A stretch of DNA of 37,968 nt from Bacillota bacterium (GTDB lineage: Bacteria; Bacillota; UBA994), in NCBI GenBank assembly GCA_009773495.1, contig WSXW01000017.1, forward strand, positions 1-37,968, in the 5' to 3' direction. Below the pieces are notes generated by a model. It was given only the letters and a program-made list of their open reading frames with translations, did not search any database and was not told the origin of the DNA. Positions 1 to 37,968 of the stretch are shown here, piece after piece. The position numbers and the translations under genes were made by a program. Position 1 is the stretch's first letter; every line of letters starts with the position of its first letter.

Positions 1-1002
1 CTTAAAGGTGGGCCAGGCACCGGAAAGAGCACCCTGATGCGCAGTGTGGTCTCATCTCTTAGGGAGCGCACGCCAGATATGCCGATGGAGCTCTTTTGGT
101 GCTCGGGTGCAGTTACATCGCTAGACGGCGTGTACCTACCACAAATAGGCGTTGCCATTATTGATGGCTCACATCCCCATTGTGTGGAGCCGGAACTTCC
201 GGGCGCGGCCGAAGAAATCGTTAACCTAGGGATGTACTGGAGCGCAGATAAACTGGTGCAGCAACGGGCTAGGATTGAACGGTTCATGCACGACATCGCC
301 CGCACCTACAGCCGGGCCTACGGTTACCTCTCTGCTGCCATGCTCTACAACTCTGAGGCTGAAGCCTATATGGATGATGCCGGGGGCTTAGACTACTCAG
401 TGCTAGATGACATCACCAACCGGCTAATATCCGAGATACTCCCCCAAAAGCAATGGGTGTCTCGTTCTGTGCGTGAGCCGAGGCATATGTTCGCCAGCGC
501 CATTTGCCCAGAAGGTGCGGTTAACCACATCCACTCCTTAATGACCCCACTCAGCAGGGTCTATGTGATGGTGGGTCAACCTACCACGGCCAACGATAGA
601 GTACTTAAAAAAATATGTGATACAGCCCGTATTGCGGGTGTGTTCACCGAAGTGTACCACTGTTGCCTCGACCCTAACCAAATTGAGCATGTTATCTTCC
701 CCGAGCTTGGGGTAGGGGTCTTCACTAGCCGAGAGCCGCACCAGTTACATGCCGGGCTTAACGGCAAGCTGGTGGACCTTAGCAAGTGTATCGTAGAACA
801 TAGGGTGAAGACTGCTCTAGCGGACCAAGCAGAGGTACTTCGCCTCTACCGAGAGTCGATGATTAGAGCGATAGGGATGCTATCTCGCGCTCGCGAGATG
901 CAAGGAGACCTACAGGCCATCTACAAAGACGCCATGGACTTCTCCGGGGTAGACGGCGAAGTGCACCGCATTATGCGGGAGATCTTAGCGCGGATCGAAT
1001 AG
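1..1002 (+). CDS. P-loop NTPase, 5'-truncated (PRK06851-like)
   Basis: The open frame runs into the left edge, so the N terminus is missing. The first visible residues form a Walker A motif (GGPGTGKST, residues 3-11 of the fragment), the signature of an ATP/GTP-binding P-loop. The rest reads like the two-domain ATPases of the PRK06851 type, in which a second P-loop normally starts the C-terminal half. Here that second site reads VGQPTTANDR (about nt 574-603), without the GK[ST] triplet, so the second domain probably does not bind nucleotide in the usual way. No signal peptide or membrane segment is visible, so the protein should be cytosolic. The ATG at nt 37 lies after the P-loop and cannot be the true start. 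Cellular role unknown; family assignment is from memory of the motif layout and moderately sure. Confidence 0.7.
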   Translation, partial: LKGGPGTGKSTLMRSVVSSLRERTPDMPMELFWCSGAVTSLDGVYLPQIGVAIIDGSHPHCVEPELPGAAEEIVNLGMYWSADKLVQQRARIERFMHDIARTYSRAYGYLSAAMLYNSEAEAYMDDAGGLDYSVLDDITNRLISEILPQKQWVSRSVREPRHMFASAICPEGAVNHIHSLMTPLSRVYVMVGQPTTANDRVLKKICDTARIAGVFTEVYHCCLDPNQIEHVIFPELGVGVFTSREPHQLHAGLNGKLVDLSKCIVEHRVKTALADQAEVLRLYRESMIRAIGMLSRAREMQGDLQAIYKDAMDFSGVDGEVHRIMREILARIE

Positions 1003-1199
1003 CTAGTGCTCAAGCCAAAACCAAGGATTCATGTAATAGCCTTTGATTCCCTTTCGGGCCATTACGTGGGCACTAGAAATGCGGATTACCGTTCAGGTTA
1101 TTTACATCTTAGAGATTCATCAAGTCAACCTCACGAGCCGTATCGGACACAAGGCTCTGTCCTACACTGAAAATCTATTCTATTGGGGGTGTTCACAAA

Positions 1200-1334
1200 A
1201 TGGCGAGTTATACGTGCTTCCGGTGGGAAATGAACTCGAGAGGCTATCAAAAAAGCCGTAGTGCATGTAAGGGGAGATCGGGTTCTGTGATTGACCTTGG
1301 TTATGAGCTTGGCGTAGGTGTGTTCAACTTCTAA
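1200..1334 (+). CDS. Possible small protein, 44 aa
   Basis: A short frame begins with ATG about 8 nt after a GGGGGTG stretch that could serve as a ribosome binding site, and encodes a basic 44-residue peptide with two cysteines. It sits in the 396-nt gap between the NTPase and the GH4 gene. I recognise no family and nothing else supports it; it may be chance. The rest of the gap holds only the hairpin just upstream of the next gene. Confidence 0.18.
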   Translation: MASYTCFRWEMNSRGYQKSRSACKGRSGSVIDLGYELGVGVFNF

Positions 1335-1350
1335 CCTCCAGTAAAGCAGG

Positions 1351-1397
1351 AACACCGCCCTTATCCCCCGAATGTATGGGGGAAGGGCGGTGTTTTG
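1351..1397 (+). promoter_or_regulatory. Strong hairpin covering the ribosome binding region of the GH4 gene
   Basis: AACACCGCCCTT (1351-1362) pairs with AAGGGCGGTGTT (1383-1394), and an inner CCCCC/GGGGG arm continues the stem past a 2-nt bulge around an 8-nt loop. The right arm contains the only SD-like purine stretch (GGGGGAAGGGCGG) and ends 4 nt before the ATG at 1399. It could be a terminator with a short T run (TTTT), an attenuator, or a structure that hides the ribosome binding site. Confidence 0.55.
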
Positions 1398-1398
1398 T

Positions 1399-2664
1399 AT
1401 GAAGATCGCTATAATTGGTGGTGCCAGCGCTTTTACCCCCGGCATTATTGAAGGGTTATTTGTGGAAGAAGCCATCTTGGACGGGGCTGAGGTATGCCTG
1501 ATGGATATAGATGAGGAAAAGCTAGCAATTGTGGCCGATTTAGCAGCACAGATAATTAGAGCGCGCGGTGCACAGTATACAATTACACACACTTCTAACC
1601 GCGTTGAAGCGCTCAGGGGCGCAGACTACGTTTTGACTCAAGTGCGGGTGGGCGGGTTAGCCGCGCGAGCTTTAGATGAGCGGATTCCATTGCAGCATAA
1701 TGTAATAGGCCAAGAGACCACCGGGGCGGGTGGGTTATCATTTGCTTGGCGGTCGATTCCCTTTTTGTTGGAAGTAGCGGCTGACATGCGTCGACACTGT
1801 CCCCAGGCATACTTGGTAAACTATAGCAACCCTACCGGGCAAGTGGTGCGTGCCTTGTTAAGCGCGGGTTTTGAAAAGGTAGTGGCTATCTGTGATGAGC
1901 CATCTGGAGTGCAGTATGTTTTGTCAAAGCTGATGCTTACACACAATGCCCGCCTAGAGATAGACAATGTAGGCATTAACCACTGTGGTTGGCTTACCGC
2001 AGTTCGTAGGGATGGCTCAGACAAGCTCCCCATGCTGAGATCGCTGAGTACCATCCTGCAGCCCATTCCCGGGCTAGTGGGCAGGATGTCTCGCTTGTTT
2101 AAAGAGTACGGATACTTTCCGTCTCCTTACCTCTTCTACTACTACCTCACGGAAGAAATGCTAAGAGAGCAGCTAGCTGCGAAACAAACTCGTGCTGATA
2201 TTGTAGTCGAGAAGCTCCCCCGCATCTACGCACATTATAAGGAACAAGCAGCAAGCGCAAAACCTCGATTAAGGCTACGCCGTGGCGTCCCTGGTCATGG
2301 TGACTTGGCAGTAAGGGTTATAGCTAGCTTAGCTGCAAATCGTGGCGACCGTATTATAGTTAACGGTCTTAACAAGGGTGCTCTTTCCTTCCTACCAGCA
2401 GACGCGATTGTCGAAGTCCCGGCACTAGTGGGCAAAGAGGGTGCTCAACTCCTGCCTATGTCCGGGCTGCCCGAGCAAATCGCCGAACTCATTATTCGTG
2501 TCGAGAAGGTCGAGAGGCTCAATGTAGAGGCTGCGCTAAAAGGAGACTTTAAGCTAGCCGTGGAGGCCATGCGTCTACATCCTTTAGTGGACGATGAGAA
2601 GAAAGCAGAATCTCTCGTGCGGGAGCTGATTGCAGCGCATAAACCGTGGTTGCCGCAGTTCTAG
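1399..2664 (+). CDS. Glycoside hydrolase family 4-like, NAD-dependent
   Basis: GH4 enzymes cleave (often 6-phosphorylated) alpha- or beta-glycosides in the cytosol using NAD+ and a divalent metal by an oxidation-elimination route. The 421-residue protein opens with the Rossmann start MKIAIIGGASAFTPG, followed by the family landmarks NYSNPTG, a Cys-bearing loop CDEPSG (Cys165) and GINHCGW (His195), Cys and His being the metal ligands in known members. The C-terminal block with NGLNKGALSFLPADAIVEVP is also typical. Unusually, the RGGxxY segment that carries the catalytic-base tyrosine in the T. maritima enzyme BglT reads RGVPGHGD (295-302), placing His300 at that position. I chose the ATG at 1399 because the homology begins there; an upstream ATG at 1372 lies in a hairpin loop. 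No sugar transporter is adjacent, so the substrate is open. Confidence 0.82.
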   Translation: MKIAIIGGASAFTPGIIEGLFVEEAILDGAEVCLMDIDEEKLAIVADLAAQIIRARGAQYTITHTSNRVEALRGADYVLTQVRVGGLAARALDERIPLQHNVIGQETTGAGGLSFAWRSIPFLLEVAADMRRHCPQAYLVNYSNPTGQVVRALLSAGFEKVVAICDEPSGVQYVLSKLMLTHNARLEIDNVGINHCGWLTAVRRDGSDKLPMLRSLSTILQPIPGLVGRMSRLFKEYGYFPSPYLFYYYLTEEMLREQLAAKQTRADIVVEKLPRIYAHYKEQAASAKPRLRLRRGVPGHGDLAVRVIASLAANRGDRIIVNGLNKGALSFLPADAIVEVPALVGKEGAQLLPMSGLPEQIAELIIRVEKVERLNVEAALKGDFKLAVEAMRLHPLVDDEKKAESLVRELIAAHKPWLPQF

Positions 2665-2758
2665 GCTAGCCATAGGCGCAAGGGCATGGTAGGATTTTAG
2701 GGAAGCACATGGCGCATAGCAAGCCGTACACGGTACACAGTACACAGACCGTGGAATT

Positions 2759-2835
2759 GTACCTCATACTTCGTCTGCAATGTAGCCACGACACGAGCAG
2801 CCTTCAGGGTGCGGGACCAGCACCGACTCGTGGAG
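2759..2835. repeat. Dispersed intergenic repeat A, copy 1
   Basis: Positions 2782-2835 match the reverse complement of 20143-20196 at 53 of 54 bases; similarity continues more weakly (16 of 23) to 2759. Neither copy lies in a gene. The whole 2665-2977 spacer is otherwise made of other short repeat words: GTACACGGTACAC near 2727, GCGGATAGCGGAAAGCGC near 2898, and the AGTGATTAG word at 2931-2958. Confidence 0.85.
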
Positions 2836-2930
2836 TTCCAGAATCATGAGTCATGTTTCCTTTTTCATGAATAGTGGCTCGTTCCAAAGAGCGGACAGCG
2901 GATAGCGGAAAGCGCTAACGCCTCCCAGTT

Positions 2931-2958
2931 AGTGATTAGTGTTTTGTGATTATGGATT
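2931..2958. repeat. AGTGATTAG-word repeat, copy 1
   Basis: This word (AGTGATTAGTG, then TTTTGTGATTA) recurs at 4963-4992, again just upstream of a gene, and in reverse complement at 20082-20104. It is part of the same class of short dispersed intergenic words as repeats A and B. Confidence 0.6.
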
Positions 2959-2977
2959 AACGACTATGAGGTGGAAC

Positions 2978-3862
2978 ATGCACCAGTTTGCTGAATTTGA
3001 GATGTACTTGCGTTTTGACCCAGGCCAGCGGGGCCTAGCCCAAGAATTACGCCCTGGTACTTTAGCTATAGCGGCAGATAGGCTGCTGCAGGCCTCACGC
3101 ATTACCATCGCCACAGGTTTCTTTGTCCCCGCTGCGGGTGCAGTAGAAACTGACGGTCCTCCTGGCGCCGCCTTTCTTGCACGTGCTTTAGAGCGTTTAG
3201 GCAAGCAAGTGACGATCCTTTGCCCTCAAGCTGCGTTACAGGCTATGCTTGTTTGCAAAGAGCACTTGCAGGCGAGCTTTACCGTTTTTCCGCTCACCCC
3301 TGGGACTATAGTTTCCCAGGGTATACTAGATGAAGTACCCTGTGATGTGTTTGTAGGGCTAGAATACCCAGGGCAAGGGGCTGATGGTACATGCCGGAAC
3401 ATGCGCGGGCGCGATATTTCTGAGTTTGTGCCAATCTTAGATGGCGTCCTTAACGCCGCGAAGATAAGAGGATTGCACACGATTGCTGTGGGAGACGGTG
3501 GAAACGAATTAGGGTGCGGGAGTGCCGGCTTTCGGGTAGCGTATACACCAGAAGGTACTTGCATAGCTTCGGTTTCTGACGCCGACACCATTATTTGTGC
3601 AGGTATTAGTAACTGGGGTGCCTACGCTGTAATAGCCGCACTCTCAGTCCTAGAAAACGCAGAATTGCTACCGACAGCAGAAGAGGAATACGAGTTACTG
3701 CTGAAGCTTTGCAGTGTTGGTGTAGTTGATGGCTGCACACATAATTGCGTTCCTACAGTTGATGGGATGACCACAGATGTATGCATAGGATTTCTTAGAG
3801 AGCTAAACGCCCTGACTGAACAATTCCTAGAGCAAAGAAAGGCAGCAGCGACATCGGCGTAA
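2978..3862 (+). CDS. DUF4392 protein (D-glutamate cyclase-like C-terminal domain)
   Basis: The protein matches the DUF4392 domain, which forms the C-terminal part of D-glutamate cyclases (D-glutamate to 5-oxo-D-proline). Landmarks read by eye are ATGFFVPAAGAVETDGPPGA near the N terminus, LEYPGQGADGTCRNMRG in the middle with the following DIS, VGDGGNELGCG, and AGISNWGAYAV. Only this domain is present; the DUF1445 half of the full-length cyclases is absent, so activity on D-glutamate is an inference. The start at 2978 follows a GAGGTGG site by 3 nt; an in-frame GTG at 2939 lies within a dispersed repeat and is less likely. About 294 residues, cytosolic. It is 89 bp upstream of a NIF3-like gene on the same strand. 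Confidence 0.8.
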   Translation: MHQFAEFEMYLRFDPGQRGLAQELRPGTLAIAADRLLQASRITIATGFFVPAAGAVETDGPPGAAFLARALERLGKQVTILCPQAALQAMLVCKEHLQASFTVFPLTPGTIVSQGILDEVPCDVFVGLEYPGQGADGTCRNMRGRDISEFVPILDGVLNAAKIRGLHTIAVGDGGNELGCGSAGFRVAYTPEGTCIASVSDADTIICAGISNWGAYAVIAALSVLENAELLPTAEEEYELLLKLCSVGVVDGCTHNCVPTVDGMTTDVCIGFLRELNALTEQFLEQRKAAATSA

Positions 3863-3951
3863 TTGACGCTATCCGCCATCCGCTATCGGCTCAAAAAGCG
3901 GCAAGCGGTAAGCGGAAAGCGCCTACTAGTAGATAAAAGGAGGTCGTTCTA

Positions 3952-4791
3952 ATGATGAATACCCAAGAGATTATGGATTTGGTACTAAGCCTAGCGGGTC
4001 TGTCTAGTATGCCTAGTGACTCCGCTATATTGGTCCCGGGCGAGAACATTAAGCGTGTACTCGTTGGGGTCGATATGGGCACGGCAGAGATTTTGCTCGC
4101 GCACAAACTAAAGGTAGATCTTGTTATTGGTCATCACCCGGTAGGTGGTACCTCTCGCACTGAGTTCCCCGAGGTTATGAAACGTCAGATCGATAAGATG
4201 GTTAGCGTGGGAATCCCCATCAATAAGGCGCAGAAAGTTCTCGCTAAGAAAATGGGCGAGGTTGAACGCTCTGGGCATGCCAGCAACTATGATCAAGCGT
4301 GGTCAGCAGCTAGGCTGCTTAACATGCCTTTCATGGGCATACATACTCCGACGGATATGTTGGCTGAACGCACAGTAGAGGCTAAGTTAGAGGAAAAACT
4401 CGCTGGCAACCCCAAAGCTACTCTGCAGGATATCCTTGATGCTCTAAACGAGATGCCCGAGTACCAGAAGACATTGAGCAAGCCAGCGATCCGCTTGGGC
4501 GCACCCAAGGACTACGCTGGCAAACCAGTAGTTATCATGGCTGGTGGCACCAATGGAGGCGTAGATGTAGTAAAGGCCTACTTTGAAGCAGGCATAGGTA
4601 CTACAATCTCAATGCATATGCCTGAAGATGTACTTAAGGCTGTGCGCGAGCAAAACATCGGCAACGTCATCGTAGCAGGCCATATGGCCAGCGATTCCGT
4701 GGGAATTAACGTATTCCTCAAAGCTCTGGAAGAGCGCGGCATTGAAGTCCTGCGCATGAGTGGGGTTATCGACCCAAACGGTGAACGCTGA
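3952..4791 (+). CDS. NIF3-like (DUF34) metal-binding protein
   Basis: NIF3/DUF34 proteins are widespread cytosolic proteins with a dinuclear metal site; several roles have been proposed and none is settled. Visible signatures are the DLVIGHHPV loop (His61-His62) and a C-terminal AGHMASDSVGIN segment (His244, Asp248). In many members the residue I align with Asp248 is Glu, so a conservative swap is possible. The 279-residue length is normal. A clear AAAGGAGG lies 8 nt before the ATG at 3952; a second ATG follows immediately. The leader from 3863 consists of AGCGG-rich repeat words also seen near 2900. Proximity to the DUF4392 gene suggests, but does not prove, co-transcription. Confidence 0.85.
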   Translation: MMNTQEIMDLVLSLAGLSSMPSDSAILVPGENIKRVLVGVDMGTAEILLAHKLKVDLVIGHHPVGGTSRTEFPEVMKRQIDKMVSVGIPINKAQKVLAKKMGEVERSGHASNYDQAWSAARLLNMPFMGIHTPTDMLAERTVEAKLEEKLAGNPKATLQDILDALNEMPEYQKTLSKPAIRLGAPKDYAGKPVVIMAGGTNGGVDVVKAYFEAGIGTTISMHMPEDVLKAVREQNIGNVIVAGHMASDSVGINVFLKALEERGIEVLRMSGVIDPNGER

Positions 4792-4845
4792 GTAAGCAGC
4801 CCTTGTTGATATAGCGCGGAGGCTTTCCTCGTTCCTAGCTCCTAG

Positions 4846-4992
4846 TAGCCGTACACAGTAGACAATACACGGTGGCGACGGCCCGTGGCTTCTGCCGTTC
4901 TTCTAAAGCTTCAGGCCTCAAGCCTAGCGCCTTTGCTCACTGCTCACAGCTGGCGGCCCCCTAGTGATTAGGGTTTTGTGATTAGTGATTGG
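4846..4992. repeat. Intergenic cluster of short dispersed repeat words
   Basis: The 244-nt spacer before dapL contains GCCGTACACAG and TACACGG (compare 2723-2745 and 19526-19540), followed by an AGTGATTAG word at 4963-4992 that matches 2931-2958. No open frame or clear promoter is visible here. Confidence 0.55.
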
Positions 4993-5035
4993 TCCGTTGT
5001 GCAAACTACATGTATGTTCAAAAAGGAGGATAACC

Positions 5036-6211
5036 ATGCAGATTTCCAGTCGCATTAAAAACATGCCCAAGTATCTCTTCGCCGAAATTGATCGGCTTAA
5101 GTGGGACGCCCGCACCCGGGGAGTTGATATCATCAACCTTGGCGTAGGCGATCCTGACATTCCTACGCCAGAATTTATTGTAGAGGCGCTGGTAGACATT
5201 GTGCGGAACAAGCCGGCTACCCATCAATACCCGGAGTACGACGGCGACCCGGCCTTTCGCAAGGGCGCTGCAGACTGGATAAAGAGACGTTTCGGCGTAG
5301 AAGTTCACTCTGACCGAGAATTGGTCGGATTGATTGGCTCTAAAGAGGGCATTGCACACTTTGCTTTGGCTGTGGCGAATCCAGGAGACGTCGTGCTAGT
5401 ACCGGACCCAGCTTACCCAGTATACGAGATGTCTGCTGTCTTGGCTAATGCGGAGCCTTATTCCATGGCATTACGAGAAGAAAACGGGTATCTCCCTGAC
5501 TTTAACTCCATACCAGCAGATATCCTTAAGCGAGCCAAGTTAATGTATCTTAACTATCCCAACAACCCCACCTCGGCAGTAGCGGAGTATTCCTTCTTTG
5601 AGGAGGCTGTTGCTTTCGCTAAGCAGCACGGCATAGTCATCTGCCATGATAATGCTTACTCAGAGATTACGTTCGAGGGGTTTGTGGCGCCAAGCATTCT
5701 AGAAGTGCCTGGTGCAAGGGATTGCTGTATCGAACTTAATTCTCTATCTAAGCCTTTTAACATGACGGGGTGGCGTGTAGCTTTTGCTTACGGAAATGAG
5801 CAATTGATTGCGGCGCTGCGTAAAGTTAAAACTTCTACAGATAGCGGGCAGTTTACCGCGATTCAATTCGCCGCGATGGAGGGTTTAGCTAATCCTGATG
5901 CGACTGTAGAGCGGATGCGAAATATTTATACTGCTCGTCGTGATCGTGTTATAAAGATTCTAAAATCACTCGGGCTTGAATGCACAACGCCTCGGGCCTC
6001 GCTCTATATCTGGCTCGCGATACCTAAGATATATAGTTCATCGCAAGAATTCGCGATGGAGGTACTAGCCGACCAAGGGGTTATCATTTCTCCAGGCGTA
6101 GGCTTTGGCAAGTATGGTGAGGGTTACTTCCGGATATCTCTGACGACACCGGATCATCGCCTAGATGAGGGGCTGGAGAGAATTCGCAAGTTTATGGAGA
6201 GTCGATGTTAG
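5036..6211 (+). CDS. dapL: LL-diaminopimelate aminotransferase
   Basis: This fold-type I PLP enzyme is expected to convert tetrahydrodipicolinate and glutamate to LL-diaminopimelate and 2-oxoglutarate in one step of the lysine/peptidoglycan pathway. Family features are NLGVGDPDIPTP near residue 40, the substrate loop HQYPEYDGDPAFR, NYPNNPTSA, and the PLP-lysine motif SLSKPFNMTGWR with Lys239. The length of 391 residues fits DapL. The ATG at 5036 follows AAAGGAGG at normal spacing; an upstream extension to 4985 has no support. No other lysine-pathway gene is adjacent. A different aminotransferase specificity within the same subgroup cannot be excluded from sequence alone, especially as an amino acid importer follows. 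Confidence 0.85.
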   Translation: MQISSRIKNMPKYLFAEIDRLKWDARTRGVDIINLGVGDPDIPTPEFIVEALVDIVRNKPATHQYPEYDGDPAFRKGAADWIKRRFGVEVHSDRELVGLIGSKEGIAHFALAVANPGDVVLVPDPAYPVYEMSAVLANAEPYSMALREENGYLPDFNSIPADILKRAKLMYLNYPNNPTSAVAEYSFFEEAVAFAKQHGIVICHDNAYSEITFEGFVAPSILEVPGARDCCIELNSLSKPFNMTGWRVAFAYGNEQLIAALRKVKTSTDSGQFTAIQFAAMEGLANPDATVERMRNIYTARRDRVIKILKSLGLECTTPRASLYIWLAIPKIYSSSQEFAMEVLADQGVIISPGVGFGKYGEGYFRISLTTPDHRLDEGLERIRKFMESRC

Positions 6212-6266
6212 TAGAAGTCGCTTCTCTCGGGAAGGCCTTTCAAATTTGGAAGATAATTATTACCAA

Positions 6267-6296
6267 TAGACAAATTCCAGCGTAATGCCGTATAAT
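6267..6296 (+). promoter_or_regulatory. Sigma-A-type promoter of the amino acid ABC importer
   Basis: TAGACA (6267-6272), 18 nt, then a perfect TATAAT (6291-6296) stand about 50 nt upstream of the binding-protein start. One mismatch in the -35 box. Confidence 0.6.
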
Positions 6297-6344
6297 CCAC
6301 TATGTTCGTGAATAGTTATACGTAATTTTGAAGGAGGGTGCAAG

Positions 6345-7094
6345 ATGAAAAAATTAAAAGTCCTGGTGGTTGTGTGTGTGATAGTGATGTTGGTGGCGTT
6401 TTTGGCAGGATGCCAAACCAAGAAGGTGTTAATTGTCGGTACAGAAGCGACATTTGCTCCATTTGAGTTTGTCGACGAAAAAAATAATATCGTCGGCTTT
6501 GACATCGATGTTATCAATTATATTGCTAAGGAACTCGGCGAGAAAATTGAGATTAAGAACCAGCCGTTTGAAACACTGGTGGAATCCTTGGCAGCCAAGC
6601 AAATTGACATAGTTATTGCTGGCATGACCATTACAGACGAGAGAGCGCAGAAGGTACTCTTTAGTAAGCCCTATTACAATGCTCATCAGGTTATTGTCGT
6701 ACTTGAGAGTGATACCACAATTAACGCTGTTGAAGACTTGGCCGATAAAGTGATTGCGGTCCAGGTAGGTACTACTGGTGCAATGGAAGCCGCAGGTATC
6801 AAGGGCGCCGATGAACATCCTCAGTTAAAGCAGTTCAAGCGAGTTAACGAAGCGTTTATGGAGCTACAAAATGGTCGTGCCGATGCTGTTATTATTGATG
6901 CGCCTGTGGCTAAGAATTACATGGCCAAACTTGGTGGTATGAAGTACGCCACCGCTCCATTCACCGAAGAGGAAAAATTTGGAATTGCTGTGCATAAGGA
7001 GAACAAGGATCTCATGGACAAGATCAATAAGGCTCTTGATAAGTTAGTTCAAAGTGGGGAGTACGACAATTTCGTGAAGAAATGGTTTGAGTAA
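6345..7094 (+). CDS. Polar amino acid ABC transporter, substrate-binding lipoprotein
   Basis: A family 3 extracellular solute-binding protein that captures an amino acid outside the membrane and delivers it to the permease encoded next. It has a lipoprotein signal: MKK, a hydrophobic core and the lipobox LAGC with Cys23 as the lipidated residue. The mature domain opens with the family pattern VGTEATFAPFEF and continues with GFDIDVINYIAKELG, AGMTITDERA, and the late GIAVHKENKDL. The length (249 aa) is typical. An AAGGAGGG site precedes the ATG. The substrate cannot be named; glutamine, cystine, arginine and others share this layout. It heads a three-gene operon with its own promoter and terminator. 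Confidence 0.93.
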   Translation: MKKLKVLVVVCVIVMLVAFLAGCQTKKVLIVGTEATFAPFEFVDEKNNIVGFDIDVINYIAKELGEKIEIKNQPFETLVESLAAKQIDIVIAGMTITDERAQKVLFSKPYYNAHQVIVVLESDTTINAVEDLADKVIAVQVGTTGAMEAAGIKGADEHPQLKQFKRVNEAFMELQNGRADAVIIDAPVAKNYMAKLGGMKYATAPFTEEEKFGIAVHKENKDLMDKINKALDKLVQSGEYDNFVKKWFE

Positions 7095-7097
7095 TCA

Positions 7098-7754
7098 GTG
7101 GCCATAGACTTTAAGCTAATTGTAGATTCGCTACCTTTTCTCTTAGTGGGTGCCCGTACGGCCATCGTGGTGACATTTTGGTCGGTACTGTTGGGCATTA
7201 CTCTAGGTCTAATGGTTGCGTTGGGCAGGCTTTCAAAGATTACCCCGTTGGCGGTGGTCTGCCAAGCTTATGTAGAGTTTATGCGTGGCACCCCTATGGT
7301 TGTACAGATCTTTATCGTATACTTTGGTCTCCCGCGCGTGGGTGTGTATTTGCCGCCCTTGCTGTCGGGTGTTGTTGCACTAGGGCTAAACAGTGGAGCC
7401 TATCTAGGGGAGATTTTTCGCGGAGGCATTCAATCCATAGATAATGGCCAGACTAAAGCGGCGTTGTCTTTGGGGCTGAAGCCTATGCAAGTCATGAGGT
7501 ACATCGTGTTGCCCCAGGCTTTTGTAAGAGTATTGCCTGCTATTGGCAATGAATTTGTTACCATGATTAAGGACTCTTCACTAGTATCTTTTATCGCAGT
7601 TCAAGAGCTAACTTACCGTTCCACGCTGGTTGCTGCTCGCACCTATGATTACTTCTCTATGTACATGGCAACGGCCATGATTTACTTTGTTATGACCTTC
7701 ACAGTGTCACGCACTTTGATGTGGCTCGAAGGGAGGCTGCGCGTAGGTGATTAG
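7098..7754 (+). CDS. Polar amino acid ABC transporter, permease
   Basis: An integral membrane subunit of the HisM/GlnP type, 218 residues with about five hydrophobic segments. It carries the EAA-like coupling loop [15 protein letters not shown] followed by KAALSLGL, which docks onto the ATPase. It starts with GTG only 3 nt after the stop of the binding protein and ends 8 nt inside the ATPase gene, so the three are almost certainly translated from one message. The SD signal is weak, consistent with coupling. A single permease gene implies a homodimeric pore. Confidence 0.93.
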
Positions 7755-8469
7755 TTTGAAAAACATCTACAAGTCTTTCGGGAGCAATCAGGTACTTAAA
7801 GGAGTATCAGCAGACGTAGCTATAGGCGAAGTCGTGGTGCTCGTCGGTGCGAGTGGCTCTGGCAAAAGCACATTGCTTCGGTGTATTAATTTATTAGAGG
7901 AGCCAGACTCTGGGCAAATCATTATTGAGGGTGTCGTCGTCACTGCTAAGGGTGTTGCTAAACATGAGGTGCGCCGTGAAACTGGTATGGTATTCCAGCA
8001 GTTTAACCTCTTTCCCCACCTCACTGTTTTACAAAACATTACCCTTGCTCCAATAAGGGTGCGCAACACGCCTAAAGCTGAGGCCGAAGCATTAGCCCTT
8101 GAATTGCTGCACAAGGTAAACCTCGAGGAAAAATCTGAGGCCTATCCTTATCAATTGTCTGGCGGTCAGCAACAACGCGTTGCTATCGCTCGCGCCTTGG
8201 CAATGAAACCCAAAGTTATGCTCTTTGACGAAGCGACCTCGGCCTTGGATCCTGCTATGACCTCAGAAGTGCTCAGTGTTATGCGTCAATTGGTAGCAGA
8301 GGGCATGACTATGGTTGTAGTAACCCACGAAATGGGTTTCGCCCGGGAGGTTAGCGACAAGATTCTATTCATGCATGATGGAGCCATTATCGAGCAAGGT
8401 ACTCCTGCAGAGCTATTACAAAACCCGCAACACGAAGTAACAAAGGCTTTTTTAAGTAAAGTTCTATAA
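7747..8469 (+). CDS. Polar amino acid ABC transporter, ATP-binding protein
   Basis: The cytosolic ATPase that powers the importer. At 240 residues it is the usual GlnQ-type length. Walker A is GASGSGKST (34-42), the Q-loop lies in [15 protein letters not shown], the signature is LSGGQQQR, Walker B is [12 protein letters not shown], and the switch histidine sits in VVTHEMGF. Translation starts at a GTG that overlaps the permease end by 8 nt. A terminator follows immediately. Confidence 0.95.
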
Positions 8470-8482
8470 CACTCAATGATTA

Positions 8483-8510
8483 GAGCACCCTTAGCTGGGT
8501 GCTCTTTTTT
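8483..8510 (+). terminator. Rho-independent terminator of the amino acid importer
   Basis: GAGCACCC pairs with GGGTGCTC around a 6-nt loop and is followed by six T residues. Confidence 0.92.
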
Positions 8511-8596
8511 GCCGCATCGGCGCTGAGCTCGAGATACGTTTTGACGCGGACATCGCAGACCTGTTCCAGGCGCTGAAGTCGCACAAGGGTGGTTAA
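8511..8596 (+). pseudogene. Possible 3' remnant of a lost gene
   Basis: Directly after the terminator an open stretch encodes about 27 residues with a protein-like pattern (LEIRFDADIADLFQALKSH) ending in a normal stop, but it has no start codon or ribosome binding site. It may be the tail of a gene otherwise deleted. I cannot name the family. The remainder of the spacer up to 8680 shows nothing else. Confidence 0.22.
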
Positions 8597-8680
8597 TATT
8601 CATACCTTTCGGGGACTTCCGCTCGTTCAGCGTTTTCCGCGTTAAATCCCTGTCTCGTTTCGGTTCTCTTTCTGTGTCCT

Positions 8681-9028
8681 TCATATTTTGTCTGTGAGTT
8701 CTGTGGTGGGTTCTCCTATCCTCTCCTCGTACACCCTCTTCCCGACCTCCGGCGGTGGTGTCCCGCAGCCCGTAGGATAGCGAATAGCTGCATCCAGCAG
8801 AATACTATCGTCGCTGGGAAAGATTCGTACCATGCCAATTAGCCCATTTTCTCTCCCCTGACTCTTAAGATAGCTATAAATAAAGTCTTGGGCATTAAGT
8901 TCGGTAATATCTCCTTCGAGAGGTCCTACAACGTTAACAAAAAGATCCATGGGCACGCGTAAGCGATGATGGATAACTCGGAAATACTCGCGACTTTCCA
9001 GTTCGGTGACGCGCGAAAAATCGGTCAT
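8681..9028 (-). CDS. Hypothetical protein, 115 aa
   Basis: I do not recognise a family. The start at 9028 is favoured because GGAGGTG lies just upstream on the minus strand; the longer frame to 9145 has no such site. The product is soluble-looking and mixed in charge, with an acidic middle (LEGDITELNAQDF) and a Pro-rich patch TGCGTPPPEVG near the C terminus, and no signal or membrane segment. It is divergent from the repetitive protein at 9162, sharing a 133-nt promoter region, so the two may be controlled together. Confidence 0.62.
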   Translation of the reverse strand: MTDFSRVTELESREYFRVIHHRLRVPMDLFVNVVGPLEGDITELNAQDFIYSYLKSQGRENGLIGMVRIFPSDDSILLDAAIRYPTGCGTPPPEVGKRVYEERIGEPTTELTDKI

Positions 9029-9161
9029 ACATAACACCTCCACTCTTATTATGCCCAAACAGTGTGGTTGGCAAAGAGACCCATGCATTAGCTTCGGTTC
9101 TCTGAGAACAATAAATAACGGAGGCGAAAGCCTTACAAAATGCAACTAAGGAGGCCACAAC

Positions 9162-9962
9162 ATGAATCAAAACCATTATCATAATCTTCCCGAGTGGGCC
9201 CAGGGCAACGACAGACAATCACAGTCTGGCCACTACGGTCCTAGCTACACTAACTACAACACCAGCAGCACCTCTGGCCAGGGCTATGGCAGCGGTAACA
9301 ACTATGGCCCAAGTCACACCAATTACAATACGCAAGGTACGGGTAGCTATGGTGGCGGATCGCAATATGGTAGCTCGGGTAGCAACAATATGCCGACATG
9401 GGCCCAAGCTGGTCATGGTCACCAAGGTAGCTTTAGCAACCAAGGTCCAAGCCACACCAACTACAATACCCAAGGCACGGGTAGCTATAGTGGATCCCAG
9501 TATGGCTCTGGTAGTGGTAGTATGCCAAATTGGGCCCACGCTGGTCAAGGGCATCAACGCAACTTCGGCAATCAAGGGCCGAGCTACACTAACTACAATA
9601 CCCAAGGCCCAGGCAGCTACGGTGGCGGGTCGCAGTATGGTAGCGGAAACCTACCGAGCTGGGCCAATGCTGGTCAAGGGCATAGTGGCCAAAACTACGG
9701 TCCTAGCCATACCAACTACAACACGAACACTAGTAGCTACGGTGGCGGGTCCCAGTACGGTAGCTCTAACACCAGCATGCCGAACTGGGCCCAAGCTGGT
9801 CAAGGTCACCAAGGTAACTTTGGTAACCAAGGCCCTAGCTACACTAACTACAACACCGGCACCAGCAGCTATGGGGGCTCTCAGCAGCGCGGGAACCAGA
9901 ACCAGCACGGTCCGAGCTACACTGACTATAATAACTACACCCCCGGTCCTGGTCCTAGGTAA
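9162..9962 (+). CDS. Low-complexity, prion-like repeat protein, 266 aa
   Basis: The protein is almost wholly Gly, Ser, Asn, Gln, Tyr, Thr, His and Pro and contains no Lys, Cys, Val or Ile. Two motifs alternate: [ML]PxWA (five times, usually extended to WAxAGxGH) and GPS[YH]T[ND]YN (seven times), separated by SYGGGSQYGS-type linkers, giving a composite unit of about 43 residues. There is no signal peptide, lipobox or membrane helix. An AAGGAGG site lies at good spacing before the ATG and a strong terminator follows, so the gene is real despite its composition. Such sequences are expected to be disordered and able to self-associate through Tyr/Gly contacts; a role in a spore or cell-envelope layer, or in a condensate, is conjecture. 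I know of no named family. Confidence 0.82.
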   Translation: MNQNHYHNLPEWAQGNDRQSQSGHYGPSYTNYNTSSTSGQGYGSGNNYGPSHTNYNTQGTGSYGGGSQYGSSGSNNMPTWAQAGHGHQGSFSNQGPSHTNYNTQGTGSYSGSQYGSGSGSMPNWAHAGQGHQRNFGNQGPSYTNYNTQGPGSYGGGSQYGSGNLPSWANAGQGHSGQNYGPSHTNYNTNTSSYGGGSQYGSSNTSMPNWAQAGQGHQGNFGNQGPSYTNYNTGTSSYGGSQQRGNQNQHGPSYTDYNNYTPGPGPR

Positions 9963-9977
9963 CTCATCTTGCGCGGT

Positions 9978-10008
9978 GCTGGCTTACTTATCGTAAGCCA
10001 GCCTTTTT
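9978..10008 (+). terminator. Rho-independent terminator of the repeat protein gene
   Basis: GCTGGCTTAC pairs with GTAAGCCAGC around TTATC and is followed by CTTTTT. Confidence 0.92.
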
Positions 10009-10086
10009 ACATGATGATAGGCAGGATAATACCCAATTGCTAGCGAAGTTATTATATGGCAATTGAGCTACGAAAGGAGTGTTTTT

Positions 10087-11478
10087 ATGCTTTCGATCCC
10101 CTTACTAGACGACATTATAGCAGCCGCCTTAAGTACAGGCGGAGATTTCGCTGAGGTCTTTGTTGAAGACCGATTTAGCACGGCCTTAAATATGGTTGGA
10201 GGCAAGATCGACAGTGCTGTTTCTGGGCGCGAGTACGGCGTAGGCGTACGCATTTTCCAGGGTAACAACTACGTATATGCATATTCTAATGACTACAGTA
10301 GAGACAACCTCATCAAGGTAGCTAAGGAGGCTGCTGCGGCCCTTCCAGGTGTAAGTAGTGGCATGACCCTCAGCTTTATGAAGCACGCTACCCCTAAGGT
10401 AAATGTCATCGGCATCCTGCCACATGAAGTCGACAAGCAGCGCAAGGTGGCCCTCATGGCACGCGCATACTTTGTAGCCAAGGATTACGACCCAATTATC
10501 TCGCAAGTCACAGTGCGGTATCTAGACGAAGACCAGCACGTACAGATTGCAAATTCTACAGGGCTTTTGGTTGAAGACCGGCGGGTGCGTACTCGCACTG
10601 CTATTACAGCCATTGCTTCAAAGGGACCAGAAAAGCAGTCGGGGTTTTATGGTCCGGGAGCGCATATGGGTTTTGAGTTTTACGATAAAATTAACATAGA
10701 CGACTACGCGCGTGAAGCCGCCCGCATAGCTACTACTATGATTCATGCCGATTATTCACCAAGCGGACGCATTCCCGTTATCATTGACAACGAATTTGGT
10801 GGGGTTATATTCCATGAAGCCTGTGGGCATAGCCTGGAGGCGACCTCTGTGGCCAAGAAGACATCAGTGTTCGCAGATAAGGTAGGCGAAAAAATAGCAG
10901 CCGATATTGTTAGCGCAGTAGATGACGGAACTATTCCGAACGCTTGGGGAAGCCTCAACGTGGATGATGAGGGGCATGCTACCCAACGCAATTTGCTTAT
11001 CGAGAATGGTATATTGCGAGGCTACATGATTGATCAGCTCAACGGCAGACGTATGGGTATGCCTGCCACAGGCAATTCGCGTAGACAATCATATAAGTTT
11101 GCTCCCACCTCCCGCATGACCAATACCTTTATCTTGCCTGGCAGACATACTCGCGATGAGATTATTGCTAACACTGAGTACGGCTTGTTTGCTCGTTACA
11201 TGGGAGGTGGCTCAGTTAACCCGGCCACCGGGGATTTTAATTTTGCCGTAAACGAAGGCTACCTCGTACGCAACGGTAAGATAGATAAGCCGGTTCGTGG
11301 GGCAACTCTCATTGGCAGGGGTTCTGAAGTATTGCTCAAGATCGATATGATTGCAGATAATTTATCGTGTGGGCAAGGAATGTGCGGTTCAGTCAGCGGG
11401 TCTCTCCCAGCTGACGTAGGCCAGCCCACCTTGCGCGTATCCGAAATAACTGTTGGCGGCAGAAAGGGGGATAAATAA
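10087..11478 (+). CDS. tldD: TldD-type metalloprotease subunit
   Basis: TldD is the catalytic half of the TldD/TldE metalloprotease, which degrades unfolded peptides and trims some ribosomally made, modified peptides in the cytosol. The zinc motif HEACGH is intact (His243, Glu244, His248). Other family blocks are IPVIIDNEFGGVIFHEACGH in part, the late GNSRRQSYKFAPTSRMTN block, and a Gly/Cys-rich C terminus (SCGQGMCGSVSGSLP). The 463-residue length is normal. The ATG at 10087 follows AAAGGAG; the eight codons upstream lie in the leader. Its stop overlaps the start of tldE by one base, so the two are translationally coupled. No modified-peptide precursor is visible next to it. Confidence 0.95.
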   Translation: MLSIPLLDDIIAAALSTGGDFAEVFVEDRFSTALNMVGGKIDSAVSGREYGVGVRIFQGNNYVYAYSNDYSRDNLIKVAKEAAAALPGVSSGMTLSFMKHATPKVNVIGILPHEVDKQRKVALMARAYFVAKDYDPIISQVTVRYLDEDQHVQIANSTGLLVEDRRVRTRTAITAIASKGPEKQSGFYGPGAHMGFEFYDKINIDDYAREAARIATTMIHADYSPSGRIPVIIDNEFGGVIFHEACGHSLEATSVAKKTSVFADKVGEKIAADIVSAVDDGTIPNAWGSLNVDDEGHATQRNLLIENGILRGYMIDQLNGRRMGMPATGNSRRQSYKFAPTSRMTNTFILPGRHTRDEIIANTEYGLFARYMGGGSVNPATGDFNFAVNEGYLVRNGKIDKPVRGATLIGRGSEVLLKIDMIADNLSCGQGMCGSVSGSLPADVGQPTLRVSEITVGGRKGDK

Positions 11479-12818
11479 TGGATATCCGGTCCTTCACCGA
11501 GAGGTTGTTTGCTAAGGGCAGGGAACATGATTTTCAGGATATGGAGGTCTATGTTGCCTCCCGCAACCAGTTTAGAGTTGGGCTGTTTAAAACAGAGATT
11601 GACAACTACACCTTAGCAGAGTCGCGCGGTCTTTCGTTCCGCGGCATTATTAACGGGGGGATGGGGTATTCGTTTACGGAGAACTTTGATGATGATTCCA
11701 TAGATATACTCATTCGGGATGCCGCCGAAAATGCGCGAGTGATCGACTCGGGAGACGAAGAGGAGATCTTTGCAGGTTCGCCCCAGTATGTAGAACTAGA
11801 CTCTTACTCAGTAGAGCTTGATAAGGTTGGCGCAGCAGAGAAGATAGCTTGGTCAAGAACGCTCGAACAAGCCGTTTATTCAGTCGACTCACGTGTATTC
11901 ACGGCACAAGTTAGTATGGGGAACGGTTCCGGCGAGACTGTTATTATCAATACCAAAGGACTCACCCTCAGTCATAAGGGTAACTTTGCTCAAGGCTTTG
12001 TCTCCGTTGTAGTCAAGGAAGGTGAAGATACTAAGTCTGCTTATGGCTTCGTGGCTGATCGCGACTTTAGCAAGCTAAATGCGGAGAAGCTTGCTCAGAA
12101 GACAGTGGAAGAGGCAGTCTCTCTGCTTGGGGCTGAACCTGTCGAGTCTGGTACATACACCGTTGTGTTACGCAACGATGTGGCAGCATCCTTCCTAGCC
12201 ACATTCGCATCCTCGTTTTCTGCTGAAGCTGCACAGAAGGGTATGTCTTTGCTTAAGGGTAGAGTTGGCGAAATGATCATGAGTCCAAACATAACTATTA
12301 CCGATGATCCCCACATGCTAGAGCGGCCCGGTTCGGCTCCCTTTGACGCCGAGGGGGTGGCCACCAAAGCAAAGAATGTGGTAGATGGCGGTAACCTGAC
12401 TACTCTGCTGCATAATCTCAAAACAGCGAAGAAGGACGGCGTGCTGCCTACTGGTAACGCCTATAAAGTTGCCTATAACGCTCCCGTGGGGGTTGCACCT
12501 AGCAACCTGTATATAAACATAGGTGACAAGTCTTATGATGAGCTCGTCCAGGAAATGGTCAGCGGGCTAGTGATTATTAGCGTTCAGGGGACCCATTCTG
12601 GTGCCAATCCTGTCTCGGGAGACTTTTCGCTTTCTGCCTATGGTTATGTCATAGACAACGGACAGGTAGTGCGGCCTGTTAATCAGATAACTATAGCAGG
12701 CAACTTCTTTACGATGCTCTCAGATGTCACGGCAGTTGGCAATGACGTCGACTTCGGTACTGGAACCATTGGTTCGCCGTCGCTTTTGATTGGCTCTTTG
12801 GCGGTAGCGGGGAAGTAG
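11478..12818 (+). CDS. tldE: TldE/PmbA-type partner subunit
   Basis: TldE (PmbA) resembles TldD but lacks the HExxxH zinc site; it forms the heterodimer that builds the peptide-threading channel. This 446-residue protein has the paralogous fold pattern, with VASRNQFRVGLFKTEID near the N terminus, SRGLSFRGIINGGMGYSFT, and the C-terminal stretch GTHSGANPVSGDFSLSAYGY, and no zinc motif, as expected. It begins in the TAATG overlap with tldD. A 16-bp hairpin follows the gene. Confidence 0.94.
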   Translation: MDIRSFTERLFAKGREHDFQDMEVYVASRNQFRVGLFKTEIDNYTLAESRGLSFRGIINGGMGYSFTENFDDDSIDILIRDAAENARVIDSGDEEEIFAGSPQYVELDSYSVELDKVGAAEKIAWSRTLEQAVYSVDSRVFTAQVSMGNGSGETVIINTKGLTLSHKGNFAQGFVSVVVKEGEDTKSAYGFVADRDFSKLNAEKLAQKTVEEAVSLLGAEPVESGTYTVVLRNDVAASFLATFASSFSAEAAQKGMSLLKGRVGEMIMSPNITITDDPHMLERPGSAPFDAEGVATKAKNVVDGGNLTTLLHNLKTAKKDGVLPTGNAYKVAYNAPVGVAPSNLYINIGDKSYDELVQEMVSGLVIISVQGTHSGANPVSGDFSLSAYGYVIDNGQVVRPVNQITIAGNFFTMLSDVTAVGNDVDFGTGTIGSPSLLIGSLAVAGK

Positions 12819-12866
12819 GCGCGCTAAGCACAAAGAGAGCAGTACTATAAGCCAGAGCATGTCGCT

Positions 12867-12903
12867 CACGGGCTGATTCACATATGGTGTGAATCAGCCC
12901 GTG
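12867..12903 (+). terminator. Hairpin at the end of tldD-tldE
   Basis: CACGGGCTGATTCACA pairs perfectly over 16 bp around TATGG. The following T run is poor (TTGTATCT), so termination is likely but not certain. The remaining spacer to 13112 shows no gene or clear promoter. Confidence 0.6.
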
Positions 12904-13112
12904 TTGTATCTCACTTAATACGTAGCTCTATGAGTAAATCACTAAGGAACTCCATAGAGGGGAAATGGTAAGTGGTGTCGAAGATACTCCGGAGTAGTTT
13001 TGAGAATGTTCACTCTAATGCCTGCCATCCTCTCGTCTGCTAACACTTCAAGAAGGCTAGGTCATCTTTAGGGTTGCGAGAGGTTATCCGTTCGGCAAAC
13101 TCAGGAGGTAAT

Positions 13113-14393
13113 ATGATAAAGTCACTTAAGTCACCTACTATTAGTATGTTGGGTAGATCAAGGGACTTACTGTATCTAGCCTTGCTCACGGTTTTCGTCA
13201 GCAATTTTAGTTTTTATCCCTTTGGAACGGGTTTTCGCTTTAGTTTAGCGGTTAGTGCTTTTACCTTCTACCTGCTCATGAATGAAGAAGTAAACCCAAC
13301 CGTAGGGGGCTTTGTTACGGGTATCGTCATCATTCTCTTTAGAGCTGGGGGAAATGCGCTGGTGCTAGAGGTCCCGTGGCACGATGCCTTAGAGCTTCAC
13401 TACCCGGCTGGCCTATTTTATCTTCTGCTTGGATCTGGCCTAGCACTCTCTGTTAAGGTCATTCGTGAAGCAAAGCTGGGGGGTATTTTGATAATCGTGG
13501 CTCTGGACGCCGGTTCTAACATTGGCGAGCTGATCATACGCGGCGTTTTCGTAACGCGTGATATCTTTCCGGTGTTGTACTTGCTAGCCGTAGTTGCCAT
13601 CATGCGTGGAACGCTCACAGGGTTAGCGTACACTACTTGGCGACAGCGAGATCATATCATCAAACAGCAGCAGCGCCAAAGAGAGTTCGAGAGACTTTTA
13701 TTAATTACATCCGACGTTACAAGTGAATTACTCTATCTGGAAAATACATTGACCGAGGTCGAACGCATTATGCTGAAGAGCTATCAGCTTTATAACCGAC
13801 TTAAAATTACTTATAAAACTGAAGCTGAAGCCGCCTTGGCTATAGCACGGGAGATACATGATGCTAAAAAAGATTTTGAGAGATTATCCGCACGTCTGCG
13901 ACACGTGTTGCGCCGCGAAAGTGAAGACCCTGCGGTAGCTCTAGCCACGTTAGTGGATGTCGCTGTAAAGGCAAACCAAGCGCTCTCACTGCAACAGGGG
14001 AAGAGCATTATAATTACCACCGAACTTGATGGTCAAGCGGACATAGAAGGATATCACAGTTTCTTGTCAATTTTCAACAACCTCATGGGTAATGCCATTG
14101 AGGCCATCCCTAAAACAGGAGAAGTGTGCTTAAAGGTAAAGGCTGATGAGGAGCATCTGGCAGTAACAGTTGCCGACACTGGAGTAGGAATAAGTAAGGA
14201 CGATATTCCTATAATCTTTAAGCCTGGGTATACCACTAAGTTTAACCCCCATACAGGTCAGGCGTCTACGGGGTTAGGGTTAGCGCAGGTCAAAAGTATT
14301 GTGGAAAAACTAGGCGGCACGATAACAGTCACTAGCTCAGTTGGAAAAGGTAGCGAGTTTATAGTCTCGCTACCATTAAGAAGGGAGGCTTGA
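13113..14393 (+). CDS. Sensor histidine kinase, GlnK/YcbA-like
   Basis: A membrane sensor that should phosphorylate the response regulator encoded 1 nt downstream. The N-terminal half (about residues 20-180) is a bundle of roughly five to six membrane helices; a coiled linker follows. The phospho-acceptor box is REIHDAKKDFERL with His249. The ATPase domain has NLMGNAIEAI (N box), DTGVGIS (G1), FKPGYTTK (F box) and STGLGLAQV (G2). The 426-residue layout and the YcbB-type regulator next door resemble the Bacillus GlnK-GlnL pair that senses glutamine, but no glutaminase or glutamine transporter gene is adjacent, so the signal is unknown. The start at 13113 follows CAGGAGG; the upstream extension lacks a site. 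Confidence 0.88.
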   Translation: MIKSLKSPTISMLGRSRDLLYLALLTVFVSNFSFYPFGTGFRFSLAVSAFTFYLLMNEEVNPTVGGFVTGIVIILFRAGGNALVLEVPWHDALELHYPAGLFYLLLGSGLALSVKVIREAKLGGILIIVALDAGSNIGELIIRGVFVTRDIFPVLYLLAVVAIMRGTLTGLAYTTWRQRDHIIKQQQRQREFERLLLITSDVTSELLYLENTLTEVERIMLKSYQLYNRLKITYKTEAEAALAIAREIHDAKKDFERLSARLRHVLRRESEDPAVALATLVDVAVKANQALSLQQGKSIIITTELDGQADIEGYHSFLSIFNNLMGNAIEAIPKTGEVCLKVKADEEHLAVTVADTGVGISKDDIPIIFKPGYTTKFNPHTGQASTGLGLAQVKSIVEKLGGTITVTSSVGKGSEFIVSLPLRREA

Positions 14394-14394
14394 G

Positions 14395-15252
14395 ATGACT
14401 CATCGTTTCTTTATCGTAGATGATGACATTGCTGTTCGGCGTATGCTGCAGGATGTAATACGAGAGAGTGGTCTTGGCGTAATACTTGGGGAGAGCGGAC
14501 GCGGAGATGAAGCTTCAGATATGCTGAGTAATTGTCCGGTTGATGTGGTGTTGGTTGATTTGCTGTTGCCGGATATGGATGGCATAGCCTTGGTACGCAG
14601 CCTCAAGGTCAAGTGCAAGGCGTCATTTGTGATGATTTCACAAGTTCAGGCCAAGGCTATGGTAAGCGAAGCTTACGATGCTGGTGTTGAGTTTTTCATC
14701 CAAAAGCCAATCAACTCTGTAGAGGTTAAGGCGGTCTTAGGTAGAGTATGTGAGTCCTTGCGTTTACGGCTTGCAGTTGATCATATCTATCGTTCGGTTG
14801 CTGATCTGGCAGCTTCACCCGCACAGGTACTGACAGGCCGAACAGAAAAGACCCGCCACAAAGTGCGGGTGGTGCTTCATGATATGGGAATTGGAGGCGA
14901 GTCTGGCTCTAGGTATTTGGAAGAAGCCGCTTTATTTGTTGCGGATGCGCCTCAAGGCGAGTTGTTTTCCGTTAAAGAATTATTGGTGCACCTCGCGGGG
15001 AACAGTGCTCTGTCCCAGAAGGCGGCAGAACAACGAATGAGGCGCGCGGTCCAAACGGCGCTACGTCATTTGGCAGCGCTTGGCCTAGAGGATTATGCTA
15101 GCCCTCGTTTTGAGAACTATGCAGCTACGTTCTTTGACTTTACGGAAGTCAGGCGGGAGATGCGCTTCTTAGAAGGTGGAGGAGAATATGGTGGGAAAAT
15201 AAGCCTAAAAAGATTTCTTTCCGCCCTAGTTCATAATTCATTAAATTATTAA
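14395..15252 (+). CDS. Response regulator with YcbB domain, GlnL-like
   Basis: A cytosolic transcription regulator: a receiver domain (about 1-120) with the acidic start FIVDDD, phospho-acceptor Asp55 in LVDLLLPDMDG, and the conserved lysine in FFIQKPIN, followed by a YcbB-type C-terminal domain. That domain is marked by VLHDMGIGGESGSRYLEEA and a late helix-rich DNA-binding stretch (AAEQRMRRAVQTALRHLA). It begins 1 nt after the kinase stop, preceded by AAGGGAGG. The 3' end overlaps the end of a small minus-strand gene by 4 nt. Target genes are not evident. Confidence 0.9.
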   Translation: MTHRFFIVDDDIAVRRMLQDVIRESGLGVILGESGRGDEASDMLSNCPVDVVLVDLLLPDMDGIALVRSLKVKCKASFVMISQVQAKAMVSEAYDAGVEFFIQKPINSVEVKAVLGRVCESLRLRLAVDHIYRSVADLAASPAQVLTGRTEKTRHKVRVVLHDMGIGGESGSRYLEEAALFVADAPQGELFSVKELLVHLAGNSALSQKAAEQRMRRAVQTALRHLAALGLEDYASPRFENYAATFFDFTEVRREMRFLEGGGEYGGKISLKRFLSALVHNSLNY

Positions 15253-15386
15253 TCTCGGGAGGGTATAACGCTATAAGATACACTGTTTTCATTTTCCCTT
15301 AGCTTCTGCTCTAAGCTTTTTAGTTCTGCGAACTGTTGCTCAGTAAGGTGAGCGAAGGGCAGTAAATTATTCAGCTTGTTAAACAT
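15249..15386 (-). CDS. Small hypothetical protein, 45 aa
   Basis: A short minus-strand gene starting with ATG at 15386 after an excellent GGGAGGT site. It encodes a peptide with a helix-favouring charged stretch (LTEQQFAELKSLEQKLREN) and no membrane segment. Its stop overlaps the stop of the response regulator in convergent orientation, and its start region faces the DUF1232 gene. I recognise no family. The ribosome binding site and amphipathic helix pattern argue that it is real. Confidence 0.5.
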   Translation of the reverse strand: MFNKLNNLLPFAHLTEQQFAELKSLEQKLRENENSVSYSVIPSRD

Positions 15387-15480
15387 TCCGACCTCCCACA
15401 ATGTAGCCTTACTAAGTGAGATGCCCCTGAGCAATAATAATTCATTCGTGCGGGCAACCTACGCGCAGGGGGTGCATAAT

Positions 15481-15921
15481 ATGAATCGTTTGTATGACAC
15501 TGTAAGATATAAGGTCACAGGAGCGACACCGGTAGGAGCACATTATCAAAATATGGTATTGCTCATTCCAGATTTTTTAATACTACTGCTCAGAATTTCA
15601 CGTGATGGGCGCTTGCCCCGAAGACATCGTGTCCTAGCAGGTGCCGCAGCGGCCTATTTAGCATCTCCGTTAGACTTTATCCCTGACTGGCTGTTTGGGC
15701 CAGCGGGGTTCTTGGATGATCTAACCGTAACTCTGTTTGTGCTACGTCAGGTTATAGCGGAATTACCAGAGTATGTGGTGCTAGAGCATTGGTCGGGTGA
15801 TCCGCGCTTTATTCCGTTAGTGCGGCGGGTGGTTGAGTCCAGCGATACTTGGATGCGTTCTGGATTGCGGTTTAAGATGTATACATGGATGCGCAACGCG
15901 CTGGGGAACATTGCGCGGTAG
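15481..15921 (+). CDS. DUF1232 (YkvA-like) membrane protein
   Basis: A 146-residue protein with the DUF1232 core: AYLASPLDFIPDWLFG followed by GFLDDL, a short hairpin of two membrane-associated segments found in YkvA-type proteins of unknown function. The ATG at 15481 follows AGGGGGTG; the longer frame beginning at 15376 runs antisense through the small gene and is less likely. It stands alone before a bidirectional terminator. Confidence 0.85.
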   Translation: MNRLYDTVRYKVTGATPVGAHYQNMVLLIPDFLILLLRISRDGRLPRRHRVLAGAAAAYLASPLDFIPDWLFGPAGFLDDLTVTLFVLRQVIAELPEYVVLEHWSGDPRFIPLVRRVVESSDTWMRSGLRFKMYTWMRNALGNIAR

Positions 15922-15924
15922 TAA

Positions 15925-16046
15925 CCTGTAAAACATGAAACGTGACTCATGAAACATGAAAACATGGAGCGTGAAACAGGGAACGTGAAACTCTGACGGG
16001 TACTTGGCATATTAGGTCATGATTCACAGTTCACGATTCATGATAT
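15925..16046. repeat. Degenerate tandem CATGAAAC-type words
   Basis: The spacer contains repeated variants of CATGAAAC and CGTGAAAC at 8-15 bp spacing, then TCATGATTCAC and ACGATTCATGA. It does not code and is not regular enough for a CRISPR array. Confidence 0.6.
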
Positions 16047-16049
16047 AAA

Positions 16050-16080
16050 CAAAAACCGGAGCTGTTTGCTCCGGTTTTTG
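16050..16080. terminator. Bidirectional rho-independent terminator
   Basis: CAAAAACCGGAGC pairs with GCTCCGGTTTTTG around TGTTT, giving an A tract and T tract on both strands between two convergent genes (DUF1232 and the decarboxylase). Confidence 0.92.
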
Positions 16081-16081
16081 T

Positions 16082-17569
16082 TTAGCGTATGATCTTGATG
16101 TGCTCTGCTGTGGGGTCTTCGGTGCCGTAAATTTCGGCATCAGCCTCTTTTAATACGCGTACATAGTCAATAATGTCTTGCGTTAGAATTTCGCCGGGGC
16201 AAATTAGTGGAATACCCGGAGGGTAGGCCATAAGCATCTCAGCCACTATTTTACCTTTAGCCTGTTCTAGTGGTACTCGCTTGCTCTCGGCGTAGAAAGC
16301 TTCGCGGGGTAGGTATGCAAGGGCAGGGATAGGTGGCAGCTCAATCGGTTTTTCGCGCACATCTTGCACCGTATACTTCTTAGCTATTTCAGCTAAGGCA
16401 TGCACTAAGGTACGTACGGTCTCTTTGGTATCAGCAATAGAGACCACACATAGAACGTTATAGAGATCGGATAGGTCTACTTGGATATGGAATCCTTGTC
16501 TAAGAATGCGCTCCATTTCAAAACCGGAAATACCTAATGCACGAACGTTAATGCAGAGCTTTGTAGGGTCGTATTCATGGCATCCAGGTAGTCCTACCAT
16601 ATCGTTGCCGTACACGTAGAGCCCGGGGATACTATTGTTAATTTCATACCTCGCCCAATTGGCTATATTAATTGCCTGAGTCAACATTTCTTGGCCGCGA
16701 AAGAAGATTTGCTTGCGACTTACGTCTAGCGAGGCGAGTAACGGATAAGAGGGGCTTGTCGTCTGTGTTAGGTTGAGAGTTGTTTTTATATAGAGGTGAT
16801 CGACAAGGTCTCCTTGTGCAAGCAATAGAGAGCTTTGAGTGAGCGAGCCTAGTAGTTTGTGCGTGCTAAGGGCAGCCATATCTGCCCCCGCTTCCATCGC
16901 TGACATTGGGAGACTAGGATGAAATGGCAAGTGCGCGCCATGAGCTTCGTCAACTAGCACAGGGATCTCGTAATCCTCAGTGATCTCCACAATGCGTTCT
17001 AGCTCGGGAGCCATACCATAAAAAGTAGTGTTAATGACGAAGACGGCTTTAGCTTCTGGCTGCTGTCTTAGAGCCTGTCGAACCTCATCGCCTGTAATAG
17101 CCATAGCTACGCCGAGATAGTTATCTACATAGGGTTGGATGTAAACCGGTTCTGCACCGGTGAGAATCATCGCAGAAATAACGGATTTATGGGCGTTACG
17201 TGGGACGATAAACTTGTCTCCAGGTTTTAACGTAGCCATCAACATGCAGTGAATGCCCGAGGTCGTCCCATTGGAGAGGAAGTGAGCGCGATCGGCACCA
17301 AACGTTTCGGCGGCAAGGTCTTGTGCAGCTTTAAGAGGGCCGTGAGGCTTATAGATACTATCGAGATCAGGCATAATGGTGAGGTCAATGTTCATGATAT
17401 TTTTACCTACAAAACGCGTAAACTCGGGCAACCCTTTACCATGCTTGTGCCCAGGCACATGAAAGGACAGAGTTCCTTCTTTAACATAGTTGCGCAAGGC
17501 GTCAAAGAGAGGCGTTCGGCTCTGTCTACGCTCTAGTTCTATGCGGTCTTTGTCTTTTCTGTTTTTCAT
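16082..17569 (-). CDS. Orn/Lys/Arg decarboxylase family PLP enzyme
   Basis: A cytosolic fold-type I PLP decarboxylase of the short Gram-positive type (495 residues, no N-terminal wing domain), expected to act on arginine, lysine or ornithine in polyamine formation. It has TLSFHVPGHKHGKG near the N terminus, FLSNGTTSGIH, VLVDEAHGAH for the cofactor aspartate region, and the PLP-lysine motif STHKLLGS with Lys238. The C-terminal domain includes YPPGIPLICPGE. I placed the start at 17569 because GGAGG precedes it; the frame continues upstream without a site. A promoter-like pair lies near 17700. Substrate choice cannot be told from sequence. Confidence 0.92.
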   Translation of the reverse strand: MKNRKDKDRIELERRQSRTPLFDALRNYVKEGTLSFHVPGHKHGKGLPEFTRFVGKNIMNIDLTIMPDLDSIYKPHGPLKAAQDLAAETFGADRAHFLSNGTTSGIHCMLMATLKPGDKFIVPRNAHKSVISAMILTGAEPVYIQPYVDNYLGVAMAITGDEVRQALRQQPEAKAVFVINTTFYGMAPELERIVEITEDYEIPVLVDEAHGAHLPFHPSLPMSAMEAGADMAALSTHKLLGSLTQSSLLLAQGDLVDHLYIKTTLNLTQTTSPSYPLLASLDVSRKQIFFRGQEMLTQAINIANWARYEINNSIPGLYVYGNDMVGLPGCHEYDPTKLCINVRALGISGFEMERILRQGFHIQVDLSDLYNVLCVVSIADTKETVRTLVHALAEIAKKYTVQDVREKPIELPPIPALAYLPREAFYAESKRVPLEQAKGKIVAEMLMAYPPGIPLICPGEILTQDIIDYVRVLKEADAEIYGTEDPTAEHIKIIR

Positions 17570-17893
17570 TGGCCCGCCTCCGTTCGTCCTAATAGTGCGC
17601 CTCGCGGCGTAATCAGCCCGTACACAGTGTTTAATGATTTGGCTGCGAGTTTCCTCGGTTTTCCTCATGTTTAGCCGTTTTTGCGCGTATAACGTTATAT
17701 TAAACCTAGGTACATCATTGTTCAATAGTTTTTTCGAGGGCGGGGCAGGAAAGTTTTAAGAGCTATCAAAAAGCTTAGTTCTATCGTCGTGAGGGGACTA
17801 CTGCGCCCTAGACCGCTCAAATGCTCCTATGATATCTGCGCATAGTTTACCCATTCAAATGGGTGTTAGCGCAATTAAAGCCTACAGGGCAAT
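17570..17893. other. 324-nt intergenic region
   Basis: This spacer holds the decarboxylase leader and a probable promoter at 17697-17725 (minus strand). Near 17855 there is a small perfect inverted repeat (ACCCATT/AATGGGT) after the MurF-like stop, too weak to call a terminator. A plus-strand frame here is a shadow of the next gene. Confidence 0.4.
17697..17725 (-). promoter_or_regulatory. Possible promoter of the decarboxylase gene
   Basis: On the minus strand TTGAAC, 17 nt, then TAATAT. Each box matches the sigma-A consensus at four of six positions; the leader would be about 120 nt. Confidence 0.35.
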
Positions 17894-19270
17894 CTATACA
17901 TTACGTTCTCCTTCTAGCCGTTCTATTTCTTTTCTCATTTCTCTAAATAGAGGGTCATTATGCCCTTTCAGCAGTAGTGCTCCTCCGGGTTCCACTGCCG
18001 CTAAGGCTTGCTCTGCCGCTTGTGTAGCACTATGTGCAACAGTTGCGTTTGAGAGACTAGGGGCAAGTTGCGATATGGCAGGGCCAATGAGGACCACGTG
18101 GTCGAGATTAAGCGCCTTCAGTTCAGTGCATAGCTTTTTGTAGTAGAGTTGTGTGAATCTTCCTAGGTACTGCATATCACCAATTACCGCTACCCGGTTG
18201 GATTTATAGAGTGGTAGATCCACAAGGGCCGTAAGTGCAGCTGTTAGCGCTCGCGGATTTGAGTTATACCCATCATCAAGAAGCGTGAAATTCTTTAGCT
18301 TGAGGGGTTTTAACCTTTGCTCACTTAGCTTAAATCCACTGAGCCTAACAGCCATTTCTTCTAGCTCAAAGCCGTAGGTAAGGCCCACTGCAATAGCTGC
18401 TAGGGCGTTGTAGGTTTGGAAACGACCTACTGTTTGCAGCGAAAAGCGTTGAGTCTTCATGCCGTACGTGGCATTAAATTCAAGTATGTCTGGACTTAGC
18501 TGGCGTATATCATAGGCCCGAAGCGCATTGTGCTTTTTTAGCCCAAACGATAACGTAGGGCGAATAAGCCCATTGGTTAATCGGCGGCACCACGCATCGT
18601 CACCATTGGCTATAACAGTGCCGTTTGGTGGCAAGTACTGGAGCAGCTGTCCCTTTTCGTGCGCAATACTCTCGATCGAGCCGAATTTGGCTATGTGACT
18701 GACGCCTACATTGATGAGCACACCTATATGTGGTTGAGCCAATTCGGCTCCTCTACCGACTGATCCAGCTTCACCGAGGCCTATTTCCACGACCGCAAAC
18801 TGATCGTCGGACTGCAATTTGCGTAAGGTCAGTGATACGCCTAGCGCCCCGTTGTAATTGCGGTAGGTTTTTAACGTGTTCTTATATTTTGCTCGCAGGA
18901 TATGCGCGGTCATGTCTTTAGTTGTAGTCTTACCCATGCTTCCTGTTATACCGATAATTTGTGCTTGAGATCGCCCCCTAATCATTCGTGCCAAGCGATA
19001 AAGCTCTTGGACCGGGTCACTCATGGTCACAAGAGTTGCAGAGGCGTCATTTATAAGCACCTCTGAAAACCTGCTGGCTATAAAGATGCGGCAGCCTTGA
19101 TAGTAGGCGTTGAGCATTTTCTCCTCGCTCTCCATATACGTACCTTCGGCATGGACAAACAAAGAGTCGGGGGTAGCTTTATCGCCTCCCACGATAATAT
19201 CCGAAAATCCCCGCGAGTATGGGCCAGAAACAAGGGTAGGGGGGTATAGGTCGTTTGTTCTAAAGTACAT
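17894..19270 (-). CDS. murF: Mur ligase, MurF-type
   Basis: MurF adds D-Ala-D-Ala to the UDP-MurNAc-tripeptide in the cytosol. The ATP site GITGSMGKTTTKDM (MurF members usually have Asn where Met stands), the metal/substrate block VVEIGLGEAGSVG, the HIAKFGS segment and the MurF-like DDGYNSNPRALTAAL are all present in order, and the 458-residue length is normal. The start at 19270 follows AAAGGAG. It is not in a dcw cell-wall cluster, so it may be an additional MurF-like ligase rather than the housekeeping copy; the N-terminal domain (about 1-100) is less typical than the rest. Confidence 0.8.
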   Translation of the reverse strand: MYFRTNDLYPPTLVSGPYSRGFSDIIVGGDKATPDSLFVHAEGTYMESEEKMLNAYYQGCRIFIASRFSEVLINDASATLVTMSDPVQELYRLARMIRGRSQAQIIGITGSMGKTTTKDMTAHILRAKYKNTLKTYRNYNGALGVSLTLRKLQSDDQFAVVEIGLGEAGSVGRGAELAQPHIGVLINVGVSHIAKFGSIESIAHEKGQLLQYLPPNGTVIANGDDAWCRRLTNGLIRPTLSFGLKKHNALRAYDIRQLSPDILEFNATYGMKTQRFSLQTVGRFQTYNALAAIAVGLTYGFELEEMAVRLSGFKLSEQRLKPLKLKNFTLLDDGYNSNPRALTAALTALVDLPLYKSNRVAVIGDMQYLGRFTQLYYKKLCTELKALNLDHVVLIGPAISQLAPSLSNATVAHSATQAAEQALAAVEPGGALLLKGHNDPLFREMRKEIERLEGERNV

Positions 19271-19346
19271 AGGGGGGCTCCTTTCGTGCGGGCTGCAGCC
19301 CGCAAACAAATCAAAAAGCAAAAATCCAATAAGGAGGCGCTTACCG

Positions 19347-19392
19347 CTATCTGGTACCCGACAGCATTGCGGAGCAATGCGATAGGGCGCTT
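19347..19392. repeat. Palindromic intergenic repeat B, copy 1
   Basis: Nearly identical to 20028-20072. The core GCATTGC/GCAATGC forms a hairpin and outer CTATC/GATAG arms can pair, so it resembles a REP-type element. Confidence 0.85.
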
Positions 19393-19567
19393 GCCGCTTC
19401 TTTCAGGAATCACTATAAGATGTAGCGGTGAGCACTGAGCATTGAGCACTGAGCTAAGTCAGGCAGGAACTGGGAACTGAGCACGTCTCTACGAGGAACC
19501 AAGAACGAGGAAAACGGCTCACCTGTGTACCGTGTACGCCGTCCCATCCATTTTACCCTTTACCCAT

Positions 19568-19596
19568 TTGCGGGGAAAGGATAGCTTTGGTATTCT
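19568..19596 (+). promoter_or_regulatory. Possible promoter of the Nudix-like gene
   Basis: TTGCGG, 17 nt, TATTCT; four or five of six consensus bases in each box, about 35 nt before the start. Confidence 0.35.
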
Positions 19597-19630
19597 TAGA
19601 TAGATAAAGTGTTGAAAGGAAGTACGAACA

Positions 19631-20005
19631 ATGGATTATCGACGTATTAGAACCCAGGCGATAATTATGAGAGGGCATCATGTTCTCATGGTTAGAACTC
19701 CTGGTGATCATTGGATGTTGCCAGGCGGTGATGCCGAAGAGGGAGAGACCCCTGAAGACGCACTCATAAGAACAGTCAGTTTCGAAACAGGAGCAGAGAT
19801 AAAAGTCATCAAGCACCTAACCCGCGAAAAAAATGTGCATGAACCGTATAGGTTGGTTTTGACTTTCTTAGGGGAACTGGAGAGCCTGTCTTATGATCCA
19901 AGCACATACATTGGACCGCTTGAAGTAGACTGGAGAAGTATGCGTGCGCCAGAGCTAAAAGAAGAAATCTATGATAAGCACCTAGCAGGTAAAGAGAGAC
20001 AGTAG
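19631..20005 (+). CDS. Nudix-like protein with degenerate Nudix box
   Basis: Nudix enzymes hydrolyse nucleoside-diphosphate-linked compounds using a Glu-rich metal site. This 124-residue protein has the fold's opening strands and WMLPGGDAEEGET, then the box G33-x5-E39-x7-R47, but the following REUxEE segment reads RTVSFE: Thr48 and Phe51 replace two of the three expected Glu residues, with Glu52 and Gly54 kept. Metal-dependent hydrolysis may therefore be weak or lost. An AAAGGAAG site precedes the ATG. It stands alone between two repeat-rich spacers. Confidence 0.72.
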   Translation: MDYRRIRTQAIIMRGHHVLMVRTPGDHWMLPGGDAEEGETPEDALIRTVSFETGAEIKVIKHLTREKNVHEPYRLVLTFLGELESLSYDPSTYIGPLEVDWRSMRAPELKEEIYDKHLAGKERQ

Positions 20006-20027
20006 GCGAGGCACTTTCCGCTGTCGG

Positions 20028-20072
20028 CTATCTAGTACCCGACAGCATTGCGGGCAATGCGATAGGGCGCTT
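20028..20072. repeat. Palindromic intergenic repeat B, copy 2
   Basis: Same orientation as 19347-19392 with one substitution and one deleted base in the loop of the central GCATTGC/GCAATGC hairpin. Confidence 0.85.
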
Positions 20073-20081
20073 ATGGGAACG

Positions 20082-20104
20082 AATCACTACTCACAAATCA
20101 CTAA
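20082..20104. repeat. AGTGATTAG-word repeat, inverted copy
   Basis: Reverse complement of the word at 2931-2958 and 4963-4992 (TTAGTGATTTGTGAGTAGTG on the minus strand). Confidence 0.5.
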
Positions 20105-20142
20105 GGGGTTGCCCCCAGCCGCCGCTAGCCCCCAGCAAGAAT

Positions 20143-20219
20143 CTCCACGAGTCGGTGCTGGCCCCGCACCCTGAAGGCTGCTCGTGTCGTGGCTACATCA
20201 AATACGAAACACGAGGTAC
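20143..20219. repeat. Dispersed intergenic repeat A, copy 2 (inverted)
   Basis: Bases 20143-20196 match 2782-2835 in reverse complement at 53 of 54 positions, with weaker similarity to 20219. It is followed by a GTGTACCGTGTACG word also found at 19526. All of it lies in the leader of kbl. Confidence 0.85.
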
Positions 20220-20284
20220 GATCCCGCCGTGTACCGTGTACGACTCGCCCCCCATCCAACTACATAACAGGAGGAGGAACCAAA

Positions 20285-21463
20285 ATGTCTGACCGTCTAA
20301 AGTTCGCAGAAGATGTCGTCAACGATTTACAGTCAACAGGGCTCTACAATGAGATTAAGGTTATTGGGAGCGCGCAGGGCGCTTGGATCGAGATTGAGGG
20401 GCGCAAGGTCCTCAATATGTGCTCTAATAACTACCTTGGCCTAGCCAATGACCCTAGCATGCGCCAGGCTGCGATTGACGCTATAGAGAAATTCGGCGTC
20501 GGTCCTGCAGCAGTTCGCAGCATTGCTGGAACTATGTCGCTCCATGAGGAGCTAGATAAAAAGGTAGCCGAGTTTAAGCGCGTAGAAGCGGCTCTCACCC
20601 TGCAGTCTGGCTTTATGGCCAACTGCGCGGTTATCCCTGCCCTAGTTAGCAAGGGAGATACTATCATCTCCGACGAGCTCAATCATGCCAGTATTATCGA
20701 TGGCGCTAGATTAAGCAGGGCAGAGATTAAAGTCTATAAGCACAACGATATGGCTTCGCTAGAAGAAGTATTAAAAGGCCCCAACAGCGGTAGGGTATTG
20801 GTCATCTGTGACGGCGTATTTAGCATGGATGGAGACATTGCCCGTCTGCCCGAAGTAGTTGAGCTCGCGGAACGTTATGGTGCCCTAACCATGGTAGACG
20901 ACGCCCACGGCGAAGGTGTCCTGGGTGAAAACGGTCGGGGTATAGTTGATCACTTCCACCTACATGGCAGGGTAGACGTAGAGGTCGGTACCTTCTCTAA
21001 GGCCATCGGCACCATTGGTGGCTTTGCAGCTGGTAGCGCCAAGCTGATCAAATATCTCAAGCAGAGAGCGCGCCCCTTCCTCTTTAGCTCAGCACTCACA
21101 CCGCCAGACGTAGCTGCGACTATTCAAGCCATCGAGATATTGACTGCTAGCGGTGAGCTGGTAGAAAAGCTGTGGGAAAACGGCCGCTACTTTAAGGCAG
21201 GCATGCAGAAACTCGGGTTCGATATCGGCCACAGCGAAACGCCTATTACTCCAGTTATGTTAGGTGAGGCTGATGTAGCGGGGGATATGAGCCGCCGCCT
21301 CTTTGCTCAAGGCATCTTCGCTACTAAGATTGGCTTCCCCACCGTGCCTAAGGGTAAAGCCCGCATCCGCGTCATGATCTCCGCCAGCCACAGCCGCGAG
21401 GACTTAGACTTTGCGCTAGAGAAGTTTGAGCTTGTGGGTAAGGAAATGGGCATAATTAAATAG
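20285..21463 (+). CDS. kbl: Glycine C-acetyltransferase (2-amino-3-ketobutyrate CoA ligase)
   Basis: Kbl joins glycine and acetyl-CoA to 2-amino-3-oxobutyrate, or runs in reverse during threonine breakdown after Tdh. The 392-residue protein has the alpha-oxoamine synthase pattern: [42 protein letters not shown], the cofactor Asp in [10 protein letters not shown], and the PLP-lysine motif [13 protein letters not shown] with Lys239. Close relatives (BioF and others) share the fold, but the N-terminal block and length favour Kbl. The ATG at 20285 follows GGAGGAGG. No threonine dehydrogenase gene is in the window. A terminator follows directly. Confidence 0.9.
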
Positions 21464-21465
21464 CA

Positions 21466-21499
21466 CAAGAGCTGCCTCAAAAAACTGAGGCAGCTCTTG
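21466..21499 (+). terminator. Rho-independent terminator of kbl
   Basis: CAAGAGCTGCCTCA pairs with TGAGGCAGCTCTTG around AAAAAC; a weak T-rich tail (TATCTTTACTTTG) follows. Confidence 0.82.
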
Positions 21500-21534
21500 T
21501 ATCTTTACTTTGTTGTTGTCTACATTTCCAGTCA

Positions 21535-22323
21535 CTAAATCATCCCTTGCTCTCGAACTGAGGCGATCACCCTCGCTATTATATCAAGGACTAGTGTTGG
21601 CTCAGTCATCTGCGGAAAATGTCCGCTTTGCGCAGCAATAGTGTGATGTCCCTGTGGCGATAGGCGAGAGAGGGTTACTTGATTTTGAGCACGTTTATTA
21701 ATGGCTTCAGATGGTAGCCCTTTTATTTGACCCCCGGAAATTACTTGCAGTGGAACATTCGGGAATGTAGGGGCTTGGGAGATTTGCTTAACCGTATGCT
21801 CCTCGTTGGTTATTTCATTATTAGGATCAAAACCGAACACTCTGCGCATGACTCCGCTGATAAACCGCTGCCAAGGACTCTGATATGCTTTCATGCTAGC
21901 AACATCATCAGGAGCAGTAGCCTCAAGCAGTATCACTCCGCCTACCTCTTTGGGGTAAAGGCGTGCAAACAGGTTAGCGTGCAGTCCACCAAACGAATGC
22001 CCAACAAGTACATACGGAGCATGTGCATCGATTTCTTTCAACAAGCGGTGCAAAGTATGCACAACAACCTCTCCAGTCTCAGGAACTAGAGGGCGTGAGC
22101 TACCGCCTACTCCCGGGCGATTGTATGCGACTACAGTGCCTAAGGCCTCAATCTCTGGGTAGAGCTTGTACCAGCCCTCTAAGGGCCCCCCTGCCCCGTT
22201 GATAAGTACTATAGTAGGCGTTCCCTGCCCAGCAACGGTGTAGGTTATTTTACAGCCATCAATAGCATGCGTGCGTTTCGGTGGTAAATTCTTCAGCCTA
22301 TTAGCGTCTTGCCGAAATGACAT
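21535..22323 (-). CDS. Alpha/beta hydrolase
   Basis: A cytosolic alpha/beta-hydrolase-fold protein of 262 residues. The oxyanion-hole region INGAGGPLEGW, the nucleophile elbow GHSFGG (Ser110) and the late SGHFPQ histidine (His235) give a complete Ser-His set; the acid is probably the Asp or Glu in the preceding strand region. The pattern YNRPGVGGSS is typical of esterase/peptidase members. The start at 22323 follows GGGGGAG. No partner gene indicates the substrate. Confidence 0.88.
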   Translation of the reverse strand: MSFRQDANRLKNLPPKRTHAIDGCKITYTVAGQGTPTIVLINGAGGPLEGWYKLYPEIEALGTVVAYNRPGVGGSSRPLVPETGEVVVHTLHRLLKEIDAHAPYVLVGHSFGGLHANLFARLYPKEVGGVILLEATAPDDVASMKAYQSPWQRFISGVMRRVFGFDPNNEITNEEHTVKQISQAPTFPNVPLQVISGGQIKGLPSEAINKRAQNQVTLSRLSPQGHHTIAAQSGHFPQMTEPTLVLDIIARVIASVREQGMI

Positions 22324-22498
22324 TAGACTCCCCCTAACTGATTACTACCCTATTTATACCACATTGAAAGACATGTAGCCGCAAGGCCATCAAGAGTAAA
22401 AAAGGGGGTCTCCAATGAAACACCTACGCATACTCAGCATCGTGACGATGTTAGCGTCTAGCAGTGCTACATGCTACAGCAGCCATCCATAATTGCGC

Positions 22499-22777
22499 TT
22501 ACCATAGATGATCCGGCGAATCTGCACTGTGCCATCCGTAATTACGAAAAAATACAAGGTAGTCTTCTACTACTAGGTAGCGATATCCCTTAGCCTTAAG
22601 GGCAATATCCCTTACATAGGGGCAACGCTCCGGCAGATGGGCCAATCGACCAATGCTTTCTATGAATAGGTCATAGTATTTAACTGCGGCTTGTGGCGAT
22701 AGTGTGTTGAGGTGGTCGACAATATCCTGTAGGTCGCTTATTGCATGGGAATAAATTTTTACTTTATATGTTTCCAT
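22499..22777 (-). CDS. RelE/ParE-family toxin with frameshifted C terminus
   Basis: The toxin half of a type II toxin-antitoxin pair. Residues 1-75 fit ParE/RelE (KIYSHAISDLQDIVDHL, LPERCPYVRD, KGYRYLVVEDYLVFF). After a run of six T (A6 at 22547-22552 on the plus strand) the frame encodes an unrelated tail ending at 22499. Shifting by one base restores the family ending, VITDGTVQIRRIIYGKRNY, to a stop at 22474. The catalytic C-terminal strands are thus lost as written. This is inactivation or a sequencing error in the homopolymer. The start lies 14 nt inside the antitoxin gene, as is usual. Confidence 0.85.
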   Translation of the reverse strand: METYKVKIYSHAISDLQDIVDHLNTLSPQAAVKYYDLFIESIGRLAHLPERCPYVRDIALKAKGYRYLVVEDYLVFFRNYGWHSADSPDHLW

Positions 22778-23036
22778 GCACGTTGTTTCTCAATCGCTTC
22801 GCCACCTCAAGGAAGTCCTCTCCCTCTGCCCCGTTTGCTATTTCTTCTTCTGCCTCGGCAAGCTTTGTATACAGGTTAATAAGCGCCATCTGCCGCTCAT
22901 ACGTTTCCACGCTCATGACAACCATATCGCCCACGCCGTTCTTTGTTATGAAAACCGGTTCTCTTGTCTCACGGCAGAATTCGGATATTTCATTGGCGTT
23001 GTTCCTCAGATCAGAAATTGGTCTTATTTTGGGCAT
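22764..23036 (-). CDS. Phd/YefM-family antitoxin
   Basis: The DNA-binding antitoxin of the pair. The 90-residue protein starts with the family pattern PISDLRNNANEISEFC, then EPVFITKNGVGDMVVMSVETYE, and has a charged C terminus (AEAEEEIANG) that would wrap the toxin. AAGGAGG precedes the ATG. It overlaps the toxin start by 14 nt, giving coupled translation. Antitoxins of this kind repress their own promoter; the palindromes over the -10 box upstream fit that. Confidence 0.92.
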   Translation of the reverse strand: MPKIRPISDLRNNANEISEFCRETREPVFITKNGVGDMVVMSVETYERQMALINLYTKLAEAEEEIANGAEGEDFLEVAKRLRNNVHGNI

Positions 23037-23064
23037 AGTCGGTGCCTCCTTCTCAATATTTGTA

Positions 23065-23086
23065 GCTATATTATAGCAGAATTCTG
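23065..23086 (-). promoter_or_regulatory. Promoter/operator of the toxin-antitoxin pair
   Basis: On the minus strand a perfect TATAAT (23070-23075) sits inside the palindrome GCTATAATATAGC (23065-23077); a second perfect palindrome CAGAATTCTG (23077-23086) abuts it. No convincing -35 box is seen. The layout suits autorepression by the antitoxin. Confidence 0.5.
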
Positions 23087-23165
23087 ATACAGCCCATAAT
23101 GCTCTCGATAGCCCATTCGCTCGGGAGAGTTAACTCCTTCGTTTTTTGGGTGTTCAGAGATGGTC

Positions 23166-23192
23166 AAAAAAGCGGTCGTAGTCCGCTTTTTT
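23166..23192. terminator. Terminator-like hairpin before the HD exonuclease gene
   Basis: AAAAAAGCGG pairs with CCGCTTTTTT around TCGTAGT. With A and T tracts on both sides it could act in either direction, or as an attenuator for the following operon. Confidence 0.6.
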
Positions 23193-23266
23193 CTCTATTT
23201 AGAGGGAAGGAACGCCTTTCTGGAGAATACAATAAGACACGATTAGTTTTTCATAGGGGGCTTAGC

Positions 23267-24253
23267 ATGAGTAAGATATACGCCAAGGATGTAGCTGTCG
23301 GCACCACGATTAAGAGTCATTTCTGTGTTATAGACAAGCGTTTAGTAAACTACTCCCGTAATGGGGCTCCGGCCTGTGGGGTGGTTATGACTGTGGGCGA
23401 TAAAACAGGTAAGGTGTCTGCTGTGGTATGGAATGAGGCCTTGGTGGCTGACAATTCCTATCGCAAGGATGATATTGTGTTGTTGGCTGGGCGCGTGCAG
23501 GATTACAAGGGCGATAAACAGATATATATAGAAGAGATTTCTAAGGCAAACTTGGCTGATGTCAATGCCGAGGACTTCTGTGCGGCACCGCCACGGCCCA
23601 TTGCTGAAATGTGGCAGGAGCTGCAAGAAATTGTAGTGACCGTTAGTAATCCCTTCTTGCGTGCGCTACTTGACCTCTACTTATCGTCTGAGGAGGCGAG
23701 GGCTTTTAAGCAGGCTCCAGCCGGGCGGGACGTGCACCATGCTTATGCAGGTGGGTTGCTGCACCACACCCTAGAGGTTATTGCCTACGCCCAAACAATG
23801 GTGGATGTACAGGGTGCTCGTTTAAATCGAGACCTGCTCATTACGGGTGTAGTCCTGCATGACCATGCTAAAACCCAGGAGTATCAGCCTAAGGCCTTTA
23901 GTTTCGAGTTTACAGACCGCGGCAGGTTACTAGGCCACTTGGTTTTGGGAGCTGAGAACGTAGGCAAACTGACCGATAAAATACCGGGCTTTCCGGGGCA
24001 GCTTCGCGATGAGTTGCAGCATATGATTTTGAGCCACCACGGTACCCGTGAGTGGGGCTCACCGGAAGAGCCCAAGACAGCGGCGGCTTTAGCGCTGCAT
24101 CTAGCAGACCTAACAAGTAGCCGCCTAGCCCAGGTGGAGAAAATTATCGACGATACCTTGTCCTTAGGTGAGCGTTGGTCAGCCTGGGACAGGAGGCTAG
24201 AACGCAATTTCTTGGCAGTAACGTGGGGGGAGGATAGGAATGACGAAGCGTAA
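23267..24253 (+). CDS. OB-fold/HD-domain 3'-5' exoribonuclease, YhaM-like
   Basis: YhaM-type proteins are cytosolic 3'-5' exoribonucleases with an N-terminal nucleic-acid-binding OB domain and a metal-dependent HD domain. Here residues about 15-100 form the OB part (GKVSAVVWNEALVADN, VLLAGRVQDYKGDKQIYIEE), and the HD part has HHAYAGGLLHHTLE, the His198-Asp199 pair in VVLHDHAKT, and ILSHHGTREWGSP. The 328-residue length agrees with the family (about 314). The ATG at 23267 follows AGGGGG; 56 upstream codons belong to the leader and its hairpin. It overlaps the selenoprotein gene by 14 nt. Confidence 0.9.
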   Translation: MSKIYAKDVAVGTTIKSHFCVIDKRLVNYSRNGAPACGVVMTVGDKTGKVSAVVWNEALVADNSYRKDDIVLLAGRVQDYKGDKQIYIEEISKANLADVNAEDFCAAPPRPIAEMWQELQEIVVTVSNPFLRALLDLYLSSEEARAFKQAPAGRDVHHAYAGGLLHHTLEVIAYAQTMVDVQGARLNRDLLITGVVLHDHAKTQEYQPKAFSFEFTDRGRLLGHLVLGAENVGKLTDKIPGFPGQLRDELQHMILSHHGTREWGSPEEPKTAAALALHLADLTSSRLAQVEKIIDDTLSLGERWSAWDRRLERNFLAVTWGEDRNDEA

Positions 24254-24653
24254 TGTTTCTATTGTTCTGGTTCTGATAGTGGCTGTAGCAGCTTGGGTGT
24301 TAGCCCATCCTAGCACTGGTGATATCAAGACCGCCAAGCCTTTTGCGGTATATGAGGCAGCGCGAGCTCAACAAAAGCCCATCTTTATTATGTTTACTTC
24401 AGATGGGTGACCCGCCTGTGTAGAAATGTATCCCGCGGTGCGGGATCTCAAAAAAGAATTAGGCAATCAGGTAGTGTTCATTGTGGCTAATTTTCGTAAC
24501 GATGAAACGCTGAAACTCGCTACGCCTTATGGTGTGCGCTATGTCCCTGATTTTATTGTACTTGATAGTGCCGGGAATATTGCTGCCCGTGAGGGAGGCG
24601 CTATGTCTATAGAAGAATTGCGAGCCATGGTGCTGCGGGGGTTGGGACGCTAA
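24240..24653 (+). CDS. Thioredoxin-like selenoprotein (Sec57, UxxC motif)
   Basis: A membrane-anchored thioredoxin-fold protein of 137 residues read through one in-frame TGA (24408-24410). Residues 5-22 are a hydrophobic anchor; the thioredoxin part includes PIFIMFTSDG, then U57-P-A-C60 followed by VEMYP, and the cis-proline strand RYVPDFIVLDSAG. The TGA replaces exactly the first cysteine of the CxxC redox motif, the classic position for selenocysteine, and a SECIS-like hairpin begins 19 nt after it. The reading frame is otherwise open, its ATG overlaps the upstream gene, and its stop overlaps the CcdA gene by one base, so it is under coding constraint. Decoded as a stop, only a start-less fragment (24426 on) would remain. 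It probably exchanges electrons with the CcdA-type partner outside the membrane. Confidence 0.85.
24430..24446 (+). promoter_or_regulatory. Candidate bacterial SECIS hairpin
   Basis: ATCCCGC, loop GGT, GCGGGAT: a perfect 7-bp stem whose loop begins with G, 26 nt after the TGA. Bacterial SECIS elements lie in the coding region shortly after UGA, with a G in the first loop positions (the E. coli fdhF loop is AGGUCU), so position and loop agree. Confidence 0.7.
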
Positions 24654-25330
24654 TGTGGACACTCGAAAGCTTGCAGGGCTTGTTATCTGGTAGCGTGCCT
24701 TTGGCCTTATTGGTTGCGTTTGTGGCCGGCGTGTTCACAAGTGTATCCCCGTGCATTATGGCGATGGTCCCGATGGTACTCGGGTACGTCGGTGCTTTTG
24801 GTGAAGGAAGTACACGCCGAAATTTCCTATTGGTTTTGTCTCTGGTTTTGGGTTTAGCTACGGCCTTCGCGGCATTAGGAATTATTGCCGTCGCTATAGG
24901 AGGGATTTTTGGGAATGTAGGCCGCGCTGCTCCTCTGTTTTTAGGGATTGTGCTGGTCCTGATGGGGTTGAACCTTATGCAACTATTACACCTGCCTTTT
25001 AAAGGTCTTTCAAGACTACCAGTGCGTTTCGGAGGTATACCTGGTGCGTTTGTAGTTGGCTTGTTTTTCGGTATCGCAGCGTCTCCTTGCGCTAGCGGCG
25101 TACTGGTTATCATTCTGAGTTTAGTCGGAGTATCGCAGCGCTATGTGCTAGGTGGTGTACTGCTGTTTGCTTACGGCCTAGGTCATGGGTTGCCCTTACT
25201 TATTGTAGGTACTGCCGCCGGAGCTCTAAAGGGTTTCCGCGCGTTCAGTCGTTTTTGGGATACTTTCGCCTACATTGCTGGATTGCTATTTGTAGGAGTG
25301 GGTGTGTACCTGCTGGCTCTCAATATCTAG
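24653..25330 (+). CDS. CcdA-type thiol-disulfide membrane transporter
   Basis: CcdA/DsbD-beta proteins carry reducing equivalents from cytosolic thioredoxin across the membrane to extracytoplasmic thioredoxin-like proteins. This 225-residue protein has about six membrane helices and the two conserved redox cysteines in paired SPC motifs: TSVSPC (Cys34) and AASPC (Cys146). Its ATG shares a base with the stop of the selenoprotein gene (TAATG), so the two are produced together; the selenoprotein is the obvious acceptor. No cytochrome c maturation gene is adjacent, so the final target may be another disulfide or peroxide. A terminator follows. Confidence 0.92.
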   Translation: MWTLESLQGLLSGSVPLALLVAFVAGVFTSVSPCIMAMVPMVLGYVGAFGEGSTRRNFLLVLSLVLGLATAFAALGIIAVAIGGIFGNVGRAAPLFLGIVLVLMGLNLMQLLHLPFKGLSRLPVRFGGIPGAFVVGLFFGIAASPCASGVLVIILSLVGVSQRYVLGGVLLFAYGLGHGLPLLIVGTAAGALKGFRAFSRFWDTFAYIAGLLFVGVGVYLLALNI

Positions 25331-25342
25331 TTAAAAATCTTT

Positions 25343-25375
25343 AGCCCCGTGAGCGAAATGTTCACGGGGCTCTTT
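25343..25375 (+). terminator. Rho-independent terminator of the exonuclease-selenoprotein-CcdA operon
   Basis: AGCCCCGTGA pairs with TCACGGGGCT around a 9-nt loop, followed by CTTTGTT. Confidence 0.82.
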
Positions 25376-25418
25376 GTTCTGCATAGACTGATGTGAGAAC
25401 CTAAAGAGGGGGAGTCAC

Positions 25419-26516
25419 ATGAAAGTGCTTTATATTATGCCGCCAGCCCCCACGGTGCCCGGGTTTAACCCTGTTGAACAATATGTGCTTGAACTAGCCA
25501 CAGCAGTCACAGGGCGCGGTGTCGAGTCGTATATCATGGTTCCAGCAGAGCGAGTTGAGGCAATGTCGACTATTAGGGGGCTACGAGTCTTGACTTGGAC
25601 TGACGGTGACTTTCCCCTAGCTATTAAGAAAACACTTCGAGAAGTCAGGCCTCACGTAGTTCAAATAGAAAATGAACCCCAGCTAGTCAGGTCAGTCCGC
25701 CAATCTTATGAAGGGCAACTAATACTTAACTTGCACTCACTGCATTACCTGGCTGGAGGGACTATACCACGTAGTGAGTTGAGGGTGGCTTTATGCTTAG
25801 TCGACAAGATAGTATTGCGGAGCCACTTCTTAAAGAGTCTATTTCTAGGAAGATATTATGGGTTAAGGTTACGGGCTTCTGTCATACACCCGGGGGTGGA
25901 CCTGATCAAATTCTCTCCTTACCAAGGCAACAGAACCTTAGAGAAGGAGAGACTAATGATGAGACGGGGCTGGGGGGTGGAACGAGAATTAGTAGCTCTG
26001 TTTGCGACTCGCCCTGATCCGGAGAAAGGGCTTAATACAATTGTCAAGGCATGGCTTGACCTAGCGAAAGACATTCCAATCCGCCTAGTGGTAGCAGGCC
26101 CTGTCCCAGCAGCGCTTGTCCAGTCTCTGCAAGGGGATATGAGGCTACTTGGTAATAGGATAATACACGTTGATGCCATTGAACACGCCTCTATGCCCTC
26201 TCTGTACCGCGCTGCAGACTTGGTTGTTTGCCCGAGTCAGGGCAGAGAGGCTTTAGGAATTACTAGCATTGAAGCTCTTGCCAGTGGTATACCGGTCATT
26301 GCTAGCTATCGTGGCGCAATTACAGAGGTAGTGACCGATGAGTGCGGGTACCTTGTGCGCCAATACACTCAGCCTAGCGCCTGGGCGAAGATCATTAGGA
26401 AGGTCACTAGTGATGAAAACTCCCTGCGTTTTTTGGGAGTGAACGGGCGGAATCGGAGCTTGCAGTTTGGATGGGAAAGAGCAGTTACCCAATTTATGCA
26501 GGCATACGGTGGGTAA
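25419..26516 (+). CDS. Glycosyltransferase family 4-like (GT-B)
   Basis: A cytosolic retaining GT-B transferase of 365 residues, expected to move a sugar from a nucleotide-sugar donor. The N-terminal lobe starts MKVLYIMPPAPTVPG and includes VVQIENEP; the hinge region has VIHPGVDLIKFSP; the donor lobe has FATRPDPEKGLNTIVKAW and the Glu-x7-Glu donor motif within REALGITSIEALASGIPVIA. AGAGGGGGAG precedes the ATG. It stands alone, between a terminator and a convergent small gene, so acceptor and product are not indicated. Confidence 0.88.
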   Translation: MKVLYIMPPAPTVPGFNPVEQYVLELATAVTGRGVESYIMVPAERVEAMSTIRGLRVLTWTDGDFPLAIKKTLREVRPHVVQIENEPQLVRSVRQSYEGQLILNLHSLHYLAGGTIPRSELRVALCLVDKIVLRSHFLKSLFLGRYYGLRLRASVIHPGVDLIKFSPYQGNRTLEKERLMMRRGWGVERELVALFATRPDPEKGLNTIVKAWLDLAKDIPIRLVVAGPVPAALVQSLQGDMRLLGNRIIHVDAIEHASMPSLYRAADLVVCPSQGREALGITSIEALASGIPVIASYRGAITEVVTDECGYLVRQYTQPSAWAKIIRKVTSDENSLRFLGVNGRNRSLQFGWERAVTQFMQAYGG

Positions 26517-26522
26517 GTACGT

Positions 26523-26750
26523 TTATGGGCGATGCTTCTTGGGTGCCATTGCTAGTCGCATGAAAAGAGCGCCAACAGCTACCACCCCCAGATAAAGGGG
26601 CAGTGCGAGCCGGCTATTATCGAGAGATGATACGAAGAATCCTGCCGTAATGATCAAGCTAATGAAGAGACCCCTTAAGACCAGTTTTTGAAGCGTACCA
26701 GGCGCCAAGTCATTCACCCCTTTAGAATTGATATATGTACTTTTCTCCAT
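26523..26750 (-). CDS. Small membrane protein, 75 aa
   Basis: A minus-strand frame encoding two hydrophobic helices (LVLRGLFISLIITAGFF and LYLGVVAVGALFMRLAM) joined by a short loop, with a polar N terminus and a basic C-terminal tail. I recognise no family. The start at 26750 is a guess: GAGGA lies 13 nt upstream, which is far; a GTG at 26837 has an AGGAG too close. It converges on the glycosyltransferase with 6 nt between stops. Confidence 0.5.
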   Translation of the reverse strand: MEKSTYINSKGVNDLAPGTLQKLVLRGLFISLIITAGFFVSSLDNSRLALPLYLGVVAVGALFMRLAMAPKKHRP

Positions 26751-26974
26751 TGAATTGTCAGAATCCTCTTGCTTAAATAGATTTCGCACAAGACATAATC
26801 TACTTTTTATTTGGAGGTGGTACTTAAGATTGAGCACATCTCCTGTCGAAGCGGACTGACAAGAAAAGTTTTTATGTCGAGTTGTATGTGAGTAAGAGTA
26901 AATATATCGGTCACTAAATGTCTACAGCACCACTGATAAGTCGGATTTTGACGGTTTTTGTCGATAATAAAATC

Positions 26975-27003
26975 TTGTAATTGCGGGATAACGCAGGTAA
27001 AAT
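26975..27003 (+). promoter_or_regulatory. Possible promoter of the 79-aa gene
   Basis: TTGTAA, 17 nt, TAAAAT, ending about 30 nt before the start of the next gene. The 283-nt spacer shows nothing else firm. Confidence 0.45.
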
Positions 27004-27033
27004 ATAGCCACAATAAAAACGGGAGGCAAAGAA

Positions 27034-27273
27034 ATGTTTGTCACAGTGGTGCGTGAGAGCAACCGACTCGCCGCTTTGGTTTATTATGAAGAGTGTCGAG
27101 TAGACATTTCTATTGCCCAGAAAAGCGTAGAGGTCATGCTCAAGGAAGTCTATAGAAGCGATATGACCCCCATGGAATTTGCCAAGGCTAATTACCAATT
27201 AAATAGGTATAGACCCACTGGGATCACGTGGGAACTTATGCTCTCTAGCGAGTTTAAAGCAAGCGATAATTAA
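27034..27273 (+). CDS. Hypothetical protein, 79 aa
   Basis: A small soluble protein without a family I recognise. It has a mixed strand/helix pattern (MFVTVVRESNRLAALVYYEE, later VEVMLKEVYRSDM) and no signal or membrane helix. A clear GGGAGG lies before the ATG, a plausible promoter upstream and a terminator overlapping the stop, so it is a complete single-gene unit. Confidence 0.65.
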   Translation: MFVTVVRESNRLAALVYYEECRVDISIAQKSVEVMLKEVYRSDMTPMEFAKANYQLNRYRPTGITWELMLSSEFKASDN

Positions 27274-27298
27274 CCCCTACCACGGGGGTTGTTTTTTT
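27272..27298 (+). terminator. Rho-independent terminator
   Basis: AACCCC pairs with GGGGTT around a short loop, followed by GTTTTTTT. It begins at the stop codon of the 79-aa gene. Confidence 0.82.
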
Positions 27299-27465
27299 GG
27301 CATTGCCTCGAGCGTGCAATAGCAATAGTTTCTTACAGGGACTACTAAATAATATCTAGTATGTGGGTAGAGACTAGTCAGCTTGTGTGATAAAATCAAC
27401 GTTAGAACAGATCTCTACAATATGTTTCTAGCTTTTTGAAGAGGCTAGTACGGGAGGTAAATGAC

Positions 27466-28290
27466 ATGCGAGACATTCTAAAGCTTAGCTTGACCTTAGC
27501 CTTAATCTGCGCCGTAGCAGGGGGGGCTATAGCCGCAACAAATTCTGTTACCAGTAATATTATTCTTGAGCGCCAGCAACAAGAGTTGACACGCGCACTA
27601 GGCGAGTTGTTGCCCGATGCCGATCAGTTTGAAGAAGTGAATGAAGAAGGTGTTGCCTACTATGTTGGCACTAAGGCTGGCAAAGCAGTAGGCGCTATTA
27701 TGGTTTCGGCCGGTAATGGGTATGCTGGTCCAGTAAACGTACTCGTATCCATTACTATGAGTGGCGAAATCAGAACCGTACGTGTCAGTGGGCATCGGGA
27801 AACTGTTGGTATAGGAGACAAAGTAGAGAATACGCAGTTTCTTGGCCAATTTGTGAACAAGACCCCAGCCGATAAGGTTACAATTGGGCAAGATATTACT
27901 GCCGTGTCCGGCGCCACCATTTCGTCCCGTGCTGTAGCTGCTGGAGTTAAGTTGGCATTGGCGAACTTCCAGGTTCATCTCATGGGAGTAATCGCCCCGA
28001 CAGATGATTTTGATCCGTCGAAAATAAAAGATGGCATCTATAATGGCGAAGCGCTTGGATATAAGAGTCCTATTACGGTCGAAGTGACTATATCTGAGGG
28101 TCGTATCACCAAGATCAGTGTCACCCACAAAGACACCCCAGAGCTAGCCGACGATGCAGTGGATATCGTTGCACAGCGCATCGTTGACAAGCAACATTAT
28201 CAAGTGGATGTGGTGTCTGGGGCAACCTTTACGAGCGAAGGTTTAATCGAAGCAATAACCAACGCTCTTGCGGCAGCTCCACTAAAGTAG
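27466..28290 (+). CDS. FMN-binding protein with RnfG-like and second FMN_bind domain
   Basis: An exported or membrane-anchored flavoprotein of 274 residues. Residues about 5-25 form one N-terminal hydrophobic segment; residues 30-170 resemble RnfG, the covalent-FMN subunit of Rnf electron-transport complexes (GYAGPVNVLVSITMSGEI, SGHRETVGIGDKV). The flavin-attachment motif SGATIS carries Thr151. A second FMN_bind domain follows (DGIYNGEALGYKSPITVEV) with its own motif SGATFT, Thr254. Both threonines would be flavinylated by an ApbE-type transferase, which is not in the window. The ATG at 27466 follows GGGAGG. It lies just upstream of the antiporter cluster with a hairpin between, suggesting a redox role linked to ion transport. 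No other Rnf subunit is here. Confidence 0.88.
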   Translation: MRDILKLSLTLALICAVAGGAIAATNSVTSNIILERQQQELTRALGELLPDADQFEEVNEEGVAYYVGTKAGKAVGAIMVSAGNGYAGPVNVLVSITMSGEIRTVRVSGHRETVGIGDKVENTQFLGQFVNKTPADKVTIGQDITAVSGATISSRAVAAGVKLALANFQVHLMGVIAPTDDFDPSKIKDGIYNGEALGYKSPITVEVTISEGRITKISVTHKDTPELADDAVDIVAQRIVDKQHYQVDVVSGATFTSEGLIEAITNALAAAPLK

Positions 28291-28332
28291 GAGATGTGCT
28301 AAGGCCCTCACGATGTAAATACTAGTAAATGG

Positions 28333-28373
28333 GAAGGGCTACCGTCATTATGGTGGTAGCTTCTCTCTTTTTT
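28333..28373 (+). terminator. Attenuator/terminator-like hairpin before the antiporter operon
   Basis: GAAG-CTACC pairs with GGTAGCTTC with a 2-nt bulge, then TCTCTCTTTTTT. It separates the FMN-protein gene from mnhE and may pass or stop transcription. Confidence 0.55.
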
Positions 28374-28386
28374 GAGGAGGTAGTGG

Positions 28387-28881
28387 TTGTCTATGTGCAT
28401 GCGTCGCATCGGGTGGTCGGCGGCCTTATTTTTGTTGTGGTTATTATTCGCCCAGAGCTTCCATTGGCAAACTGTGCTCACAGGTCTAGTAGTAGCAGCG
28501 GTGGTGACCGTTTTGAATGATGATCTCCTACTCAGCCTGTCAGGGGATCTACATGTGAATGTGCGAAACCTAGGGGCGTGGGCAATTCTTTTTAGTTTGT
28601 TGATAGTAGAGATTGTTAAGTCGGGTTGGCAGGTCGCGGTACTGGCCTTATCGTTTGAATTGAAGCTGCAACCCGTCTTTATTACACACAAATCAAGCCT
28701 CGTAGAGCCGATGATGAGGGTTACTCTGGCCAATAGCATTACCTTGACGCCAGGGACAATTACCGTGGAGGCTCCTTTGACAGGTGATTTTGTGGTGCAC
28801 GCTTTGACTAGCGATGCTGGAGAAGGGCTTCGTGACTGGCATATTGAGAACCGTTTGGCGGCTATTGAAAGGGTGCGGTAA
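28387..28881 (+). CDS. mnhE: Na+/H+ antiporter MnhE/MrpE subunit
   Basis: A small membrane subunit of Mrp-type cation/proton antiporters and of Mbh-type complexes (MbhA). It has two or three N-terminal hydrophobic segments and a cytosolic ferredoxin-like tail; the family stretch SGWQVAVLALSFELKLQP then VTLANSITLTPGTITVE is clear. A GAGGAGG site favours the TTG at 28387; an ATG at 28393 is the alternative. First gene of a tightly packed ten-gene run. Confidence 0.92.
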   Translation: MSMCMRRIGWSAALFLLWLLFAQSFHWQTVLTGLVVAAVVTVLNDDLLLSLSGDLHVNVRNLGAWAILFSLLIVEIVKSGWQVAVLALSFELKLQPVFITHKSSLVEPMMRVTLANSITLTPGTITVEAPLTGDFVVHALTSDAGEGLRDWHIENRLAAIERVR

Positions 28882-28882
28882 C

Positions 28883-29152
28883 GTGGAACAGCTTCTTTTG
28901 CTTATTACCTGTCTGGGTCTGATCATACTTACTTTTGTATCACTATATCGCGCTGTAGTTGGGCCAAGTCCTGCCGATAGGGTTGTGGCTATCAACGTTA
29001 TAGGTACCAAAACCGTGATAGTACTTATCCTAATTGGGTATATCTTTCAAGAAACCCCTTTCTATGTCGATGTTGCGTTAGTTTATACATTAATTAGTTT
29101 CTTGCTTACCATCGGTGTGGCGCGTTATCTAGAGCGCGGTACTATAACTTAG
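28883..29152 (+). CDS. mnhF: Antiporter MnhF/MrpF subunit
   Basis: An 89-residue, three-helix membrane subunit. The diagnostic middle AVVGPSPADRVVAINVIGTKTV matches MrpF (MbhB). It begins with GTG 1 nt after the mnhE stop, with AAGGGTG upstream; the longer frame to 28814 overlaps mnhE and is not used. Works only as part of the complex. Confidence 0.93.
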   Translation: MEQLLLLITCLGLIILTFVSLYRAVVGPSPADRVVAINVIGTKTVIVLILIGYIFQETPFYVDVALVYTLISFLLTIGVARYLERGTIT

Positions 29153-29169
29153 GCTAGGAGGAATTCTAG

Positions 29170-29472
29170 GTGACCTATTTTCTGGCTAGTGTGTTTTTGT
29201 TGAGTGGTCTCTTTTTCTTTCTGGCCGGGACAGTCGGTCTAATTCGATTTCCCGATGTTTTGACAAGAATGCACGCTACTACTAAGTGCGATACTTTAGG
29301 CGCTGGATTGGTTCTAGTCGGGTTGCTATTCTATCCGGGTAACACATATCTCCGACTTAAGTTGGTGTTGGTGATCGCATTTCTGTGGCTGACCAACCCG
29401 ACCGCAGCCCATTATATGGCTCGCGCAGTCTATCGGACTACGGAAGGAGAACAAGATGCTAGCATTGATTAA
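29170..29472 (+). CDS. mnhG: Antiporter MnhG/MrpG subunit
   Basis: A 100-residue, three-helix subunit with the MrpG (MbhC) block GLIRFPDVLTRMHATTKCDTLG and LTNPTAAHYMARA. It starts with GTG after AGGAGG and overlaps the next gene by 17 nt. Confidence 0.93.
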   Translation: MTYFLASVFLLSGLFFFLAGTVGLIRFPDVLTRMHATTKCDTLGAGLVLVGLLFYPGNTYLRLKLVLVIAFLWLTNPTAAHYMARAVYRTTEGEQDASID

Positions 29473-29698
29473 CCTCCTACTCTTAGTCTTTTTGGTCGTG
29501 TGCGCTGTAATCGTTGCACGTACCAGAGATCTGCTCAGCGCGGTGATCATACTTGGTGCCTACAGCATGATGATGTCGATTATTTGGCAGCAGCTTCATT
29601 CTCCGGACGTGGCTATTACAGAGGCAGCCATCGGAGCGGGAGCTACCTCATTGTTGTTCCTAGCAGCAATTAGCAGAACAAGGAGGCACGAAGAATGA
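29456..29698 (+). CDS. DUF4040 subunit, MbhD-like (split MrpA C-terminal part)
   Basis: An 80-residue membrane protein corresponding to part of the MrpA C-terminal region that is a separate gene (MbhD) in Mbh-type operons. Three hydrophobic helices; the last contains SPDVAITEAAIGAGATSLLF, the best marker of the family. GGAAGGAG precedes its ATG; its stop overlaps the next start. Confidence 0.88.
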   Translation: MLALINLLLLVFLVVCAVIVARTRDLLSAVIILGAYSMMMSIIWQQLHSPDVAITEAAIGAGATSLLFLAAISRTRRHEE

Positions 29699-29964
29699 GG
29701 AGGATAATCTCCCTTATAATCCTTGGTGGAATTCTCGTGCTCTTGGTTCTAGCTGTAGCAGAAATGCCTGCCTTTGGTGACGAAACGGCCCCTGCTCATC
29801 AGGGTATTATGCAGAAATACTTAGCTGACAGCACAGTGGACACGGGTGCTATAAATACCATCGCAGCTATTATTCTTGACTATAGGGCCTACGATACTTT
29901 AGGCGAAGCTACAGTCTTATTTGTAGCTGTGGTGGCGGTATCAGCAGTCTTTTATAAGAGGTGA
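29695..29964 (+). CDS. MbhE-like subunit (split MrpA C-terminal part)
   Basis: An 89-residue membrane protein with an N-terminal helix, an exposed loop, then TGAINTIAAIILDYRAYDTLGEATVLFVAV, a stretch that marks the MbhE/MrpA-C family. It overlaps the DUF4040 gene by 4 nt and the following frame by a few bases, confirming one operon. Confidence 0.88.
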   Translation: MRRIISLIILGGILVLLVLAVAEMPAFGDETAPAHQGIMQKYLADSTVDTGAINTIAAIILDYRAYDTLGEATVLFVAVVAVSAVFYKR

Positions 29965-29969
29965 ACCGT

Positions 29970-30410
29970 ATGCATGATATGATCCTGGAAATGATAGCAC
30001 GACTGCTCATCCCTATGATCCAATTATTTGGTATGTACGTCTTGTTTCATGGGCACCTCTCCCCTGGGGGTAGCTTTTCTGGAGGAACAATTATAGCAGC
30101 GAGCCTGATATTTTATAGTCTAGTCTTTCGTTTTAGTGAGCGAAAGCACCGCCTCCAGCATGACACCTCACTGCTTTTTGAGGGAGGAGGCGCTCTTCTA
30201 TATATTGTAGTAGGATTAGTTGGGATATTTTTTGGCTATAGCTTCCTCACTAACCGGGGAGTCTTCCCACTGGGGCAGGCGGGTAGACTGTGGAGCAGCG
30301 GCATGATCGCCATCATCACGGTAGGGTTAGGCGGGAAAGTGGCTGGAACTATCTTTACCCTATTTCAGGAGCTACTAGAAGGAGGGACGGATACAGATGG
30401 CAATCATTGA
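29970..30410 (+). CDS. mnhB: Antiporter MnhB/MrpB subunit
   Basis: A 146-residue, four-helix subunit with the MrpB marks FGMYVLFHGHLSPGGSFSGG and FLTNRGVFPLGQ. I use the ATG at 29970 (AAGAGGTG 6 nt upstream) rather than the GTG at 29961 within the previous stop region. It overlaps mnhC by 14 nt. Confidence 0.92.
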   Translation: MHDMILEMIARLLIPMIQLFGMYVLFHGHLSPGGSFSGGTIIAASLIFYSLVFRFSERKHRLQHDTSLLFEGGGALLYIVVGLVGIFFGYSFLTNRGVFPLGQAGRLWSSGMIAIITVGLGGKVAGTIFTLFQELLEGGTDTDGNH

Positions 30411-30768
30411 ACGCCTTTCAGTAAACGTGTATTATCTAGTGTCCGTAATCCTGTTCGTGATTGGCTTTCATACTATGCTTACGCATAATAATCTCATCAA
30501 AAAAATCATGGGTATGAATATAATGGATACGGCCCTATTTCTTTTTTTTGTTTCAATAGGATATATTAGGGGCGGTCAAGCTCCCATTTTAATTAATGGT
30601 GTGGAGAAGTACGTGAATCCAGTCCCTTCAGCACTAATTCTTACGGGTATTGTTATATCTGTTAGTTTTACTGCCTTTGCTCTGGCGCTTGTTATCATGT
30701 TATATCGTTACTACGGCACACTTGACGCTGACAAGATAATCGCCTTAAGAGGTAGACGTCATGGTTAA
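30397..30768 (+). CDS. mnhC: Antiporter MnhC/MrpC (NuoK-like) subunit
   Basis: A 123-residue, three-helix NuoK-type subunit. GFHTMLTHNNLIKKIMGMNIMD and VNPVPSALILTGIVISVS are characteristic; the membrane Glu of NuoK is not obvious, as is common in MrpC. AAGGAGG precedes the ATG. It overlaps the first large antiporter subunit by 8 nt. Confidence 0.92.
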   Translation: MAIIERLSVNVYYLVSVILFVIGFHTMLTHNNLIKKIMGMNIMDTALFLFFVSIGYIRGGQAPILINGVEKYVNPVPSALILTGIVISVSFTAFALALVIMLYRYYGTLDADKIIALRGRRHG

Positions 30769-32227
30769 TATCACACATACCCCTGTCCTGATAGTTGTTC
30801 TGCTCTTGTCGGGCGCATTTGTCGTTGCACTTCTTTCCAAGTACTTGCAGGTAGGGCGTTTTATCTTCTTGCTAACAGCGGCTATGGTCCTGCTTTTATC
30901 TACGAGGCTGACATTCATGGTTCTTGAATATGGAACAATACACTATACCCTAGGTGGGTGGGCGCCTCCCTTCGGAATAGAGATTGTGGTGGATGCCTTT
31001 GCGGCCTTCAGTTCCCTAGTCATCGCAGGGGTCAGCGCTGTTATTTTTTGGTTTGCTGTGTTCGGGCCTCGCGAGGTTAACAATGAAACAGGATATTATT
31101 CCTTACTGCTTCTTCTTACAGCTGCGATGCATGGTATGGTATTGACGGGAGATCTGTTTAACCTATTTGTTTTTGTTGAGATCAGCTCCCTTGCTGCCAT
31201 TGCTATCATCGCGGTAAAAGGCACGGGGGAGAGCATCGAGGCGAGTTTCCGCTACTTAGTCCTTAGTGCATTAGGATCTGGTGTGGTGTTGTTTAGCATT
31301 GCACTGATATTTATGATTAGTGGACATCTCAACATGTCTTATATTCACGATGCGCTAGTGATTACGGCGGGTCAATATCCGCTCAATATTGTTTTAGCCG
31401 TAGGGTTTATGCTCGTGGGGTTTGCTGTTAAGGCTGCACTCTTCCCCCTGCACGTGTGGTTGCCAGATGCTCACTCCAATGCGCCCACGGCGTCGAGTGC
31501 TCTGCTTAGCGGACTGGTGGTAAAGGTATATATTATCGCTTTCATGCGTATTGTCTATCTTGCGCTCGGTATCCCCATTTTTGAGATTTTACCAATTAGG
31601 CAAATCTTTTTAGTTCTAGCCTCGATTGCTATCATTATGGGGTCTGTTTTCGCTATGGTGCAGGACAATATTAAGCGCATGCTAGCTTATTCTACCATTG
31701 CGCAGGTGGGATACATTTTTTTGGGTGTAGGGTTGTTTAATCAGCGTGCTGTGGAAGGCGCAGTTTTCCATATCCTCAACCATGCCATTATGAAGTCATT
31801 GTTGTTCTTGTCGGCTGGTGTTATCATTCATCAGAGCGGGCATAAGAAAATATCCGAGCTGAGTGGTTTAGGGCGCCGCATACCTTTTACCTTTGCAGCC
31901 TTTAGTATAGGTGCACTATCGATGGTAGGCATTCCTGGGACTGCGGGCTTCATTTCGAAGCTCTATCTCGCGTTAGGAGCACTGGACGCTGGTCAAACAC
32001 TCTTTGCCATCTTAATTTTGATCAGCAGTTTGCTAAACGCCATCTACTACTTCCCTATCATTATTGCGGCGTATTTTGGTAAAGATTCACCTTTAGATGC
32101 GAGGGACCCGGCTTGGGCTACGCAGCTCCCTCTGGTTGTGTTATCGCTTGGCGTCCTTTTCTTCGGTTTATTCCCCTCTATAGCCATTCCCCTAGTGAGA
32201 CAAACGGCACAGTTATTTATAAAATAG
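30761..32227 (+). CDS. mnhD: Antiporter MnhD/MrpD-type subunit, first copy
   Basis: A proton/cation-translocating subunit of 488 residues with about 14 membrane helices, homologous to NuoL/M/N. Conserved charged residues in the membrane are visible: Glu in FVFVEISSL (helix 5), Lys in FAVKAALFPLHVWLPDAH (helix 7), Lys in LSGLVVKVY (helix 8), His in HILNHAIMKS and Lys in GFISKLYLA (helix 12). Closest in pattern to MrpD/MbhH. Its ATG overlaps mnhC. Confidence 0.93.
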   Translation: MVNITHTPVLIVVLLLSGAFVVALLSKYLQVGRFIFLLTAAMVLLLSTRLTFMVLEYGTIHYTLGGWAPPFGIEIVVDAFAAFSSLVIAGVSAVIFWFAVFGPREVNNETGYYSLLLLLTAAMHGMVLTGDLFNLFVFVEISSLAAIAIIAVKGTGESIEASFRYLVLSALGSGVVLFSIALIFMISGHLNMSYIHDALVITAGQYPLNIVLAVGFMLVGFAVKAALFPLHVWLPDAHSNAPTASSALLSGLVVKVYIIAFMRIVYLALGIPIFEILPIRQIFLVLASIAIIMGSVFAMVQDNIKRMLAYSTIAQVGYIFLGVGLFNQRAVEGAVFHILNHAIMKSLLFLSAGVIIHQSGHKKISELSGLGRRIPFTFAAFSIGALSMVGIPGTAGFISKLYLALGALDAGQTLFAILILISSLLNAIYYFPIIIAAYFGKDSPLDARDPAWATQLPLVVLSLGVLFFGLFPSIAIPLVRQTAQLFIK

Positions 32228-32240
32228 TGGAGGCTTCGTT

Positions 32241-33734
32241 ATGCATGGATTATTTCAGGCTGCTGTTTTAGCGGCCCTCGTGCCCCTTATGTTTGCTTTA
32301 GTGATCTATCTTGTAGAGAAACACTCATGGAAGTTACGAAATGGTTTATCTGTATTGGCAAGCCTTGCCTCGTTTGTGTTAGTCATAAGCCATTATAAGC
32401 GCATCATGGCAGGAGAAACGATTTTGGTCAAGTTTCCCAACTTGCTCCCTCCACTTGGCATTTCATTTAGAGTGGACTATTTAAGCTTTTTAGTGGCAGC
32501 CATAATTTCTGGGATATGGTTTTTGGTAACGGTGTACTCTACGGAGTACATGGTCAAGGAACATGCCAAGAATCGGTACTATCCCTTTTCAGTTCTAACT
32601 CTTGCCGGAGCTTTAGGGGTAGTCCTTAGCGGTGATCTGTTTACTTTCTTCCTATTCTTCGAACTTATGTCGCTATCTGCCTATGTATTGGTCGTGCATG
32701 AAGAGACCGAACAGGCGATGCGAGCAGGCTATAAGTATCTTATTCTCACGATAATCGGCGGTTTGGCGCTGTTCTTCGCAATTATAGCTGTCTATGAAAT
32801 CGCTGGAACTGTTGCTTTTACGCCAGGGGGGTTCGTACAAGAGAGCGGGCGACTCGCTCTGTTCTCCTTCATAGCCTTTTTCATTGGATTTGGAATTAAG
32901 GCAGGTGTGGTACCGCTACACGTATGGCTGCCAGAGGCACATCCTGTTGCACCGAGCCCTGCTAGTGCGTTACTCTCGGGGTTGATGCTGAAGACCGGGG
33001 CCTATGGGTTTATCAGGATTGTGTTCAACATTTATGGTGTTGAGTTAATTAGAGAGACCGGTTGGAACAACATGATGCTATTATTTGCGGTTGTTACAAT
33101 CTTTTTAGGGTCTGCGGTAGCCATTACACAGGACGACATTAAGCGCCGTTTGGCGTACTCTAGTGTCGGACAGATGGGGTATATTGTGTTGGGTATCGCC
33201 TTGTTACAAGAAAGAGCCCTCATAGGAGCAATCTTTCATATTTTCGCCCACGCGCTAATGAAGTCTAGTCTCTTCTTGGCTGCCGGCGCGATTATTTACC
33301 GCACGGGCAAGCGTAAGGTATCTGAGTGGCACGGTATGGGTAAGCAGATGTTTGTCACGATGATAGTTTTTACAATTGCCTCTATATCAATGGTGGGAAT
33401 TCCACCGTTAGTTGGCTTCATCTCTAAATGGGAGATTGCGCTTGGATCACTAGATGCAGGTAATTGGGGGTACGTCCTGTTACTACTCCTGAGTTCCTTG
33501 ATGAACTTCATTTATTATTTCCCAGTTATCCAAGGGGCATTTTTTGGAGACCCGCATCTTCACCATGATGCGCACGAAGACAAAGAACCAAGGCATAGAG
33601 AATTGCCCTGGGCCATGTTAGTTCCCATGGTAGTTTTAGCAGGACTGATCGTCTTCGTAGACCTCTTGCCCCGAAATATAGTACTTGAGCTTGCGGAGCA
33701 AGCTGCTCACGCACTGTTCTTTGCCATCAAGTAA
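32241..33734 (+). CDS. Antiporter-type proton-conducting subunit, second copy
   Basis: A second NuoM/MrpD-like subunit, 497 residues and about 14 helices. Conserved sites: Glu in FFLFFELMSLSAY, Lys in GIKAGVVPLHVWLPEAH, Lys in LSGLMLKTGAYG, HIFAHALMKSS and GFISKWEIA. The histidine-rich loop near residue 440 (DPHLHHDAHED) is unusual and could bind metal. GGAGG precedes the ATG, 13 nt after the previous stop. The paralogy with its two neighbours implies a channel row like the NuoL/M/N arm. Confidence 0.92.
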   Translation: MHGLFQAAVLAALVPLMFALVIYLVEKHSWKLRNGLSVLASLASFVLVISHYKRIMAGETILVKFPNLLPPLGISFRVDYLSFLVAAIISGIWFLVTVYSTEYMVKEHAKNRYYPFSVLTLAGALGVVLSGDLFTFFLFFELMSLSAYVLVVHEETEQAMRAGYKYLILTIIGGLALFFAIIAVYEIAGTVAFTPGGFVQESGRLALFSFIAFFIGFGIKAGVVPLHVWLPEAHPVAPSPASALLSGLMLKTGAYGFIRIVFNIYGVELIRETGWNNMMLLFAVVTIFLGSAVAITQDDIKRRLAYSSVGQMGYIVLGIALLQERALIGAIFHIFAHALMKSSLFLAAGAIIYRTGKRKVSEWHGMGKQMFVTMIVFTIASISMVGIPPLVGFISKWEIALGSLDAGNWGYVLLLLLSSLMNFIYYFPVIQGAFFGDPHLHHDAHEDKEPRHRELPWAMLVPMVVLAGLIVFVDLLPRNIVLELAEQAAHALFFAIK

Positions 33735-33746
33735 CGGGAGGTTGAC

Positions 33747-36083
33747 ATGCGCCTAATAGATGTCCTCTTGTTGGTGCCTATTCTGACCCCCATTGCTGGG
33801 GGGCTCCTCATTGGTGCAGCATCTGGGTGGAGTGCTAGACTCCGTAGCAGAGTGACGGTTTTGACCGCAGCAATTGCTTTTACTGCGTCATCTGTTATCT
33901 ACTATTTACAGCACTTTGCCCATCAAGAGCTGTCACTGACATTTTTCAGATTGGTTGACTATGGCTTGAAGTTTCGACCCACAGATTTAGGGAGCCTCTT
34001 GGCTGTGGTCGCCTCAGCATTGTGGCTACTGGCCACGATTTATTCACTAGTGTACATGAAGCATGAGCATTCGCAGTCCCGTTTTTTTGCGTTTTTGATG
34101 CTAAGCCTTAGCGGCTGTCTGGGTGTGTTCCTTGCGGGGGATTATTTTACGCTCTTTCTATTTTTTGAATTCATGACCTTTACCGCGTATCCGCTGGTCA
34201 TACACGAAGAGGACGAGAACGCAATGCGTGCCGGTGATACCTATCTCTACATGAGTGTGGCGGGCGGTCTAGTCTTGTTATTTGGTATATTGGCATTGGT
34301 ATGGACAACCGGCACTGCCGATATCGCTCCAGCGTTAGATGCATTACACAAGGGGAATATCAGCCCTTACTTTATAGCCCTCACATTTATAGTTGGTTTT
34401 GGTGTTAAAGCAGGTATAGTACCTTTACACATTTGGTTACCACAGGCGCATCCCGTAGCTCCCTCTCCCGCAAGCGCCTTGCTCTCCGGGGTGATGATCA
34501 AGACTGGGGCCTATGGTATTCTCAGCTTCCTGACGGTGACTCTGTCTTCTAATAACGCGCACAGTGCGTATCTTATAATACCGCAAAATATAGGCTATGT
34601 GATGATTTGGGTGGCCTTGTTGACCATGATTGGCGGAGCGTTCATGGCTTTGATGCAAGACAGCATAAAAAAAATTCTAGCCTATTCGAGTGTCAGTCAA
34701 ATGGGGTATATTATGCTAGCAATTGGGTGCGCTGCGTATTTATCTGAAGAGGGCGGTTTGTCTTACACAGCTGCGGTATTCCATGCGTTTAACCATGCCG
34801 TGTTTAAGTCCGGCTTATTCTTGATGATCGGTACAGTCTACCTACTCACCCACACCTTGAGTCTTAGCAAACTCGGCGGAATGTCTAAATATCTACCCTT
34901 TACAACGATAGCCACTTTGATCGCCTCGTTCGCAGTACTAGGCATGCCGGGGTTTAGTGGCTTTCCGAGTAAGACGTTAATACATCATGCAATAGTCGAA
35001 GCTGCCCAGCACAGCCAAAGTGCTTGGTTACTCCTAGCAGAGAAATTATTCGTAGTAGGTAGTGCTATTACTGCTGCCTATTTCATCAAGCTATATACCG
35101 GCATATTTTTTGGCCAGTACAAGGGCGATAAGCCTCCGACACAGGGAGAAGGTACCTTAGTTCGTATGGTGTTGGGCGTGTTCTGTCTAGCAATAATCCT
35201 CGTAGGTATTTTTCCGTATCAGGTTATGCACTTCTTAGAATCAACGGCTCACGGTACTGTAGTTGACCTGCACGTACTAGAAGAACAGCTTCACCACGTT
35301 AAGTTCTGGGATGTCCACTCTTACGGAGGTGTTATGCTGCCCGCGTCCTTAGGCATAGCGATTTTCTTTATAGCAAAATATTTTAAGTTCTTTACGTGGC
35401 GTTACCCGCTTTGGTTGTCAGTAGAGGGGTTTATTTATCGCCCGCTCTATCACGGTTTTCTCACCCTATGTTGCCGCTACGTTACTAGCGTTGAGGGCGG
35501 TATATGTGAGCTGTATGACCGCAGTGGTAGTGCCTCTGGTCGATTGATCAACAGAGTAAAGAGATTTGATGATATGATTGACGAAGGCTACGAGGCTATG
35601 GGGCATGCTACTACCAAGCTAGTAGAAGAGGCCCGCCATATAGACCATGGCGTTGACAATGCCTATAATCAAGCTGGGCGAACTGTGGAAGTCTTGGCTA
35701 GCAAGGTAACTCAGGTGGATAGTGAGATAGACCAGACCTACGCTAGGGCCGGTAGAGCAGTGCTTAGGCTTACTGAAGAAGTAGCTAAGGCTGACCGCGA
35801 TATTGATCACGTTTATGATAACGTGGGAAACGCTGCGCTTAAGCTTACTGAAAGCGTAGCCAAAGCAGATGAGAAACTGGACCACGGTTATGATCGCGTT
35901 GCCCAACAAGGATTGGACATTTTAGAGACTGTTCGCCAAGTGGATCAACCTAAAGCAACCAAGACTGAGGTAGATAGACAAAACTGGAATCCGCAGAACA
36001 TCACACTGGGTTCGCTGATAGTGGCAGGACTATTGCTTATTATTCTTGCGGTGCTATATTTCTTCGGAGGCAATGTACTGTAG
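33747..36083 (+). CDS. Third antiporter-type subunit with C-terminal 25-residue repeats and extra membrane anchor
   Basis: A 778-residue NuoL/MrpA-N-like subunit. Residues 1 to about 550 form the antiporter fold with Glu in FLFFEFMTFTAY, Lys in GVKAGIVPLHIWLPQAH, Lys in LSGVMIKTGAYG and Lys in SGFPSKTLIHH. After the last antiporter helix comes EGFIYRPLYHGF, then residues 582-731 made of one degenerate and five regular 25-residue units rich in Asp, Glu, Lys and Ala, predicted helical, and finally a lone membrane helix (about 752-773). NuoL ends in a comparable lateral helix plus anchor helix, but I know of no version built from such repeats. It probably supplies the missing MrpA N-terminal function of this split system. 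GGGAGG precedes the ATG. Confidence 0.92.
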   Translation: MRLIDVLLLVPILTPIAGGLLIGAASGWSARLRSRVTVLTAAIAFTASSVIYYLQHFAHQELSLTFFRLVDYGLKFRPTDLGSLLAVVASALWLLATIYSLVYMKHEHSQSRFFAFLMLSLSGCLGVFLAGDYFTLFLFFEFMTFTAYPLVIHEEDENAMRAGDTYLYMSVAGGLVLLFGILALVWTTGTADIAPALDALHKGNISPYFIALTFIVGFGVKAGIVPLHIWLPQAHPVAPSPASALLSGVMIKTGAYGILSFLTVTLSSNNAHSAYLIIPQNIGYVMIWVALLTMIGGAFMALMQDSIKKILAYSSVSQMGYIMLAIGCAAYLSEEGGLSYTAAVFHAFNHAVFKSGLFLMIGTVYLLTHTLSLSKLGGMSKYLPFTTIATLIASFAVLGMPGFSGFPSKTLIHHAIVEAAQHSQSAWLLLAEKLFVVGSAITAAYFIKLYTGIFFGQYKGDKPPTQGEGTLVRMVLGVFCLAIILVGIFPYQVMHFLESTAHGTVVDLHVLEEQLHHVKFWDVHSYGGVMLPASLGIAIFFIAKYFKFFTWRYPLWLSVEGFIYRPLYHGFLTLCCRYVTSVEGGICELYDRSGSASGRLINRVKRFDDMIDEGYEAMGHATTKLVEEARHIDHGVDNAYNQAGRTVEVLASKVTQVDSEIDQTYARAGRAVLRLTEEVAKADRDIDHVYDNVGNAALKLTESVAKADEKLDHGYDRVAQQGLDILETVRQVDQPKATKTEVDRQNWNPQNITLGSLIVAGLLLIILAVLYFFGGNVL
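35490..35939 (+). repeat. Six tandem 25-codon units in the third antiporter subunit
   Basis: Units begin at 35490 (degenerate), 35565, 35640, 35715, 35790 and 35865 with no gaps. In all five regular units positions 2 and 6 are Asp and 9 is Tyr; 5, 19 and 23 are hydrophobic or Ala; 13 is Gly in four of five. The DNA copies are much more diverged than the protein pattern. Confidence 0.9.
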
Positions 36084-36099
36084 GATACGGAGGTGTTTC

Positions 36100-36456
36100 A
36101 TGACCGCATTAGATAAGAAAATCGTTGTTGCGGTATTAATAATAGCCGTCTTGGCGGGTGGCGCAGTGCTTTATCGTCGCTTCACTGCTGCTCTAGGGGA
36201 AAAGGCAGTCATCGAGGTAGATAACCAACCAGTGCAAACAGTACGACTCGATCCCAATGCAGAAAAGCAAATAATCACAGTAGTGGGGGTGCGCGGCGAC
36301 AGCCTTATCGAGGTAGACGGGCAATTTATCCGCATGACAGGCTCCGCCTGTCCCGATAAAATCTGCATACATCAAGGTCGCAAAAGCCAACCCGGCGACG
36401 CCATTGTCTGCATCCCCAATCGCGTCACCATAAAAATACCAGGCCTCGGGCGCTAG
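36100..36456 (+). CDS. NusG domain II-type membrane-anchored protein
   Basis: A 118-residue protein with one N-terminal membrane helix (about 8-25) and an extracytoplasmic NusG_II-type beta domain. Its conserved cysteines are in SACPDKICIHQG and IVCIPN. Such proteins are often encoded near FMN-binding and transport genes, though their role is unknown; here it closes the antiporter operon, opposite the FMN-binding gene at the other end. CGGAGGTG precedes the ATG at 36100, 16 nt after the previous stop. The terminator hairpin includes its stop codon. Confidence 0.87.
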   Translation: MTALDKKIVVAVLIIAVLAGGAVLYRRFTAALGEKAVIEVDNQPVQTVRLDPNAEKQIITVVGVRGDSLIEVDGQFIRMTGSACPDKICIHQGRKSQPGDAIVCIPNRVTIKIPGLGR

Positions 36457-36472
36457 GAAACTAGCGCCTTTT
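36449..36472 (+). terminator. Rho-independent terminator of the antiporter operon
   Basis: GGCGCTAG, tetraloop GAAA, CTAGCGCC, then TTTT; the stem overlaps the stop codon of the NusG_II gene. Confidence 0.88.
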
Positions 36473-36605
36473 GGTTAGCCACTGGAATGTAGTTCAATTT
36501 TTTGATGGCGTATGTAAAGTTCTGTTTTACCGCTCTACCTCGGGAGTAAACTATTCCTTCGGGACACACCATGTTTTAGCTCTTGGAATGTGGAACCTCT
36601 GTGCC

Positions 36606-36872
36606 TCAATCCAGCGCCTCAACTAGTCCAGCTTCCATTAACTCCTGTACAAAATCCAATATATCACTCTTGGCGTCTTGTAACTCCAAGGCATACTCTT
36701 TTGCCAGGGCTTGGGCCAACTGATTGATATCTGCCCCTATTTCCAGAAGTTTTACTATTAACTGAGAACTTTCGTTTAGCAGTACAGCCTGACCATTAAT
36801 ACTAGAATTCGAACGGAGGTAGATTTGGGAACCAACGTAATCTACCTTAAAATTGGAATTCAGCTTATACAT
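36606..36872 (-). CDS. PqqD-like protein (RiPP recognition element)
   Basis: PqqD-type domains bind the leader of ribosomally made precursor peptides and hand it to modifying enzymes. This 88-residue protein has the fold's order: short strands (YKLNSNFKVDYVGSQIYLR), VLLNESSQLIVKLLEIG as the winged-helix core, then DILDFVQELMEAGLVE. The ATG at 36872 is chosen where the homology begins; a GGAAAGGA lies somewhat far upstream. Its start overlaps the end of the ABC exporter gene by 13 nt, so the two act together, most likely in making and exporting a modified peptide. The precursor and modifying enzymes would lie beyond the window. Confidence 0.78.
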   Translation of the reverse strand: MYKLNSNFKVDYVGSQIYLRSNSSINGQAVLLNESSQLIVKLLEIGADINQLAQALAKEYALELQDAKSDILDFVQELMEAGLVEALD

Positions 36873-37968
36873 CGCACAATGTCCTTTCCCGACATTATCT
36901 GTTCTTGGCATAGCCGGTGGTAGTGACCACCTCTTCCCATTAGTGTCTGGTGCGTGCCGGTTTCGACCAGTTTGCCTTGGTCAAACACAAGAATGATGTC
37001 TGCATCCTGTATCGTCGACAGCTTGTGGGTTATAACGAAGCATGCCTTATCCTTCCTCAACGTATTGAAAACGCGCCTAATTTGGGATTCTGAAACCGCA
37101 TCGAGTGCTGATGTTGCTTCATCAAAGAGGATTACGTTCGTGTTTCTCGCAATTTCCCTAGCGATGCATATCCTTTGCCTTTCCCCCCCCGGACAAGGTT
37201 AGCCCTCTGTCCCCAACCGGCGTATCAAACCCCTTCGGGAGAAGGCATATGAAGCTATGTGCCTCTGCAGTTTCCGCGGCAAGTTCAACTACACTGTCCC
37301 GAAACTTTTCTAGACCACAGCTTATGTTCTCTTTAATGCTACCGTTGAAAAGAAAAGGATCCTGCGGAACGAAGCCGATACGTTTTCTTAAACGGTTCAA
37401 TGGAATCTCCTTGATTGATACTCCATCAAAAAAGATATTCCCTTCGGAACACTCGTACAGACCCAGAATAAGTTTAGCCACGGTTGATTTTCCGGATCCA
37501 CTTGTACCAACCAACGCCACCAGTTGTCCGGGCTTTATATTAAACGAAACGTTTTTTAAAGCGTACTCTTTACCGTCGTAGGTAAACGATACATCTCTAA
37601 ATTCGATGTTGCCCGTCACCTCGGCTCTTTTGCTGTCTTCAATACTAGTCATGTTCTCTTCATTATCATCTAGAATAGCGAAGATTCTCTGGTATGCAGC
37701 CACAGCATAGTGAAAGAGAGGATACGAGCTAACTATAGGCGGAACGTTCGCAATTAGTCTACGCTGATACAGGATTGCTGCAATTGACACTGAAACACTG
37801 ATTTTGCCCTCAATTATAAGCCACGCACTAGTTAATACAATCAAGGGCGTAGTAATATCTGCAAATACCCTGTGTCTGGCAAAATGAAAGTACAGAGTGT
37901 GGCAGTTAAAAATGCACAATGGTAGCACCAAAAGAAGGAGCCACCTACTAGCGTCCTGAACAATACCC
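36860..37968 (-). pseudogene. ABC exporter (membrane-ATPase fusion), frameshifted and cut by the window edge
   Basis: The frame enters from the right edge with the last membrane helices (ending about 37690), then the ATPase: VSFTYDGKEYALKNVSF, Walker A GTSGSGKST, Q-loop FVPQDPFLF. At a run of eight C on the plus strand (37183-37190) the frame breaks inside the signature motif; removing one base restores LSGGERQRICIARE, then Walker [13 protein letters not shown] and the switch VITHKLST to the stop at 36860. As written the protein ends after LSGGG plus a few residues at 37158. This could be a sequencing error, a decayed gene or a slippage-switched gene. Together with the PqqD-like gene it points to export of a modified peptide. 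Confidence 0.82.

Follow-up and report, generated by a model that had tools for sequence, protein, structure and literature searches.

The window, by which we mean the whole stretch of 37,968 nucleotides that was analysed, harbors an operon with the gene order HD/OB-trx-ccdA, the middle gene of which is interrupted by a TGA codon. The features of the operon are as follows.

23267-24253, + strand: gene for an OB-fold/HD-domain protein, a relative of YhaM-like exoribonucleases and the first gene of the operon (Pfam, NCBIfam; the order HD-trx-ccdA is the same in all 8 genomes of the window's family).
24240-24653, + strand: probable seleno-thioredoxin gene, 137 aa, with Sec57, an N-terminal membrane anchor and a UxxC active site (reading frame, Pfam, relatives, fold model).
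24246-24305, + strand: codons of the predicted N-terminal transmembrane helix (residues 3-22), with KR on its N side and without a lipobox Cys (structure prediction, sequence).
24408-24410, + strand: in-frame TGA, almost certainly read as Sec, the first residue of U-P-A-C (TGA at the same codon in 35 homologues, a Cys codon in 21).
24430-24446, + strand: bSECIS hairpin with a 7-bp stem, a GGU apical loop and 26 nt from UGA to loop (covariation, published model in PMC13188914).
24653-25330, + strand: ccdA (DsbD_TM family), 225 aa, the sole DsbD_TM member in the genome (Pfam, genome search).
25343-25371, + strand: intrinsic-terminator-like hairpin of 13 pairs at the operon end, of a kind that shuffled sequences yield equally often.

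The frame at 24240-24653 contains one internal TGA, which corresponds to residue 57 in the context FTSDG-U-PAC-VEMYP, and when it is read through the protein sequence is MTKRNVSIVLVLIVAVAAWVLAHPSTG...FIMFTSDG-U-PAC-VEMYP...VRYVPDFIVLD.... The original prediction had located this TGA at the first Cys of a thioredoxin CxxC motif, downstream of a membrane anchor and flanked by intact signatures of the fold, and each of these elements was recovered. With the TGA treated as a residue, the protein matches PF13098 Thioredoxin_2 (48.7 bits, cut-off 27) with its UxxC and is also above the Pfam cut-off for Thioredoxin (PF00085), while the neighbouring CcdA exceeds that for DsbD_TM. The AlphaFold model (mean pLDDT 91.5) has a transmembrane helix at residues 3-22 and, after it, a thioredoxin fold in which the TGA residue immediately precedes the active-site helix, and the top matches of this model in the PDB are thioredoxins. 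The gene overlaps the upstream HD gene (end 24253) by 14 nt and ccdA (start 24653) by 1 nt, exactly as had been described. Elsewhere in the window, a ParE-type toxin and Phd/YefM antitoxin pair lies on the minus strand just upstream of the operon (22499-23036), and positions 28387-36083 hold Mrp-type Na+/H+ antiporter genes (MNHE and three Proton_antipo_M proteins), which are consistent with an alkaline habitat. The product of 27436-28290, which has FMN-binding domains and a signal-like helix at its N terminus, is a possible extracytoplasmic electron carrier.

The genome is able to make selenocysteine. A tRNA-Sec at C61:125118-125209 scores above the Rfam cut-off and is also called by ARAGORN, with anticodon TCA. 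On the same contig selB and selA, both above their NCBIfam cut-offs, form one run of overlapping genes with the thioredoxin reductase gene trxB, and selD, likewise above its cut-off, is accompanied by a LysR-type regulator resembling a selenium-metabolism model. The components that the original prediction had named for a check, selA, selB, selC and selD, are thus all present. The selD contig also carries grdA, grdB and grdE, a few kb from selD, and both grdA (ECFVUTAAGA) and grdB (LTSTUGTCTR) have an in-frame UGA at the canonical position. In this region (L191:5956-7863, genome contig C61), situated a few kb away from the sel genes, grdB and grdA have as neighbours grdE, a thioredoxin gene and a gene for a TrxB-thioredoxin fusion; glycine reduction has been reported in serpentinite-spring bacteria, and the grd genes found here fit that report (PMC9751293). 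The grdB gene has a hairpin with a GGT loop, as does the seleno-thioredoxin gene, and the GGU-loop form was not seen in grdA, which hence provides no clean control.

An in-frame TGA would also be found if the genome read TGA as Trp or another residue throughout. However, TGA is the ordinary stop of selA, selD and trxB and of two of the sampled window genes, which shows that the genetic code is not reassigned. Moreover, the codon stands in for an active-site Cys and not for a Trp, in grdA and grdB TGA is found at the canonical Sec positions, and a tRNA-Sec is present, so that a reassigned code has a negligible chance of being correct.

A second alternative is that the TGA is a nonsense mutation, real or artefactual, in an ordinary Cys thioredoxin, a reading to which a lone TGA in a draft contig lends itself and with which the Cys homologues of a related genus would agree. 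We therefore compared the gene with its relatives. In the nearest genus (g2) the single TGA lies at the same codon in 4/4 genomes, and in the next genus (g3) the protein has a Cys, encoded by TGC, in 3/3 genomes; the alignment with Cys homologues beside ccdA that the original prediction had proposed hence gives Sec in one sister genus and Cys in the other. Genus g3 retains SelB, which indicates that its Cys form is not a consequence of loss of the Sec machinery. SelB is above the cut-off in 49/61 relatives and thus too widespread for its presence to be informative when correlated with the Sec-Trx. Across a phylum sample of 398 genomes we extracted 56 homologues, of which 35 (from 34 genomes) carry the TGA in place of the first Cys of the active-site motif and 21 encode a Cys there, and a maximum-likelihood tree requires at least 4 Sec/Cys changes. 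No homologue is broken elsewhere: the thioredoxin domain contains no further in-frame TGA, and the fold and the second Cys are intact. The gene thereby shows the mark of a bacterial selenoprotein, a UGA in frame where homologues encode a redox-active Cys. Because independent genomes share the TGA while the sister genus has TGC, sequencing error at this codon is excluded.

The hairpin downstream of the TGA provides a separate line of evidence. It had been described as a 7-bp, GGU-loop hairpin starting 19 nt after the TGA, and it is found as such at 24430-24446 (ATCCCGC-GGT-GCGGGAT). The bSECIS model as given in PMC13188914 specifies a loop of 3-9 nt with a G within its first two positions, a stem of 4-16 bp, a spacing of 16-37 nt and an MFE of at most -7.5. 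The window hairpin agrees with every element, having a 3-nt GGU loop, a 7-bp stem and 26 nt spacing, and the region 12-52 nt from the UGA folds with -10.7 kcal/mol. Only 8 of the 1140 TGA triplets of the window (0.7%) have an equally strong hairpin at that distance, a rarity that taken alone is suggestive. At a fixed register in 33 Sec sequences, 77.8% of pair cells are formed compared to 71.8% in shuffles, a count of paired cells biased in favour of the hairpin since the register was picked on the same sequences. Cells with changes on both sides number 16 compared to 5.6 in shuffles, and 0/500 shuffles attain the pairing, the double-change count or the covariation score of the Sec set. When the partner is slid along, pairing in the Sec sequences falls to 31-53%, and the Cys homologues at the same register are 34.4% paired, which equals chance. 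The stem sequences themselves differ, being TCCCGC/GCGGGA in the window and g2 genes and GAGCC/GGCTC in most others. Synonymous-codon shuffles of each Sec gene gave a median p of 0.09, with 10/35 below 0.05; as this single-sequence test is weak, it is the covariation test that carries the argument for the hairpin. Folding of the full 48-nt stretch from the UGA favours an alternative pairing with UGA-proximal bases over the simple hairpin, a competing structure that a ribosome sitting on those bases would be expected to block. The match to the published model, the compensatory changes in Sec homologues and the chance-level pairing in Cys homologues indicate, at the level of sequence, that the hairpin has the properties of a bacterial SECIS, in agreement with the role originally assigned to it.

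Since the TGA recurs, in the four g2 genomes and in the 35 phylum homologues, and the hairpin covaries, chance is excluded and the reading as a pseudogene or as an assembly or sequencing error is refuted. The confinement of the covariation to Sec genes and the presence of the Sec machinery weigh against it further, and we regard it as highly improbable. On the sequence evidence, the gene is almost certainly a genuine selenoprotein gene with Sec encoded at 24408-24410.

A single-protein query against genome contigs found no related loci, and a 29-row alignment had no stretch of sufficient conservation to search with, so we turned to a DNA pattern composed of the UxxC codons and the hairpin only. 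In the GTDB collection, with its roughly 85,000 species genomes, the pattern matched 56 loci, and all 56 lie in frame within a gene for a UxxC thioredoxin that belongs to this family. The next gene downstream is ccdA in 45 of them. The carriers are nearly all recorded as Bacillota and include Desulfosporosinus, Thermincola, Carboxydocella, Dethiobacter and Syntrophomonadaceae MAGs from soda lakes. Because ordinary gene calling would split such genes at the UGA and misread them as broken, and because no NCBIfam model names a CcdA-paired seleno-thioredoxin family (the window protein is above no NCBIfam cut-off), such a pattern can recover genes of this type.

In CcdA and DsbD systems, electrons from cytoplasmic thioredoxin cross the membrane to thioredoxin-like domains outside. 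The window protein has the properties of a CcdA-dependent extracytoplasmic protein of this kind, namely a predicted anchor, a predicted thioredoxin fold with C/UxxC and genetic linkage with ccdA, and its CcdA neighbour is the one DsbD/CcdA protein in the genome. In the phylum sample ccdA is the next gene at 27/35 Sec loci and 18/21 Cys loci. The conserved pair, the anchor with its basic N side and the sole DsbD/CcdA protein suggest that the same electron route operates here, and from this analysis a seleno-thioredoxin fed by CcdA is likely. The original prediction had proposed just such a membrane-tethered protein; synteny and the single DsbD/CcdA protein support it, and we infer the electron transfer itself. 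In the mechanism that we propose, the in-frame GGU-loop hairpin would recruit SelB-GTP-Sec-tRNA(Sec) and the ribosome would insert Sec at the UGA at 24408-24410. The one N-terminal helix is predicted to anchor the product in the membrane such that the thioredoxin domain faces outward. CcdA, encoded by the overlapping next gene, may draw electrons from thioredoxin in the cytoplasm and deliver them through the membrane to the U57-C60 selenylsulfide, and the reduced selenol/thiol pair would then reduce extracytoplasmic disulfides.

CcdA is not an invariable partner, since ccdA is non-adjacent in 8/35 Sec loci, and some of these have a radical-SAM-like gene in its place. Such loci would fit a seleno-thioredoxin that is not fed by CcdA, with the adjacency reflecting another link, such as a cytoplasm-facing domain or another reductase. 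This is unlikely given the adjacency at 27 Sec and 18 Cys loci, the 1-nt overlap in the window, the single CcdA in the genome, the N-terminal helix with its basic N side and the established biochemistry of CcdA and DsbD. One subclade (L093, L094 and L077) is of a different make-up: the seleno-thioredoxin gene is followed not by ccdA but by a probable radical-SAM gene, in the translation of which CNxxCxFC was spotted by eye, and a tsaD-like gene lies upstream. Apparent Trx-CcdA fusions at some loci proved to be an artefact of reading through TGA stops.

The novelty of the protein had been overrated in the original prediction, as Sec-containing UxxC thioredoxins (PF00085) are a long-known bacterial kind (listed in PMC1088965, PMC1794560 and PMC13188914), and Carboxydothermus hydrogenoformans, of the Bacillota, has already been credited with a Sec thioredoxin (PMC1794560). 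Like these, the window protein has a thioredoxin fold in which Sec replaces the N-terminal Cys of the active site, and its gene has an in-frame bSECIS, but it is membrane-anchored and CcdA-paired, and it scores 29 bits against a cut-off of 96.8 in the thioredoxin equivalog model TIGR01068. A UxxC selenoprotein called 'thiol:disulfide interchange protein' (PF13098) is also on record (PMC13188914 and its reference 12), and the carriers named for it in a 2006 table are Deltaproteobacteria (PMC1794560). It has the same best Pfam family, the same motif and the same inferred type of function as the window protein; it differs in these named carriers, and the passages on this family, of which WP_011366075.1 is the representative, do not mention CcdA pairing. 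With the systems of CcdA and ResA, StoA or CcmG, and with DsbD (beta and gamma), the window locus has in common a CcdA-type transporter and a membrane-tethered thioredoxin-like partner, but it differs in having Sec, not Cys, at the attacking position and in a genome without a ResB match. The window protein falls below the cut-offs for ResA (17 of 170 bits) and DsbE (CcmG; 17.2 of 123 bits) and does not match the StoA model; several proteins of relatives match DsbD, ResA and StoA models. TsoB (NF045694), SaoT (NF040730) and HUIPC (NF047660) are likewise thioredoxin-like or DsbD-like selenoproteins; the TsoB model is matched weakly (22.4 of 805 bits), and the SaoT and HUIPC models are not matched at E 0.01. 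In the open library searched we found no paper joining selenoproteins to CcdA in this sense; a review on tellurite and selenite that came up deals, judging from title and abstract, with other matters. A family of CcdA-paired, membrane-tethered selenothioredoxins appears to be undescribed in the literature searched.

What the protein does in the cell is suggested by the other contents of the genome, which is 97.8% complete, so that absences from it are provisional. Searches of it for the families Redoxin, AhpC-TSA and ResB gave no match, and hence no reductase of the TlpA/ResA/CcmG type was found. As CcdA is also its only DsbD/CcdA protein, the seleno-thioredoxin/CcdA pair is probably the genome's main extracytoplasmic thiol reductant. 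Its duties may comprise general thiol homeostasis and, by a weaker inference, the reduction of apocytochrome c, a CcmG-like task. A gene for a cytochrome c552 (NrfA-like, multihaem) is followed by ccmA, ccmB, ccmC and ccmF-like genes (L186:7528-12824, genome contig C50), and a CcmG-type thioredoxin was not found in this cluster. ResA-type cytochrome maturation (system II) was ruled out for this genome, as no ResB was found.

If the selenoprotein is accepted, its role could be specifically the maturation of c-type cytochromes in the place of CcmG/ResA. The nrfA-like gene adjoining ccm genes that lack a CcmG, and the missing Redoxin, AhpC-TSA and ResB matches, speak for this, as does an enrichment of cytochrome c assembly proteins in Sec-Trx genomes (27/34 compared to 143/364 others; Fisher p 7e-6, uncorrected for phylogeny). 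However, no cytochrome c assembly match was obtained in 7/34 Sec-Trx genomes, including two from the window's family, which argues that cytochrome maturation is not the sole task, and the Trx operon is unlinked to the ccm cluster. Cytochrome maturation is hence a plausible duty, but a role dedicated to it is less likely than not. With the same reserve we put forward the broadest reading, that a widespread, unnamed family of CcdA-paired, membrane-tethered selenothioredoxins of anaerobes may represent a split DsbD with a Sec outer module, acting in this lineage as the main extracytoplasmic thiol reductase and replacing CcmG/ResA in cytochrome c maturation.

That an entire family of probable CcdA partners outside the cytoplasm uses Sec would connect the supply of selenium with extracytoplasmic thiol chemistry in anaerobes, among them Desulfosporosinus, Thermincola, Carboxydocella and bacteria of soda lakes. 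Moreover, sister genera of which one has the Sec and another the Cys form, together with the loss of the hairpin in the latter, offer a compact test case for why Sec is retained or lost while the Sec machinery stays. Finally, many Redoxin-family matches in relatives (G009:C77:20824, G011:C6:18093 and G016:C10:57231, among others) contain a single in-frame TGA and are probably further peroxiredoxin-like selenoproteins.
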